Shown here piece after piece: positions 1 to 64,000 of a DNA stretch of 64,000 nucleotides (position 1 is its first letter; each line of letters begins with the position of its first letter). This stretch comes from Bacteroidota bacterium (GTDB taxonomy: Bacteria; Bacteroidota; Bacteroidia; Palsa-965). Position numbers and translations under genes: made by a program. The notes beneath the pieces were generated by a model. That model ran no database searches. It saw nothing but the letters and a program-made list of their open reading frames with translations, and had not been told where the DNA came from. Location: the NCBI GenBank assembly GCA_003153435.1, contig PLYR01000137.1:20356-84355 (forward strand), given 5' to 3'.

Positions 1-329
1 CCACGAGGGTCGCGTTCGGTATCGGCACTTCCTTTTTCTCCAGTAACCAATGAAAAGCGGGCAAACATTTTTGTTTGCTTCCCGATTTCCGAAAAAATAG
101 CCGCCTTTGTGAATTGGGAGATGTCATGAGTTACCGTAAATGTGCCGAAAGCGCCGGTCCCTTTGGCGTGTACCACACGTTCCGGTATTCGTTCCCGGTT
201 GAAATGAGCCATATCTTCCTGCAGAAAGTAATCTTGTATTAAGATAGGGCCTCTTTCTCCAGCGGTAAGGGAATTCTCATATTCGAAATAAGGTCTTCCA
301 CTGGCGGTAGTCAATTTTTTTTCTTCCAT
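1..329 (-). CDS. Catalase, N-terminal part (runs off the window's left edge)
   Basis: Reverse-strand translation from the ATG at 329: [95 protein letters not shown]. This has the heme-catalase signature ([21 protein letters not shown]). It is not in the ORF track because it is truncated. Confidence 0.95.
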
Positions 330-336
330 GTCAGAT

Positions 337-945
337 TTATTTAATAGACGTTAACTTTTTCTCGTCTGAATTTAAAGTTGATGTCAATTCCATTTTCAAA
401 TCTGCAGGGTTACTTTTAATCAACTCTACTTCAGCCGAAATGATGATCTCTTCTCCTACCATCACTCCTCCCTTTTCAATAGACTCACTCCAGGCGAGGC
501 CCCATTCACTACGGTTTATGACCCCGTTCACGGTGAAGCCTGCTCGTTGATTCTTCCAGGGATCTGTGATGAGTCCTCCGAAAACCACATTCAGTTTGAT
601 GCTTTTGGTGATTCCTTTCAGGGTCAATTCACCCCAAAGATCGCGTTCCCCTTTCGAGTTGGCCTCCCCGATCTGGCTGGAAGTAAATGTGATTTGCTTG
701 TGGTTCTGCACATCAAAGAAATCTGCACTTTTCAGATGCTCGTCTCTTTTGAGGTCACCGGAGGCGATGGAACTGGCATCGACCCAAAGATCAATTTGAG
801 CAGTTGTAAAGTCGTTATCGGTGGTATAGATGTTGGCATCAAAAACTTTGAACGCTCCTTTTACATGAGAAATCATCAGGTGCCGGACTTTGAATTCCAG
901 CGTACTGTGTGATGGGTCTATGGACCATTTAGTTGATTTTGTCAT
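337..945 (-). CDS. YceI family protein
   Basis: [32 protein letters not shown]...; YceI-like start and lipocalin-like pattern. Confidence 0.93.
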
Positions 946-1002
946 TTTTCTTAAATTTAAGAGTGATGGTTAAGTGTTGATAGAAATGATAGACGTGTCG
1001 GA

Positions 1003-1644
1003 TCAGTATAAACGAAAACCGATCGTTGCCTGATACCAAACATTTTTATAGCGGGGAGTAGAAGCAGTTCCGTCTCCATTGTTGTTCTGTACATCCCATC
1101 CTGCTCTTGCTCCCAGAACCAAATGTTGAATGGTAATGTCAATTCCACATGTGAAACCGAGGATGTTTTTGCGTGGGTTGTCGTTTTCAAATGCTTGTTG
1201 CTGTAAAACACTGGTTGTCCCATTCGTAAACGCATCTGTCTGATGCATCAAATAAGAAAATTGTGGACCTACGAGCAGTGTGACAAACTTGCTGGGTTTA
1301 AGAGCAAATAACAAAGGAATATCCAGATAGGTGGTTGTACGGGTCATACTGTAATTGTCGCCCAACAATGTACCTGTTGAGGAGAACCCCTTTTGAGATA
1401 TCAAAGCTTCCGGTTGGATACCGATAAATTTTCCAATAGGCAGGCTCATGAACACTCCTGCGGCCAATCCAACTTTGGGACTCGCCTGGAATCCTTCTCC
1501 CTGGGAGTCATAAACGTTCGAGTAGTTTAGGCCGGCTTTCGCACCAAAGACAACTCTGTCTCTTGTGTCGGCAGCGTTTTCTTGTGCTTTTGTCATTCCT
1601 GGAATCATCCAGCACATTCCTAGTATTAAAAGTGCATTTTTCAT
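1003..1644 (-). CDS. Outer-membrane beta-barrel protein (PorT-like)
   Basis: Signal peptide MKNALLILGMCWMIPGMTKAQ; FGAKAGLNYSNVYD / GFQASPKVGLAAGVFMSLPIGKFIGIQPEALISQKG motifs. Start placed at the internal Met (1644) rather than the ORF-track start. Confidence 0.85.
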   Translation of the reverse strand: MKNALLILGMCWMIPGMTKAQENAADTRDRVVFGAKAGLNYSNVYDSQGEGFQASPKVGLAAGVFMSLPIGKFIGIQPEALISQKGFSSTGTLLGDNYSMTRTTTYLDIPLLFALKPSKFVTLLVGPQFSYLMHQTDAFTNGTTSVLQQQAFENDNPRKNILGFTCGIDITIQHLVLGARAGWDVQNNNGDGTASTPRYKNVWYQATIGFRLY

Positions 1645-1868
1645 AATATGAGTTTTTGGTTGTTTAGTTTTTGGTTGTAGTGAACAGGACAAAGGTGCGA
1701 TGACATCAGCCTGTTTGAATTACATAAGTCAGGCCTTTCTTTATATTCTTTACGTATTGAATGAATCAAAATGAGTGAATTCTATAACCTGTCGGGAGAA
1801 TTATGTAACACAGACTCTGGGTTCCATGTTCATCTTTGTCGGATGAAACAGTTAAATCGGATTACTAT

Positions 1869-2420
1869 ATGAAAACCAACAGACTAAGTCAAACATTGAC
1901 TGATGCATTAAATGCACAGATGACTAAAGAAGCTCATGCTTCTCAGATTTACTTGTCTTATGGTGCCTGGGCCAGCAGCAAAGGGTTTGGCGGAGTAGCT
2001 AATTTCCTGTTCAGGCATGCCCAGGAGGAACGAAATCACATGATGAAAGTTTTGGAATATATCCTGAGAAGAGGAGGAGAAGTAGTGGTCATTGCCATTC
2101 CAGCACCCCCTGATCATCCGGCAACGCTATATGAATGTTTTGAAAGTGTTTTTACTCATGAAGTGGGTAATACAAAGTCTATCCATAGTCTCGTAAAAAT
2201 GAGTTTTCAGGAAGAAGATTGGGCTACCTGGAATTTCTTACAATGGTTCGTAAAGGAACAGGTGGAAGAAGAAACATTTGCAATGAACCTTTTGGATAAG
2301 TTCAGGATAGCCGGTGGCACCAAAGTGAGTGGGGAAACCTTGTATGAATTGGATAAGGATTTGGGAAAAACCAACGGAGAGGCAATTTCAGCCCAGAAAG
2401 TAACTGCAGAGAAGCCGTGA
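1869..2420 (+). CDS. Ferritin
   Basis: MKTNRLSQTLTDALNAQMTKEAHASQIYLSYGAWASSKGFGGVANFLFRHAQEERNHMMK...; ferroxidase E/H residues. Start adjusted to ATG 1869. Confidence 0.93.
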   Translation: MKTNRLSQTLTDALNAQMTKEAHASQIYLSYGAWASSKGFGGVANFLFRHAQEERNHMMKVLEYILRRGGEVVVIAIPAPPDHPATLYECFESVFTHEVGNTKSIHSLVKMSFQEEDWATWNFLQWFVKEQVEEETFAMNLLDKFRIAGGTKVSGETLYELDKDLGKTNGEAISAQKVTAEKP

Positions 2421-2804
2421 AGAACGGAGCTGCATTCTGCAAGAATTAAATCGTTTATCAAGCCAATTAAGCTTGCAACAAGCAATCGGCTCTTTGAGAC
2501 TGAATTATACTGGTGATGAGGAGAAATACCTATCTTTGAACCTACAAGTCAGTCCGGTTTTAGGTACCGTTTACAACCCATTTCTCATCAACATTATAAC
2601 GGGACCGGTATAGCATCCCTTCTTGGGGTCAGGAATTTCATCTCTCATTGGTTTATCACAGTCTTGCCAAATTCAGAAAGCATCCTGCTTAATTGTGGGA
2701 AATAAGATGTTTTTGAATTTACGAGGTATTTTCGGAAGAAAATGTAAACGACAGATGCTGAAGGATAATCCTGGTATTGACTAAATTTTGCAACAAACTT
2801 CCAA

Positions 2805-5800
2805 ATGAAAGCGATAGATAGGGTCAAGAAGCAGCCGGTCATTAAAATTACGGCGAAGGAAGAACTATTTCCTATAGTAGCCATTGGGGCATCTGTCGGA
2901 GGGCTTGAAGCAATGAGTCTTTTGCTGAAAAATTTACCGGCCGACACCGGAATGGCATTTATATATGTGCAGCATCTGAGTCCTGATCATAAAAGCCTGC
3001 TTACCTCCATTTTGTCCAAAATAACCAAAATGAACGTGCAGGAAATAACGGACATGGAGCATATGGAGCCGAATCATGTGTATGTGATTCCGCACGACAA
3101 GGGAATTCAGGTTACAGACGGGCATATTAAACTCCTTCCCCGCCCTAAAAACAGCGCCACTAACCTATCCATTGATGTTCTTTTTTCTTCTCTTTCTCTA
3201 ACACATGGAAATCAAGTGATAGGAGTGATTCTTTCCGGTAATGCAAACGATGGGACCGAAGGTTTAAAAGCAATCAAAAAAGAAGGGGGAATTACCTTTG
3301 CTCAGGACCATTCGGCTCATGCAACCAGCATGCCCAATTCTGCCATTGCGGCCGGTGTTGTTGATTTTGTTTTGCCTCCCAAAGAAATTGCTCGCAAGTT
3401 AATTGAGATCAGCAAAAGGACGCCTGATAGTCTGAGTTCGACCGAATCAGGGAAGCTAACTCCTGCCAAAGAGAGCAGCACCGGCTTTCAGGCCATATTC
3501 GATTTGTTATTTAAGAAGACTGGGGTAGATTTTAGTCACTATAAAATGTCCACAATCAAAAGGCGTCTTAATCATAGAATGCTTCATCTGGGAATCAAAA
3601 CTCCTGAGGAGTATGTAAAAGTATTGCTTGGAAAGAGTAAGGAAGTGGAAGAACTGTACAACGACCTTCTGATTAACGTTACCAGTTTTTTTCGCGATGC
3701 GGATGTCTTTCGTTACCTGAAAGGAACCTTTCTTCCAAAGCTATTGAAACAAAAGGAGCCCGATGAGACATTAAGAATATGGGTAGCAGCTTGCTCTACG
3801 GGACAGGAGGCTTACTCACTTGCCATGATGCTTACTGAGCTGCAAGAACAAAAAGATCACAAAATACCTTTTCAGATTTTTGCAACGGATCTGAGTGAAC
3901 AAGCCATTCGCACGGCAAGAATCGGGGATTATTCTCTTGAGGACTTGAAAAATGTTTCTAAAAGGCAGAAAGAGAGATTCTTTATAAAAACCGGTGAAAA
4001 GTACAGAGTCATAAAGGAATTACGCGAAACCTGCGTATTTGCTCCCCACAATGTTCTACGCGACCCACCTTTCTCCCGTATTGATTTTGTAAGTTGCTGC
4101 AACCTCCTTATTTATTTTGACACCGCTGCACAAAAGAAGGTGTTCTCTACCCTTCATTTTGCAATGAGAGAAAATGGATTCTTAATGCTTGGAAAAGCGG
4201 AGAGCGTGGGTACATCGTCACCGCTATTTTCACGGATTAACAATAAATTCAAAATTTATTCCAGGAAGAAGCATACCGGAGTGCGTAAAATACCCGAACT
4301 GATCCCTCGATTTCCACGGGCTAATCTCCTTAAGCTACCCATTCATGCTGGAAAGACTCAAAACGCGAACCCATCGGGTATTGCAAATGCGGTAGATACC
4401 ATTCTTCTTGCCAAACACATGCCAGCCTGCGCAGTGGTCAATAAAGAGATGGAAATCCTGGAACTGAGGGGACCTTTTTCGCAATTTCTGGAGCACCCAC
4501 CTGGTAAAGCCAGTCTGAATATATTGAAAATGACAAGACCTGAATTTGCGTTCGAACTCCGGGATGCTATTCAAAAGGTGATTAAAACGAAGAAACTGGT
4601 TACGAAGTCTGATATTGAGCTCAAAATTGATTCAGTCTCTCAAAGAATGTCTATAGAGGTCAGTCTTCTCAAAATTGAATGGGATGAACCCCTCCTTTTA
4701 GTTGTTTTTACCCTGCAAGGTAAAGTTGAGAATGAAGAGGCTTCTGGAAAAAGCAAAGGTGATTATTCCAATCAAAAGGACAAGAGAATAGATAAGCTCT
4801 CGGAGGAGTTAAGCAAGGCAAGGAAGGAAATGAATGCCGTTATTGAATCTCAGGAAGCCACCTATGAGGAGTTACAGGCCGCAAATGAAGAGATTGTCTC
4901 CACCAATGAGGAGTTTCAGACTCTGAATGAGGAGCTGGAAACATCGAAGGAAGAAATTGAAGCTACCAACGAAGAATTGTTATCCACTAATCAGGAATTG
5001 CAAACCCGTCATGACCTGCTGACAGAATCGTATGAGTATTCAGAAGCGATCATCGCTACCATCCACGAACCGATGCTGGTGTTGAACAAGGACCTCCATG
5101 TAAAATCTGCCAACAAATCTTTCTATGATACGTTTCTTGTAAAGAAGCAGGAAACGGAAGGAGTGTTTTTATTCGACCTGGGCAATAAGCAATGGGATAT
5201 TCCAAAGCTTAGGGGACTGCTCAATGATATTGTTTCAAACAATACCAGTTTCAATAATTTCGAGGTCAATCATACCTTTCCAGGTATTGGCGAAAAGATT
5301 ATGCGTTTGAATGCGCATCGCATCATACAAAAGGTGCATTCGGAGCAGTTGATTCTTCTTGCCGTCGAGGATGTCACAGAACGAACTCTTTTGGCAGTAA
5401 AGGAACAGGAACTTCAAAAAAAGGAAAATCAAATTTCTGACCTTGCTGTAAAATCCAAGCAACAATTTTTGTCGAATATGAGCCATGAAATAAGAACCCC
5501 AATGAACTCGATTCTGGGTTTCACGAATGTGGTTCTTAAAACCAAACTCAGCGACGAGCAAAAACAATACATCAACGCCATTAAAGTTTCGGGTGATGCC
5601 CTGCTTGTGTTGATTAATGATATTCTGGATCTGGCAAAGGTGGATGCGGGAAAAATGACCTTTGAGCAAACCCCGTTTAACCTGGAAGAATCTGTTTCGA
5701 GTATGCTTTATCTTTTTGAGACCAAGTTTCAGGAAAAGAATCTTAAACTGATCAAGCAATTTGATCCTGCTATTCCAAGTGTCCTGGTGGGTGATCCGGT

Positions 5801-6587
5801 GCGATTACGTCAGATCGTATTAAACCTTATCAGCAATGCAATCAAGTTCACCCCCCAAGGGAGCATTACTTTAAATGTACGCTTGCTTACAGAAGACGAT
5901 AAAGATGTAAAGATTGAATTTTCGGTTACAGATACTGGAATTGGAATCCCGGAATCTCAATTGGCTCTGATATTTGATAATTTTCAACAGGCAAATGACC
6001 ATACATCCGGTACGTATGGTGGGACAGGCTTGGGTTTAGCCATTGTAAAGCAGCTGGTTGAATTGCAGGATGGTCAGCTTAAAGTTATCAGCAAAGAAGG
6101 CGTGGGTTCCACCTTTTCGTTCACCTTGCATTTTTCAAAGACAGAAATAAGAATAGAACCGGAAAGGAAGCAGATCACTAATGCCCCCATTGGTCTAAAT
6201 CGGGTGAAAATCCTGGTGGTTGATGACAGTGCGATGAATCAGCTCTTGATGAAAACCCTGCTCGAGGATTTTGGTTTTGAATTTGATATGGTTGATAACG
6301 GGAGAAAAGCGATTGAAAACTTGGAGAGAAACACGTATGATGTTGTTCTGATGGATTTACACATGCCTGAAATGAATGGATTTCAAGCCACAACCTATAT
6401 TCGCGACACACTTCAATCAAACGTTCCGATCATAGCACTTACCGCGGATGTCACCACCGTGGATATGGAGAAATGCAAATCATTCGGCATGAACGATTAC
6501 CTCTCCAAGCCAATTGACGAAAGTCTGTTATACAAAAAGATTGTGCAGTATCTGGATAAATCCAGGGACAACCCATCCATTTTCTGA
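2805..6587 (+). CDS. CheB methylesterase-CheR methyltransferase-PAS-histidine kinase-receiver fusion protein
   Basis: CheB motifs (GASVGGLEA, QHLSPDH, NANDGTEGL), CheR (TSFFRD..., WVAACSTGQEAYS), coiled-coil EELQAANEEI, HisKA H-box SHEIRTPMNSILGF, HATPase NLISNAIKFT/GGTGLGLAI, receiver VLMDLHMPEMNG. Confidence 0.95.
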   Translation: MKAIDRVKKQPVIKITAKEELFPIVAIGASVGGLEAMSLLLKNLPADTGMAFIYVQHLSPDHKSLLTSILSKITKMNVQEITDMEHMEPNHVYVIPHDKGIQVTDGHIKLLPRPKNSATNLSIDVLFSSLSLTHGNQVIGVILSGNANDGTEGLKAIKKEGGITFAQDHSAHATSMPNSAIAAGVVDFVLPPKEIARKLIEISKRTPDSLSSTESGKLTPAKESSTGFQAIFDLLFKKTGVDFSHYKMSTIKRRLNHRMLHLGIKTPEEYVKVLLGKSKEVEELYNDLLINVTSFFRDADVFRYLKGTFLPKLLKQKEPDETLRIWVAACSTGQEAYSLAMMLTELQEQKDHKIPFQIFATDLSEQAIRTARIGDYSLEDLKNVSKRQKERFFIKTGEKYRVIKELRETCVFAPHNVLRDPPFSRIDFVSCCNLLIYFDTAAQKKVFSTLHFAMRENGFLMLGKAESVGTSSPLFSRINNKFKIYSRKKHTGVRKIPELIPRFPRANLLKLPIHAGKTQNANPSGIANAVDTILLAKHMPACAVVNKEMEILELRGPFSQFLEHPPGKASLNILKMTRPEFAFELRDAIQKVIKTKKLVTKSDIELKIDSVSQRMSIEVSLLKIEWDEPLLLVVFTLQGKVENEEASGKSKGDYSNQKDKRIDKLSEELSKARKEMNAVIESQEATYEELQAANEEIVSTNEEFQTLNEELETSKEEIEATNEELLSTNQELQTRHDLLTESYEYSEAIIATIHEPMLVLNKDLHVKSANKSFYDTFLVKKQETEGVFLFDLGNKQWDIPKLRGLLNDIVSNNTSFNNFEVNHTFPGIGEKIMRLNAHRIIQKVHSEQLILLAVEDVTERTLLAVKEQELQKKENQISDLAVKSKQQFLSNMSHEIRTPMNSILGFTNVVLKTKLSDEQKQYINAIKVSGDALLVLINDILDLAKVDAGKMTFEQTPFNLEESVSSMLYLFETKFQEKNLKLIKQFDPAIPSVLVGDPVRLRQIVLNLISNAIKFTPQGSITLNVRLLTEDDKDVKIEFSVTDTGIGIPESQLALIFDNFQQANDHTSGTYGGTGLGLAIVKQLVELQDGQLKVISKEGVGSTFSFTLHFSKTEIRIEPERKQITNAPIGLNRVKILVVDDSAMNQLLMKTLLEDFGFEFDMVDNGRKAIENLERNTYDVVLMDLHMPEMNGFQATTYIRDTLQSNVPIIALTADVTTVDMEKCKSFGMNDYLSKPIDESLLYKKIVQYLDKSRDNPSIF

Positions 6588-6619
6588 ACAACAAAACCGG
6601 AATCGGCTTGAATCTCCGG

Positions 6620-6997
6620 TCAATTGTATAGGGTTTTTTCCTTTTCCACTTCAGCCAAAGCCTGTCCGCAAATCAGGTTGAGCTGCAGACTCAGCTCCCT
6701 GATCTGCTCAATCCCGGAGCCTTCCATACTCAAGCGTTCCATTTCCTTAAGGATAGGATTCAGTACCGTGATCCCCAGAATAGCGACAGACGATTTCATC
6801 GTATGGGCAAACCTCCTGGTAATTTCATAGTCGTTTTTCAAAATAGCATCGTTAATTCCATTCAACTCTTCTGGGATTTGCTGAAGAAAGATGTCCATAA
6901 TCCCAAGTATCAAATGTTTTTTGGAATTCATGATTTCAGACAGATAGCTGAAATTGCATACGGATCCGTTAACGGAGGTTAATTCATTATTTGTCAT
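6620..6997 (-). CDS. HPt domain phosphotransfer protein
   Basis: MTNNELTSVNGSVCNFSYLSEIMNSKKHLILGIMDIFLQQIPEELNGINDAILKNDYEITRRFAHTMKSSVAILG; AHTMKSS is the HPt histidine motif. Its ATG overlaps the 3' end of the upstream kinase. Confidence 0.85.
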   Translation of the reverse strand: MTNNELTSVNGSVCNFSYLSEIMNSKKHLILGIMDIFLQQIPEELNGINDAILKNDYEITRRFAHTMKSSVAILGITVLNPILKEMERLSMEGSGIEQIRELSLQLNLICGQALAEVEKEKTLYN

Positions 6998-8390
6998 GGG
7001 AGATAAGAGTGAAGGTGAGATCATATATTTTTTCAAAAAGAAGATTGGCATTAATTGGTTTGGAAATGTAATCGTTCATTCCGAGACTTAAACATTTCTC
7101 TTTTTCTCCTGCCATCGCGTGTGCGGTCATGGCAATGATTGGTATTTTACTTCTTAATTCCTTTCGGATAATACCGGTGGCCTCGTAGCCATTCATTACC
7201 GGCATTTCCATATCCATGAGGATGATGTCGAAGTGTCCTTCTTTCAATTTTTCAATTCCCACACTTCCATTTTCAGCAACCTGAACTTTCAAATTGTATT
7301 CCGAAAACAAGCTAAGAATCAATTTAACATTCAACACGTTGTCTTCTACCAATAGAATATCAAGCTTGCTCAACTCCTTCATATTATAGTTTTCTCCGGC
7401 GTGCACTTGTGCAGGCAATGTTTCCACAGATTTTTTATAGGGTATGAAAAAGGAGAAGGTGGATCCAACTTTTAACTCGCTTTTCACAGACAAAGCCCCT
7501 CCCTGAAGTTCGATAAGTTGTTTTGCAATGCTCAGTCCCAGTCCTGTACCCCCATATTTCCGGGTAATGTGTGACTCCGCCTGACGGAAACGTTCAAAGA
7601 TATGCTCCAGTTTATCAGGAGGTATCCCGATTCCAGTGTCTTCAATGGTAAAGCACAGTGTGATAACATCATTCTCGCTTTTAAGAACCTTGGCAGAAAC
7701 ATGTATTTTCCCTTTCGGGGTAAACTTGATGGCATTTCCAACAAGGTTGATAATTATTTGCGTTAGTCTGGTCGGATCACCGAACAGACTATCGGGCACA
7801 TGCACATCGCAACTGAACATCAATTCGAGATCTTTCTCTTTTGCTTTCCCCATCATCATCACACTCAGCGATTTGAAGATATCCTTTACACTGAAGGTGT
7901 GTTCTTCAAACGTCATCATTCCGGCTTCAATCTTTGATATGTCCAGGATATCATTGATGATGGTTAACAGGTTTTCTCCGGCTGATTTGATGGTCTTAAC
8001 ATATTCCATTTCTTTTACTGCCAGATCTCCTTTTGAAAGGATGTCTGAAAAGCCGATAATGGCATTCATCGGGGTACGGATTTCATGACTCATGTTGGCA
8101 AGAAAAGCTTCCTTCAGCTTAGTCGATTCCTCTGCCTTTTCCTTTGCCTCACTGTAATCTTCCAATATATTCAAAACGGCACGTTGTGTTCGTTCCATAT
8201 TGGTTTTCTCTTCGCTATAGTCATCCAATATATTCAGTAAGGCTCTCTGACTATCTTCGGCATGAAATTTTTCAACGGAATAATCCTCTAGAATATTCAA
8301 AAGCGCATTTTGGGTGTTTTGCTGATCGGCCGTTTCCTGGGAAATCAGCAGGTCCTCCTCATGGTGCAATGTTCTCAACAAATCATTCAT
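6987..8390 (-). CDS. Hybrid histidine kinase with C-terminal receiver
   Basis: SHEIRTPMNAIIGFSDIL, NLVGNAIKFTPKG, GGTGLGLSIAKQL, receiver ILMDMEMPVMNGYEAT. Confidence 0.95.
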   Translation of the reverse strand: MNDLLRTLHHEEDLLISQETADQQNTQNALLNILEDYSVEKFHAEDSQRALLNILDDYSEEKTNMERTQRAVLNILEDYSEAKEKAEESTKLKEAFLANMSHEIRTPMNAIIGFSDILSKGDLAVKEMEYVKTIKSAGENLLTIINDILDISKIEAGMMTFEEHTFSVKDIFKSLSVMMMGKAKEKDLELMFSCDVHVPDSLFGDPTRLTQIIINLVGNAIKFTPKGKIHVSAKVLKSENDVITLCFTIEDTGIGIPPDKLEHIFERFRQAESHITRKYGGTGLGLSIAKQLIELQGGALSVKSELKVGSTFSFFIPYKKSVETLPAQVHAGENYNMKELSKLDILLVEDNVLNVKLILSLFSEYNLKVQVAENGSVGIEKLKEGHFDIILMDMEMPVMNGYEATGIIRKELRSKIPIIAMTAHAMAGEKEKCLSLGMNDYISKPINANLLFEKIYDLTFTLISHDK

Positions 8391-8401
8391 GTGAATGTTT
8401 T

Positions 8402-9682
8402 TTAACTTGATACTTTCCCTCTTAGTTCTTCAATCTCCTTCTTTAACTCAATCATTTTGAGTTCTCGTCCTACCGTCAGTTTCCGGAACCGTTCCAACTC
8501 TTCAATCCTCATCAGTTCCTTTTCCCTGCCGGCAATTTCCCTTTCGGCAAGCTGCTTTTGGGCTGTAATGTCCCTGGCTACGATCACTACTCCGAGTACA
8601 TTTCCCCGGTCATCCTTATAAACAGATCCGTTAAAGAGCACATCCGTAAGTTTACCGCCTTTGTGACGAAGTTTAAGGGGGGAGTCAATAACAAATCCTT
8701 TTGCAAACACTTCCTGGTATACATCCCGTGCTTTCTGAGGTTCAGTGAAGTAATCGAAGAAGTCGGAGCCAATCAGCTTCTCCCGTTCAATACCGGTAAT
8801 ATTCACCGTTGCTTCATTCATGTCGGTGATTTTGCCTTCTGTACTGATAGTTACGAGTGGATCGAGACTGGCTTCAATAAGACTGAGTGAATATTTGGAA
8901 AGAAGCTTTTGTGCCGTTACATCCCGGGCTACAATAACAACTCCCAGTACATTTCCCCGGTCATCCTTGTATACCGAGCCGTTGAATAAAACATCGGTCA
9001 GTTTGCCGTTTTTGTGCCTAAGGGTAAGCGGAGAGTCTGCTACGGAACCTTTGGCGAATACTTCTTGGTAAACTTCCCTAGCTTTTTGGGGTTCTGTAAA
9101 ATAGTCGAAGAAATCCGATCCAATCAATTTTTCCCGCTCTATCCCGGTAATATTGACCATGGCTTCATTCATATCTGTGATTTTACCCTCTGTGCTTATG
9201 GTTACTAAGGGATCCAGACTGGCTTCAATTAAACTGAGAGAATATCTGGACAATAACTTCTGAGCCGTTACATCTCTGGCAACAATTACCACTCCTAGCA
9301 CGTTTCCTTTATCATCCTTATAAACCGATCCGTTAAACAGAACATCCGTCAGCTTACCGTTTTTATGACGCAACGTCAATGGAGAGTCGGCAACAGAGCC
9401 TTTAGCAAAAACTTCCTGATACACCTCACGTGCCTTTTGAGGTTCGGTGAAATAATCGAAGAAATCGGAACCAATCAGTTTTTCCCGTTCAATACCTGTG
9501 ATGTTCATCGTAGCCTCGTTCATGTCGGTTATTTTTCCTTCTGTGCTGATGGTTACAAGGGGGTCAAGACTGGCTTCAATAAGGCTTCTTGCATATTCCG
9601 ACGACTGCTTTTGAGTTACCAAAGCACTCTGCAAAGGGGAGCCTTCTTTTCCTTTTTGGAATAAGGGATTGGTTGGGAGCAT
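8402..9682 (-). CDS. Triple-PAS domain protein (no kinase domain)
   Basis: Three 117-aa PAS repeats starting (Y)xxSLIEASLDPLVTISTEGKITDMNEA, followed by a C-terminal coiled coil ELMRIEELERFRKLTVGRELKMIELKKEIEELRGK. Confidence 0.93.
   Translation of the reverse strand: MLPTNPLFQKGKEGSPLQSALVTQKQSSEYARSLIEASLDPLVTISTEGKITDMNEATMNITGIEREKLIGSDFFDYFTEPQKAREVYQEVFAKGSVADSPLTLRHKNGKLTDVLFNGSVYKDDKGNVLGVVIVARDVTAQKLLSRYSLSLIEASLDPLVTISTEGKITDMNEAMVNITGIEREKLIGSDFFDYFTEPQKAREVYQEVFAKGSVADSPLTLRHKNGKLTDVLFNGSVYKDDRGNVLGVVIVARDVTAQKLLSKYSLSLIEASLDPLVTISTEGKITDMNEATVNITGIEREKLIGSDFFDYFTEPQKARDVYQEVFAKGFVIDSPLKLRHKGGKLTDVLFNGSVYKDDRGNVLGVVIVARDITAQKQLAEREIAGREKELMRIEELERFRKLTVGRELKMIELKKEIEELRGKVSS
8543..9595 (-). 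repeat. Coding tandem repeat: 3 x 351 bp PAS units
   Basis: The 'gactggcttcaa' landmark occurs at 8866, 9217 and 9568, exactly 351 bp apart. Confidence 0.92.
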
Positions 9683-9842
9683 TTCGGTGGTATTAAGACT
9701 GTGTGAGAACGATTGAATCCAGTTTCGGGAAAATAGTTTAAGTATTTCATCCGTTACTTGACAAAGGTGGCTTAAACGAACTGGAAATCCTTACATCTCA
9801 CAGGAATGATGTTGCAAAATTCACTTATGATGAAAATAGGGC

Positions 9843-10040
9843 TCAGCTTTGCAACAGAGCCGTCAGTGTGTTTTTGTAATCTTGCAACGACTGGAGTTCG
9901 GTAAGATGATCAGAAGATTTAAGCACCGGGGTTTCATCCAGGTGCTCGTATTTGGCTGGGTCTTTTGCTTTCAAAAGCATGGTCAATCTTACAATCTCCT
10001 TCATAAGTTCTTTTTGCCGCTGATTTTGAGTATCTATCAT
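9843..10040 (-). CDS. Small hypothetical protein, likely helical
   Basis: MIDTQNQRQKELMKEIVRLTMLLKAKDPAKYEHLDETPVLKSSDHLTELQSLQDYKNTLTALLQS; lies directly downstream of the response regulator on the same strand. Start chosen at the internal Met. Confidence 0.6.
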   Translation of the reverse strand: MIDTQNQRQKELMKEIVRLTMLLKAKDPAKYEHLDETPVLKSSDHLTELQSLQDYKNTLTALLQS

Positions 10041-10080
10041 GGGAGGTTTTGTTGAGTGTTTAGAATGAGTGATTAGCTTA

Positions 10081-10527
10081 TTACCAGTCCCATACCGCAA
10101 GCTCTTTCGTTTTGGAATAGAGTTTGAAAATTTGCTTGATGGAATGTTTCAATCTCAGGAAAGTGGTCTCGTTCTTTACAATGAAATTAAAAGCGTCATT
10201 GCTAATACAGTTCAAGGCTATTTCCACATTTTCATAGGAAGAAAGGATGATTACCTGAATATCGGGCATTGCTTCTTTGATGCGCATTAAAATGCTCAAG
10301 CCGTTTTGGGCATGTTCATCTTTGCTATTCAGGAAGTAGTCCAGAACAACCACATCCGGCTTTTGGAAGAGTTGTAGCAGACAAGCTTCCCCGGTTGCGA
10401 AAGAGGTGACCTGAAAACTTGAGTTTTCTGCAAACTGAGTTTCCAGCAATTTCAGATAGAGGGGGTCGTCGTCTACCAGGAAAACTTTTATTTTGGGTGT
10501 TTCAATTTCATTGAGGCTGTCGACCAT
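10081..10527 (-). CDS. Response regulator receiver protein
   Basis: KIKVFLVDDDPLYLKLLE...VVVLDYFLN...IIILSSYENVEIALNCISNDAFNFIVKNE; receiver fold with DDD and phospho-Asp, no DNA-binding output domain. Confidence 0.92.
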   Translation of the reverse strand: MVDSLNEIETPKIKVFLVDDDPLYLKLLETQFAENSSFQVTSFATGEACLLQLFQKPDVVVLDYFLNSKDEHAQNGLSILMRIKEAMPDIQVIILSSYENVEIALNCISNDAFNFIVKNETTFLRLKHSIKQIFKLYSKTKELAVWDW

Positions 10528-10654
10528 GGTGCGTGGATTTTGTTATACCAAAATTCCTACATTCCGGGGATTGGGCACTTACAAAAAGGTCGACAAAAGT
10601 TATATAATTTACGGTTTTGACAATCCAGTTAAGGATCGGATGGAGGGTCTTAAA

Positions 10655-11509
10655 TCAGCGCTTGGATATTCCTTTTCGTTCTGAAAGCAGGTAACAACTC
10701 CCTTCTGCAAGGATACTTACTTTTAGATCTTCAACGACGATTGGAGTGTTGTCGTCAACGTCATTGATATTGGTGGCACCCATGCTGCTTGCATCTATCA
10801 TAATCACCATGCCTGAACCCAGGCATTCTGCATGATTTCCTTCTGAAATAAGCAAGGCCGTGTTTTCTTCCAGGCCAATACCCAGACAGGAAGGATTGAG
10901 TGTAACCGCATGAGCCAGTCTGGCGAAACGTCCTCTTTTAATGAAGTGGGTGTCGACCAACAGATTGTTGATTAGATTAAGTCCAGATGCTATTTTAATA
11001 TCACCCTTAAACAGCGCGGAGCCGATTACACCACCGGTAATGATGACTTCGGGTATGGCCATTGCCCCGGCACTGGTCCCGGCAACGATGAAATGTTCGT
11101 CGGAATGGTATTTATTTTTGATTGCGTTCAGGACAGGCGTATCAGCCAGCAAGGAAACTAGTTTCTGTTGATCACCTCCTGTGAAGAAGACGGCATGAGC
11201 ACTTTTGATCCGCATGATCGTTTCCGAGTCGCTCCCACCCTTTTTATCGGCTACTCGGATGATTCCAACCTTGGTAAAGCCTTTTTCTTTGAATGCGCTT
11301 ACGTATAATTTCTCCATATCATCCGGTATGGAAGAAGCGGAAGCAATAATCTCAATGATATGATGGGTTCTTGGTATCCTGGAAATGAGTGCTCCCAGTA
11401 TTTCGAAATGAGTGGTTCTATGCTTTTTGTGAATATGCAGGTTTTCACCGGCAACTTCACCTTTGTCTTCATGCCCTCCTATGATGAGCAATTTGCCTTT
11501 TGGAATCAT
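10655..11509 (-). CDS. cphB: Cyanophycinase (S51 family)
   Basis: MIPKGKLLIIGGHEDKGEV...FFTGGDQQKL...VAGTSAGAMAIPEVIITGG...LLVDTHFIKRGRFARLAHAV...LGIGLEENTAL; cyanophycinase motifs including GTSAGA. Confidence 0.92.
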   Translation of the reverse strand: MIPKGKLLIIGGHEDKGEVAGENLHIHKKHRTTHFEILGALISRIPRTHHIIEIIASASSIPDDMEKLYVSAFKEKGFTKVGIIRVADKKGGSDSETIMRIKSAHAVFFTGGDQQKLVSLLADTPVLNAIKNKYHSDEHFIVAGTSAGAMAIPEVIITGGVIGSALFKGDIKIASGLNLINNLLVDTHFIKRGRFARLAHAVTLNPSCLGIGLEENTALLISEGNHAECLGSGMVIMIDASSMGATNINDVDDNTPIVVEDLKVSILAEGSCYLLSERKGISKR

Positions 11510-12796
11510 TTATCTGTGAGCGTTGATGAGTGAAGTAATGCGTTCCAGTCCTTTTTTCATATTCTCCTCTTCCGGACCAAAGGAAAACCGGATATATTGA
11601 TTGAATTGGGCTTCTTTTCCCTCCACTCCAGGGTGGATGTCGAATATCGTTCCCGGAATTGTAATTACTTTCTCACCAAGCATTGCTCTAAAAAAAGTAC
11701 TGGCCTCATTCAAAGGTGGTGGAAGTTTATGGATATCTGCCCAAACATAGAATGTGCTGTTTGCGTCATCCGAACAGCTCATCCCGTTTTCCCGGAGTGA
11801 TTTTATCATCAGGGAATGTTTCTTGCGAAAAGCCGTTCTCAAGGCAGTCATTTCGGGATCCACCCATTCAGGCTTTAACATCTGAAGAGCAGCCAGCTGA
11901 ACAGGCATACTCGGGCCTCCGTCAATTCCGCTGGAAGCCCTTCCCAGGTCTTCCATCATATCTTTAGGGCCCACTACCCAGGCTAATCTCCAGCCAGGGC
12001 AACGGAATGATTTCGTCAATCCATCTACAATCAGAACCTGGTCCTCATCCACATCTTCCACAAATTCAGCCGCTGATACGGGTTTGGCTGGCGATTGACC
12101 GCTTTCGTAAATGTAGTGTGAGTAAACTTCATCTACAATCAAAGCACATCGATTTTCCTTGGCAGTTTCCAGATAAGACTTTAATGCCCGTTCTCTCACC
12201 ACATGTCCTGTTGGATTGCATGGGTTGCTAAATAGGAACGCATCCAAATGATGACTGGTAATTGTTTCTGCAAACTCCGAAGGAGGAATAGCAAAGTTAT
12301 TATCCTTCGTGGCGGGTATTTTAACAGGTATGATTCTGCCGGACTGATAGTTTAGCAGGTCTTCATAAGCAGGGTATTCCGGAGTTTTGTATCCCAGCCG
12401 TATGGATCCCATAGAACAAAATATTCGAGTGAGGGCCAAGCGCCCACCCATAACGATGCTCACATTTTGGGAGGTGTATTGTGAGGACTTGTCCTTTCTG
12501 TAAAGCCGGTTATAATACGCTGCAATGGCTTTCCGGAGCGGTTCCATTCCATTCACAGGGCCGTAACGGAAGTCTTGGGGTTCTGTATGGAAAGTCGTCA
12601 CCCGGGGAGACCCGTTTTTCAGTTCTCCTACTTCCGGCTCACCCTGTCCCAGATTTACCCAGTCACTGTCTCCCGAACGAAAACCCAGTTTGGCTGCCTC
12701 TTCCGTTGCCCAAATCACACCAATGTCTTTCGCCTGTCTGAATATGCTTCCCGGTTTTAGGATTGCTTCCATTTTTTTCAATATAGTTTGGGTCAA
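11510..12796 (-). CDS. PLP-dependent class I/II aminotransferase
   Basis: VNLGQGEPEVGELKNGSP..., FSNPCNPTGHVV, VDEVYSHYIY, DGLTKSFRCPGWRLAW (PLP lysine). Stop is immediately adjacent to the cyanophycinase start (TAA-ATG). Confidence 0.92.
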   Translation of the reverse strand: MTQTILKKMEAILKPGSIFRQAKDIGVIWATEEAAKLGFRSGDSDWVNLGQGEPEVGELKNGSPRVTTFHTEPQDFRYGPVNGMEPLRKAIAAYYNRLYRKDKSSQYTSQNVSIVMGGRLALTRIFCSMGSIRLGYKTPEYPAYEDLLNYQSGRIIPVKIPATKDNNFAIPPSEFAETITSHHLDAFLFSNPCNPTGHVVRERALKSYLETAKENRCALIVDEVYSHYIYESGQSPAKPVSAAEFVEDVDEDQVLIVDGLTKSFRCPGWRLAWVVGPKDMMEDLGRASSGIDGGPSMPVQLAALQMLKPEWVDPEMTALRTAFRKKHSLMIKSLRENGMSCSDDANSTFYVWADIHKLPPPLNEASTFFRAMLGEKVITIPGTIFDIHPGVEGKEAQFNQYIRFSFGPEEENMKKGLERITSLINAHR

Positions 12797-13581
12797 AAAA
12801 GTTTGCCCATCAACGCATTCAGAATTTCAAATCCTATCAGAAAAATAATGATGGTATCCATTTTCTTGCTTTCCCTGTGTTGGACCAGTTGAGCAAATAC
12901 CGTCAAACTGTTATCAATAACTTTAAAGGTATATTCCACTTCCCTGAATCGTTTTTTTAGCTTGAACGTCCTGGATAAGCCTGCATTGATCCTGGAAAGG
13001 TACTCATTCTCCCATACCGTGTCCGGAGCATCAAAAAGATAAAGGTTATCAATGATTCTGTTTTGTGCGCTTAAGGCTTTTCCAATAAATTTCATGAGGG
13101 GTCCTTTGCCGGTTCTTAACTTCCCGCGTAATTCGAGTTCCTTCGTGATGGTTGCCGTTTCCTGTAGAATATCCTGTGAAAGAGTTGTAAAATGGTCGAG
13201 TGTCACCGATTGGCTCAAATTATGGAGAATGATCATGATCACCTCTGGATTGATTTCAGGGATCCTGATTAAATTATACTCGAAACTTAGTTCCTGGGAG
13301 GGATTCACCCGAATCACAAAATCCTCCTTGTATCCCGAATCCTGTAAATAGGGAAATTCAACGTAAGGTCTTACCTGAACAAGAAACTCGGAAATGGTTT
13401 GTTCATCACAATTGGAGAACGCAACTTCCCCGTGACTTTGAAAGTAGATAAAAGAAGCCTCTCCTTTTTTCAGAAGGACTTCCGTAGCCGAGCTAAATTG
13501 AATGGAACCGCCATATAAGGACTTGAATCTTTTAAGATGGATTCCTTCACCAAGTAAATAGGCCACCGCTCTAATTTCCAT
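12793..13581 (-). CDS. RMD1/DUF155 family protein
   Basis: LYLFDAPDTVWENEYLSRINAGLSRTFKLKKRFREVEYTFKVIDNSLTVFAQLVQHRESKKMDTIIIFLIGFEILNALMGKLF; matches the RMD1 C-terminal pattern. 4-bp overlap with the aminotransferase. Confidence 0.75.
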   Translation of the reverse strand: MEIRAVAYLLGEGIHLKRFKSLYGGSIQFSSATEVLLKKGEASFIYFQSHGEVAFSNCDEQTISEFLVQVRPYVEFPYLQDSGYKEDFVIRVNPSQELSFEYNLIRIPEINPEVIMIILHNLSQSVTLDHFTTLSQDILQETATITKELELRGKLRTGKGPLMKFIGKALSAQNRIIDNLYLFDAPDTVWENEYLSRINAGLSRTFKLKKRFREVEYTFKVIDNSLTVFAQLVQHRESKKMDTIIIFLIGFEILNALMGKLF

Positions 13582-13622
13582 CTGAAAAGGTTCTAGGGTT
13601 GATGAATATGGAATGATGCTAA

Positions 13623-14771
13623 TTACCCGAGTACTGGGTAAGCCTGTGCTATCTTAACTCCCATTTTATAATGGATTGTTTTCTGGGCTGAGAAACAGAC
13701 ATTACTGGCTGCCTCAAATACCAGGATAATATCCGATCCTCCGAACTGAAAATAGGATAGCTCTTCTCCTTTGCGTACGGTTACCCCTACTTCAGCGGTT
13801 ATAATCACAGAGGATACCTGGGCCATACCAATCGGCAGCACGGCTACCAGACCAATGGCTGTTTCCAAAACAATCAATCCCCTGGTTTGGGCAAATTGAT
13901 ATCCGGGTGTATCCAGAGAATCGAAATTTCTTTTCAAGCTCAAGCTGTGCTTTCCTGCATCTTCAGGCCGTGCCGTTGCTTCTACCTCCAGATATACCTG
14001 ACCCTGAATGACTCTTGCCTCCAGAACCTTGCCTCCAAGCGGGGCATGCTGACGATGATAGTCTGTCGGGCCCAGGAATGAGTGCATGAACATCCCTCCT
14101 TCAAAACGGTCTTTATACGGACTTCCTTCCAACAATTCGGTGACCTTCCAGTTGAGGTTTTTAACGGTTACCTGTGAGTCTTTTCGGATTTCCCATTGTC
14201 CTCCGAAGGTGGAATCTGCTGGAGAAACAATGATCGATTGATCAGAAACCGCAGCAATGGGCCTGTATCCTGGTTTGAAATGTCTTGCAAATATCTGATT
14301 GAAGGTTCTCCAGCCTCCGTGAGGCCTTGAATATTCATTCATGTTGTAATAAGGAGAAGCATAGAACGATTTTTCCGACTCGGGAGTCAAAGATTCAGGG
14401 GTATCCAGAAACATTCCCAGAGCTTTTGCATAGTCCACCAGCCAATGAGAGAAAGGAGTCAAAGCAGGAGCTTTGCTGAAAGGAACCGTTTTGTTTTGCA
14501 GAGAAAGGAGTGAATCCTGGTCTGCAATGAAATACAAGGCACATAAATGGTCATTTACATTTTGGCCGGAAGAAGTCTCCGTAGGCACCCAATACAAAAA
14601 GGCGTTTATCCAATCCAGGAACTGAGTGAATGTTTTTACTTTCGTTAACAGAGGAACATTTTTACCTGCAGCTTTTAGGATGGCTTTTTCAAAGCGCTGT
14701 TGCAACCGGTTCAGCTTGATCAATTCATTCAAGCGTTCTACAACCGGATGAAATTTCTTTAGTGTTCTCAT
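13623..14771 (-). CDS. Phosphatidylserine decarboxylase-like protein
   Basis: FNQIFARHFKPGYRPIA, IVSPADSTFGGQWEI, MFMHSFLGPTDYHRQHAPLGGKV, VGVTVRKGEELSYFQFGGSDIILVFE; Psd-family motifs with a GGSD site where LGST-type cleavage motifs normally lie. Confidence 0.85.
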   Translation of the reverse strand: MRTLKKFHPVVERLNELIKLNRLQQRFEKAILKAAGKNVPLLTKVKTFTQFLDWINAFLYWVPTETSSGQNVNDHLCALYFIADQDSLLSLQNKTVPFSKAPALTPFSHWLVDYAKALGMFLDTPESLTPESEKSFYASPYYNMNEYSRPHGGWRTFNQIFARHFKPGYRPIAAVSDQSIIVSPADSTFGGQWEIRKDSQVTVKNLNWKVTELLEGSPYKDRFEGGMFMHSFLGPTDYHRQHAPLGGKVLEARVIQGQVYLEVEATARPEDAGKHSLSLKRNFDSLDTPGYQFAQTRGLIVLETAIGLVAVLPIGMAQVSSVIITAEVGVTVRKGEELSYFQFGGSDIILVFEAASNVCFSAQKTIHYKMGVKIAQAYPVLG

Positions 14772-14797
14772 GTTTTGATTGGGTTATCTACTGGCTT

Positions 14798-16828
14798 TTA
14801 ATTAATCTGAATAATCTTTAGTTCAACTCTCCGGTTGAGCTGACGGCCCGGAGCATTGTCACTGCCATTGGCTTTGGTATTGGCAGCTACCGGTTGTGTT
14901 TTTCCATATCCCTTTGCCACCATTTGTTCTGATGGTATGCCGTGTGCTACCAAGTAAGAAACTACAGCTTGTGCACGCTGTTCGGAAAGAACCTGATTGT
15001 AAGCATCTGTTCCTTTACTGTCGGTATGACCGGAAATCTCCACCTTCATCTTCGGGTTGCTTTTCAATAGCATCACGAGGTTTTTTAATTCTACATTGGA
15101 AAGGGGACGTAAGGTGGCCTTGTCAAAATCAAAGAAGATATTGTTCAGCGTGATCTTTGAACCAACCACAATGGGGTCGAGAGCTACAGCTCGGTTTATT
15201 TCATAGTAATCCGAGTGCTGTGCGATCTCCAGGTTTTCGGAGGAAAAGAGGTGATCTGCTGCCTGATAAGTGATGTTGTAGTTTTTACCAGGGGTAAGTA
15301 TAAAAAGGAATTGCCCGGTCTTGCTGTTTGTATGGTAAATCCCTACCACCTCTCCGGTGGCGTTATCCGTTACGGTGATCACAACTTTTTTAGCAGGCTT
15401 GCCCGATTCGTCAAACACGTCCCCCTTCAAAAGGGTCAGTGGAGCTTGTTTCCGGTCGAGGAAGGTAACCATGTAATTATCTTTTTCTCCCAGTCCTCCT
15501 TCCCGGAAGGAAGAAAAATAACCGATACGATTATCGGGACTGACCACAAAATAAATATCGTCGTCCGTGGTATTTACCGGGTAACCCACATTCACCGGTT
15601 CAGACCATTGACCGTCATCGGAAAGAAGGCTTGTAAAGATGTCGAACCCGCCCATGGTATTGTGTCCGTTGGAGCTGAAAGATAATGTTCTACCGTCGGG
15701 GTGAATAAAAGGAGCATCTTCATCGAATGGAGTGTTGATTGCTGCACCCATATTCTCTGCTTTTCCCCAATCCCCTTCCGGAGTCATTTTGCAGGTATAA
15801 AGATCCCTTCCTCCAAACCCTCCGGGGCGATTGCTGGTGAAATAGAGTGTACGCCCATCAGCAGAAATGAATGCACTGGGCTCCCAATATTTGGTATTGA
15901 CATTTTCGTTCAGTTTCACAGGAGTGCTCCAAATGTCCCCATCCAGGGTAGTGCTGTAGATATTCCCATCTCCGTTATCATCTTTGTATATCAAGATCGT
16001 CTGACCATCCGGTGAAAGACCAACAGTTGCCTCATTGCCGTTAGTATTAATGGGAGAGCCAATGTTCATAGCTTTTGACCAACCCGTTTTGGTTTTGGTG
16101 GAAATATAAATATCCTCCAGGTAATTGCCTTCATCATCTTTCTGACCACCGGTTGTTTCGGGTCTGCGGGAGGTAAAGAGTAAAGTCTGCTGATCGGCGG
16201 AGACTACCGGAGCATAATCCGGAAAGGTGGAGTTGACTGAATTACCCAGGTTTTCAATTTTCAAATGCACGGGAGTGGCTACGAGTTGTTTGCCGGTATT
16301 GCACATCTCAATTTTTCTGCCCGCTTCCGCTAACAGGACCTTGTTCGGATTAGCCTGAGCACTCGTTACTGAAATAAATTTTTGATAGGCACTAATGGCC
16401 GCGTCAAACTTATAATTTAAATGATAGGCATCGCCCAGAAATTTCCAGGTTATGAGTGGGGCATTCTTTTCTTTATAGGAGCTTCCATCGTAGTTTTTTG
16501 AATTTGCTTCCACAGCCGATGAGGCCTTTTTGAAATAAGGAATGGCCTCCGCCCGGTGTCTGCGGGAGCTTAAGAAGCAAACACCCAGCTTGAAAGCAAC
16601 GTTATTGTTCGATGTATCTTGTTTATATAGGCTCAGTAAGAGAGGTCGTACTTCCGCAAAGCCTTCCTTGGTATAGGTTAAAGCTTCTCCCTTTCCATCC
16701 AGGTAAATGGCATCGAACATCTTTTCAGCCTTGTTGAAGTCTTTTTCATAGCTATCCTTGGAATTTTGAGCGCTTACGTTGAAGAAGCGAAGGAGAAGCA
16801 GGGGTAATAATAGGTAAGATGTTTTCAT
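14798..16828 (-). CDS. TPR/PD40/OmpA-C protein (PorE-like architecture)
   Basis: Signal peptide; PD40 repeats (DGQTILIYKDDNG, DGRTLYFTSNRPGGFGGRDLY, DGRTLSFSSNGHNTMGGFDIF); C-terminal OmpA NIFFDFDKATLRPLSNVELKNL...ISGHTDSKGTDAYNQVLSEQRAQAVVSYL. Confidence 0.93.
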   Translation of the reverse strand: MKTSYLLLPLLLLRFFNVSAQNSKDSYEKDFNKAEKMFDAIYLDGKGEALTYTKEGFAEVRPLLLSLYKQDTSNNNVAFKLGVCFLSSRRHRAEAIPYFKKASSAVEANSKNYDGSSYKEKNAPLITWKFLGDAYHLNYKFDAAISAYQKFISVTSAQANPNKVLLAEAGRKIEMCNTGKQLVATPVHLKIENLGNSVNSTFPDYAPVVSADQQTLLFTSRRPETTGGQKDDEGNYLEDIYISTKTKTGWSKAMNIGSPINTNGNEATVGLSPDGQTILIYKDDNGDGNIYSTTLDGDIWSTPVKLNENVNTKYWEPSAFISADGRTLYFTSNRPGGFGGRDLYTCKMTPEGDWGKAENMGAAINTPFDEDAPFIHPDGRTLSFSSNGHNTMGGFDIFTSLLSDDGQWSEPVNVGYPVNTTDDDIYFVVSPDNRIGYFSSFREGGLGEKDNYMVTFLDRKQAPLTLLKGDVFDESGKPAKKVVITVTDNATGEVVGIYHTNSKTGQFLFILTPGKNYNITYQAADHLFSSENLEIAQHSDYYEINRAVALDPIVVGSKITLNNIFFDFDKATLRPLSNVELKNLVMLLKSNPKMKVEISGHTDSKGTDAYNQVLSEQRAQAVVSYLVAHGIPSEQMVAKGYGKTQPVAANTKANGSDNAPGRQLNRRVELKIIQIN

Positions 16829-17032
16829 GGGAGAGGATCAGTGATTTTATGTTGCAAATGTGTGATGTATTTATAACGGAGGGCTTATACATGTGCGCGA
16901 ATATGTTACATCGTTCACATATCGGGTGAATATGTGAATGATGTAATTAATTGAGAAGAAGTGTAACACTTTCCATTGGAGATCATGCCATTTTTGTTCC
17001 TGAATAGTGAAAACACATTAAGAACAATCCTC

Positions 17033-17629
17033 ATGAAAGAAAACGAAGAAGCCCAGAACACGGTAACCTCCGAAAAGAATAAGAACACTCATATCTCCGG
17101 GATCTTTACCACCCGGGAAAGTGCCGAAAAGGCTTATCATACGGTGCAATCCAAAGGATATGATAAGGACCGAATCCATATCATGATGTCCCCTGAAGCA
17201 CATCAGAAGCATTTCAGTAACGACAAACACTCCCCAAACTTTGATACCCATAACTTAAAAACATCTCCCAATCATCTCAGCAATGAGAAAGAGGGAGCAG
17301 AAACAGGAGCGGCTGTTGGAATTGGTATTGGAGCTATGACAGGAGCGCTGCTAGCCATGGGTACAAGTATTCTGATCCCCGGTTTAGGCATTCTCATCGC
17401 AGGTTCTTTCCTGGCGGGCATCATCGGTGCCGGAGCCGGAGGAGTGACCGGTGGACTGATCGGAGCATTAGTAGGAACAGGTATGCCTGAAGAACATGCT
17501 AAGAAATATGAGAAAGGAATTAAAGACGGACATATTGTGCTTGTTGCTCAACCCCTCAATGAACAAGATGCTGTTCATATTGAAAGTGAATGGAAAAGAC
17601 ATCAGGGAACGGATATTCACAGGGGTTAA
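17033..17629 (+). CDS. General-stress-protein-like protein with glycine-zipper segment
   Basis: HISGIFTTRESAEKAYHTVQSKGYDKDRIHIMMSPEAHQKHF, then GAETGAAVGIGIGAMTGALLAMGT...GAGAGGVTGGLIGALVGTGMPEEHAKKYEKGIKDGHIVLV. Start adjusted to Met at 17033. Confidence 0.75.
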   Translation: MKENEEAQNTVTSEKNKNTHISGIFTTRESAEKAYHTVQSKGYDKDRIHIMMSPEAHQKHFSNDKHSPNFDTHNLKTSPNHLSNEKEGAETGAAVGIGIGAMTGALLAMGTSILIPGLGILIAGSFLAGIIGAGAGGVTGGLIGALVGTGMPEEHAKKYEKGIKDGHIVLVAQPLNEQDAVHIESEWKRHQGTDIHRG

Positions 17630-17633
17630 CAGA

Positions 17634-18305
17634 TAGCTTCCATTTGCTATGCGTAAGCTGCTGTACCACCTTCTTAAGCTTCCATACCATTTTCGTAAGC
17701 TTACGTATGAACTATGGAAGCTACTAAACTACTTTCGTAAGATGCCAAACTGTTTTCTTAAGCTTACGTAGGACAGATGGAAGCTTCCAAACCATTTTCG
17801 TAAGCTGACGTCTGACCTATGGAAGCATCCAAACTACTTTCATAAGCTGCCATACCGTTTTCTTAAGCTAATGAAGTAACTCCTTAAGCTTCCAAACTAC
17901 TTTCAGTAGCTTACAAACCACTTTTGGAAGCTGCTGTACCGTTTTCTACAGCTTAAGCCTGAACAATGGAAGCTTACGAAAGTGGTACAGTAGCTTAAAG
18001 GTTTACTTTCTCAGCTTCCGTAAACACTTTCACAGTTACCGAAAGCACTTTCTCCGCTTTAGCAGGGGGTGCATGAGCTTATAAAAAGGGTACAACAGCA
18101 AATGAAGTTACTTTCTTAAGTAACGGAAACACTCTTTGAGTTTATGCACCTCCTTCATTAACTTAGAAAAGCACTTTTTCAGCTTCCGTTTTCACTTCAT
18201 TAACTGAAAGAAGAACTTTCTCAGCTTCCATTTTCACTTCATTAACTGAAAGAAGCACTTTCTCGGTTTCCATTTTCACTTCATTAACTGAAAGAAGCAC
18301 TTTTT
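17634..18305. repeat. Degenerate 21-bp-period tandem/inverted repeat array, 32 units without indels
   Basis: Segmentation by eye gives 32 consecutive 21-mers. Examples: AAGCTTCCATACCATTTTCGT (17676), AAGCTTACGTATGAACTATGG (17697), AAGCTTCCAAACCATTTTCGT (17781), AAGCTGCCATACCGTTTTCTT (17844), CAGCTTCCATTTTCACTTCAT (18222), TAACTGAAAGAAGCACTTTCT (18243). Confidence 0.93.
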
Positions 18306-18402
18306 CTTCTGAAGCAAAACCTACCGTACAAAGTAGGTATCCTGAATTGGCGAAAGAGAAGCACAGATAACCAAGCGCTTAGCGGTTTGTTTTCCGACGC
18401 TG

Positions 18403-19176
18403 TTAATTGGCATGCATAGCTGCAACAGGCTTACTCAATTGTTTCAAAATAAAACTTGGGAAGAAACGGCTCATAAATCTCAATTGACTCGATTGGCCCG
18501 GGCATATTTCAAATTTATTATTGGCAAATCCCTCCAGAAAAGCTGCCACCATTTTATCAACCGGCATTAGTGTTACATCCTTTAGGTCTGATTCCTTGAA
18601 ATTCTTAATCAAATCTGTTGCAGTTGCAGGAGGAGCAAGCTCAAAAACCTTAACATCGGTGTTCCTCAATTGCTCCCGGAGCGACAATGAATAAGAATGT
18701 AAGGCAGCCTTGGTGGCGCAATATACAGGAGCAATCGCCAGAGGCACGAAAGCCAACCCGGAAGAAACAGCTACGGTAGCAGCATTTTTGTTTTTCTTTA
18801 ACAACGGAAGAAATGTATCATTTATCCAGATGGTTCCTTTCAGATTAATATCAATTTCCTTGGTTAATTCGCCTGGCGATAATTTGTGGTTTTGCAAGTT
18901 GATAGTCTCCATAACCCCTGCATTGTTAATCAATACATTGAGTGCAGGATAATCCTTTGCTATCTGATCATACAGTTTCTTTATATCATTCGCATTACTC
19001 ACATCGCTATTGATGGTTATAACTCCTTTCAATTCATTTTTTACTTTCTGCAACTTCTGATCGTTACGACCGGTTATAATGACGGTATTATTTTTCTTCA
19101 GAAACTCTTTGGCCATCTCATAGCCTATTCCGCTGGAGCCGCCGGTTATTAAGATTGTGTTGCCACTTATATTCAT
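18403..19176 (-). CDS. SDR family NAD(P)-dependent oxidoreductase
   Basis: NTILITGGSSGIGYEMAKEF, INNAGVMET, VAVSSGLAFVPLAIAPVYCATKAALHSYSLSLR. Confidence 0.95.
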   Translation of the reverse strand: MNISGNTILITGGSSGIGYEMAKEFLKKNNTVIITGRNDQKLQKVKNELKGVITINSDVSNANDIKKLYDQIAKDYPALNVLINNAGVMETINLQNHKLSPGELTKEIDINLKGTIWINDTFLPLLKKNKNAATVAVSSGLAFVPLAIAPVYCATKAALHSYSLSLREQLRNTDVKVFELAPPATATDLIKNFKESDLKDVTLMPVDKMVAAFLEGFANNKFEICPGQSSQLRFMSRFFPSFILKQLSKPVAAMHAN

Positions 19177-19215
19177 AGGATTATGTTTTTAGTTTTAGTT
19201 TTTTTATTCTTTCCT

Positions 19216-19246
19216 CAAAGATACGATGGACGAGAGGATTCCCCAA
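19216..19246 (-). promoter_or_regulatory. Putative Bacteroidetes-type promoter of the SDR gene (TTTTG-N20-TATCTTTG on minus strand)
   Basis: CAAAGATA at 19216-19223 with CAA at 19244-19246 on the + strand. Confidence 0.55.
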
Positions 19247-19313
19247 AATTCATTGTTAATCTACCCCAATTTAGACCCGTCCAAATAATAAGGGGCTTCC
19301 AGCAGTGTTTTAA

Positions 19314-19625
19314 TTACATTAGATAAGCTGTTTTAGGATGTTTGTACCCCATTTTCTCTATGGTGCCGGTTAGCATTAGCTTTAAGGCTTTCTTACCCAT
19401 TGTTGTTTTGAAGTAGCTCTCTCGCCTTCTCGCATCCTCTTCAAAAAGATAATATTCACAAAAAATGAGCTGCAATGGCCTTCTGTATCTGGTACTGATG
19501 TTCTCACCCGCGTTATGACTTTTTAAGCGGACTTCAAGATTGGATGTAAAACCGGTATAAAGCAGGTGATCTGACTGACTGAATAGGATATAAACACAGA
19601 ATGGAAGAGGGCCTGCCATATTCAT
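19314..19625 (-). CDS. GIY-YIG nuclease family protein
   Basis: VYILFSQSDHLLYTGFTSNLEVRLKSHNAG...RPLQLIFCEYYLFEEDARRRESYFK. Confidence 0.9.
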   Translation of the reverse strand: MNMAGPLPFCVYILFSQSDHLLYTGFTSNLEVRLKSHNAGENISTRYRRPLQLIFCEYYLFEEDARRRESYFKTTMGKKALKLMLTGTIEKMGYKHPKTAYLM

Positions 19626-19709
19626 TTGTTTTGAAACTGAACAAATTTAAAGCTGCTGGGAGAGAAAGGAAATTGAAATTTATGAGCGATTTGACGTTCA
19701 TGCGGCTTA

Positions 19710-19782
19710 GCCTCCACCCTAAAGCGAAAATCCCCAAAGCGCCAAAGGCGCAAAGGGGATTTTCTGCTTTAGGGGTGGAGGC
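19710..19782. repeat. Long imperfect inverted repeat with a GCGCC-AAA-GGCGC tip
   Basis: GCCTCCACCCTAAAGCGAAAATCCCC (19710-19735) vs reverse complement of GGGGATTTTCTGCTTTAGGGGTGGAGGC (19755-19782); only two single-nt bulges. Confidence 0.9.
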
Positions 19783-19820
19783 GGGCGGATTAGCTTCGCT
19801 GATCCGGGAGGGGGGTGCCT

Positions 19821-19963
19821 ACTGCAATCCGTTCAAATCTCCGGCCTTCGGCCAGGTCTTTTTCTTTCCTGTCGCTTATGAGTCTGCTTACGCAGTCTCA
19901 ACGCGCCAGAAAAGAAAAATCCCTCTCTGCCTTCGGCAGAGGGGGATTTGAACGGATTGCAGT
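19821..19963. repeat. Perfect 19-bp inverted repeat abutting the tmRNA 3' end
   Basis: ACTGCAATCCGTTCAAATC (19821-19839) and GATTTGAACGGATTGCAGT (19945-19963). Confidence 0.92.
19916..19950 (-). terminator. Intrinsic terminator downstream of ssrA
   Basis: Minus strand: AAATCCCCCTCTGCC-GAA-GGCAGAGAGGGATTTTTCTTTTCT; stable stem followed by a T-rich tract. Confidence 0.75.
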
Positions 19964-20324
19964 GGAGTCGGGCGGATTCGAACCGCCGTCCAAACAAGGA
20001 ATTAATATGCCTTCTACATGCTTAGCTTTCTTTTGGTTTTCGACAAGGCTTGGCAAGGAAGCGGGCCATGAACTTGCTTAGCTCCTTGATCTCGGTTTGT
20101 AAGCGGAGCTTTACGAACCTATCCCGGCATTTGTGATGCTCCGATCCGGACGCCGCTAGGAGTAGCTTCCGGGGGAACAAAGCTAGTTAAGACTGAGTCT
20201 TAAGCAGCAAGGGCGTAGTTAGACTCGCCGTTTGTAGTTTGAGAGTTGATATTAGCGTGCCATATTCCCAACGCACGGCATGCTTACACACTAACCGCGC
20301 TCGCTGTCAAAACCTGTCGACCCC
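19963..20324 (-). ncRNA. ssrA: Transfer-messenger RNA (tmRNA)
   Basis: 5' GGGGTCGAC pairs with 3' CGACTCCA; T-arm GGTTCGAATCCGCC; tag reading frame GCTAATATCAACTCTCAAACTACAAACGGCGAGTCTAACTACGCCCTTGCTGCTTAA (20256 to 20200) = ANINSQTTNGESNYALAA*. Confidence 0.96.
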
Positions 20325-20339
20325 AGTGGTGTAGCTTTA

Positions 20340-20347
20340 CAAAGATA
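20340..20347 (-). promoter_or_regulatory. Putative -7 element (TATCTTTG) of ssrA
   Basis: CAAAGATA on the + strand, 15 nt upstream of the mature 5' end. No clear -33 TTG seen. Confidence 0.5.
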
Positions 20348-20440
20348 GTGAAAAATGGAAAGAAACAGAACGAATCATCCTCCTAGATACTGTCTTCTCT
20401 TTACTAAATTCTTACCTTTGTAACCATTAAGAGAGATTTT

Positions 20441-20689
20441 ATGAGGTGCCTTGCCTGTTGGAAGAAAGTCAGTCCCTTTTCATACCGCTGCCCCGAATGC
20501 GGGGAAGTAATCTGGTCTAATTATTTTAAAAGGTATTGGAAACTGCTGATTTTCGTTTTAATGATTATCATCATCGGTATCATTTATCACTTTGCCACTC
20601 CTAAAGGAGAAGATTCAATCCCAATGCCTCCTCCTCCGCAAGAGCCTACTTCAGCGTTAATGCACCTCCCTCCTGCTCCTCTTACCTGA
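20441..20689 (+). CDS. Small zinc-ribbon plus single-TM protein
   Basis: MRCLACWKKVSPFSYRCPECGEVIW (CxxC...CxxC), TM segment LLIFVLMIIIIGIIYHFA, proline-rich tail. TACCTTTG -7-like box at 20413-20420. Confidence 0.65.
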   Translation: MRCLACWKKVSPFSYRCPECGEVIWSNYFKRYWKLLIFVLMIIIIGIIYHFATPKGEDSIPMPPPPQEPTSALMHLPPAPLT

Positions 20690-20698
20690 TCTTTTTAC

Positions 20699-21139
20699 TC
20701 AGGCTCCAAATTGTACCAGGTGATGGTCGAGGTGTTTATACTGACTCTGCCCCCATTCTTCATCACTAAGCAATCCAAAGAAAGGATGGTTCTTATCGGA
20801 TACATTGGCCGGGGTAAACTTGTTGATTAGGTTCAACAAATCTTCTTTTTGTGTATCGAACACTTCTTGTGTGTCTATTTTAAATTCCTTTGGAGTGTAA
20901 CCGTTTTTCTTAAAGGGCTTGGGGCCGATTACGCCAGTCTTAATCATTGGACCAAAGATCTTGCTCATCAAGGTCCGTTTGGGTTTGGGATTGGTCAGTG
21001 CCACATGCAATGGCATGGTGCTGTGTTTGAACATCTGGGCTACCGTCATCGTTCCCCATTGTGGTTTGGAGGAGGCGCTGAGGGTATTAAATCGTTTGAT
21101 AATTTCTGCTTTATCAGCGGGGTTGAAGAGGTTTTTCAT
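20699..21139 (-). CDS. DUF1569 family protein
   Basis: MKNLFNPADKAEIIKRFNTLSASSKPQWGTMTVAQMFKHSTMPL...NHPFFGLLSDEEWGQSQYKHLDHHLVQFG. Confidence 0.85.
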   Translation of the reverse strand: MKNLFNPADKAEIIKRFNTLSASSKPQWGTMTVAQMFKHSTMPLHVALTNPKPKRTLMSKIFGPMIKTGVIGPKPFKKNGYTPKEFKIDTQEVFDTQKEDLLNLINKFTPANVSDKNHPFFGLLSDEEWGQSQYKHLDHHLVQFGA

Positions 21140-21221
21140 GTTGTTCTTGCTAAGGGTTAATGATGCCTAAATTAGCAAAAATAACAGAAAAGCCTTCTTA
21201 CCGATTAGAGGAATGAAGGGT

Positions 21222-22469
21222 TCATTCTCCTCTTTTTAAAGTAATCACGGTGATCTCCGGCCAGATTCCTACTCTGCCTGGAAAGCCCAGAAAGCCGAAT
21301 CCGCGGTTGACATAGAGGTAGCGTTCATTTTTCTTATACAAGCCCGCCCATCGTGGATAACGGAACTGGATCGGTGAAAACTTCAACCCCTTGAATTCAA
21401 ATCCGAATTGCATCCCGTGTGTATGGCCTGAAAGGGTAAGATGGATATGATCGGCTCCATCCACCACCTGCTCTTCCCAATGTGAAGGATCATGAGAAAG
21501 CAGAATCTTAAAACTTTCCGGATTTGTTCCTTCCATCGTTTTCTTGAGATCCCCGTATTTGGCAAACCGTCCCCCTCCCCAATTCTCAATACCCAGCAGT
21601 TCGATGTAGGCATCTCCTTTTTCCAGCCTCAGGTTCTCATTCTTCATCAGGTTAAATCCAATCTGCTCATGGACTTCTCCAAGCCTCAAAAGGTTTTCCT
21701 CTTTGTGTAAAGGAGAAGGCCAGGACACATAATCTCCATAGTCGTGGTTGCCGAGGATGGAATACTTACCCATGTGTGCATCGGTCTTATTGAATACTTC
21801 AATCCAGGGAATCATTTCCGCTGCGCTGTTGTTTACCAGGTCGCCTGTGAAGAAGATTACATCCGATTTCTGAGTGTTGATCAGCTCCACCGCTTTGAGT
21901 ACCTCTTTACGGTTACCGAAACTACCGGCATGCACATCGGATATCTGTGTAAGACTGAATCCGTCAAATTCTTTTGGAAGATCAGGGAAGCTCAGCTCTA
22001 TGCGGTGGACTTTATATCTGTACTTACCCCTGGTGATCCCATACAGGATCACTCCCATCATCAATAAACTGCAGAGCAAAGTCACCTGATCATAAAGAGG
22101 GCTGCGGGACTGAATTACAAAACCGGAACCTGACTGAATGATCCAATGAAGTCCGGCCGAGATGAATCGAAAGATATCTTCCAGGAACAACAGTATCCCG
22201 TACAGGAAACCTGGAACTAGCACCAGAATAAAGGACACGCCCAGTATCTTGGTGATCCCCGGAGACCTTTTACGGCTAATTAATGCAAGTGCGAGTGCAG
22301 GGATTAAAATAGCCTGTGGAATCCAGAAAGCAACAAGAGCTATATGACGGAAGGCTGGGTTAAAACCAACAACGGCAGCGGAGACCCCTGTATAAAGATA
22401 TAAGCCAAGGCTTCCAAACAAAATAAAAACAATAGCCAGGATAATGGGAACCCTTGCGGAAGCATTCAT
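21222..22469 (-). CDS. Metallophosphoesterase with N-terminal TM segments
   Basis: LTQISDVHAGSFGNR, IFFTGDLVNN, SILGNHDYGD, LSGHTHGMQFG metallophosphoesterase motifs. Confidence 0.93.
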   Translation of the reverse strand: MNASARVPIILAIVFILFGSLGLYLYTGVSAAVVGFNPAFRHIALVAFWIPQAILIPALALALISRKRSPGITKILGVSFILVLVPGFLYGILLFLEDIFRFISAGLHWIIQSGSGFVIQSRSPLYDQVTLLCSLLMMGVILYGITRGKYRYKVHRIELSFPDLPKEFDGFSLTQISDVHAGSFGNRKEVLKAVELINTQKSDVIFFTGDLVNNSAAEMIPWIEVFNKTDAHMGKYSILGNHDYGDYVSWPSPLHKEENLLRLGEVHEQIGFNLMKNENLRLEKGDAYIELLGIENWGGGRFAKYGDLKKTMEGTNPESFKILLSHDPSHWEEQVVDGADHIHLTLSGHTHGMQFGFEFKGLKFSPIQFRYPRWAGLYKKNERYLYVNRGFGFLGFPGRVGIWPEITVITLKRGE

Positions 22470-22512
22470 ACTTAATCAGACGAATGAGGACAGAAAATAT
22501 TTTAAATCGGGA

Positions 22513-23952
22513 TCAAAAATGATAAACCAGGCCCAGACTCAGACCATAAGCATAAGGATAGGATTTTACCTCAGTATTATAATTGATAGGGGTCAGAGAT
22601 CCACGGAATGAAGGATCGAAAAGGAGGCTATAATGCTTGCTAAACTGATACTGAGCTCCCAGACCCATATGGAAGCCCATATTCACCCGGTGTATCCCAT
22701 CAAGGGAGGTGATGGTACAAAGCTGCTCACTACCTCCTCTGTTCGGAACTTCCACTTCAAGAGTCTGACCGATGAGATAATCGAAGGAGACTCCTGCATA
22801 TACATGAAAGCTGATTTTTTTTACTGCAAAGTTATACTGGAGTGTAACTGGCACTGAGATAAACCGAAGTGATTCTGTAGAGAATGACCGAAGCGATAAG
22901 CTATCTTTGGATACCAGGTTGTGCCCGGAGACATTTGGCAGAGACGCATCCCCGGCAGAAGTGCACAAGGTATACTGCATACTGCCATCATCCGCTTGTT
23001 CAGGGTGAACAACGGAAGGAGTAATTTTTTGAGCATAAGAGCTGTAATTAACTCCTGAAAAAATGGTCCAGTGCTTGTTCAGATCATATCCCACTTTCAC
23101 TGCTGCAGTGTACGAAAAAGCAGCCTTTTCACGCCCGCTGAAATCATCATCTGCATCAGGCCTTGTATCATGATCCGAGTCATGATCGGCGGTAAGCAGG
23201 TGACTGGACATTTCTGGTGAGAAGAGCACCGTAAAAGATAATCGGGATTTCAACGGTAGTGGTGAGGGGTTCGTTGAAGTTGATGTCGAATTTGGAGCTT
23301 CTGTCGAAGTTGTAGTTGTAGTTGCTGTTGCTGTTTCTCCTCCAGTTATGGTTGTGGTTACTGCTTCTCTTGCTGCTTCTCTTGCTGTTTCTATTTCTCT
23401 TGTTTCTGATGCTGTTTCATTAGAAGTAGGCGCGACTGCAGTAATTGGGAGTTCTGGATTCGAGGTTCCGAAAGTTGAACTTGCAGCACCTATCATTGAA
23501 TTGGGAGTAATCTTTTCAGTCGAAGATCCTGAAACAGCGGAGCCTTCAGAAGGGTCTGCTTTAGAAGCGATGTAAGTATGGACAACAGGAACAGGAGAAG
23601 TATGAATGGAGCGATTGCTCTGGTCATTTGAAGGAGTGGTGCTGGTAGAAACGATTAAGTTGTTCTTATCATTCACTGCAACTGGGCTTACATCGGAAAT
23701 TGGAGAAGAAGTGGCAACTTTCGTTAAGGATGTGGGCTGGACAAGGAACTGATATCCTCCGGCAAACACAAGAAGTAACGCCAATGAAACGGTTAGAATC
23801 CGGTAACGGGTAACTTTTTGCTTATAAAAATTAAGCTGGCGCTTATCTAACTTAGCATCCAGCGTATTCCAGGCATTTTCAGACGGAAAGATCTCCTCGT
23901 TCTCGATGGAATCGCGGAAGATATGATCTATATCGTCGTTAAGTTCTTTCAT
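22513..23952 (-). CDS. Putative anti-sigma/TM protein with S/T-rich linker and C-terminal outer-membrane beta-barrel-like domain
   Basis: N-terminal cytoplasmic-like segment, TM ILTVSLALLLVFAGGYQFL, T/S-rich linker, C-terminal AVKVGYDLNKHWTIFSGVNYSSYAQ...FRGSLTPINYNTEVKSYPYAYGLSLGLVYHF. Overlaps the sigma factor gene stop. Confidence 0.8.
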   Translation of the reverse strand: MKELNDDIDHIFRDSIENEEIFPSENAWNTLDAKLDKRQLNFYKQKVTRYRILTVSLALLLVFAGGYQFLVQPTSLTKVATSSPISDVSPVAVNDKNNLIVSTSTTPSNDQSNRSIHTSPVPVVHTYIASKADPSEGSAVSGSSTEKITPNSMIGAASSTFGTSNPELPITAVAPTSNETASETREIETAREAAREAVTTTITGGETATATTTTTSTEAPNSTSTSTNPSPLPLKSRLSFTVLFSPEMSSHLLTADHDSDHDTRPDADDDFSGREKAAFSYTAAVKVGYDLNKHWTIFSGVNYSSYAQKITPSVVHPEQADDGSMQYTLCTSAGDASLPNVSGHNLVSKDSLSLRSFSTESLRFISVPVTLQYNFAVKKISFHVYAGVSFDYLIGQTLEVEVPNRGGSEQLCTITSLDGIHRVNMGFHMGLGAQYQFSKHYSLLFDPSFRGSLTPINYNTEVKSYPYAYGLSLGLVYHF

Positions 23953-24530
23953 TATTCATTCGAGGCTTTTGCCTGCTTTAAACTCTTTTCAACTTCCCTG
24001 CGCAATATGGCCCTGGCATCAAACAGATTTGATTTCGACGTACCTTCTGAAATCCCAAGTCTTTCCGCAATCTCTTTGTGTTTTAATCCCTCAAATGCGT
24101 AGAGGTTGAAAACCATTCGATAACCTGAAGGTAAATCCTGCACCAACTGAATAAGCTCTTTTACTGCCATATCCCCTAGAATGTCTGTAGTTGAAAAATC
24201 AACTTCCTTCATCTCATCCACACTGTAAGAAGCATAAAGCAATCCTTTCCTCCTGAATTTTTCGATGGCCGTGTTAACCATGATCCTTCGGATCCACCCT
24301 TCCAGAGAGCCTTGGTTTCTGAATTTATGAAGGTTTTCGAAAACCTTCAGGAAAGATTCAATAAGGGTATCTTCTGCCTCCTCCCTGCTTTTGGAATACC
24401 GCATACATACGTTTAGCATCTTCGGAGCAAAAATCTTGTATATCTCGTTCTGTGCAGTCCGCTCACCCTCAATACATTTGCCTATAAGGGCTTCCAGGTT
24501 CTCTTCGCTTGAACTTTTCCTCTCTGACAT
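23952..24530 (-). CDS. ECF-type RNA polymerase sigma factor
   Basis: FAPKMLNVCMRYSKSREEAEDTLIESFLKVFENLHKFRNQGSLEGWIRRIMVNTAIEKFRR...LPSGYRMVFNLYAFEGLKHKEIAERLGISEGTSKSNLFDARAILRR. Confidence 0.95.
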   Translation of the reverse strand: MSERKSSSEENLEALIGKCIEGERTAQNEIYKIFAPKMLNVCMRYSKSREEAEDTLIESFLKVFENLHKFRNQGSLEGWIRRIMVNTAIEKFRRKGLLYASYSVDEMKEVDFSTTDILGDMAVKELIQLVQDLPSGYRMVFNLYAFEGLKHKEIAERLGISEGTSKSNLFDARAILRREVEKSLKQAKASNE

Positions 24531-24774
24531 AAAAGATGTTATTACACTGTAAATGGTTGGGGGATAAACAAAATTATTAAAGCAATCGGATTCTTTAGTT
24601 TTTTAATGGATTAATTAGGGCTTGATTTCAAAGATCTGTCTTTTCTCATTCCGAAAAAAGGCCCGTTTTAGCTGGATATTCAGTCAGACTTCTTTAAAAA
24701 CTAGTCCTTGACCTTATCACATATCTAATTGAAATTCAATTAATCAGTCCATTTATCAGGTTTTACAAAATAGA

Positions 24775-24817
24775 AAACCCGGATCATTTCGGCTAAATGC
24801 CAATCTAATCCGGGTTT
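24775..24817 (-). terminator. Intrinsic terminator downstream of the T9SS protein gene
   Basis: Minus strand: AAACCCGGATTAGATTGGCATTTAGCCGAAATGATCCGGGTTTTCTATTTTG. Confidence 0.7.
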
Positions 24818-24835
24818 AAGGCCAGGCGTAAGAGT

Positions 24836-26119
24836 CTAATGGTAAGTCACCATCCTCCTGGTAAGTCTTTGTTTGTCATTCACGATCAGGGTGTAGAAAT
24901 AGATTCCAGGGTTAAACCGTGTTGCGTCGAGAGACAGGCTTTGAACTCCGGCTGTTTTGTAACCTTCATCCATGCTGGAAATCAAGCGTCCTGTAAGATC
25001 GCAGATTTCAAACCGAACATGTGCTGCTTCGGGCAATTCATAAGCAAGTGTGGAAATAGCATTGGTTGGATTCGGATGGTTCTGAAACAAACGGACGCCG
25101 GAAGCTGCGTGTTCCGTAACCCCCAGATTAGTTCCGGTAACCTTATAATAAAGCTGATGATGCTGCAATCCAAAGCCGGAGGAATAGAGAAGTGATGGTA
25201 CAAAGCTGCTGTCCCACCTTAGCTTGTCATCATTATATCTAACGGTTTGATTGACAATTCCGGAACTGTTCCAGTAGCCTTTCTTGTAAGATGCAAATGA
25301 ATTGGCTCCATTTTCCTGGTAGGATGCAAAGTTAAAGATGTTCTGTTTATTGGTGGCCAGCGTATCGTTCATATCATAGGCGTATCCGGGCTTGAAGGAT
25401 ACGGTGGTACACAGCAACTGACCTGCGGGGACTGCAAATGAATGGGTGGAAAGGCCTTTAAAAGCCCAAAATGTTACGGAAGTATCGGCTACTTTCAAAG
25501 GAACTTTAATAGTGATGGCTCCCGTACAAATCGGAGCATTCGTGACATAAGAATAACGTGGACATTTAATGAAGAGGGTATCCACTCCGTAGTTCTGGTT
25601 CCATCCGGTGGCCCCTGTCCAGTAAAGCTTTCGAAGGTTAGTTGGGGTTACATCATTGAAAATGGTGAATATGATGGTGTCGACTACAGAAGCAGCCGAA
25701 TGACGTTCGTAAGTATATTCCATGGAGATGGAGTCTAACGTATAGCTGTTGAATTTAGACCAGTTATATCCTTTATACAATTGAAAATCAGGGTCTGATA
25801 CATCCAGGACATCTGAGATCCAATGAATCCAGGGACGTCCATAACCGGTCCCGAACTGAACCACGGCCATTGAATCCGGGAAAAGATAATTCCCGTTAAG
25901 AACGGAAAGGCCTCCGTTAGCAGAATCCTTGACCCAGCCATAATTGATCCAGAAACTGCTCGGATAGGAGCCGACCGTTGCCGTATTATGAGGTTCTCCA
26001 AGGCCTTGAGATTTACCCGTTAGGTGAGGAAATCCTGATAAGGCGGGTGATTGGGCATGAAGAAATGAACTCATCAACAAGAGTATAAGCAGTAGGCTTG
26101 ATTTGTAATGCTTTTTCAT
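24836..26119 (-). CDS. Secreted protein with T9SS type A sorting domain
   Basis: Signal peptide; C-terminal GVRLFQNHPNPTNAISTLAYELPEAAHVRFEICDLTGRLISSMDEGYKTAGVQSLSLDATRFNPGIYFYTLIVNDKQRLTRRMVTYH. Confidence 0.92.
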   Translation of the reverse strand: MKKHYKSSLLLILLLMSSFLHAQSPALSGFPHLTGKSQGLGEPHNTATVGSYPSSFWINYGWVKDSANGGLSVLNGNYLFPDSMAVVQFGTGYGRPWIHWISDVLDVSDPDFQLYKGYNWSKFNSYTLDSISMEYTYERHSAASVVDTIIFTIFNDVTPTNLRKLYWTGATGWNQNYGVDTLFIKCPRYSYVTNAPICTGAITIKVPLKVADTSVTFWAFKGLSTHSFAVPAGQLLCTTVSFKPGYAYDMNDTLATNKQNIFNFASYQENGANSFASYKKGYWNSSGIVNQTVRYNDDKLRWDSSFVPSLLYSSGFGLQHHQLYYKVTGTNLGVTEHAASGVRLFQNHPNPTNAISTLAYELPEAAHVRFEICDLTGRLISSMDEGYKTAGVQSLSLDATRFNPGIYFYTLIVNDKQRLTRRMVTYH

Positions 26120-26557
26120 AAAGTGTTGGGATTAATTTGTTTAATGATTTATTCCTAAAAATGCCTCCGTTGCTGTTCCGGGGAGATCACCTGCAGAGAG
26201 CAGATGATTGTGACAGGTTATGGAAGCGAATACAGATTGTATTCCGGAATAAATGTAGAAACCCAGGCAATATTGGAGAAACCAGTCTCTTAACACTTTT
26301 ATGATGTCTGGGTTGGGACTTCCAGACTATTCCAAACCTTCAAGAATCTGAAAAATAAGCTAATAGAAAGAACTCTTTTTATATGTTATGGCTAAATTAT
26401 CCCGTGATTAAACCTGTATTACTATTGAACTTTTCTGTTTCTGTCCTTTATTAATCATATACCTTTGGTCCATCATTTAAGCCGAGAAAAACATATTATA
26501 AGAAATATCTCCTCGCGTTTGCAATATAAAAAATTAAAACAATTAAAAAAAAACTCC

Positions 26558-26962
26558 ATGAAAGACTTCACAAACACCGCCGTCACCAAACAAATCACCG
26601 AAAACATTGAAAATTCAATGAAATGGTTTCAGGAAACAACCAATGGATTAACCTCTTACGGACTCAAAGCTGGAGAAACTGCGTTCACGCTGTATACCGA
26701 AGCAATGGAAACTGCCTTCAGACTCCAGACAGAAGCTCTTAACACACTTGCTGAAACCACTAAATCCTTTACAACTGAATTCAGCAAAAACCAGCACACG
26801 TCTATAACTCCGGCTTTTAACACTACTACTGCTGCAAGAACTGAGACTACCAAAACTCCTGTGACTGAAACAAGAACAACTGCCACTACCACTACTACTC
26901 CTGTTGAAACTAAGAATATCGTTTCTACAGAGACAAAAAAGACAAGCTCACTTAAAAACTAA
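26558..26962 (+). CDS. Phasin-like hypothetical protein with Thr-rich tail
   Basis: MKDFTNTAVTKQITENIENSMKWFQETTNGLTSYGLKAGETAFTLYTEAMETAFRLQTEALNTLAETTKSFTTEF; helical amphipathic pattern. Start chosen at Met 26558. Confidence 0.6.
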   Translation: MKDFTNTAVTKQITENIENSMKWFQETTNGLTSYGLKAGETAFTLYTEAMETAFRLQTEALNTLAETTKSFTTEFSKNQHTSITPAFNTTTAARTETTKTPVTETRTTATTTTTPVETKNIVSTETKKTSSLKN

Positions 26963-26997
26963 ATAATCAAACCTAATTTCAAAACCAAAGCACGAAA

Positions 26998-27612
26998 ATG
27001 AAAAATTCAGTGACAGAAAAAGCCGAACAAATCAAAGATTTAATCGGCGAAACAGCTCTTAAATCAAAAGAAGCGGTACAGGAAATTATCAACCTGAACA
27101 CCAAATACCTTGGCCAGGCCCTGGATTCAAACAAAGTGATTGTTGACGGCATGCGTAAACAATTTCAGTTGAAAGAACAATCAACCCCGATCTTCGAAAA
27201 CCTGAACAAAGCATTCGGAAAATCAATCGAATTGTCGGAAGAAACGATCGATTCGATCATGGAAAGCTACACAAAGCAGATTCAAATGCTGATCAGCTAC
27301 AACACCAAGCTGATCGACACCCTGAAAGAATCTACTACTTTCACCGTGAACAACGGAGAAATTGAAAAAATTCTGAAACTCATTCAGGACAACTTCCAGG
27401 CTTCTGTTTCTTCACTGAACAACAGTATGAAGTCGATCATCGATGCTTATAACAAGCACACCAACCTGGCTCTGAACTTCAACAAAAAATTCGGAGATAA
27501 TGTTACTCTGCAACTGGAAATGTATCAGGAACTTCAGAATAACAGCATGAACATGTTCAGCTCTTGGGCAGATTCATGGTGGAAGCACACTGATCATAAC
27601 CACCAGAGGTAA
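26998..27612 (+). CDS. Phasin-like helical protein
   Basis: MKNSVTEKAEQIKDLIGETALKSKEAVQEIINLNTKYLGQALDSNKVIVDGMRKQFQLK...; long amphipathic helices, C-terminal FSSWADSWWKH. Confidence 0.6.
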   Translation: MKNSVTEKAEQIKDLIGETALKSKEAVQEIINLNTKYLGQALDSNKVIVDGMRKQFQLKEQSTPIFENLNKAFGKSIELSEETIDSIMESYTKQIQMLISYNTKLIDTLKESTTFTVNNGEIEKILKLIQDNFQASVSSLNNSMKSIIDAYNKHTNLALNFNKKFGDNVTLQLEMYQELQNNSMNMFSSWADSWWKHTDHNHQR

Positions 27613-27682
27613 GGAGCATCCTGCTGTTCTGCAAAGCCTGGAAATAAAACCCTAGCTTTGCTTTGCAGAAGAAAACTCCCGT

Positions 27683-28489
27683 ATGATTTATAAGACTACA
27701 GACAACCAGGACCTTTATTACGAAATCAATGGCAATATCCGTTCAGGAAAGCAACTTGTTTTCCTGAACGGATTATCTCAATCCACCCTCGCCTGGGGAC
27801 TCCTCCTCCCCGCATTTGAAAAAGATTATAAAATAATCCTTTGCGATTTTATTTTCCAGGGACAATCCGATAAGAAAGGAGACTGGCGCACCTTTGATCA
27901 GCATGCCGAAGATATTTCAGGGTTGCTGAAATCAATCAGCGATAAACCCTTCACCATTATTGGGATCTCTTACGGAAGCCTGGTGGCTCAACACCTTGCC
28001 TTGAATCACCCGGAAACAGTAGATAAACTCGTCCTTCTTTCCACCTTTGCTCATAAAACTCCCTACTTCGAAGCCATTGAGCTGGCCTGGATGGGTGCAC
28101 TCGACAGTGGAGGATATCCGCTGTTACTGGATGTGATGCTCCCCACAGTGCTTGGTGAATCTTATTTCAATAACCCCCTCATCCCACTCTTCAACCTCAA
28201 GAGCACCCGTGCCGGCATTAATACCGATGCTTCCGCGTTACGGAAACTGATGAAGGCAACGAAGGAAAGAGCTGATTTCAGGCAGGAACTACAATCGGTC
28301 CACAAACCATCACTTATCATCCACGGAGAAAAAGACCTTCTCCTCCCCCTGCATATGGCTAAAGCCGTTACCCAGGCTATTCCTGGAAGCCGGTTCGAAA
28401 TAATACCAGGTGCAGGTCATACCCTGAATCTGGAAGCAGCCCCACAGACTGCCGCCTTGATCCTCTCTTTTCTCAATGAGCATAACTAA
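27683..28489 (+). CDS. Alpha/beta hydrolase
   Basis: LVFLNGLSQSTLAWGLLLPAF, FTIIGISYGSLVAQHLALNHPETVDKLVLLST (GxSxG), PSLIIHGEKDLLLPLHMA, GAGHTLNLEAA. Confidence 0.93.
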   Translation: MIYKTTDNQDLYYEINGNIRSGKQLVFLNGLSQSTLAWGLLLPAFEKDYKIILCDFIFQGQSDKKGDWRTFDQHAEDISGLLKSISDKPFTIIGISYGSLVAQHLALNHPETVDKLVLLSTFAHKTPYFEAIELAWMGALDSGGYPLLLDVMLPTVLGESYFNNPLIPLFNLKSTRAGINTDASALRKLMKATKERADFRQELQSVHKPSLIIHGEKDLLLPLHMAKAVTQAIPGSRFEIIPGAGHTLNLEAAPQTAALILSFLNEHN

Positions 28490-28772
28490 GGAAAAAACGG
28501 AGGTCTGGTACGTTTATATGGTCGCTTGTTCAGACGGGACCATCTATACTGGTATTACAAACCATTTGGATACAAGAATTGCCAAACATAACTCCGGAAA
28601 AGGAGCGCGGTATACCAAATCGCGGGGACCCGTAATCCTACTGGCTTCCTGGGCTTATGAGAATAAATCTGCCGCTTCAAAAGTGGAATATAAATACAAA
28701 CGACTGAGCAGGGAAGGAAAAGAAAAACTGATTTCAGAAACGGGAGAAGGTAAGTCACTTCCCCCGTTCTGA
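28476..28772 (+). CDS. GIY-YIG nuclease family protein
   Basis: WYVYMVACSDGTIYTGITNHLDTRIAKHNSGKGARYTKSRGPVILLASWAYENKSAASKVEYKYKRLSREGKEKLI. Confidence 0.92.
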   Translation: MSITKEKTEVWYVYMVACSDGTIYTGITNHLDTRIAKHNSGKGARYTKSRGPVILLASWAYENKSAASKVEYKYKRLSREGKEKLISETGEGKSLPPF

Positions 28773-28791
28773 AAATTATAGGAAGAGAGGG

Positions 28792-29292
28792 TTATTCTTT
28801 ATCGTGTTTGCCTTTCTTGTGTTTTCCTTTGTGCTCCTTATGTTTCTTTTCTTTCCCGTCTTTTCCCTTTTCTTTGTCTTTACTCTTTTCTTTCCGTTCA
28901 TTTCTCAATTCTTCACGCAGGGCATCGTTTGCCAGGATTAGCGTAGCCAGTCTGTGAGTGGCCACAGAATCTTTAGAACTCACTGCAATCAGATCGGCCA
29001 TCAGATTATAGGAAGTGGCGGTATCACTCTTCAGTAATCCGGAAAGGTTTCCTTCGCTTGTCATCTGACGGATCAGAGAATTGTTCGAAGTCAGGATCTG
29101 TATATCACCTGGCGTTTTGGCAAGCTGTTCAGCAAGTAACGCAGCAGACTCCGGATCTTTGCAGAGCGCTTCAACGACTTCAGATTTCTTTTTCTGGTCT
29201 TTCAGGATTTGCTCCGCACTCTGTTTAGCCCCACAACCTGCAAGCAGGCCTATAGCCGGAATCAGGATAATCGTTTTAAGTACTTTTTTCAT
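28792..29292 (-). CDS. Hypothetical lipoprotein with Lys/His-rich C-terminal tail
   Basis: Lipobox LLAGC; tail ERKEKSKDKEKGKDGKEKKHKEHKGKHKKGKHDKE. Confidence 0.75.
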   Translation of the reverse strand: MKKVLKTIILIPAIGLLAGCGAKQSAEQILKDQKKKSEVVEALCKDPESAALLAEQLAKTPGDIQILTSNNSLIRQMTSEGNLSGLLKSDTATSYNLMADLIAVSSKDSVATHRLATLILANDALREELRNERKEKSKDKEKGKDGKEKKHKEHKGKHKKGKHDKE

Positions 29293-29440
29293 AGCTCGTT
29301 TTAGTTGTATATTAAGTTAAATCGTGAACAAACTTACCTGTAAAGGGCTGGCTTAAACTGAATAAAGCGGAGGAAATATGAACATTTAATCAACCTGCTG
29401 GAGATTTGGGCTAAAGTCAGGATTTAGGCCTGATAAATCA

Positions 29441-29469
29441 TTTGTTTTTCACCAAATAAAGTATCTTTG
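29441..29469 (+). promoter_or_regulatory. Putative Bacteroidetes promoter TTTG-N17-TATCTTTG
   Basis: TTTG 29441-29444, 17-bp spacer, TATCTTTG 29462-29469, upstream of the ATG at 29491. Confidence 0.65.
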
Positions 29470-29490
29470 GTTCTCTTCAAAAAAACCCAT

Positions 29491-32022
29491 ATGAAAAACA
29501 ATATATCTGCATATTGCATTGGACTGACACTTTGCATCTCTTCTGTAGCACTCGCTCAGCCTACGAACTTCTCTTCACGAGGTATCGGAGGCGGGGGAGC
29601 CTTTTTCTCCCCAAGCATCAACCCTGTAAATACTTCCGAATTTTACGTGGCAAGCGACATGACCGATATCTTCCATACTACAGATTATGGGCTCTCTTAT
29701 TCTCAGCTTGACTTCCGTCAGATCGGAGGAGGGCAGTTGGCAAAAGTGTGTTACACCAATGTGTCTGGACTCCTCTACTGTATTCACTCCGACTATATAA
29801 GTGGAAATAACTATCCTGTAAAAAGCACAGATAATGGGGTTCACTGGACCAAGCTCGGAGGACCTGATACCACCCAAAGCGTATATACTGTGGATGTAGA
29901 TTACTATCATCCAAGCCGCATGGTAGTCTCCAACTATGGTCAGACCTACTTTTCCAATGATGGGGGCATCACATTTACCTCCATACATACTGCTGTTGTT
30001 AGTGCTGACGGGAACACCATCGGAGGTGTGTTTTTCGACGGAAACAATATTTATATCGGAACGAATGATGGAGTGATCATTTCAACCAATGCGGGTGTGA
30101 CATGGACCATCCCTGTCATTACCGGCCTTGGTGCAGGAGAAAAAATATATTCCTTCACAGCTGGCCGAGCCGGCAACACTACTCGTTTCTACTGCCTCAC
30201 CTCAGGCTCTGGAAACTACAACCCAGGATCTGTTCAGAGTGCAATGACCGGAGGAGGATATGCAGGATTTGCTCTTGGCGCTTATGTCTGCACCTATGGA
30301 AGCGGAAACTGGACCGCCTGCATGACCGGAATCGACCTCAACAATGATTATCCTCTTTTTGTTGGCAGTGCTGGCAATACCATCAACACCGCCTATCTGG
30401 CCGGAGGGGGAAGTGCAGGCGATCCAGTTATCCTTAAGACATCCGACGGGGGAGCTAGCTGGACCCATATATTTAACACCACCAACAATCAGAATATCCA
30501 AACCGGCTGGGCCGGACAGAACGGAGATCATGGATGGTCGTTTCCGGAGGTCGCTTTCGGCATTTCTGTAGCCGGTACCGACTCCAACAGGGCTATCTTC
30601 TCTACCTTCAGCGATGTTCACAAAACATCAGACGGAGGAACTTCCTGGCAGCAGGCGTATGTCAATCCTACCGGGCAGCATCCTGCAGGGGCTGCAACTC
30701 CGGTTAACCAAAGCTATCAGAGCGTCGGACTGGAGAATACCTCCTGCTGGCAGGTGCTCTGGATCAACTCTACCAATCTCTTTGCAGGCTTTACAGATAT
30801 CCGCGGGATCCGCAGTACGGATGGAGGAACCTCTTGGTCTTTTAACTATACCGGAAATGCTGCAAATACAACGTATCGAATCGCTAAAGCAGCCAGCGGA
30901 ACACTCTTTGCAGCTACATCTAATATACACGACATGTATATCAGCACCCATTTGACAGATGCCCGTGATGATGGAGCAGACCCAAATGGAAAGCTCCTCT
31001 ACTCTACTGACAACGGCCTGACTTGGGCGAATATCCACACCTTCGGTCACCCCGTTTTCTGGATAGCACTCGACCCCAACAATCCAAACCGGGCCTATGC
31101 CAGTGTGGTCAACCATGCCGGAACAGGTGCAGCGGGCGGTGTTTACCGATGCGATAATCTGAACTTACTGGGTGCTTCCACCTGGACGCTCACTCCCGCG
31201 CCCCCCCGTACAGAAGGACATCCGGCATCTCTGGAAGTACTGAACGACGGAAAGCTGGTCGCCACCTTTTCTGCTCATTATACCACTGCATTTACCTTAA
31301 GTTCGGGTTGTTTCACATACGACCCAGTGGCCAACACCTGGAGCGATGTTTCAGACCCAGGAATGAAATATTGGGCCAAAGATGTAACCATAGATCCGAA
31401 TGATGCTACTCAAAACACCTGGTATGTTGCTGTTTTCTGTGGATGGGGAGGTCCTCCAAACAATCTTGGAGGATTATACAAAACCACAAATCGGGGAGCA
31501 AGCTGGACCCTCCTTACCAATCTCAATTTTATACACAACGCAACCTCCTGTACCTTTAATCCTTCTAACCCAAACGAAATATTCCTTACTACAGAATATG
31601 AAGGAATGTGGATTTGCAGCAATGTCAATTCGGGAAGTCCAACCTTTGCTCCAGTCACCAGCTATCCGTTTAAACAACCGGAACGAATCTTCTTCAACCC
31701 TTATAACACCAATGAAATGTGGGTGAGTAGCTTTGGCTCCGGCATGAAGGTAGGAACACTTAGCCCTACCGGAATTAGCGAAATTGATTTCTCCCCTTCT
31801 CTCCTGCTTTATCCAAACCCATCCTCTTCCGGCATTTTTACAATTAAAACAGAAGGAACAGGGAAAGAAAATATCTTATCCGTATTTGATCTTTGCGGAA
31901 GAATGGTTGCCGCACAAAAATATACGGATGGAATCACTGAGCTGAATCTTTCTCAGCTGGCCTCCGGGGTATATATAGTGCATCTCAACGGTGCCACCCG
32001 AAAAATTAGTATTAACAAATAA
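29491..32022 (+). CDS. Secreted BNR/VPS10-like beta-propeller protein with T9SS type A sorting domain
   Basis: Repeated 'S.DGG.SW' motifs (KTSDGGASWTHIF, STDGGTSWSFNY, KTTNRGASWTLL) and C-terminal LLLYPNPSSSGIFTIKTEGTGKENILSVFDLCGRMV...LASGVYIVHLNGATRKISINK. Confidence 0.9.
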   Translation: MKNNISAYCIGLTLCISSVALAQPTNFSSRGIGGGGAFFSPSINPVNTSEFYVASDMTDIFHTTDYGLSYSQLDFRQIGGGQLAKVCYTNVSGLLYCIHSDYISGNNYPVKSTDNGVHWTKLGGPDTTQSVYTVDVDYYHPSRMVVSNYGQTYFSNDGGITFTSIHTAVVSADGNTIGGVFFDGNNIYIGTNDGVIISTNAGVTWTIPVITGLGAGEKIYSFTAGRAGNTTRFYCLTSGSGNYNPGSVQSAMTGGGYAGFALGAYVCTYGSGNWTACMTGIDLNNDYPLFVGSAGNTINTAYLAGGGSAGDPVILKTSDGGASWTHIFNTTNNQNIQTGWAGQNGDHGWSFPEVAFGISVAGTDSNRAIFSTFSDVHKTSDGGTSWQQAYVNPTGQHPAGAATPVNQSYQSVGLENTSCWQVLWINSTNLFAGFTDIRGIRSTDGGTSWSFNYTGNAANTTYRIAKAASGTLFAATSNIHDMYISTHLTDARDDGADPNGKLLYSTDNGLTWANIHTFGHPVFWIALDPNNPNRAYASVVNHAGTGAAGGVYRCDNLNLLGASTWTLTPAPPRTEGHPASLEVLNDGKLVATFSAHYTTAFTLSSGCFTYDPVANTWSDVSDPGMKYWAKDVTIDPNDATQNTWYVAVFCGWGGPPNNLGGLYKTTNRGASWTLLTNLNFIHNATSCTFNPSNPNEIFLTTEYEGMWICSNVNSGSPTFAPVTSYPFKQPERIFFNPYNTNEMWVSSFGSGMKVGTLSPTGISEIDFSPSLLLYPNPSSSGIFTIKTEGTGKENILSVFDLCGRMVAAQKYTDGITELNLSQLASGVYIVHLNGATRKISINK

Positions 32023-32064
32023 GTCTTATATTTAGGCTCCTTCTTAACCACTGAGATTACGCTT

Positions 32065-34275
32065 ATGCAACCAACTATCGCTAAGGCAAACCCTTCAGGA
32101 TTTTCATTTTTGAAAACCTGCTTCTTCCTGTTCTGTTTAATCATTCCATGCACTTTCTACGCTCAACACCGGAATGTGGATACTGCTTCCTATTCCCGGA
32201 TGCCGGAGATAGACTTGAAAGAGAGCAGCGCTTTCAGCGGACCAGAGATATTTAAACTCTCGGTAAAAAATGAAGATATTCAAGAATTTTTGGGATTGGT
32301 GGACCTTTTCGAAGAAGTAAGGGAACTCCACATTGTCGTTGATAAATCAGAAATCAAATTAGTCGACCTCTTGACTGCCATCGGTCACCTCCGGAGCCTT
32401 AATAAGTTAACGCTTGTTGTAAATGAGTCGGGGCCAATGCCTGCCGAGATTGGCAGCCTCACCGATCTCCTTTCACTGACTATCAGTGGAAAGAGAATCA
32501 CATCCCTCCCTCCGGAAATAGGCAATCTCACAAACCTGGAAATACTCAGTCTGGAAGATTTAAAAATCACCACCTTTCCTACAGAAGTCGGTAAACTGAA
32601 GAACCTGAAGGTCCTCGATATACACGGACTTAACACCCTCGATCTTACCCCCTTCACTGCCTGCGCAAACATTGAAGAAATTCGCCTTCGTAATAACAAT
32701 CTAAGTAAGCTTCCGGAGACCATCCTGCATTTCAAAAACCTATCGCATTTATGTGTGGATGGAAGCCCGGGGCTTGATTTCAACCAGACCTTTACAGATC
32801 TTGCATCTCTTCCTAATCTTGGCATTCTTCAACTGAAGAACGATAAACTAAAGAGTTTGCCAGCTTCCATTTCCAAAATCAAGGGATTGGTAAGCGTTGA
32901 TCTGACATCGAATGAGTTTGTAGCTTTTCCTTCGGAATTGCTGGGACTTACCAGCCTTCTCCAGCTTAGTCTTCGGAACAATTCACTCAGCTCATTACCT
33001 ACGGAGCTGTCCAAACTTCAATACCTGAGTGCACTTAACCTGAGCGGAAATAAGTTCACCACTATTCCTGGAGTCCTTACCACCCTCTCAAGGCTTACTA
33101 CCCTGAATATGGATAATAATCCGATTTCAGATCTGGGGTCGGATTTGCCGAAAATGCAACAGCTTACAACTCTTTCTTTGCTTGATACTAAAAAACTCGA
33201 CCCCGCCTCCGCTTTTGAAGCACTGAGTGTGCTGACTAATCTTACCGACCTGAGTATGAGTGGAAATTCAGTCAGCAGCCTTCCTTCCAACATTAGTAAA
33301 TTAAAAAATATTAAGAGCCTGGAATTGAACTACGGCTTAAAAACCATGCCGAATGAAATTTGCGAAATGTCCACCCTGGAAGAACTTTATTTAAATGATA
33401 ACAGGCTGGATGGACTTCCAGAAAACATAAAAAACCTTCAGAACCTGAGCATCCTTGACCTCAGCGGAAACCTGTTTCGCACCTTTCCTAAGATGCTCAT
33501 CCGTCTTCCAAAACTTCAGGAGCTTACCATTGCCGATAATCAGATTGCAAGTATCGTTGATTATGGACAAGGTTCCGGGAGTGCCATTATCTCCGGATTC
33601 CGGGAGCTCAAATACATGGATCTTTCAGGCAATGAAAAGCTCACCTCCGATGATATTGTCAATCTCATAGGTGATTTACCTGTGTTCCAGGTCTGCATCA
33701 GCGATACACATATGGAATACCGGAGTGAAGCTGAAAGAGCTTTCAAGCTTGGGAGCGACAGGGAAAATCAGAAAGACTATTCAGGGGCTCTGGAACAATT
33801 CAATAAAGCTATAAAAATGGATCCTCAGCTCGGAGAAGCCTTTGCAGAAAGAGGGAGGATCAAATTCCTGCTTACCGGCGATTTTCCAGGAGCTATGAAA
33901 GATATTACTTCTGCAATTGCCATGGATTCAAACCGTGCCCAATTCTGGAGAACCCGTGCCGATATCAAGAACAGTATGGGCGATTACAACAGTGCAGAAG
34001 CCGATTACACCACAGCCATCAAGCTAAATCGAAATGATGAAGCCTCCTTTGCAAGCCGGGGAAGCATCCGCTTCTCCAAATTTCATGATAATAAAAGCAG
34101 TATAGACGATTATACGGCCGCGATTGCCATCAACCCTAACCCTGTTTACTATGTTGCCCGTGCCAAAGTGAGGATGGACCAAGGAGAAAAGAATGCCGCC
34201 TGCGATGACCTCCGTAAAGCCAGCGAGCAGGGTGATAAAAAGGCAGCGGAGGATCTGAAAGTGTATTGTAAGTAA
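32065..34275 (+). CDS. Leucine-rich repeat plus TPR protein
   Basis: Many LRRs (LTNLEILSLEDLKITTFPTEVGKLKNLKVLDI, LSTLEELYLNDNRLDGLPENIKNLQNLSILDLSGN), then TPRs (DYSGALEQFNKAIKMDPQLGEAFAERGRIKFLL, DYNSAEADYTTAIKLNRNDEASFASRGSIRF). Confidence 0.92.
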   Translation: MQPTIAKANPSGFSFLKTCFFLFCLIIPCTFYAQHRNVDTASYSRMPEIDLKESSAFSGPEIFKLSVKNEDIQEFLGLVDLFEEVRELHIVVDKSEIKLVDLLTAIGHLRSLNKLTLVVNESGPMPAEIGSLTDLLSLTISGKRITSLPPEIGNLTNLEILSLEDLKITTFPTEVGKLKNLKVLDIHGLNTLDLTPFTACANIEEIRLRNNNLSKLPETILHFKNLSHLCVDGSPGLDFNQTFTDLASLPNLGILQLKNDKLKSLPASISKIKGLVSVDLTSNEFVAFPSELLGLTSLLQLSLRNNSLSSLPTELSKLQYLSALNLSGNKFTTIPGVLTTLSRLTTLNMDNNPISDLGSDLPKMQQLTTLSLLDTKKLDPASAFEALSVLTNLTDLSMSGNSVSSLPSNISKLKNIKSLELNYGLKTMPNEICEMSTLEELYLNDNRLDGLPENIKNLQNLSILDLSGNLFRTFPKMLIRLPKLQELTIADNQIASIVDYGQGSGSAIISGFRELKYMDLSGNEKLTSDDIVNLIGDLPVFQVCISDTHMEYRSEAERAFKLGSDRENQKDYSGALEQFNKAIKMDPQLGEAFAERGRIKFLLTGDFPGAMKDITSAIAMDSNRAQFWRTRADIKNSMGDYNSAEADYTTAIKLNRNDEASFASRGSIRFSKFHDNKSSIDDYTAAIAINPNPVYYVARAKVRMDQGEKNAACDDLRKASEQGDKKAAEDLKVYCK

Positions 34276-34305
34276 TCCGTACACATTAATCTATTGAATG
34301 CCTTG

Positions 34306-34842
34306 CTAGTCTCTTGATTCGAGAAAGGCAACGATATCCCGGACTATATCTCCCGGCAAGGACTCTCTTCCGGGAAGAGAACCTACAAGAACCTCCAGTG
34401 CAGCTCTTCTTTTGATTGAATCCGATAAGTCCATATCCTGAATAATCGTTTCCACCTCCAGGAGTACAAATGGGTCGTTAGATGTAGCAGCCAACTTTGT
34501 AAAATACGGGAGATGGGGAGTCATATCCAGAGCCGCTTCCCAGCACATAGCGAGCAACTCTTTGAGATAGGTTTTGTTCGCAGGATTTTGAATTTCTTTC
34601 AACAGGAATGCGGTGGCATCAGGAGTTTCCTTTAATATATCCAAAAGCTGCTCTTTCACAATAGGATCATTCTGAACAGCAGGAAGCAGTTTTGCGAATC
34701 CTGAAAATCCTTTCAGGTCTTCTGGCCCGGCCTCAGGCGACTTGCCTCCAATGATTGCAGTGATGTAATTATCCGTTTCGTGGATCCGGATCGGTGGAAG
34801 TTCTTCGTCGTCTTGTTCCGGCTTGTTTCCGTTAGTGTTCAT
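34306..34842 (-). CDS. Hypothetical protein, probably alpha-helical/HEAT-like
   Basis: Open frame with plausible composition; LLKEIQNPANKTYLKELLAMCWEAALDMTPHLPYFTKLAATSNDPFVLLEVETIIQDM. Confidence 0.7.
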   Translation of the reverse strand: MNTNGNKPEQDDEELPPIRIHETDNYITAIIGGKSPEAGPEDLKGFSGFAKLLPAVQNDPIVKEQLLDILKETPDATAFLLKEIQNPANKTYLKELLAMCWEAALDMTPHLPYFTKLAATSNDPFVLLEVETIIQDMDLSDSIKRRAALEVLVGSLPGRESLPGDIVRDIVAFLESRD

Positions 34843-34866
34843 GGGATCAGCTATTGAGCCACAAAA

Positions 34867-35583
34867 TTAGTCTTTTACACGATGGTGTAAAGATTCTTCA
34901 GCTGAATGTTTTACAAGGGAATGGGCCGCTTCATCACCCAGGTATTTATCAATCCATTTATGAGCGAGATAGATAACCGGAGTTAGAATGATAGCAATAC
35001 CAAGCTTGAAAGTATATCCTGTAATGGATGCTTCCAGATAGATTTTGGTTGACCACTTCCCTGGAATCCAGAAAGCAATGGCACCCACGATAAAGGTATC
35101 TACCAGTTGGGAGATGACCGTAGAACCTGTACTTCTCAACCACATCATTTTTCCTCCTGTTTTATCACGAAGCAGCCAGAATATACCCACATCCACAAAT
35201 TGAGACACGAGGAAAGCAACCAGACTGCCTACAATGATCAGCATCCCTTGCCCGAATACAGCATTAAACTGCTCATCGCTGACGGTAGATACAGTAGGAT
35301 AAGGCCCCGCAGGAACGCGCATGGCAAAAAAGAGGATAAGAAAAGCATAGGCTATGAGCCCGGCAGTTATGAGGGAGAGCTTTTTGACCCCCGATCGTCC
35401 GTAAAATTCGTTGATGATATCCGTGGTAATAAAAACCACCGGCCAGGGAATGATCCCGATGCTAAGGATAAAAGGTCCGAACTGAAGAATCTTACTTCCT
35501 ATCAATTCAGCTGTGACGGCGTTGGTGATAAACACCCCCGCAAGGATAATATAGACTGTACCTTTTTTTGATTCAAATATCAT
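34867..35583 (-). CDS. VUT/YhhQ family transporter (queuosine-precursor transporter family)
   Basis: VFITNAVTAELIGSKILQFG...PWPVVFITTDIINEFYGRSGVKKLSLITAGLIAY...SQFVDVGIFWLLRDKTGGKMMWLRSTGSTVISQLVDTFIVGAIAF. Start overlaps the bioA stop. Confidence 0.9.
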   Translation of the reverse strand: MIFESKKGTVYIILAGVFITNAVTAELIGSKILQFGPFILSIGIIPWPVVFITTDIINEFYGRSGVKKLSLITAGLIAYAFLILFFAMRVPAGPYPTVSTVSDEQFNAVFGQGMLIIVGSLVAFLVSQFVDVGIFWLLRDKTGGKMMWLRSTGSTVISQLVDTFIVGAIAFWIPGKWSTKIYLEASITGYTFKLGIAIILTPVIYLAHKWIDKYLGDEAAHSLVKHSAEESLHHRVKD

Positions 35584-36860
35584 AGCCTGGAATCCAGATA
35601 GAGTATGATTACCCCATAAATATAATGAAGATCAGCTTCAGAAATACAATATGGGGGCAGTAGGTACAATACATTTCCAAGGGGACGGATAATCACTTTT
35701 CTTTCAAGAAAATAGTTCAGGGCTTCATCTCTTACATTATTGAAATAGCCTGTCCCCTCCCCGGTTTTAATTTCCATTGCCAGGACCACGCCAATAGTGC
35801 GAATAGAAGAGAGTGCCGGATGCGCTCCTACTTTCTTAATAAAAGCAGCATGAAGAGTAGCAATAGCTGAAACTTTTTCTAATGTTTTCTCTTTTTCAAA
35901 CAGTTCCAGGCTGGCAACGCCGGCAGCACATGCTATGGGATTGGCCGTATAGGAATGTCCGTGAAAAAGAGTCTTCATCCGGTCATCTGATAGAAAAGCT
36001 TTATAAATCTTTTCTGAACTGGTAGTTACTCCGAGTGCCATCATACCTCCAGTGAGACCCTTAGAAAGACAAACCATATCAGGAGCGTATTGAAAATATT
36101 CTGAAGCGAACATAGGTCCGGTTCGTCCGAATCCGGTCATCACCTCATCTGCAATACAAAGTATACCGGAAGCCTTGCATAGATTGATCATTTCACTGAA
36201 TGTTCCGGCCTGCATGATCCTCATTCCTGCAGTTCCCTGCAGCATGGGTTCATATATAAATCCTGCTATCTCTTTTGATTTGTCATTCAGTAGTACCTGC
36301 AGTTCGGCAAGGGCTTGTAGTTCATTTCCGGGTACCGGCGCTTCTATATAATCCACTTCAAACATGAGAGAATCAAATGCTTTGGTAAACGCGCTCCGGC
36401 CACTCACCGACATCGCTCCGAAAGTATCTCCGTGATAAGCTTCTTTCATCGCAATGAAACGAGTCCGGGTTAGTCCTTGGTTGCTCCAATACTGTATGGC
36501 CATTTTGAGCGCCACTTCAACCGCTGTAGATCCATTATCGGAATAAAACACACGACTTTGTCCTTCGGGAAGAAGGGGAAGTAACATCTCTGCAAGCTTT
36601 ACTGCCGGTGCATGTGTAAAACCGGCAAAAATGAGATGCTCCAGGGTGGAAGCTTGTTTATAGATTTGTTCTGCTAGATAAGGATGTGCATGACCGTGAA
36701 TGTTCGTCCACCAGGAGGAAATCGCATCGAGGTATTCTTTTCCATCTTCAGAATACAACCACGCTCCTGCCCCCCGGGTAATTGCGACAGGAGGTTTAGC
36801 AGTCTGCATCTGTGTGTAGGGGTGCCAGATTACCTGAAGGTCTCTCTCGCTCAGGCTCAT
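35580..36860 (-). CDS. bioA: Adenosylmethionine-8-amino-7-oxononanoate aminotransferase
   Basis: IWHPYTQMQTAKPPVAITRGAGAWLY...SSWWTNIHGHAHPYLAEQI...RTRFIAMKEAYHGDTFGAMSVSGRS...FHGHSYTANPIACAAGVASLELF. Confidence 0.96.
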   Translation of the reverse strand: MSLSERDLQVIWHPYTQMQTAKPPVAITRGAGAWLYSEDGKEYLDAISSWWTNIHGHAHPYLAEQIYKQASTLEHLIFAGFTHAPAVKLAEMLLPLLPEGQSRVFYSDNGSTAVEVALKMAIQYWSNQGLTRTRFIAMKEAYHGDTFGAMSVSGRSAFTKAFDSLMFEVDYIEAPVPGNELQALAELQVLLNDKSKEIAGFIYEPMLQGTAGMRIMQAGTFSEMINLCKASGILCIADEVMTGFGRTGPMFASEYFQYAPDMVCLSKGLTGGMMALGVTTSSEKIYKAFLSDDRMKTLFHGHSYTANPIACAAGVASLELFEKEKTLEKVSAIATLHAAFIKKVGAHPALSSIRTIGVVLAMEIKTGEGTGYFNNVRDEALNYFLERKVIIRPLGNVLYLLPPYCISEADLHYIYGVIILYLDSRL

Positions 36861-37471
36861 ATTCCGGCAAAGAGGGGCGCGTATTTCGAAACCACTTCTT
36901 TGTTGATTTCGATCTCCTTAGCTACCCTACCGAGGAGTTTACTGCCGCTGTGTTTGAGGATAATATCTTCTGACATCTGATGCGGAGGTCCGTTAAAAAC
37001 AATTCCAAGCAAATTCAGTTTGCGTTGTTTGATAGCTTCCAGAGAAAGAATGGAATGATTGATGCTTCCAAGGTAATTCTGTATAACAAGGATCACTTCA
37101 GCATTGAATTTATGAATAAGGTCCACCATAAATTCCTTTTCGTTCAGCGGAACCATCAGACCTCCGGCGCCTTCAACGATCAGGCATTTGTTATCACACG
37201 CAGGAAGCTCTATCTTTTCCAACTCTATGGTTGTGCCTTCTTGCTCTGCTGCGGCATGTGGCGACATATATTGTCCGAGGCTATACGACTCCGGGTGAAA
37301 TTTGCTTACGGAATTGGAGATATACTTCTCTATTTTTTTCCGGTCACTTGAATAGAAAGTTCCTGTTTGAACTGGCTTAAAATAATCAGCCTTCAGGGCT
37401 TCCACCAGAATGGCAGAGACCACTGTTTTCCCAACATCCGTTCCGATTCCGGTTACAAAAATTGTTCTCAT
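36857..37471 (-). CDS. bioD: Dethiobiotin synthase
   Basis: MRTIFVTGIGTDVGKTVVSAILVEALKADYFKPVQTG...VEGAGGLMVPLNEKEFMVDLI. Start adjusted to ATG 37471. Confidence 0.95.
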   Translation of the reverse strand: MRTIFVTGIGTDVGKTVVSAILVEALKADYFKPVQTGTFYSSDRKKIEKYISNSVSKFHPESYSLGQYMSPHAAAEQEGTTIELEKIELPACDNKCLIVEGAGGLMVPLNEKEFMVDLIHKFNAEVILVIQNYLGSINHSILSLEAIKQRKLNLLGIVFNGPPHQMSEDIILKHSGSKLLGRVAKEIEINKEVVSKYAPLFAGI

Positions 37472-37518
37472 GTATGCAAATTCAAGACTCACAAAGATGG
37501 TGAGGTGACAAATATAAA

Positions 37519-38646
37519 CTAAAGCGCCGAAAGCAAGGCAGTGAGCTTAAGGATCTCTTCCCGGCTATTAAAACTGTGGATACAGATCCGTAACCGTTCC
37601 ATTCCTGCAGGCACAGTAGGGCTCATAATGGGCCTTACATCCATGCCGGCTTCCTGAAGGATAGTGGCCGCCTTCTTTACGTTTTCATTTCCAGGAATCA
37701 GTATGCATTGAATCGGACTGATACTCTCCATCACTCCTTTGGTTCCTGCATCTTTGAATAGTCGAATCCTTTCATCGAGGACTGCAATTACTCCTATATT
37801 TTCTTCCAGTAAGCTGTAAGCTGATGCAATAGCACTCAGGCTCTGAGGAGGCAAGGCTGTGGTATATATGAAAGATCGTGCGTAATTGATGAGCCAGTCT
37901 CTCAGCATGGGGCTTCCCAGGACAATCGCCCCATGACATCCCAATGCTTTACCGAATGTATGAATACGGGCAAATACCTCTTCTGTTAAGCCCAGTGCGT
38001 GAACCAGCCCTTCTCCCCTCTTTCCCTTCACACCAGTAGCATGGGCTTCATCCACAATCAGCTTTGCTCCGTATCTTCTGCAGAGACTCGCTATCAAATG
38101 GAGCGGAGACTCATCTCCATCCATTGAATAAACAGATTCAACAGCCACATAAATGGTTCCTTTCCCTGAAACAGCTTTCAGCCTTTCTTCCAGGTGCACA
38201 ATATCATTATGTGCAAACCCGAAGGCTTGTCCGCGTGAAAGACGGATTCCATCTCGTATGGAGGCATGAATCAACGTATCGTAGAGGATCGTATCTTCCT
38301 TAGCAGCGATGCAGGAAAAAAGCCCCAGATTGGCATCGTAGCCGGAGTTAAAGATAAGGCCGGCTTCCGCATTATGAAACACAGAGATGCGCTCTTCCAG
38401 AGCTTCTGCAAATGCAGAGTTTCCACGAAGTAGTCTTGATCCTCCTGAGCCTGCAAAATGATCGGGTAAAGGATGAGCAGCTATGAGCTCCAGCAAACGG
38501 GGGGAAGAAGCAAAGCCGAGATAGTCGTTTGAACAAAAATCAGTGCCTGATTTGTCTTTTTTGAGCGAACGGAATGAGCCTTCCTCCCTGCGCTTCAAGA
38601 GTGCGGCTTCCAGATAAGAGCGTGAAGAAGAGATGGTTTGAGACAT
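37519..38646 (-). CDS. bioF: 8-amino-7-oxononanoate synthase (BioF-like PLP acyltransferase)
   Basis: TDFCSNDYLGFASSPRL, GSGGSRLLRGNSAFAEALEERI, AVESVYSMDGDESPL, IVDEAHATGVKGKRGEGLV, FGKALGCHGAIVLGS. Confidence 0.93.
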   Translation of the reverse strand: MSQTISSSRSYLEAALLKRREEGSFRSLKKDKSGTDFCSNDYLGFASSPRLLELIAAHPLPDHFAGSGGSRLLRGNSAFAEALEERISVFHNAEAGLIFNSGYDANLGLFSCIAAKEDTILYDTLIHASIRDGIRLSRGQAFGFAHNDIVHLEERLKAVSGKGTIYVAVESVYSMDGDESPLHLIASLCRRYGAKLIVDEAHATGVKGKRGEGLVHALGLTEEVFARIHTFGKALGCHGAIVLGSPMLRDWLINYARSFIYTTALPPQSLSAIASAYSLLEENIGVIAVLDERIRLFKDAGTKGVMESISPIQCILIPGNENVKKAATILQEAGMDVRPIMSPTVPAGMERLRICIHSFNSREEILKLTALLSAL

Positions 38647-38652
38647 AAGTGT

Positions 38653-39387
38653 TTACCACTTCGAAAGATCAACACGAATTCCTCCGGTAAATACAAAGGT
38701 GCTGATATTATGCCTTACACTGGCAGGCAGATCCTGGTTAGACGATTGAAAATATTTGTATTCGTATAAGGGAAGAATAAAAAGGTAGGTATGTGGGTAG
38801 ACCTTATAGTCAACTGTAATACCTGCTGTAACAAAGAAGCTTTTGGCAAGGTGATCTCCTCCGAAGAAATTCAGACGTCTTGCTCCGTGATACCCGAAAT
38901 AACCGGCATGAAAATTACCATTGATTGTGATTGGCTTTTTGCTGTTCGGAAAGAAAGGCACTTCCAACTGAACATACATCTTATCGAAAACAAAATCCTC
39001 ATCCAGTAAAACTATACTCTGGCTGGTGCCGGTAATGGTATGGTTCTGAATATCGAGCTTATCCATGAAAAACTGTTCAAAGCTCAAACCGAACCCATAC
39101 CTGATTTTTTTAAGAGGGAACTGCACATTGATATCGGCACAGCGTGTCGAATTCCTGGCTTTAAAATCGATCTGATCACCTCCGACCAGGGTGGACCCGT
39201 CTTTGTTCAGGAGGTTATTATTTTGCATATGAGAATTCCAATAGGCTGTACCTTCACCTACACTGGCTCCGATAAAGTAATGGTCAAAGCTTGCCTGGAG
39301 ATCATGATAATATCCAAATTGTGCAAACAGCAAGGGAGCAGACCACGTAAGAAGGAAGGCGAGTATAAATTTTTTCAAGCTCTTCAC
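38653..39387 (-). CDS. Secreted/outer-membrane hypothetical protein inside the biotin operon
   Basis: Signal peptide MKSLKKFILAFLLTWSAPLLFAQ; alternating beta pattern, aromatic-rich (YGFGLSFEQFFMDKLDI..., TYLFILPLYEYKYF, ...FVFTGGIRVDLSKW). Confidence 0.75.
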   Translation of the reverse strand: MKSLKKFILAFLLTWSAPLLFAQFGYYHDLQASFDHYFIGASVGEGTAYWNSHMQNNNLLNKDGSTLVGGDQIDFKARNSTRCADINVQFPLKKIRYGFGLSFEQFFMDKLDIQNHTITGTSQSIVLLDEDFVFDKMYVQLEVPFFPNSKKPITINGNFHAGYFGYHGARRLNFFGGDHLAKSFFVTAGITVDYKVYPHTYLFILPLYEYKYFQSSNQDLPASVRHNISTFVFTGGIRVDLSKW

Positions 39388-39405
39388 GCTTTAAGAGTGA
39401 GCAGG

Positions 39406-40404
39406 CTATTTAATCTCCACCAGTGTTTCTTCCTGGTGTTTTGCAGGCTTATAAGCTTGTTTAGGAGTAAGACCCAGGGTTTTGAACAGGTCCATATCGG
39501 TATTGAAATCGGGATTCGGAGTGGTGAGCAACTTATCACCTGCGAAGATAGATCCGGCTCCGGCCATAAAACAAAGAGCCTGAGCTTCGGCGTTCATCTG
39601 CATCCTTCCTGCGGAGAGCCTGACGACAGTGCCAGGCATAACCATACGCGTAGTAGCAATCATACGGATCATTTCCCAAGCAGATACCTGTTCCTGATCC
39701 GCTAATGGGGTTCCTTCAACAGGAACGAGCGCATTAATAGGAACTGACTCAGGATGAACAGGCAGGTTCGCAAGGGTTTTTAACATACCGATGCGGTCGT
39801 CTGCGCTTTCTCCCATCCCAATAATACCACCGGAACAAATAGTTAATCCTGCTTTTCTCACATTTTTCAATGTCTCCAACCTGTCTTCGTAAGTACGGGT
39901 TGTAATTACTTCACCGTAAAATTCTTCGGATGAATCGATATTATGGTTATAAGCATAAAGCCCGGCATCAGCCAATTTAACAGCTTGCTCCTCAGTAATC
40001 ATTCCAAGTGTACAGCATACTTCCATGCCCTGTTTCTTGATACCTCTTACCATATCCAGTACTGCATCAAAATCGCGGTTATCACGTACTTCTCTCCAGG
40101 CAGCACCCAGACACATGCGCGAGGCACCTCCTTCTTTAGCCTGGTTAGTTGCTTTCACCACTTCTTCCTGGGAAAGTAATTTGTGGACCTTTACCTCCGT
40201 ATGGTAACGAGCTGCCTGTGGGCAGTAACTACAATCCTCCGGACATCCTCCGGTCTTAATAGAAAGTAGTGAACTCACCTGCACTTCCATAGGGTCATGG
40301 TACTTCCGGTGTATAGCTGAAGCACGGAATACAAGTTCCAGCAATGGCATGTTATAAACAGCGCTTATTTCTTCCTGGGTCCAATTACTACGGATGTCTG
40401 ACAT
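39406..40404 (-). CDS. bioB: Biotin synthase
   Basis: SIKTGGCPEDCSYCPQAARYHT (radical SAM CxxxCxxC), YNHNIDSSEEFYGEVITTRTYEDRL, GGIIGMGESADDRIGML. Confidence 0.97.
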   Translation of the reverse strand: MSDIRSNWTQEEISAVYNMPLLELVFRASAIHRKYHDPMEVQVSSLLSIKTGGCPEDCSYCPQAARYHTEVKVHKLLSQEEVVKATNQAKEGGASRMCLGAAWREVRDNRDFDAVLDMVRGIKKQGMEVCCTLGMITEEQAVKLADAGLYAYNHNIDSSEEFYGEVITTRTYEDRLETLKNVRKAGLTICSGGIIGMGESADDRIGMLKTLANLPVHPESVPINALVPVEGTPLADQEQVSAWEMIRMIATTRMVMPGTVVRLSAGRMQMNAEAQALCFMAGAGSIFAGDKLLTTPNPDFNTDMDLFKTLGLTPKQAYKPAKHQEETLVEIK

Positions 40405-40410
40405 ACATTA

Positions 40411-40439
40411 CAAATATAAGAGTTTTAGGGAGGAAACAA
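40411..40439 (-). promoter_or_regulatory. Putative bioB promoter TTG-N18-TATATTTG
   Basis: Minus strand: TTG TTTCCTCCCTAAAACTCT TATATTTG; the -7 box ends 6 nt before the bioB ATG. Confidence 0.65.
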
Positions 40440-40510
40440 AATTAGTGATTTTTGCTCTCAAAGTGTCTCTTACCGAACAGAAGGGCAACCTTAGAGAAGT
40501 GTAAAATGAA

Positions 40511-40518
40511 TACCTTTG
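40511..40518 (+). promoter_or_regulatory. Putative trmD -7 element TACCTTTG
   Basis: TAnnTTTG match 6 nt before ATG 40525; -33 element not convincing. Confidence 0.45.
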
Positions 40519-40524
40519 CCCCTC

Positions 40525-41199
40525 ATGAGAATCGATATCATAACCGTACTTCCAGCACTGCTTGAAAGCCCATTTGCACATTCGATCATCAAAAGGGCTG
40601 TCGACAAAAACCTGGTGGAGATAAACATTATCAACCTGAGGGATTATGCCAATAACAAGCATAAAAAGGTGGATGATTACCCTTATGGAGGGGGTGCCGG
40701 AATGGTCATGATGATAGAGCCGATTGACCGGTGTATCACGGCACTAAAAGCCGAAAGGGCCTATGATGAGGTCATTTATTTAAGTCCCGATGGAGAGATG
40801 CTGGACCAGCCAATGGCTAATAGGATGAGCAGTGCCAAGAATCTGATTTTTCTCTGCGGGCATTACAAAGGGGTAGACGAAAGGGTTAGGAAGCACCTGA
40901 TTACCAGAGAAATATCTATTGGAAACTATGTTCTTTCAGGAGGGGAGCTCGCTGCTGCCGTCCTCACCGATACCCTGGTCAGACTTATCCCCGGAGCCTT
41001 ATCGGATGAGACCTCTGCCCTGTCTGATTCCTTTCAGGACAAGCTTATCGCGCCTCCGGCCTATACTCGTCCCGCTGAATATAACGGTATGAAGATCCCA
41101 GATATACTGCTTTCCGGCAATACACCGGAAGTAGAAAAATGGAGGCATGAACAGAGCCTGGAGCGTACAAAAGAGCGGAGGCCGGATCTTTTGAAGTAA
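40525..41199 (+). CDS. trmD: tRNA (guanine-N1)-methyltransferase
   Basis: [26 protein letters not shown]...[18 protein letters not shown]...[12 protein letters not shown]...[19 protein letters not shown]. The ORF-track start at 40516 is TTG; the first ATG is 40525. Confidence 0.97.
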
Positions 41200-41290
41200 T
41201 CTTTTCCTACTCAGGGAGATAAATAATTATCTTTTCTTTCTCCTTTTCCAAAAAAAGCCTACATTTGCAACCCATTTTATATCAAAAGAC

Positions 41291-41683
41291 ATGAACTTGA
41301 ACATCCTGAATTTCATACACGAGCAATTAGCTCCTAAGACTAAACTTCCATCCTTCAAGGCCGGAGATACGGTTACAGTCCACTATAAGATCAAAGAAGG
41401 TGATAAAGAACGCGTACAGCAGTTCCAGGGTGTTGTGATCCAACGCAAAGGAACAGGTGCTACCGAGTCATTCACCGTTCGTAAGATTTCTAACAGCGTA
41501 GGTGTTGAACGTATTTTCCCTGTGGTATCCCCATATATCGACAAAATCGATGTAAACAAGGTTGGTATTGTTCGTCGCGCTCGTATCTACTACATGCGTG
41601 ACCTGACTGGTAAGAGCGCACGTATTGCGGAAAAGAAAAACTACACAACTACTACTGAAGCTGCTGAAAAAGTTTCTGCTTAA
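41291..41683 (+). CDS. rplS: 50S ribosomal protein L19
   Basis: [91 protein letters not shown]. Confidence 0.97.
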
Positions 41684-41708
41684 TAACACACCCAGTTCTA
41701 TTTATAAA

Positions 41709-41737
41709 AAAGCCCCGTTTAAAACGGGGCTTTTTTT
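41709..41737 (+). terminator. Intrinsic terminator of trmD-rplS
   Basis: AAAGCCCCGTTTAAAACGGGGCTTTTTTT hairpin plus T-run. Confidence 0.9.
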
Positions 41738-41794
41738 GCTCTTCAATGTGGTTAATCCAGTTTAAGGATTTTATTGATCCTTCTAGACCGATTG

Positions 41795-42721
41795 TTACTT
41801 CCCCGCCCAATCAATCCCCTTCTTCAGCAAACCCAACGTCCTCTCTTCTTCAGATCCTGCTTCCGGCTTAAAATTGTAAACCCAGGAAGCCATTTCAGGA
41901 AGGCTCATGAGAATAGATTCTGTTCTTCCATCTGTATCCAATCCGAAACGGGTGCCTTTATCATAAACGAGGTTAAACTCCACATAACGCCCGCGGCGAA
42001 GAAGTTGCCATTTCTTTTGGGATTCAGTATAATGGAGGTCTTTGGTTTGGGCCACCAACTTGGTGTATACGGGCGCAAAGGTTTCTCCTACCTCGAGTAC
42101 AAAATCGAACAGCTGTTCTTTGCTCATTCCACGTTTCGAATCCATGCGGTCGAAGAAAATGCCTCCGATACCCCTTGTTTCTTTACGATGAGGGATAAAG
42201 AAATACTCATCTGCCCATTTTTTGAACTCGGTGTAGAAAGCAGGATTATGTTTATCGCAGGTTGATTTCAATGTTTTATGAAAGAACGCTGCATCGGCAT
42301 CAACAATATAATGGGGTGTAAGATCAATCCCCCCTCCAAACCACCACGTGCCGTCACTCATTTCGAAGTAACGTACATTCATATGGATGATTGGAACGAG
42401 AGGGTTATTTGGATGAATCACGATGGAAACACCGGTAGCATAAAAATCGGCTTCGGGGAGATGGAGAGCTTTCAAGATAGCCGGAGGTGTAGGACCATAA
42501 ACAGCAGAATAATTCACCCCTCCTTTTTCGAAAACATTTCCATGACTGATCACACGGGTTCTTCCTCCACCGCCTTGTTCCCTGCTCCAGGCATCTTCCA
42601 GAAACTTCGCACAGCCATCGGCCTGTTCGAGTGACAGACAAATCTTATCCTGCAATGACATGAAGGCGGAAGAAATCATTTCCGGGCTAAGCAACTGTGG
42701 AGGCAATGTTGTCTTGCTCAT
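41795..42721 (-). CDS. hemF: Oxygen-dependent coproporphyrinogen III oxidase
   Basis: HMNVRYFEMSDGTWWFGGGIDLTPHYIV, RRGRYVEFNLVYDKGTRFGLDTDGRTESILMSLPEMASW. Confidence 0.97.
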   Translation of the reverse strand: MSKTTLPPQLLSPEMISSAFMSLQDKICLSLEQADGCAKFLEDAWSREQGGGGRTRVISHGNVFEKGGVNYSAVYGPTPPAILKALHLPEADFYATGVSIVIHPNNPLVPIIHMNVRYFEMSDGTWWFGGGIDLTPHYIVDADAAFFHKTLKSTCDKHNPAFYTEFKKWADEYFFIPHRKETRGIGGIFFDRMDSKRGMSKEQLFDFVLEVGETFAPVYTKLVAQTKDLHYTESQKKWQLLRRGRYVEFNLVYDKGTRFGLDTDGRTESILMSLPEMASWVYNFKPEAGSEEERTLGLLKKGIDWAGK

Positions 42722-44520
42722 TATTTTACAGCCCTGATGAGTTTGAAATCTTTAATCATCACCATACTCACGGATTTATTTTCATAACCGCTCTCTGGTG
42801 ATGTCTTGTATAAATTAAAGCTTTGCTGTGTTCCGGTCCACTTCATTTTTGGAAGCTTTTTCCGGAAATTCAATCCGTAATCACGAAGTGCGCTCAGGTA
42901 ATACATGCCTGCATCATAGCCCTCGAAAGCATAAGTGCCCGGCTCAACACTGCAAAGGATGCGGAAGTTTTTGATGAAGTTGATGGTATTTTCCTTTTCA
43001 TACTCCACAAACGAATTAACAGTATAGTGCAGTTGAAGATTTTCCAGATAGTCATAGTCCAGATTCGCAAACCCGTTCCAGCTCTGCATGCCATAAACAA
43101 TTATCTGGTATTTATCGAGCAATGTGTTGAGGGTTCGCATCAGATCCGTAACATAGGCCTGGCTATTAGATGGAATGATAATTACATTGGGCTTTGTCAG
43201 AGATAATGATTTCGAAAATCCTTCTGATGCTTTTATATTTAGAAGAGAATCGGTGGACCCCGATTCTTTCAGGATTTCTACGTATCGGTTCCTAAAGATG
43301 GTTACATACAGTGCTTCTTTCGTGCTTGAATTACTGACCAGGATAACATTCTGTCCTTTACATGCCTCAGCCACAAATGCAGCCTCTTCCTCGAGCTGGG
43401 TGGTAACAGATGGAAGCATCTTGCTGACACAATCATTATTGAGTAGAACCTTGTTTTGTTGGGAGGTTGGAGATACAATAGGGATTGTATTCTTACGGGC
43501 AAACCTGGCTACATGCCCGAAAGCCACACCGGATAAGGGTCCTACTATAAGATTCATTTCTTTTAGTTCTGGCTTCTTAAGGATTTCCTGAAGGCGGGCA
43601 GAGTCCGAGTCATCCAGATCGTAGACGAAAAGCTCAATGTTTAAACCTGTTTTTTTAAGGGAGTCCATGGCCAAGCGAAAGCCCTGATAGAACTGAACAG
43701 CCATATCTGATTTAGCTGAGAAAGAACCTGCTTCTCTTCCGATACGGTCTACATCAATATTCTCATTGTTTTCTGTATGGAATGGGGCGAACAAAGCCAC
43801 TTTGTATTTATCTTTTTTTACAAGGGTAAAGAGTGTATCACCGGCTGTAGCCAGTTCATTCACTCTACCGGTTTCTTTTACAGAAGGAGCTTTAGGCTCT
43901 GCTTTGGTTGTAGCTTTTACTTCCGGTTTAAGCGGATCCGGACTTGTTCCGGACTTTTCTTTGGTTTCAGCGTTTGTTTTGTCAACGCTTTCTATCTTCT
44001 TGCCTCCGGTGGGAATTTTCAGTACTTGCCCTGCTTTCAACCCATCTTTGAGTTCAGGGTTTGCGACTTTCAGTTCATCAACCGTCACTCCATACAATTT
44101 GGAGATCGAATAAAGCGTTTGTCCTGCTTCGGTTTTATGGGTCTGAGGTTTAGTTTTATCGAAAGCATTCTTAAGCGATTTAAGGTAAGGAATGTGCAAT
44201 ATATCTCCCGGTTTTATCCCATCAATGGCAGAAGGATTTTCCACAACAATGTCATTGACATCCATGAAATAGGCATGAGCAATGGCAAAGAGCGTCTGTC
44301 CCTGTTCAACGGTATGGAAATAGTATTTCACATCACCAATCTTTTTAATCTCTGTCGATTTTTTTATTTCCTGGGCATGCAATCCTGACCCACAAACAAG
44401 GAGGAGCAGGAAGGAAATGATCCGCCGGGTTGAATAAAAATTTGTCTGAGTCCTCTTGTTCAAGATTTGTGATTGTCTATTCCCACTCAATCGTGGCAGG
44501 TGGCTTGGAGCTGATGTCAT
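42721..44520 (-). CDS. LysM-domain protein with periplasmic-binding-protein-like domain (exact start uncertain)
   Basis: Two LysM repeats ([86 protein letters not shown]) and KVALFAPFH...[52 protein letters not shown]. The ORF-track start overlaps guaA, so the true start is probably downstream. Confidence 0.88.
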
Positions 44521-46009
44521 AGACCACCCGGTTGATACCTTTTACCTTATTAATTATTTCATTGGAGATCTTGCCTAGAAATTCGTATGGAAGGTGACAC
44601 CAGTCTGCTGTCATTCCATCTGTAGAAGTCACCGCACGAAGTGCTACTGCATTTTCATAGGTTCTCTCATCACCCATTACACCTACAGTTTGAACTGGAA
44701 GAAAGATTGCTCCTGCCTGCCATACGTCTTTGTATAATCCGGAACTCTTCAGTCCTTCAATAAAAATAGAATCGACTTCCTGCAACACTCTTACCTTCTC
44801 TTCGGTGATATCACCGAGAATCCGGATAGCAAGGCCTGGGCCGGGGAAAGGGTGACGGTTTAGGATGCGATCCTCAAGTCCTAATGTACGCCCTACCCTT
44901 CTTACTTCATCTTTAAAAAGTGTATTAAGAGGTTCCACCACTTTGAGCTTCATCTTTGCCGGAAGTCCACCTACATTATGATGTGATTTAATAGTAGCGG
45001 AGGGTCCTTTTACGGAAACAGATTCAATCACATCGGGATAGATGGTGCCCTGGGCCAGCCATTTCACATCCTGAATCTTATGTGATTCTTCATCGAATAC
45101 TTCGATAAAGGCATTTCCAATTATTTTTCTTTTCCTCTCCGGATCGCTCACCCCTTTCAGGTCGGTATAGAAACGGGATTTCGCATCGACACCTTTTACA
45201 TTCAGTCCCATGTGAACGTAAGAATCAAGAACCTGAGAGAATTCGTTTTTACGGAGAAGTCCGTTATCCACAAATATGCAGTAGAGGTTTTTTCCGATGG
45301 CTTTATGCAGAAGCATAGCAGCTACGCTGGAATCAACACCTCCGCTTAAGCCAAGCACCACTTTATCGCTTCCTATTTTCTTTTTTAATTCTGCAACAGT
45401 GGTTTCCACAAATGAATCGGGAGTCCAATCCTGTTTGCATCCACAGATATCCACCACAAAATTGCGCAGTAGCTGCATGCCTTCCGTGCTGTGGTATACT
45501 TCTGGATGAAACTGAATCCCATAGGTTTGTTCATGCAACATTTGAAAACCTGCGATAGGCACTTCGGGGGTGCTGGCAACAATTTTGCTTTGCTCAGGGA
45601 TACGGGAGATGGTATCGGCATGGCTCATCCAGACTTGGGAATGGAGACTAAGGCTTTTAAAAAGCTCATTTTTGTTATTGACTGAGCTGAGATTTGCCCT
45701 TCCATATTCACGGGTGCTGGAAGCTTTCACTTCCCCGCCATTCTGCTGGGCCAGGAGTTGAGCTCCGTAGCATACCCCTAAAAGAGGAATTTTGCCTTTA
45801 ATAGCAGAAAGATTAGGGTTGGGAGATTCAGGGTCCCTTACCGAGAACGGACTTCCACTGAGAATAACCCCTTTAATATGATTATCGGGTGCAGGATAGT
45901 GGTTATAGGGATGGATCTCGCAGTATACATTAAGTTCCCTTATTCGTCTAGCAATCAACTGAGTATATTGGGAACCAAAATCAAGGATTAGAATGGTTTC
46001 TTGTGACAT
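44477..46009 (-). CDS. guaA: GMP synthase (glutamine-hydrolysing)
   Basis: [36 protein letters not shown]...[11 protein letters not shown]...[17 protein letters not shown]...[19 protein letters not shown]. Start adjusted to ATG 46009; CAAAGATA (-7-like) at 46029-46036. Confidence 0.97.
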
Positions 46010-46159
46010 ATGCCTGATTAGGAGGATCAAAGATAGAGAAATAAGGCCTTCGGGGGGATACAAAAGTGTTGAACAAATGATAAACAATTACCCGGTCATT
46101 GCCATTCACCCTCTCTTGTTGACGGAGTAGCATGCTTTTCCCCTTTTAACTACAACAAT

Positions 46160-48223
46160 TTATTTCCCGACCACATAAAATTCCGTCCTTCTGTTCTTTG
46201 CCTTCCCTGCTTCTGTAGCATTGTCAGCAACTGGTTTTGTTGATCCAAACCCTTTAAAAGCCACTAGCTGGCTTTTGGGAACACCAAGTTTTTCCAGAGC
46301 TTCATATACCGTTAGGGCCCGATCGGCACTTAGGCTTTGATTTTTCTTTTCGTCCCCTACATTATCCGTATGTCCGTAGATTTCAATTTTGATAGAGGGA
46401 TTCTCCTTCAGATAGCTTGCAAACTCTTCGAGCACTATTTTACATTGTCCTTCAAGCTCGGCGGAGTTGGTACGATAATAAAGATTATTAAGGGTATAAG
46501 AAGAACCGGGAAGAACTGATTTTACATCCAGATCATAATTCTTTGGTTTAGCATTGACGCTGTCGGCTGAAACAAGGTGAGAACTGAAAGCGGCTCCTTC
46601 CTGTTTGACAGTGATGATAAAATCTTCTTTCTTCTTCATATTCACAACCGCTGAGTAATGTCCGGTGAGAGTATCCATCACTACATTTGTCTTTGTTTTA
46701 GAGTTCGCACTTTTTATTTCTACCTGGGCTCCGGACACTGGTCTTCCATCCATGAGCTTTAAATCACCTTTTACAAAAGCTACTTTCTGAGGTCGAGCTT
46801 TCTCATACAATTCAAAATAGTATATATCATAACCACCCATACCTGGATTTTTCTGGGGCTTGTTGGTGGCGAAATAACCCAGGTGGCCATCGGTGCTGGC
46901 AAAGAAACCCACATCATCACCGGCCGTATTAATTGGAGAACCGATATTCTTTGGATCTTCCCAGTTTCCTTTCTCATCTTTCCGGACAAAGAATATGTCC
47001 TGACCACCGAAGCCCGGTAAACCGTCAGAAGAAAAATAAAGGGTTTCGCTATCGGAGTGGATAAAAGGTGTTTTCTCTTCGAACTTTGTATTGATCTTGG
47101 GCCCTGCATTAACCGGTATATCCCAGTTTCCATCAGCTTTTTTATGGGAGAGCCAGATATCAGATCCTCCAAATCCACCCGGGCGGTCACTTGCAAAGTA
47201 AAGAGTCTTACCATCTGCCGAAATGGATGGTTGGGAATCCCATGAGTTAGGGTCATTGATGACTGGTCCGCAATTCTTTATCTCACCCCAAACTCCGTTC
47301 ATCTTATCACAGTAATAGATATCAAAATTAGGGTTGGTTCCTCCTTCATCTTTTCCGATGGTGAAATACATATGCTGATTGTCGATCGAAACGGTAGCCC
47401 CTCCCTGGTTATCATAGGTATTGAAAGGACGAGGCATCATATTACCCGCATTGAATTCCCCATTGCTTCCCCGCACCGAATAAGAAAAGGTCTCTTCCAG
47501 TTTGTCCGTCTGGTAAATCTGATTCTTATTTGCGGTAGCCGGGCCGCGGCGTACGAAATACATTTCTTCATTATCGGGAGTGATGATTCCGAGGTACTCA
47601 TCTTTGGGTGTGCAAACACCTTTGACAGGGTGGGGATCGAAAGGAACGATATTCTTTTTAAGGTCTTCATAAATCTTAGCATACTTAATCATGTCTTTGG
47701 AATTGCTCAGGAAGAACTCAAACTCTTTATTGTACTTTTTAGGGTCCTCCTCCTTAAAGTCGATATACTTCTGCAGATATTTAATAGCCTCCGGATAATT
47801 TTCTTCCAGATAATAATTATAACCTACATAATAAAAAGGATCCGAGTGATAAGTCGGGCATAGTTCAATGACTTTCAAAAGGTAGGGAATGGCTGGTTTA
47901 TATGAATCGTTGTGGAGATTTGCTACGGTAATCTGAATACTGGCCAGTTTCCACCAGGCATCAAGGTATTCCGGGTCCAGCTCTGTGGCTTTGAGGAGGA
48001 AAGCGATTCGTTCTTCCCGTTTGTATTTTTTATTGTCACAGCCTTTATCGTAATATTCAGAAGCGGCTTTATCAGTACCTCTTTCATCGCACTTAAGCTT
48101 TACTTCTTCCGAAGCCTTATCGTCCTGAGCATGTAGCACAACAACAGTAGGCAGAAGCAATAACAACAGAAGTTGCAGTTTTGGCCGGCGATTGCCAAAT
48201 ATTGATTTTAAGGATTTTTTCAT
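46160..48223 (-). CDS. TPR/PD40/OmpA-C protein (PorE-like architecture)
   Basis: TPR-like N-terminus; PD40 DGKTLYFASDRPGGFGGSDIWLS, DSETLYFSSDGLPGFGGQDIFFV; C-terminal LNNLYYRTNSAELEGQCKIVLEEFASYLKENPSIKIEIYGHTDNVGDEKKNQSLSADRALTVYEAL. Confidence 0.93.
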   Translation of the reverse strand: MKKSLKSIFGNRRPKLQLLLLLLLPTVVVLHAQDDKASEEVKLKCDERGTDKAASEYYDKGCDNKKYKREERIAFLLKATELDPEYLDAWWKLASIQITVANLHNDSYKPAIPYLLKVIELCPTYHSDPFYYVGYNYYLEENYPEAIKYLQKYIDFKEEDPKKYNKEFEFFLSNSKDMIKYAKIYEDLKKNIVPFDPHPVKGVCTPKDEYLGIITPDNEEMYFVRRGPATANKNQIYQTDKLEETFSYSVRGSNGEFNAGNMMPRPFNTYDNQGGATVSIDNQHMYFTIGKDEGGTNPNFDIYYCDKMNGVWGEIKNCGPVINDPNSWDSQPSISADGKTLYFASDRPGGFGGSDIWLSHKKADGNWDIPVNAGPKINTKFEEKTPFIHSDSETLYFSSDGLPGFGGQDIFFVRKDEKGNWEDPKNIGSPINTAGDDVGFFASTDGHLGYFATNKPQKNPGMGGYDIYYFELYEKARPQKVAFVKGDLKLMDGRPVSGAQVEIKSANSKTKTNVVMDTLTGHYSAVVNMKKKEDFIITVKQEGAAFSSHLVSADSVNAKPKNYDLDVKSVLPGSSYTLNNLYYRTNSAELEGQCKIVLEEFASYLKENPSIKIEIYGHTDNVGDEKKNQSLSADRALTVYEALEKLGVPKSQLVAFKGFGSTKPVADNATEAGKAKNRRTEFYVVGK

Positions 48224-48228
48224 GAAAA

Positions 48229-49308
48229 TCAGATTTTAGAAGCCTTCTGCCGGAGTAGATGGTCGGCAAGGACCAATGCCGTCATCGCTTCTACGATAGG
48301 TACGGCTCTTGGTAACACACATGGATCATGTCTTCCCTTTCCTGTCATCTCCACAGCTTCTCCTTTGCTGTTTATCGTTTGTTGCTTTTGCATAAGGGTA
48401 GCCACTGGTTTAAATGCAACCTTGAAATAAATATCTTCTCCGTTACTGATACCTCCCTGAATTCCACCCGAACGGTTAGTTAGAGTACCTATATTCCCTT
48501 CCTTCTTTACAAAAGCATCATTATGCTCCGATCCTCTCATCTTCACACCTTCAAAACCGCTTCCATATTCAAAGCCTTTCACGGCATTGATCCCGAGCAT
48601 AGCCCTACCCAAATCAGCATGTAGCTTATCGAATACCGGCTCTCCCAAACCTGGAGGAACTCCTTTAGCGAAACAGGAAACAACACCTCCAATCGTATCT
48701 CCTTCCTTACGTACCTGCTCTATCTTCCGGATCATGGTTTCTGCAATCAGCGGGTCAGGGCATCTAACTGCATTTGTTTCAGTTACCTGATGATCGAGTT
48801 CCCGGTAGTCCTTAAGAAGTTTGATATCTCCTACCTGGGATGTATAGGCATGAATTTCTATCCCGTATTTCCTGAGCAATAGCTTTGCAATAGCACCTGC
48901 AGTCACACGTGCAACCGTTTCACGTGCTGATGCTCTTCCTCCGCCACGGTGATCGCGTATCCCGTATTTTATATCATAGGTATAATCCGCGTGTGAAGGT
49001 CTGTAAACATCAGTAATATGGTCATAATCCCCGCTTTTTTGATTCCCATTCCGGATCAGAAAACCGATGGGGGTTCCTGTAGTTTTTCCTTCCCATACTC
49101 CGGAAAGAAATTCTACCGTATCTGTTTCTTTGCGTTGGGTGACAATATGACTCTGCCCGGGCCTTCTCCGGTCCAGTTCTGACTGAATAAAGTGGAGATC
49201 AAGCTCCAGTCCGGCGGGGCAACCGTCTATGATACCGCCCAAAGCAGGGCCGTGTGATTCTCCGAAACTGTGAAGCCTGAAAACCTGGCCAAAAGTGTTG
49301 CCTGACAT
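48229..49308 (-). CDS. aroC: Chorismate synthase
   Basis: [37 protein letters not shown]...[28 protein letters not shown]...[19 protein letters not shown]. Confidence 0.97.
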
Positions 49309-49360
49309 GGATTACAAAAATAAGGTATTTCACCGAAACTATTCCGATATTTACGGATCT

Positions 49361-50614
49361 ATGAAACTTCTCATAAAAAACATTAAGTCTCTGGTCCAGA
49401 TTCTACCCGATAATGGATATCCCGTTGCCGGAGAAGATATGAAAACAATTACACACCTGGATGATGCATGGCTGGCCATAGAAGAGGATCTCATTACTGG
49501 TTATGGCAGCATGAGTGATTGGGAAGGCATCAGCGATTGGACAAACCTTCAGGTAGTGGATGCGGAAGGAAAATTCGTATTCCCATCCTGGTGCGATTCT
49601 CATACTCATCTTGTATTTGCCGGCAGCCGCGAAGGAGAATTTGTGGACCGTATCAACGGACTTTCCTATGAAGATATAGCAGCACGCGGGGGAGGAATTC
49701 TGAATTCCTCTAAAAGGCTACAAGAAGCATCGGAGGAAGAACTCACAGAGAGTGCACTGAAACGATTGGAAGAAATAACCTCTCAGGGAACAGGAGCGGT
49801 TGAGATAAAAAGTGGCTACGGGCTGAGCCTCGAATCGGAACTGAAGATGCTGAGGGTTATCAAAAAATTAAAAACACGCAGCCCCCTCACCATCAAAGCT
49901 ACTTTCCTGGGTGCACATGCTGTACCTCCAACCTATAAAAACAAAAAGGCAGATTATATTGATCTGCTCATCCATGAAATGATGCCTGCTATTAGGGATG
50001 AAAATCTGGCTGAATATTGCGATGTCTTTTGTGAAAATAACTATTTCACGCCCCAAGAAACCGTTCAGATTCTCGAAGCTGGAAAGCTTCATGGGATGAC
50101 TCCAAAGGTTCATGCCGAACAGCTGAGCAATTACGGAGGTGTTCTTGCAGGTGTGAAATGCGGGGCCATCAGTGTGGACCATCTGGAATATGTGGGTGAT
50201 GCCGAAATCAAAGCTCTACTTCATTCTGCTACCATGCCTACAGTGCTTCCGGGTGCAGCGTTTTTCTTATCACTGCCTCATCCTCCTGCACGCAGGATGA
50301 TTGATGCCGGACTACCACTTGCTCTTGCCAGCGACTTCAATCCCGGTTCCAGCCCGAGCGGAAACATGAACCTGATGATCGCCATTGCTTGTATTCAATA
50401 TAAAATGACTCCGGAAGAAGCTATCCATGCCGCAACCATCAATTCTGCTTATGCAATGGGTCTGAGCAAAAGCCATGGAAGCATAACTATTGGAAAGAAG
50501 GCGAATGTGTTTATTACGAAAGCAATTCCGTCACTGGGATTTATCCCTTATGCATTCGGGAGTAATCTCATCGAGACCATCATTCTGAACGGCAAGATTC
50601 AGGAACCAAAATAA
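49361..50614 (+). CDS. hutI: Imidazolonepropionase
   Basis: FVFPSWCDSHTHLVFAGSREGEFVDRINGLSYEDIAARGGGILNS...GAVEIKSGYGLSLESELKML...LALASDFNPGSSPSGNM. Start adjusted to ATG 49361. Confidence 0.95.
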   Translation: MKLLIKNIKSLVQILPDNGYPVAGEDMKTITHLDDAWLAIEEDLITGYGSMSDWEGISDWTNLQVVDAEGKFVFPSWCDSHTHLVFAGSREGEFVDRINGLSYEDIAARGGGILNSSKRLQEASEEELTESALKRLEEITSQGTGAVEIKSGYGLSLESELKMLRVIKKLKTRSPLTIKATFLGAHAVPPTYKNKKADYIDLLIHEMMPAIRDENLAEYCDVFCENNYFTPQETVQILEAGKLHGMTPKVHAEQLSNYGGVLAGVKCGAISVDHLEYVGDAEIKALLHSATMPTVLPGAAFFLSLPHPPARRMIDAGLPLALASDFNPGSSPSGNMNLMIAIACIQYKMTPEEAIHAATINSAYAMGLSKSHGSITIGKKANVFITKAIPSLGFIPYAFGSNLIETIILNGKIQEPK

Positions 50615-50627
50615 GAGTGAATACTCT

Positions 50628-51869
50628 ATGACCTTCAACAGGAAACAGCTTTACCTATTTATTTCAGCTATTACCCTGATTAAAATAGGGCTCCTGCTGG
50701 TCTTCAACCCCAGGATGGAATATTTTGAGGACCATGACATGGCCGTTAATCTTCATCGTACCGGTGAAATGTATATCGACTGGTGTGGATTAAAGAACCA
50801 TACTTTTCAGTTTCCCGTTTATCCTTTCCTGCTCTCTATACTTTATTCGTTTTTTGGCATTAAGCCTCTTGCTGTTGGAATCTTTCATGTAATCCTGAAT
50901 GGGATCTCCGCCTTCCTGCTCCGGGATATCCTTGGTTTTTTCTGGAACCAGTTCAAACTTCCTTTCTCTTTCGAACCATACCGGCGTAAAGTATTGTTTA
51001 TTGCGGTAATTCTCTTCTGTCTCCACCCAGCCATCACTTATTACGCTATATTCAAGGTACACCCTTTCAGTCTGGACCTTTTTATGCTCCTGCTTCCTCT
51101 CTTCCTGACGAAAAATTATTTTTCCAACCCCAAAAAAATTAATCTCTTGCTCCTCTTTATCGGAGCTGGTCTGACTGCATTAACCAGGGTAACACTGCTG
51201 GTTTCGGTACTTCCCTTCCTGGTGATTCTGCTCCGCTACCGCGGCCTTGCAAAGACTCTTCTTGCATGCAGCGGATTGATCATCATTACTGCCCTGATCT
51301 GTACACCCTGGTTGATACGCAATTACAAACAGGATCACATTATTGGCTTAAGCTCCCTTACAGGTATAAGCCTTTGGAAAGGATCTCTTCCTAATTCAGA
51401 AGGGAGCAATTATCTTCAGAATGGTGCTTATTGTTATTCCAGCCTCAGCCACGCCGACACCCTCACTCTGATAAAGCTCGATGTAAAAGGGCAGGATGAT
51501 TTCTTCAGAAACAGGTATAGTGAAAACATACGTGCTCATCCTTTAGAACAGGTAAAGCTCTATTTCCTCAAACTTAAAAATTTCTGGATCTTCCGTTCCG
51601 GACTTGGAAGCGAGTATAGTCACCAGATGGAACGATTCATTCCCTTTTATCTGGGTGGTTTTCTGTTCATGCTTTTGTTTAGCATCTATGGAGCATTCTG
51701 CGTTGGAAAAAAAAGCCTGATTATGATGGTGATCCCTATATTCTTGTCTATGGAACAGGCATTGTTTTATGTAGAGACCAGACACAGACTGATTATAGAA
51801 CCCCTGCTTATTTTCATGGCTCTTATCGGGTTTCTTTATTTGTATACCCGGCTTAAACGGAAGGAATGA
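50628..51869 (+). CDS. Polytopic membrane glycosyltransferase-like protein (GT39/ArnT-type)
   Basis: Multiple TM helices; N-terminal NPRMEYFEDHDMAVNLHRTGEMYIDWCGLKNHTFQFPVYPFLLSILYSFFG matches the first-loop pattern of GT-C enzymes. Confidence 0.75.
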   Translation: MTFNRKQLYLFISAITLIKIGLLLVFNPRMEYFEDHDMAVNLHRTGEMYIDWCGLKNHTFQFPVYPFLLSILYSFFGIKPLAVGIFHVILNGISAFLLRDILGFFWNQFKLPFSFEPYRRKVLFIAVILFCLHPAITYYAIFKVHPFSLDLFMLLLPLFLTKNYFSNPKKINLLLLFIGAGLTALTRVTLLVSVLPFLVILLRYRGLAKTLLACSGLIIITALICTPWLIRNYKQDHIIGLSSLTGISLWKGSLPNSEGSNYLQNGAYCYSSLSHADTLTLIKLDVKGQDDFFRNRYSENIRAHPLEQVKLYFLKLKNFWIFRSGLGSEYSHQMERFIPFYLGGFLFMLLFSIYGAFCVGKKSLIMMVIPIFLSMEQALFYVETRHRLIIEPLLIFMALIGFLYLYTRLKRKE

Positions 51870-51958
51870 TTATTTTAGGGGATTCAACTGAAGTGTCTGG
51901 TTAAAATAATTTCAGAGGGCTATCGCCTTTCCACAGTAAGAATGAAAAAATAATTTAT

Positions 51959-53644
51959 ATGAAACAATTGATCGAATGCGTCCCGAATTTCAGTGAAGGC
52001 CGGGATTTAAACATCATCCATCAGATTACACATGAAATTGAATCCGTAGAAGGGGTCAAGCTACTGAATGTGGATCCGGGCAAGGCCACGAACCGTACGG
52101 TTGTAACAATGGTTGGTTCACCTGAAGCAGTTATTGAAGCAGCATTCCGGGCCATCAAAAAAGCCGGAGAGTTGATCGACATGAGTAAACATAAAGGGGA
52201 ACATCCCCGGATGGGAGCTACCGATGTCTGCCCTCTTATCCCGATTGCGGGAATCAGTATGGAAGAAACAGCAGATTGGGCAAAGAAGCTGGGAGCCAGG
52301 GTTGGGAAAGAGCTTAACATTCCGGTGTACCTCTATGAGGCTGCGCAGAAAGACAAGGCCCGCAATAACCTCTCTGTGATTCGTGCAGGGGAATATGAAG
52401 GCTTTTTCAAAAAAATAAAGCTCCCAGAGTGGAAACCCGATTTCGGTCCGGCTGAACATTCTGTGCATTCAGGATCCACAGTAATAGGGGCCCGGGATTT
52501 TCTAGTTGCCTACAACGTAAACCTGAACACCACTTCCACCCGCAGGGCAAATGCGATTGCCTTTGATGTCAGAGAGGCCGGAAGGGTGAAAAGGGAAGGA
52601 AACCCAGTTACCGGTAAGATTGTTACCGATGCAGCTGGCAAGCCGGTGAATGTGCCGGGAACATTAAAATCGGTCAAAGCTATTGGATGGTACATTGAAG
52701 AGTATGGCATCGCACAGATTTCCATGAACCTCACTAATATCAACATCACACCTCTGCATATTGCCTTTGATGAAGTTTGTAATAAAGCTACAGAAAGGGG
52801 TATGCGGGTTACGGGGTCTGAGCTTGTTGGACTCATTCCTCTGAAATCTTTGCTGGATGCAGGCAAATACTTTTTGAGGAAACAACAACGTTCCACTGGT
52901 GTCAGTGAAAATGAACTAATCCGGATTGCCGTAAAATCACTTGGCCTGGAAGAGCTCTCTCCTTTCAAACCTCAGGAAAGGATCATTGAATATTTACTTC
53001 GGGAACCTGGGGCACAAAAGCTGGTGAATATGAATCTCGTGGCCTTTGCAGATGAAACAGCTAGTGAAAGCCCTGCTCCCGGTGGAGGTTCTATTGCAGC
53101 CTACATTGGTGCACTTGGTGTTTCCCTGGGAACGATGGTTGCGAACCTTAGCTCTCATAAACCAGGATGGGATGACCGATGGGAAGAGTTTTCTTCCCTG
53201 GCCGAAAAAGGACAAGCCTTGAAAGATGCCCTTCTGACATTGGTGGATGAAGATACCAGGGCTTTCAATAAGATTATGGAATCCTTTGCATTACCTAAAG
53301 GCACTGAAGAAGAAAAGAAAGTCCGCACTGAAGGGATTCAATCCGCAACCCGTTATGCCACGGAAGTTCCATTCCGCGTCATGCAGCTAAGTCTCGAATC
53401 CATGCCCCTGATCAAATCTATGGCAGAAAACGGAAACCCCAATTCAGTGACAGATGCCGGTGTTGGAGTACTCTGTGCCAGGAGCGCGGTCATGGGTGCC
53501 TACCTGAATGTAAGGATCAATGCTGGAGGGTTGACAGACAAAGTATTCAGCGAGGATATATTAGCTCGGGGAAAGACTATTGAAGAAAAGGCCCAGGCCA
53601 TGGAGAAGGAGATTTTAGGGATTGTGAACTCAAAGATGAAGTAA
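51959..53644 (+). CDS. ftcD: Glutamate formimidoyltransferase / formimidoyltetrahydrofolate cyclodeaminase fusion
   Basis: LIECVPNFSEGRDLNIIHQITHEIESVEGVKLLNVDPGKATNRTVVTMVG...HPRMGATDVCPLIPI...ASESPAPGGGSIAAYIGALGVSLGTMVANLS. Confidence 0.95.
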   Translation: MKQLIECVPNFSEGRDLNIIHQITHEIESVEGVKLLNVDPGKATNRTVVTMVGSPEAVIEAAFRAIKKAGELIDMSKHKGEHPRMGATDVCPLIPIAGISMEETADWAKKLGARVGKELNIPVYLYEAAQKDKARNNLSVIRAGEYEGFFKKIKLPEWKPDFGPAEHSVHSGSTVIGARDFLVAYNVNLNTTSTRRANAIAFDVREAGRVKREGNPVTGKIVTDAAGKPVNVPGTLKSVKAIGWYIEEYGIAQISMNLTNINITPLHIAFDEVCNKATERGMRVTGSELVGLIPLKSLLDAGKYFLRKQQRSTGVSENELIRIAVKSLGLEELSPFKPQERIIEYLLREPGAQKLVNMNLVAFADETASESPAPGGGSIAAYIGALGVSLGTMVANLSSHKPGWDDRWEEFSSLAEKGQALKDALLTLVDEDTRAFNKIMESFALPKGTEEEKKVRTEGIQSATRYATEVPFRVMQLSLESMPLIKSMAENGNPNSVTDAGVGVLCARSAVMGAYLNVRINAGGLTDKVFSEDILARGKTIEEKAQAMEKEILGIVNSKMK

Positions 53645-53753
53645 GCCCTCCTCCGCTTCAAGGCAAAAGAGCAAAAGCCAAGGAGGGAGAAACAAATTCA
53701 AGGTTGAAACGATTAGTCCACTAATCCCGTACAACTAACAATATGAAGCACTT

Positions 53754-56048
53754 ATGACCCCTATTCGGAGATCGAGAGAGTATTTGCTGAAGCATCACTT
53801 GTTTAGGAATTTTTTCTTTTCCTTCGCGTTTCGGCTATTACTCATTGACTTCAAGAAGAACCATTTCCTTCTCGTCTTCTGGGCACTCATGTTTGGTTTT
53901 GTAACTAACAACCTGGCCGCAAAATATGGAGCGCCTTTTCTCTTCCTGGGCCCTGAATACAATGATGAGCTCAATTTTCTTTCCTACTTTATCGTAGGGT
54001 TCTCCTGCGGAGGCTTTATCATGGCTTATAACATTGCTAGCTATATTAAGAATGGCTTCCGATTTCCTTTCCTCGCAACAATGGCCAACCCGTTCATGCG
54101 TTATTGCCTCAATAACTTCCTGATTCCCCTCGTCTTCGTAATTGTTTACGCAATAAATATCAATGCTTTTCTGAGAGAAGAGAATGTGTTCTCTGGATTC
54201 CAGATAGCTACTTTAATTTTAGCTTTTATCCTCGGAATTCTTTTCTTCGTCTTCATAGCTTTTACCTATTTCTTCCGGACGAATAAGGACATCTTCAAAT
54301 TGTATGGCATCATTACCAAGCCTATCAAAGACGACCGCGTCGCATTCCAACAGCGTCGGGGGACAGTATCAGGGGAACGCAATCCCTATCTGATTAAGGA
54401 AAGCCGCGACTGGTATGTCGAGACTTTCCTGACTTGGCCTCTAAAGACTAAACTCGTAAGGCCTGTGAGACATTATAAGAAAGCTATGCTTATGGCAGTG
54501 TTCCGTCAGAATCATCGCAACGCATCCTTCTTTCAGGCCATCACCATTTTCAGCCTCATAGCCCTTGGCCTTCTCCGCAATTATGCCGTGTTTGAAATTC
54601 CTGCCGGTGCCAGTTTAATCCTACTGTTTACAGTATTCCTGATGATCTTTAGCTCCCTCTACTCCTGGTTCAGAGGTTGGGCTACGGGAATTCTGGTCGT
54701 AATCATTCTCCTCGTGAACTACATGCACAAGCTTGAATTCGTGACTGGGACCAGCAAAGCTTATGGACTTGATTATACCGTTGCCCCGGCTCCATTCACA
54801 TACGCCCGGTTAAGGGCCTATGATGGGGATACCGTTCTCAGAAACAGCGATAAAGAATCCATGCTTCGGACCCTGGAGAAATGGAAGGCAAAAAACACCA
54901 CTTCCGGAGATACTTCACAGAAACCTAAGCTTGTCCTGATCAATGTAAGCGGAGGCGGACTTCGTTCTTCTCTCTGGACCTTTTATGCATTGAGTTATAT
55001 CGATAGCCTCACACAAGGCAAACTAATGAAGCATACCGAACTCATAACCGGTTCATCCGGGGGAATGGTCGGAGCGGCTTATCTGCGGGAGCTTTGTATG
55101 CAACGCGAAGAGAACCAGATCAAGAGATACATAAACAGCACTTACATAAACTCCATTTCGAAAGATATCCTGAATCCGATCGCGTTTTCATTGGCCACCA
55201 GCGAATGGTTTATACACCTCCAGCGATTCAAGGTCGGCAAACAATCCTTTGTAAAAGATCGTGGCTATGCCCTGGAAAGCAAACTGAACGAGAACACAAA
55301 AGTGTTTGAAGGCAAAACCCTTGGTTATTATGCAACTCCCGAAGCAAATGCCGAAATCCCGATGATGATCTTTTCCCCTTCTATTGTAAACGATGGAAGG
55401 AAGCTGATGATCTCCCCTCAGGGAATTTCTTACCTTACCCAGAACATCCCCTCCAGGAATATTGATGCTAAACAACTCAACAACTCAATAGAATACACCC
55501 GATTCTTTTCGGCGCAGGATCCTTTAAATACTTTATTCACCAGCGTATTGAGAATGAGTGCAACCTTTCCATATATCTCTCCCTTGGTGTTGCTCCCAAG
55601 CAATCCCAGAATAGAAGTGATGGATGCAGGACTCCGTGACAACTTCGGGCTTGAAACGACCTTAAGATTCATGGAAGTGTTCAATGACTGGATTGCCAAA
55701 AACACAAGCGGAGTGATGATTATCCAGCTTCGGGATAAGCATATGGAAGCCCCCATCGACGATGATCCTCCTCCTACCCTGTTCCAGTCCCTTTCAAGCC
55801 CAATGGGTAGCTTCTACGGAAATTTGTTTCTCGTACAGGACCTGAACCAGAATCTTGAATTGCAGTCGGCCGACAAATGGCTGAAATTTAAAGTGAATAT
55901 CCTCAGGTTAGAACTACAGAATGAAACAAATGATCATATCTCTCTTTCCTGGCACCTTACTCATAAAGAAAAACGGAAAGTATTCCATTCGCTGGAGCAG
56001 CCGGAGAATCAGGCTTCGGTTAAAAAGATTTCGCAGTTACTGGAGTGA
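53754..56048 (+). CDS. Patatin-like phospholipase with N-terminal polytopic membrane domain
   Basis: About 7-8 hydrophobic segments, then LINVSGGGLRSSLWTFYALSYIDS...ELITGSSGGMVGAAYLREL (GxSxG) and VMDAGLRDNFGLETTLRFME (patatin D-G-like motif). Confidence 0.85.
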   Translation: MTPIRRSREYLLKHHLFRNFFFSFAFRLLLIDFKKNHFLLVFWALMFGFVTNNLAAKYGAPFLFLGPEYNDELNFLSYFIVGFSCGGFIMAYNIASYIKNGFRFPFLATMANPFMRYCLNNFLIPLVFVIVYAININAFLREENVFSGFQIATLILAFILGILFFVFIAFTYFFRTNKDIFKLYGIITKPIKDDRVAFQQRRGTVSGERNPYLIKESRDWYVETFLTWPLKTKLVRPVRHYKKAMLMAVFRQNHRNASFFQAITIFSLIALGLLRNYAVFEIPAGASLILLFTVFLMIFSSLYSWFRGWATGILVVIILLVNYMHKLEFVTGTSKAYGLDYTVAPAPFTYARLRAYDGDTVLRNSDKESMLRTLEKWKAKNTTSGDTSQKPKLVLINVSGGGLRSSLWTFYALSYIDSLTQGKLMKHTELITGSSGGMVGAAYLRELCMQREENQIKRYINSTYINSISKDILNPIAFSLATSEWFIHLQRFKVGKQSFVKDRGYALESKLNENTKVFEGKTLGYYATPEANAEIPMMIFSPSIVNDGRKLMISPQGISYLTQNIPSRNIDAKQLNNSIEYTRFFSAQDPLNTLFTSVLRMSATFPYISPLVLLPSNPRIEVMDAGLRDNFGLETTLRFMEVFNDWIAKNTSGVMIIQLRDKHMEAPIDDDPPPTLFQSLSSPMGSFYGNLFLVQDLNQNLELQSADKWLKFKVNILRLELQNETNDHISLSWHLTHKEKRKVFHSLEQPENQASVKKISQLLE

Positions 56049-56060
56049 TTACGGTTGGAA

Positions 56061-56891
56061 CTAAACCAAATGAATCCCATCCTCTTTCAACTCAATCGTC
56101 TTGCGCCGATATAAGGCCCCTACCGCCTTCTTAAATGTCTTCTTACTCATCTGTAACTTGGCAGTAATCTCCTCCGGGGAACTGTTATCACTCAAGGCCA
56201 GAAACCCTCCGTTGCTTTTTAGTAGATCAAGTATTCTTTTGGATGTTGGGTCTATCGCTTCATATCCGGGTTTCTGAATGATGACATCAATCTTATGATC
56301 TTCCCGGATATTCTTGATCCAGGCTTTTAAACGATATCCGGGCTTTACTTCGGAAAAAATTTCATTGTCATAAATCAGACCTTTATGTTTCCCATTGATG
56401 ATGACATTATAACCCAGATCTGTTTTTTCCCAAATCAGTATCTCCACTTCATCACCAGTCCTGACCGTTAATTTCTCGTTATCAAGGAAACGGTTTAGAC
56501 GAGCAGAACCTGTGAGTCTGTTTGTTTGATCATCGATATACATGAACACAACATAGGAACGGCCTTCCTCCATCTTTTTGTTCTGTTCCCTAAAGGGAAC
56601 AAAAAGGTGTTTCTCCAGTCCCCAATCCATAAAGGCCGCAATTTCATTCACCATCACTGTACGCAGTAATGCAAAACCGTGGAGTCTTATTTTGGGTGTT
56701 TCGGTAGTGGCTACAAGCCGGTCTTCACTATCCAGGTAAATAAACACCTTTAACTTATCTCCAACTTTCGTTCCTTCCGGGATGTATTTTCCAGGCAGCA
56801 AGACATCATTTCCCTCCCCGTCACCCAGGAACAAACCGCTAGATGTATCCCGGAGCACTTCCAGTTCATTGTATTCTCCTGTTCTTATCAT
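56061..56891 (-). CDS. CvfB/YitL family S1-like RNA-binding protein
   Basis: GEYNELEVLRDTSSGLFLGDGEGNDVLLPGKYIPEGTKVGDKLKVFIYLDSEDRLVATTETPKI...GYNVIINGKHKGLIYDNEIFSEVKPGYRLKAWIKNIREDHKIDVIIQKPGYEA. Confidence 0.92.
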   Translation of the reverse strand: MIRTGEYNELEVLRDTSSGLFLGDGEGNDVLLPGKYIPEGTKVGDKLKVFIYLDSEDRLVATTETPKIRLHGFALLRTVMVNEIAAFMDWGLEKHLFVPFREQNKKMEEGRSYVVFMYIDDQTNRLTGSARLNRFLDNEKLTVRTGDEVEILIWEKTDLGYNVIINGKHKGLIYDNEIFSEVKPGYRLKAWIKNIREDHKIDVIIQKPGYEAIDPTSKRILDLLKSNGGFLALSDNSSPEEITAKLQMSKKTFKKAVGALYRRKTIELKEDGIHLV

Positions 56892-56900
56892 TTCTTCTGT

Positions 56901-57119
56901 TTAGTATTGACTGATCTGCTCATACAACTCCTCCACCTTCTTTCTGGCCCAAGGAGTTTTCCTGAGGAACTTAAGACTGGAAGAAATGCTTGGATTTTCC
57001 TTGAAGCAATTAATCTTGATAAAATAACCCAATTTTTCCCAACCGTAGTATTTCACCAGTTCGTTAAGGATTCCTTCAAGCGTTTTACCATGCAAAGGGT
57101 TATTTTTCTGGAGATCCAT
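56901..57119 (-). CDS. VF530 family DNA-binding protein
   Basis: [66 protein letters not shown]. Start placed at ATG 57119 (the ORF-track start is GTG). Confidence 0.9.
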
Positions 57120-57124
57120 GGACA

Positions 57125-57132
57125 CAAAGATA
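57125..57132 (-). promoter_or_regulatory. Putative -7 element (TATCTTTG) of the VF530 gene
   Basis: CAAAGATA on the + strand, 5 nt upstream of the ATG at 57119. Confidence 0.45.
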
Positions 57133-57147
57133 CATATAAAAAAAAAT

Positions 57148-57176
57148 CACCCCTTCCACTAAAGTAGAAGGGGTGA
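57148..57176. terminator. Hairpin terminator between the lipoprotein gene and the VF530 gene
   Basis: CACCCCTTCCACT-AAA-GTAGAAGGGGTG; minus-strand 3' side is followed by a T-run (AAAAAAAAAT on the + strand). Confidence 0.8.
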
Positions 57177-57199
57177 CCTACTAACAGAACCAATTATTC

Positions 57200-58123
57200 T
57201 TAAAGGGTGAAGTGTGTGGTAACACCATTCACGGTTATTGTAGCATCGAGGTCGCAAGTCCCGTTTCCGTAATCGATAACACGGGTTGGGTGGCCGGCAG
57301 GTGTGAAATCAAGTGTACCCTGGATCAATGGAACAAATCCAGAGATGTTGCACTGTCCGAAATCACGAATCAGCTGGCTGACAACGCTTGCAGAAAATGT
57401 ATTACCGTTTGCAGAAGTTCCATTGGCACTACCAGTCAAACCAACTCGAGCTTTGCTCCATGTGATAGGACGCATGGAACCGGTACCGCTTCCATGATAA
57501 ATAGAAGTATCACTGGTATTCAGCAAAGTCTTGGTACGGTTACAGTTCCAGTTGATGGTTCCTCCACTTGGTCTTACAATATTTACATCCGCAGCTATTG
57601 ACCATGTTTCGTTGGTTACAGCAGGATTGAAGCCGGTTGGAGTTGTATTCGTGATCGTCTTGTTCACCACGTTTACTTGGAAACCGTTAACGACATAATT
57701 GCTGGTTGTAACTGTACAGCTAAAGCCAGGATCACGGTAGTGAACAGCTCCAGGAGCGCTTCCGGAATAGTTAATGATAATACTTCCGGTGCGTGTTTTC
57801 CCATCGAGACAAGCTGATCCATTGAATGTAATGGTGATGATCTGGCCGGAACGTGTCACTGTTGCGCAACTTAATCCACATATAGCACCTCCTTCATAGT
57901 CTGAAGTAGATCGATAGCTTGCAAGTCCTGATGTACCGTCAGAAGATTGAGCAGCAATTGCAGTCATATCGGAGACGATATGCTCAGCAGTATTGTTATC
58001 GGTCGCTGTGCTCGTTTCTTCATTTGTTGTTGTTGTTGTAGAGCTTTTTTTACAGGAGGAAACGGTCAAACCGATCACTGCTGCTACGGCCAGGGCAGCC
58101 AGGGCCCATTTGTTCTTTTTCAT
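57200..58123 (-). CDS. Hypothetical secreted lipoprotein
   Basis: MKKNKWALAALAVAAVIGLTVSSCKKSSTTTTTNEETSTATDN; lipobox-like VSSC; beta-rich remainder. Confidence 0.75.
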   Translation of the reverse strand: MKKNKWALAALAVAAVIGLTVSSCKKSSTTTTTNEETSTATDNNTAEHIVSDMTAIAAQSSDGTSGLASYRSTSDYEGGAICGLSCATVTRSGQIITITFNGSACLDGKTRTGSIIINYSGSAPGAVHYRDPGFSCTVTTSNYVVNGFQVNVVNKTITNTTPTGFNPAVTNETWSIAADVNIVRPSGGTINWNCNRTKTLLNTSDTSIYHGSGTGSMRPITWSKARVGLTGSANGTSANGNTFSASVVSQLIRDFGQCNISGFVPLIQGTLDFTPAGHPTRVIDYGNGTCDLDATITVNGVTTHFTL

Positions 58124-58345
58124 TGGTAAGGAGGATTAGGGTTTAAATGTTTGTTTTCCAGATTTGTCTTTATGACCTATGTATCTGTCGAAAGTTTAAT
58201 GAATTTTAAGATTAACTTACAACTAACTGAATTACAGTATGTTTTAATTGTATTTGTAAAGAATAAAAAATGATTTTGGGTCAGATATCCAAATATAAGT
58301 AAAACAAGAGAAAAAGAAAAAGTTTCAAGAAAGCTTAACAAATCG

Positions 58346-61300
58346 TTAAATCCGGATTCCGATGACCAAAATATCATCCACCTGATCGGCTGCGCCTTGC
58401 CAGGCAACAATGGCCTTATTAAGTTCAGCTCCTTGTTCTTCCATAGGCAGTTTCTGAATACTTAGGAGATGATCTTTGAACCGTTTTCTCATATACTTCT
58501 TTCCTCCTGCTCCTCCGAATTGGTCAGCATAACCATCTGAGAAAATATAGATACTGTCTCCTTCTTCCAGATTCATCTCATTGTTTTTAAAATGGCTCTG
58601 ATGATCACTGATGCCGATCGGGAATTTATCTCCTTTTATTTCTGTTAGTTCATTTTTTCTGATTAGGAATAACGGATTATAAGCTCCTGCGTATTCTAAT
58701 TTTTTATTTTTCAAATCAATGCTGCAAAGGGAGATATCCATTCCATCTTTGTTTTCGCCTTCAGCGCCTTTCTGTTTAAGAGCTTTGATAATACCTTCCC
58801 GCAATTCATCCAATATCCTGGCAGGCTCCTGAATACTTTTATCATTTACAATTTCATTCAGCAATGCATTTCCGATCATCGATGTAAATGCACCGGGAAC
58901 ACCATGCCCTGTACAGTCAGCGGCAGCAATAAGAGTGCGGTCGTTCTTTTCAGAGAGCCAATAGAAATCACCGCTCACTATATCCTTGGGCTTAAATAAA
59001 ATAAAGCTGTGTGGAAAGAGTGATTTGAAGTTTTCCCGGGTAGGCAGAATAGCTTCCTGGATCCGTTTAGCGTAATTGATGCTATCGGTGATGTCTTTAT
59101 TTTTCAATTCAATCACTTCCTTCTGCTTGACAACTTCAGCAGTCCGTTCCTGAATAATATTCCTTAAGCCTCTGGTTGAGATAATAACCGCCCCGTAAAC
59201 AAAACCGATAAAAAACAGGACGTAGGCTATATAGGCCCAGACGGTGCGATACCAGGGAGCGAGGACGGTAAATTCATAAATAGCTTCCCGACTCTCGTGC
59301 CCAAACATATTGATCGCCTTAACCCGAAAATGATACTTCCCTTCAGGCAGGTTGGTATATACAGCCTTACTTTCATTTTTCCAACCGCTCCATTGCTTAT
59401 CGAATCCTTCCAAAAAGTAGCTGAAGCGGGTTGCCGTTTCATCTTCGAAGTTAGGTGCCGAGAAAAGAAAGGTAAAGGAGTTGAACGAATAATGCAGTTT
59501 CGGTTTGAGGGCTTCAGGCTGAAGTAAAGTTATGAATCCGTTATCGTCAAAATTAGTACCTGAAAAGATCACAGAATCCTTACCGAGGATAACTTTGCGC
59601 ACGAGGGCCTGATAATCCCAGTCATAGTTCTTCGAAATTTTTTCATCATACCTGAAAAGCCCATCCTGATTCCCCAGCCATGTTACCCCATCGGCTTCAT
59701 GAAAGATAGAAAGGGTGATATTCTGGGACAATCCCATAAAGGGCTTGCTCACCCACTCCGGTTTTGATCTCCCACTTGGATCCCGGTGAATGTAACCTAT
59801 TTCAAAATGATTGTCTCTCTGAGAAACAGTAACCATCCATATATTACCATGACTATCCTGGGAAATTCTGAAGATTCCTGTAAGCCCTTTGGAGAATCGC
59901 TTTCCAAGGGATGAATCAGGATAAAAGTGGTTTCCTGATAATGTATAGAGACCGTGAAGTGTAGCGAAATAATGCTTTCCGGAAATGTTTTTAATATAGG
60001 CTTTATCATCAGGCAGTCCGTCTTTTGTGGTGTAGCGCTGGAGTTCCAGATTTTTAAATTCATGATTTTGAATAGTGAATTTCACCTTCTCAACTCCCGG
60101 CCCATTATTTCCAAGCCAGAGGGTTCCATCAGGATCCTCATCAATAGTCCGGATTTGATCTGTTATCTCAGCAATCTCCCCTTCAGAAATCCATTTGCCT
60201 TCAGACCAGTATATCGATTTCATGCCCTTTGTCAATCCAATGAAGATCCGATTAGGGTCCTTTTCCGAACGGTGCAAAACGTAGGAATCATCATTATTCA
60301 CAAGAGAGATCTTATTGTCTTCAACCTGATAGACACCCAAGTTGGAAGCGACAAGTAGTAAACTCCTTGAACCAGCAGTAAAAGAAAGGAGATCTCCACA
60401 TTCAGCAGAAATTCCAGGCAATTTCTCAAAACGGGCATGTTCAATGATTTTTCCTTCTGAATTTTTTTCTGGAATCACCAAGGAATACAAACCGATGTTT
60501 GTTACGGCATATATCTTGCCTTCATGCCTCAAGGTCGCTTCGACTGCTCCTTCCAGTCCATTATGATCGTTGAATCGGGTAATCGGGGAATTAATATCAG
60601 CCCTGGCAATTCCGTTATTGGTAGCCAGCCAGAGTTTCTGCTGTGCATCCAGAAACTGTCCGTGGATCGAAGCATCTGGTAATCCGTTCTTCTTGCTGAG
60701 TTCCTGACTCAGGTCGCCGGCACTATCGAGCACCACAATCCCAGACCCCAATGTGCCTATAGAAATGCTTTTGTGATTAATTGAAATTCCGTTGTAGATA
60801 GAATTGTGTTCCAGGTAATCATCTATCCCCGTATGAAAAGAAGTGACTTTGGTAATTTGATCTGAACTTTCCACGCCATTCATCCCCGATTTAATAAAGC
60901 CCGGTTTCATCACAAAGAGACCATGACCCTGGGTATTGAGCAGGATCTCGGACTGACGATAAGGAAGCATGAAATATATTTTTTCTTTAGCGAAGAGCTC
61001 TCCTCCCTGGATCAGGCAGAGACTGGTATCTTTTACAACCATCAGCCCTACTTCCCGTTGACGTACATAGATTGTTGAATTCAGGTAGAACATCAGATGG
61101 AAGGATGTTTTTGCTTTCCAGACTTTCATCTTTTTCCCATCCCATCTGATTAATTTATTGGAGGTCTGAAAATAAACACTCCCATCAGCCACTGCAAAAC
61201 AAGTCCACACTTCATTAAATTCCCGGTCTTTTACACTAAGCTGTGGGAGTAATGACCTGAATCTGAGCTTTCCGATGGAATCGGGACTGAGGTACCCGAT

Positions 61301-61615
61301 CTCTCCGGTTCCACCCACATAAATAATTCCTTCATTACTAAGGGAGAGTGAATGGACGGGAGATTCTTCAGGGGTGAGGATGGCATTCCATGTTCTTCCA
61401 TCATATTCCAATACTCCGCTGTTATTTCCCACATAAATAACCCCGCGTTTATCCTGAACTATCGCAAAATTCTGAGGAACGAGGTTATAGTCTTTAGGAG
61501 AAAAACTTCGGATATCCAGCAATCCAGTTTCATTTCCATGCTGAGCATAGAGAAATATAGGTAAGAAAAGAAAAACATAAGCACTCAGAAAAAGTACTTC
61601 TCTGATTCGTTTCAT
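58346..61615 (-). CDS. Two-component-regulator propeller / Y_Y_Y / SpoIIE-type PP2C phosphatase protein
   Basis: Propeller repeats (LDAQQKLWLATNNGIARAD, IDEDPDGTLWLGNNGPGVEKV), Y_Y_Y region (YFLEGFDKQWSGWKNESKAVYTNLPEGKYHFRVKAINMFG), TM, SpoIIE PSFILFKPKDIVSGDFYWLSEKNDRTLIAAADCTGHGVPGAFTSMIGNALLNEIV. Confidence 0.93.
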   Translation of the reverse strand: MKRIREVLFLSAYVFLFLPIFLYAQHGNETGLLDIRSFSPKDYNLVPQNFAIVQDKRGVIYVGNNSGVLEYDGRTWNAILTPEESPVHSLSLSNEGIIYVGGTGEIGYLSPDSIGKLRFRSLLPQLSVKDREFNEVWTCFAVADGSVYFQTSNKLIRWDGKKMKVWKAKTSFHLMFYLNSTIYVRQREVGLMVVKDTSLCLIQGGELFAKEKIYFMLPYRQSEILLNTQGHGLFVMKPGFIKSGMNGVESSDQITKVTSFHTGIDDYLEHNSIYNGISINHKSISIGTLGSGIVVLDSAGDLSQELSKKNGLPDASIHGQFLDAQQKLWLATNNGIARADINSPITRFNDHNGLEGAVEATLRHEGKIYAVTNIGLYSLVIPEKNSEGKIIEHARFEKLPGISAECGDLLSFTAGSRSLLLVASNLGVYQVEDNKISLVNNDDSYVLHRSEKDPNRIFIGLTKGMKSIYWSEGKWISEGEIAEITDQIRTIDEDPDGTLWLGNNGPGVEKVKFTIQNHEFKNLELQRYTTKDGLPDDKAYIKNISGKHYFATLHGLYTLSGNHFYPDSSLGKRFSKGLTGIFRISQDSHGNIWMVTVSQRDNHFEIGYIHRDPSGRSKPEWVSKPFMGLSQNITLSIFHEADGVTWLGNQDGLFRYDEKISKNYDWDYQALVRKVILGKDSVIFSGTNFDDNGFITLLQPEALKPKLHYSFNSFTFLFSAPNFEDETATRFSYFLEGFDKQWSGWKNESKAVYTNLPEGKYHFRVKAINMFGHESREAIYEFTVLAPWYRTVWAYIAYVLFFIGFVYGAVIISTRGLRNIIQERTAEVVKQKEVIELKNKDITDSINYAKRIQEAILPTRENFKSLFPHSFILFKPKDIVSGDFYWLSEKNDRTLIAAADCTGHGVPGAFTSMIGNALLNEIVNDKSIQEPARILDELREGIIKALKQKGAEGENKDGMDISLCSIDLKNKKLEYAGAYNPLFLIRKNELTEIKGDKFPIGISDHQSHFKNNEMNLEEGDSIYIFSDGYADQFGGAGGKKYMRKRFKDHLLSIQKLPMEEQGAELNKAIVAWQGAADQVDDILVIGIRI

Positions 61616-61710
61616 TAAAACATCATTTTATTCAGATGAATCCTAACATCCGGAAGTGCCGGGTTTTCAATAGCGAATATAGGGAATCTTACGGTCGTAA
61701 AAGAAAAAAA

Positions 61711-61753
61711 CCCCTGAAGTGAGGCCGCCAACCGGCGGGATCTGCTTCAGGGG
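61711..61753. terminator. Hairpin terminator downstream of the SprB-repeat gene
   Basis: CCCCTGAAG...CTTCAGGGG, preceded by AAAAAAA on the + strand (T-run on the minus strand). It lies past the stop of 61773-64000. Confidence 0.75.
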
Positions 61754-61772
61754 CTTAATTGAGGAATATTAA

Positions 61773-64000
61773 TTAATCAATAATGATCCTTTTTGTAACC
61801 ATTCCATTCTCACTTCCTATCTGTAGGAAATACACACCTTTAGGATATGAATTGAGATCGAATTGCTTGCTTATTGATCCGGAGAGCATTCCACACTGCT
61901 CTGCACTTAGCAGTTGACCAAGGGTATTGAACACCTTGATGCTGACATTCTGCCTTGAATTCAGATCCATAGACAAGTTAAAGAATCCTGAATTTGGATT
62001 CGGATAGAGCCTGACATTATTAACTACCTCAAACAAATCATGAATTCCAGCCGGTAACGGAGTGATATTTCCTGTATTCGATCTCGAATTTTCATAGTTG
62101 ATGGAAGCATGTGTCGGCGTGCATGGTGATGGGTTCACAACTGCAATCCTGTAAAAAAGGTTATGGGCATGAGGTGGATTATTATCCGTATAGGTGAATA
62201 CGTTATTGGGGATAGAATCCAGCTTTGTAAGCTTATTGTAAACGGTATCCCTGTAAATAAAATAGGTTCCGAATACAAGTCCTTCATAATTATCCCAGAT
62301 AAGGTTTACAGTACCCCCTACTCCCTGGTTCACGGTCAGGTGAACCGTTTTATGGGAAGGACTCATTGGTGACTCTTCACCACATGTATCTACCTCTGAG
62401 ATCTTATATCGGAAGCTCCTGGTCTGTGGGTTAGCCAGGGTGTCGATAAAGGTGCTCAGGTGTGCATAGGGAGAGTTTCCTGCAAGGAAATACACTCCGC
62501 TGGATGTACTTTCCTTATAAATGTTAAAGGACTTGATAGTGGTTGAAACAGGTTTATCCCAGATGATCATATTCTTCCGTGATCCGGTATCTACCGTTAC
62601 TTCACAGATCGAGATTGCTGAAGGAGACGTCTGAGGAACTACTGCATCCAATGTACCAACACATCCTCCGTGATCAGTTACCAACACATGGTAATTGCCT
62701 GCTGCAACGCCTGAAATATTTTGCGCTACCGAAGCATTTGACCAGGAATAAGTATAAGGAGTGGTACCGCCTGTTACGGAGATATTAATAGAACCACCAG
62801 TTCCATTGGAGCAGTTAGCGTTGGTTATAGACCCTGTTGTGACAACTGGTCCTCCATTATTGCTGATAGCTACCTGAGCAGAATCTACACAACCGTTATT
62901 ATCCGTCAATTTTATATTATATGAACCGGCAGCAAGGTTTCCTGCTGTAGCCGTGTTAGCTCCAGAACTCCAACTATAAGTATATGGAGCAGTTCCCCCT
63001 CCGGCTGTTACGGTGGCTGTTCCATCGGACAGACCGCAGCTAGCCTTGGTTGTAACCATTGAAATCGTTTCAGCTCCGGGCTGTGTGACGATAACGTTTG
63101 CAGTAGCGGTACAGTTTCCTACATCAGTTACGCTTACCTGATAAGGCCCTGCCAGCAGGAAGCTTATGTTAGCGCTGTGACTACCATTTGACCAGGAATA
63201 GGCATAAGGAGCAGTTCCTCCGATGACTGAAATACTGATGGCTCCGGTTGCCTGCCCATAACAGTTAGGACTTGTCGTGGAATTAACGCCAATCACCGGA
63301 CCAAGCGTATCGCTCACTGTAGCAGGAGCAATAGAAGCACAGTTATTGGCATCGGTTACTGTTACCAAATAAATACCGGAGTGAAGACTATCCGCCGTGG
63401 CGGTCATCGATCCATTGCTCCATGTATAATGATATGGACTGGTGCCGCCCGTAACCGCAACAATGGCTGTACCGGTATGTTTTCCGCATTTGCTCTTAGT
63501 CGTAGTGACAGTCAGACTTGGACTGGTAGATGCGCCAATAACTGCCGTTCCGGTCGATGAACAATTGTGCGCATCTGTCACCGTCACAGTATAAGTTCCA
63601 GCAGCGAGATTGCTCACAGCCGTGTTAGTCTGAGGTGGAACAAGGTGCCAGGAATACGTGTAAGGAGTAGTTCCTCCTGTTGCACCTACGATAGCCTGAC
63701 CATTGGCCAGGTTACAGGTCGTTGCAACTACGGTTGTTGTTGGAGTGATAACTGTAGGTTGACCAATCGTAGCAATTGCATTCGCAGGACAGCCCGCTGA
63801 ATCGGTAACCGTAACGGTATAGACTCCTGCCGCCAATCCGGTTGCAGTGTCATTTGTCTGAACTGGAGCGGTAGACCAGGAATAGGTATAAGGAAGAGTA
63901 CCATTAGCAGGCAGTACCACGGCCTTCCCGGTTGATGCACCAAAGCATGTGGCATTGATGGCTGTTGTGGAAGCTGTAATACTACAATTCTTTACTTTGA
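61773..64000 (-). CDS. SprB-repeat protein with C-terminal T9SS sorting domain (5' end beyond window)
   Basis: Six repeats of the type GGTxPYtYsWSn; C-terminal NVRLYPNPNSGFFNLSMDLNSRQNVSIKVFNTLGQLLSAEQ...LNSYPKGVYFLQIGSENGMVTKRIIID. The frame stays open to base 64000 (KVKNCSITASTTAINATCFGASTGKAVVLPANG...), so the ORF-track Met at 63920 is internal. Confidence 0.93.
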   Translation of the reverse strand, partial: KVKNCSITASTTAINATCFGASTGKAVVLPANGTLPYTYSWSTAPVQTNDTATGLAAGVYTVTVTDSAGCPANAIATIGQPTVITPTTTVVATTCNLANGQAIVGATGGTTPYTYSWHLVPPQTNTAVSNLAAGTYTVTVTDAHNCSSTGTAVIGASTSPSLTVTTTKSKCGKHTGTAIVAVTGGTSPYHYTWSNGSMTATADSLHSGIYLVTVTDANNCASIAPATVSDTLGPVIGVNSTTSPNCYGQATGAISISVIGGTAPYAYSWSNGSHSANISFLLAGPYQVSVTDVGNCTATANVIVTQPGAETISMVTTKASCGLSDGTATVTAGGGTAPYTYSWSSGANTATAGNLAAGSYNIKLTDNNGCVDSAQVAISNNGGPVVTTGSITNANCSNGTGGSINISVTGGTTPYTYSWSNASVAQNISGVAAGNYHVLVTDHGGCVGTLDAVVPQTSPSAISICEVTVDTGSRKNMIIWDKPVSTTIKSFNIYKESTSSGVYFLAGNSPYAHLSTFIDTLANPQTRSFRYKISEVDTCGEESPMSPSHKTVHLTVNQGVGGTVNLIWDNYEGLVFGTYFIYRDTVYNKLTKLDSIPNNVFTYTDNNPPHAHNLFYRIAVVNPSPCTPTHASINYENSRSNTGNITPLPAGIHDLFEVVNNVRLYPNPNSGFFNLSMDLNSRQNVSIKVFNTLGQLLSAEQCGMLSGSISKQFDLNSYPKGVYFLQIGSENGMVTKRIIID

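What the first reader, a model, noticed from the sequence alone, without database searches (positions are those of the whole stretch)
17634..18305. A 672-bp intergenic array of 32 units with strict 21-bp phasing and no indels
Seen directly: cutting the sequence every 21 bp from 17634 aligns A/T/C-AGCTT at the start of unit after unit (e.g. 17676 AAGCTTCCATACCATTTTCGT, 17697 AAGCTTACGTATGAACTATGG, 17781 AAGCTTCCAAACCATTTTCGT, 17802 AAGCTGACGTCTGACCTATGG, 17886 AAGCTTCCAAACTACTTTCAG, 18012 CAGCTTCCGTAAACACTTTCA, 18222 CAGCTTCCATTTTCACTTCAT). Units have diverged a lot by substitution, yet the register never slips. The array begins 5 bp after the stop of one gene and ends about 100 bp before the stop of a convergent gene. 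It is not a CRISPR, because there are no unique spacers and units are contiguous. All frames I examined contain stops. Inference: 21 bp equals two B-DNA helical turns, so every unit presents the same DNA face. A phased protein-binding or architectural array, or a structured RNA, would explain retention of length despite sequence drift. The competing explanation is a decayed heptapeptide-coding tandem repeat (21 bp = 7 codons).
Basis: partly seen in the sequence, partly recalled or inferred. Interest (0 to 1): 0.85.

Follow-up and report, generated by a model that had tools for sequence, protein, structure and literature searches.

The report
Dispersed non-coding 21-bp phased DNA arrays
Between two genes of a soil-type Bacteroidota bacterium lie 32 head-to-tail 21-base DNA units that code for nothing yet never lose step, and this is one of many such arrays scattered between genes in this genus, with a spacing of exactly two turns of the DNA helix whose purpose is unknown.

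Summary
Window 17634-18305 holds 32 contiguous 21-bp units with no phase slip, although about 40% of bases differ from the unit consensus. It is not a lone oddity. The same genome has five more full-length relatives (70-72% identity) in other intergenic regions, plus other 21/42/63-bp arrays of unrelated sequence. A congener has about 6 such arrays per 100 kb. In a survey of about 390 Bacteroidia genomes, AAGCTT triplets spaced 21 bp apart occur in 10 genomes, spaced 22 bp in 0 and 24 bp in 1. The heptapeptide-gene rival fails: no array has fewer stops than column-permuted controls (combined p=0.96), substitutions show no codon phase, and no frame is enriched in synonymous change. A conserved RNA fold is not supported (covariation term positive, no Rfam family). 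What is conserved is strand-symmetric: six positions per unit (AGCT, A11, T17), mirrored about the AAGCTT dyad (r=0.97), with units lying in both orientations. I favour a duplex-DNA array, possibly a helically phased docking site for a dimeric DNA-binding protein. That function is inference, and a selfish or neutral 21-bp minisatellite is almost as likely. No cognate protein was identified.

The parts
17634..18305 (.). Array of 32 contiguous 21-bp units, signature N-AGCT-NNNNN-A-NNNNN-T-NNNN, no phase slip
17634..17990 (+). First 17 units: AAGCTT-rich, forward-type (AAGCTTCCAAACTACTTTCGT) and reverse-type (AAGCTTACGTAGGACAAATGG-like) units, with 63-bp and 105-bp higher-order periods
17991..18305 (+). 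Last 15 units: AAGCTT eroded to CAGCTT/TAACTT/TAACTG, still in the same 21-bp register; the last six units form a 42-bp repeat
16976..17629 (+). Upstream gene, 217 aa, glycine-rich central segment, no Pfam match; stop codon 5 bp before the array
18403..19176 (-). Convergent short-chain dehydrogenase/reductase gene (adh_short, E=3e-46)
18319..18338 (-). Terminator-like hairpin just outside the array, downstream of the dehydrogenase gene end (one found, 0.5 expected by chance)

Best explanation
A member of a family of non-coding, dispersed, helically phased DNA arrays. Shown: 21-bp units repeat in strict register, lie between genes, occur in either unit orientation around a palindromic AGCT junction, keep six dyad-symmetric positions while the rest drift, and recur as paralogs and as unrelated-sequence arrays across the genome and genus. 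Inferred: because 21 bp is two turns of B-DNA, each unit presents the same face, so a dimeric, polymerising DNA-binding (architectural or boundary) protein could load along about 30 units. Selection for this platform would keep the spacing while most bases drift.
For: Paralogs: five relatives of about 580-656 aligned bp at 70-72% identity, intergenic. Length is nearly constant (about 29-34 units) and larger indels between paralogs are 21, 41 or 42 bp. Spacing: 21 bp in 10/395 genomes, 22 bp in 0/375, 24 bp in 1/375; the reversed control pattern gives 7, 0 and 0 genomes. In G000 11 of 14 and in G001 24 of 26 intergenic tandem arrays have periods that are multiples of 21; none of five in other genera do. 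Constraint: divergence between paralogs differs by unit position (p=0.0002; first half p<0.001, second half p=0.019). The conservation profile over 195 units is symmetric about the AAGCTT dyad (r=0.97, p<0.0002), with 97 forward-like and 84 reverse-like units, as expected of a strand-blind duplex-DNA constraint. The AGCT/A11/T17 signature also fits a G001 array family whose other positions differ. Not coding. No covariation support for an RNA fold.
Against: No cognate protein was found or sought systematically. Arrays differ wholly in sequence between families, so one sequence-specific protein cannot serve all of them. Only some families are dyad-symmetric. A/T composition is not phased at 10.5 bp. 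Arrays are absent from orthologous sites in congeners and none was seen in a 100-kb sample of G003, so they are not essential there. Mixed unit orientation alone would make the profile symmetric. Ancient higher-order duplication can create uneven columns without selection.
Confidence: 0.42

Rival explanations
1. A selfish or neutral dispersed minisatellite. The 21-bp period comes from the duplication or spreading mechanism (or common descent from one 21-bp array), and the arrays have no host function.
For: Presence/absence differs between congeners at the same site and density varies from about 0 to 6 per 100 kb. Many unrelated unit sequences, copy-number variation between arrays, higher-order 42/63/105-bp units and a composite flank next to an IS110-family transposase in G001 all look like repeat turnover.
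Against: Does not by itself explain unit-position-specific slow evolution between paralogs, the retained six-position signature in otherwise drifted units, or few phase slips against at least about 480 substitutions. No terminal inverted repeats or target duplications were seen.
Confidence: 0.4
2. A decayed heptapeptide-repeat (coiled-coil) gene: 21 bp = 7 codons.
For: The AAG-CTT frame reads K-L-x-x-x-[LFV]-x, a coiled-coil-like heptad pattern; some sister-genome arrays have fully open frames.
Against: Stops in all frames of all six paralogs, several at shared positions. No array has fewer stops than column-permuted controls, combined p=0.96. No codon phase in substitutions (0.298/0.258/0.291; p=0.17). 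No synonymous excess in any frame in either species. The near-symmetric reverse strand gives the same heptad pattern.
Confidence: 0.06
3. A large structured non-coding RNA built of repeats.
For: Folding energy z = -7.1 (+ strand) and -5.4 (- strand) against dinucleotide shuffles.
Against: Inverted repeats fold well by construction. The covariation term over the six paralogs is positive (+4.78). Within-unit complementarity is not above expectation at most pairs and below it at several. No Rfam family.
Confidence: 0.07
4. An assembly artefact of a metagenome-assembled genome.
For: The genome is in 149 contigs; in G001 some arrays lie at contig ends, so unit counts there are uncertain.
Against: The window array's units are mutually distinct, so short reads can place them. 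Paralogs sit in different unique contexts and an independent assembly shows the same phenomenon.
Confidence: 0.02

Closest known systems
TAACTGA heptamer direct repeats of Beggiatoaceae, Cyanobacteria and some Bacteroidetes (PMC4679880)
   Same: Intergenic tandem repeats, sporadic across overlapping phyla, up to 43 copies, function unknown
   Different: 7-bp units of one sequence, in the Beggiatoaceae genome mostly just upstream of start codons; here 21-bp diverged units of many sequences in all gene contexts. TAACTGA itself occurs three times in the window array but is not enriched window-wide
Cyanobacterial STRR/LTRR tandem repeats (from memory)
   Same: Dispersed non-coding tandem repeats
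   Different: Unit lengths 7 and about 37 bp, no strict two-turn phasing known to me; not tested here
REP/BIME and other palindromic intergenic elements (from memory; a survey is PMC3733652)
   Same: Dispersed, intergenic, dyad-symmetric, units in both orientations
   Different: REPs are 20-40-bp palindromic hairpins in small clusters; here about 30 contiguous 21-bp units without hairpin signal inside the unit
Partition/iteron-type phased operator arrays (from memory)
   Same: Tandem sites about two helical turns apart that let a DNA-binding protein load side by side
   Different: Those sit beside a replication or partition gene in one or few copies; here arrays are dispersed with no cognate gene beside them

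Membership tests
CRISPR array | Near-identical repeats separated by unique spacers | tested here: not met
   Units are contiguous, diverged and without unique spacers
Heptapeptide/coiled-coil coding repeat | Open frame or stop avoidance and synonymous bias | tested here: not met
REP/BIME elements | Each unit is a self-complementary hairpin of 20-40 nt | tested here: not met
   Within-unit complementarity at spacer pairs is not above expectation; the strongest dyad is at the unit junction instead
Known structured RNA family | Match to an Rfam covariance model | tested here: not met
Non-autonomous transposon (MITE) | Terminal inverted repeats and target-site duplication | tested here: inconclusive
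   Paralog ends partly shared but no inverted ends seen by eye; the congener site lacking an array is too diverged to define a duplication
Dispersed intergenic minisatellite | Multiple non-coding tandem arrays between genes | tested here: met
Phased protein-binding array | Occupied by a DNA-binding protein | not testable with these tools
   needs footprinting or ChIP
Phased protein-binding array | Constant spacing near whole helical turns with conserved symmetric positions | tested here: met

The most novel reading that the evidence does not exclude
A new class of bacterial chromosome element: sequence-divergent arrays whose only universal property is a two-helical-turn ruler. They would be built or kept by a dedicated machinery or protein that reads DNA-face periodicity and either unit orientation, giving a bacterial analogue of phased satellite DNA.
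Probability: 0.25. Interest if true: 0.88.

Novelty: new variant of a known kind. Interest (0 to 1): 0.62.

Why it matters
Bacterial intergenic DNA is usually under pressure to shrink. Hundreds of bases of non-coding repeat kept in exact helical register at many sites, with different sequences, point either to an unrecognised architectural system or to a duplication mechanism with a 21-bp ruler. Both are testable in any culturable relative, and the class-wide bias for 21 over 22 or 24 bp makes the question general.

Tried and rejected
Coding origin: six-frame stops, mod-3 conservation, synonymous test and stop permutation all negative. RNA: MFE, alifold covariation and Rfam gave no support beyond inverted-repeat folding. 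CRISPR: no spacers. Phage or plasmid origin: no blastn match. Orthologous-locus comparison: congener sites lack arrays, so age per locus could not be fixed. Wrap-around DP indel counting gave spurious compensating gaps in diverged units and was replaced by phase tracking; most jumps that one search reports for other arrays lie near loosely set edges. The dyad correlation of paralog rates at another centre (sum 22) was not interpreted. 10.5-bp A/T phasing: not found. Seven literature searches of the open-access library found no description of 21-bp phased non-coding arrays in Bacteroidota. That library lacks most subscription papers, so absence of a report is weak evidence.

Full report
1. Observation. 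Cutting 17634-18305 every 21 bp gives 32 aligned units. Lag identities are 0.48 (21), 0.59 (42), 0.52 (63), 0.57 (84) and 0.54 (105). The largest value over lags 5-129 in 500 shuffles is 0.35, and this is the strongest periodic segment of the 64-kb window. TRF sees the same array at 21, 42 and 105 bp. A phase-tracking model gives no phase jump at 40% mismatch to the unit profile. The array starts 5 bp after a stop codon and ends 98 bp before a convergent dehydrogenase gene.

2. It is a dispersed family. blastn in the same genome finds five more arrays on other contigs (C13, C51, C59, C33, C136), aligned over up to 656 bp at 70-72% identity. They have about 29-34 units and the same order of unit types, and the larger length differences between them are 21, 41 or 42 bp. 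They sit in convergent, tandem and divergent intergenic regions. The G001 locus orthologous to C51 (same neighbouring genes) has a short intergenic region with no array, and the G002 orthologue of the window dehydrogenase gene has none next to it. Arrays are therefore gained or lost between species.

3. The 21-bp ruler is wider than this family. A periodicity survey of genome samples found arrays with periods 21, 42 or 63 and unrelated unit sequences. In one search, intergenic tandem arrays with periods that are multiples of 21 number 11 of 14 in G000 (752 kb), 24 of 26 in congener G001 (381 kb) and 1 of 1 in G002 (99 kb). In G003, G004, G005, G008 and G050 (about 485 kb together) there were none. 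Some G000 stretches were chosen because of weak hits, so the G000 rate is slightly biased; one search is a 305-kb sample chosen by contig number alone and still shows about seven. G001 contig C6 has the same length as contig JABDAO010000006.1, a Bacteroidetes MAG record. Across Bacteroidia, three AAGCTT at 21-bp spacing occur in 10 of 395 genomes, at 22 bp in 0 of 375 and at 24 bp in 1 of 375; the reversed control pattern gives 7, 0 and 0 genomes. The excess is for 21 bp, not for AAGCTT and not for multiples of three in general.

4. Not a gene. All six paralogs have stops in all frames. Over 41 arrays, the lowest stop count of any frame is no lower than after permuting unit columns (0 of 41 at p<0.05, combined p=0.96). 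Conservation has no mod-3 signal. Substitutions between paralogs are 0.298, 0.258 and 0.291 by codon phase (p=0.17). Synonymous changes are not enriched in any of six frames in either the G000 or the G001 family. The K-L-x-x-x-[LFV]-x look of one frame owes much to AAGCTT reading K-L on both strands. One sampled array (L236) may be a true coiled-coil gene; the intergenic class can miss such cases because ORFs made mostly of array were set aside there, which is why the test carries the weight.

5. Not evidently an RNA. Both strands fold better than shuffles, as any array with inverted units would. The six-way alignment gives a positive covariation term (+4.78), units are not self-complementary beyond expectation, and Rfam has no match.

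6. DNA-level constraint. Over 195 units the conserved positions are A2 G3 C4 T5, A11 and T17; most other positions are weak. The information profile is symmetric about the AAGCTT dyad with r=0.97. Units occur about equally in the two orientations (97 versus 84), which itself produces symmetry, so the symmetry shows strand-blind use rather than hairpins. In the window the six-position signature averages about 5.3 of 6 in register against 1.56 background and falls off at the array borders. Paralogs diverge unevenly by unit position (p=0.0002), in both halves of the array. Few phase slips of 1 bp are visible in the six paralogs (C13, C33 and the C51 end) against at least about 480 substitutions (628 columns at a mean minimum of about 0.77 changes). 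Bacterial indel-to-substitution ratios near 1:10 to 1:20 (general knowledge, not measured here) would predict more. A G001 family with otherwise different sequence (AAGCTTAGGGAACATGTCGGG) has the same AGCT/A11/T17 positions.

7. Mechanism. Shown: non-coding, dispersed, strictly phased, strand-symmetric, partly constrained. Inferred: the spacing is kept because 21 bp is two helical turns and something reads one DNA face; a dimeric polymerising DNA-binding protein is my first choice (0.42). Nearly as likely is a selfish or neutral minisatellite whose duplication mechanism or ancestry fixes 21 bp (0.40). Intrinsic curvature is not favoured, because A/T power at 10.5 bp is not elevated above the other harmonics. 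No cognate protein was identified.

8. Novelty. Dispersed bacterial intergenic tandem repeats are known, for example TAACTGA heptamers (PMC4679880, read). I found no report of diverged 21-bp phased non-coding arrays, within the limits of that library. Filed as a new variant of a known kind.

Noticed in passing
window 19962-20324 (-): tmRNA gene with tag peptide GESNYALAA, about 1.6 kb from the array
   Followed up: no
L014 3600-4200 (G000:C121, about 68,100-68,700): Another non-coding array with 42-bp alternating units sharing AAGCTT, T5 and T17 with the window family
   Followed up: partly
L236 4461-5654 (G000:C8): 63-bp periodic array in a long nearly open frame with NEEL-type heptads, probably a genuine coiled-coil gene rather than a non-coding array
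   Followed up: partly
L165 1-1678 (G001:C2): An IS110-family transposase gene (PF02371) lies directly beside the conserved right end of a G001 array; other copies seen lack it
   Followed up: partly
L165, L173, L180 (G001 contig ends): Several G001 contigs end inside 21-bp arrays, so arrays probably break assemblies and are under-counted in draft genomes
   Followed up: no
L064, L113 (Bacteroidales MAG), L118 (Planctomycetaceae MAG), L086, L087, L112 (Nostocales): Further 21-bp arrays, several per genome, in other phyla; not tested for coding
   Followed up: partly
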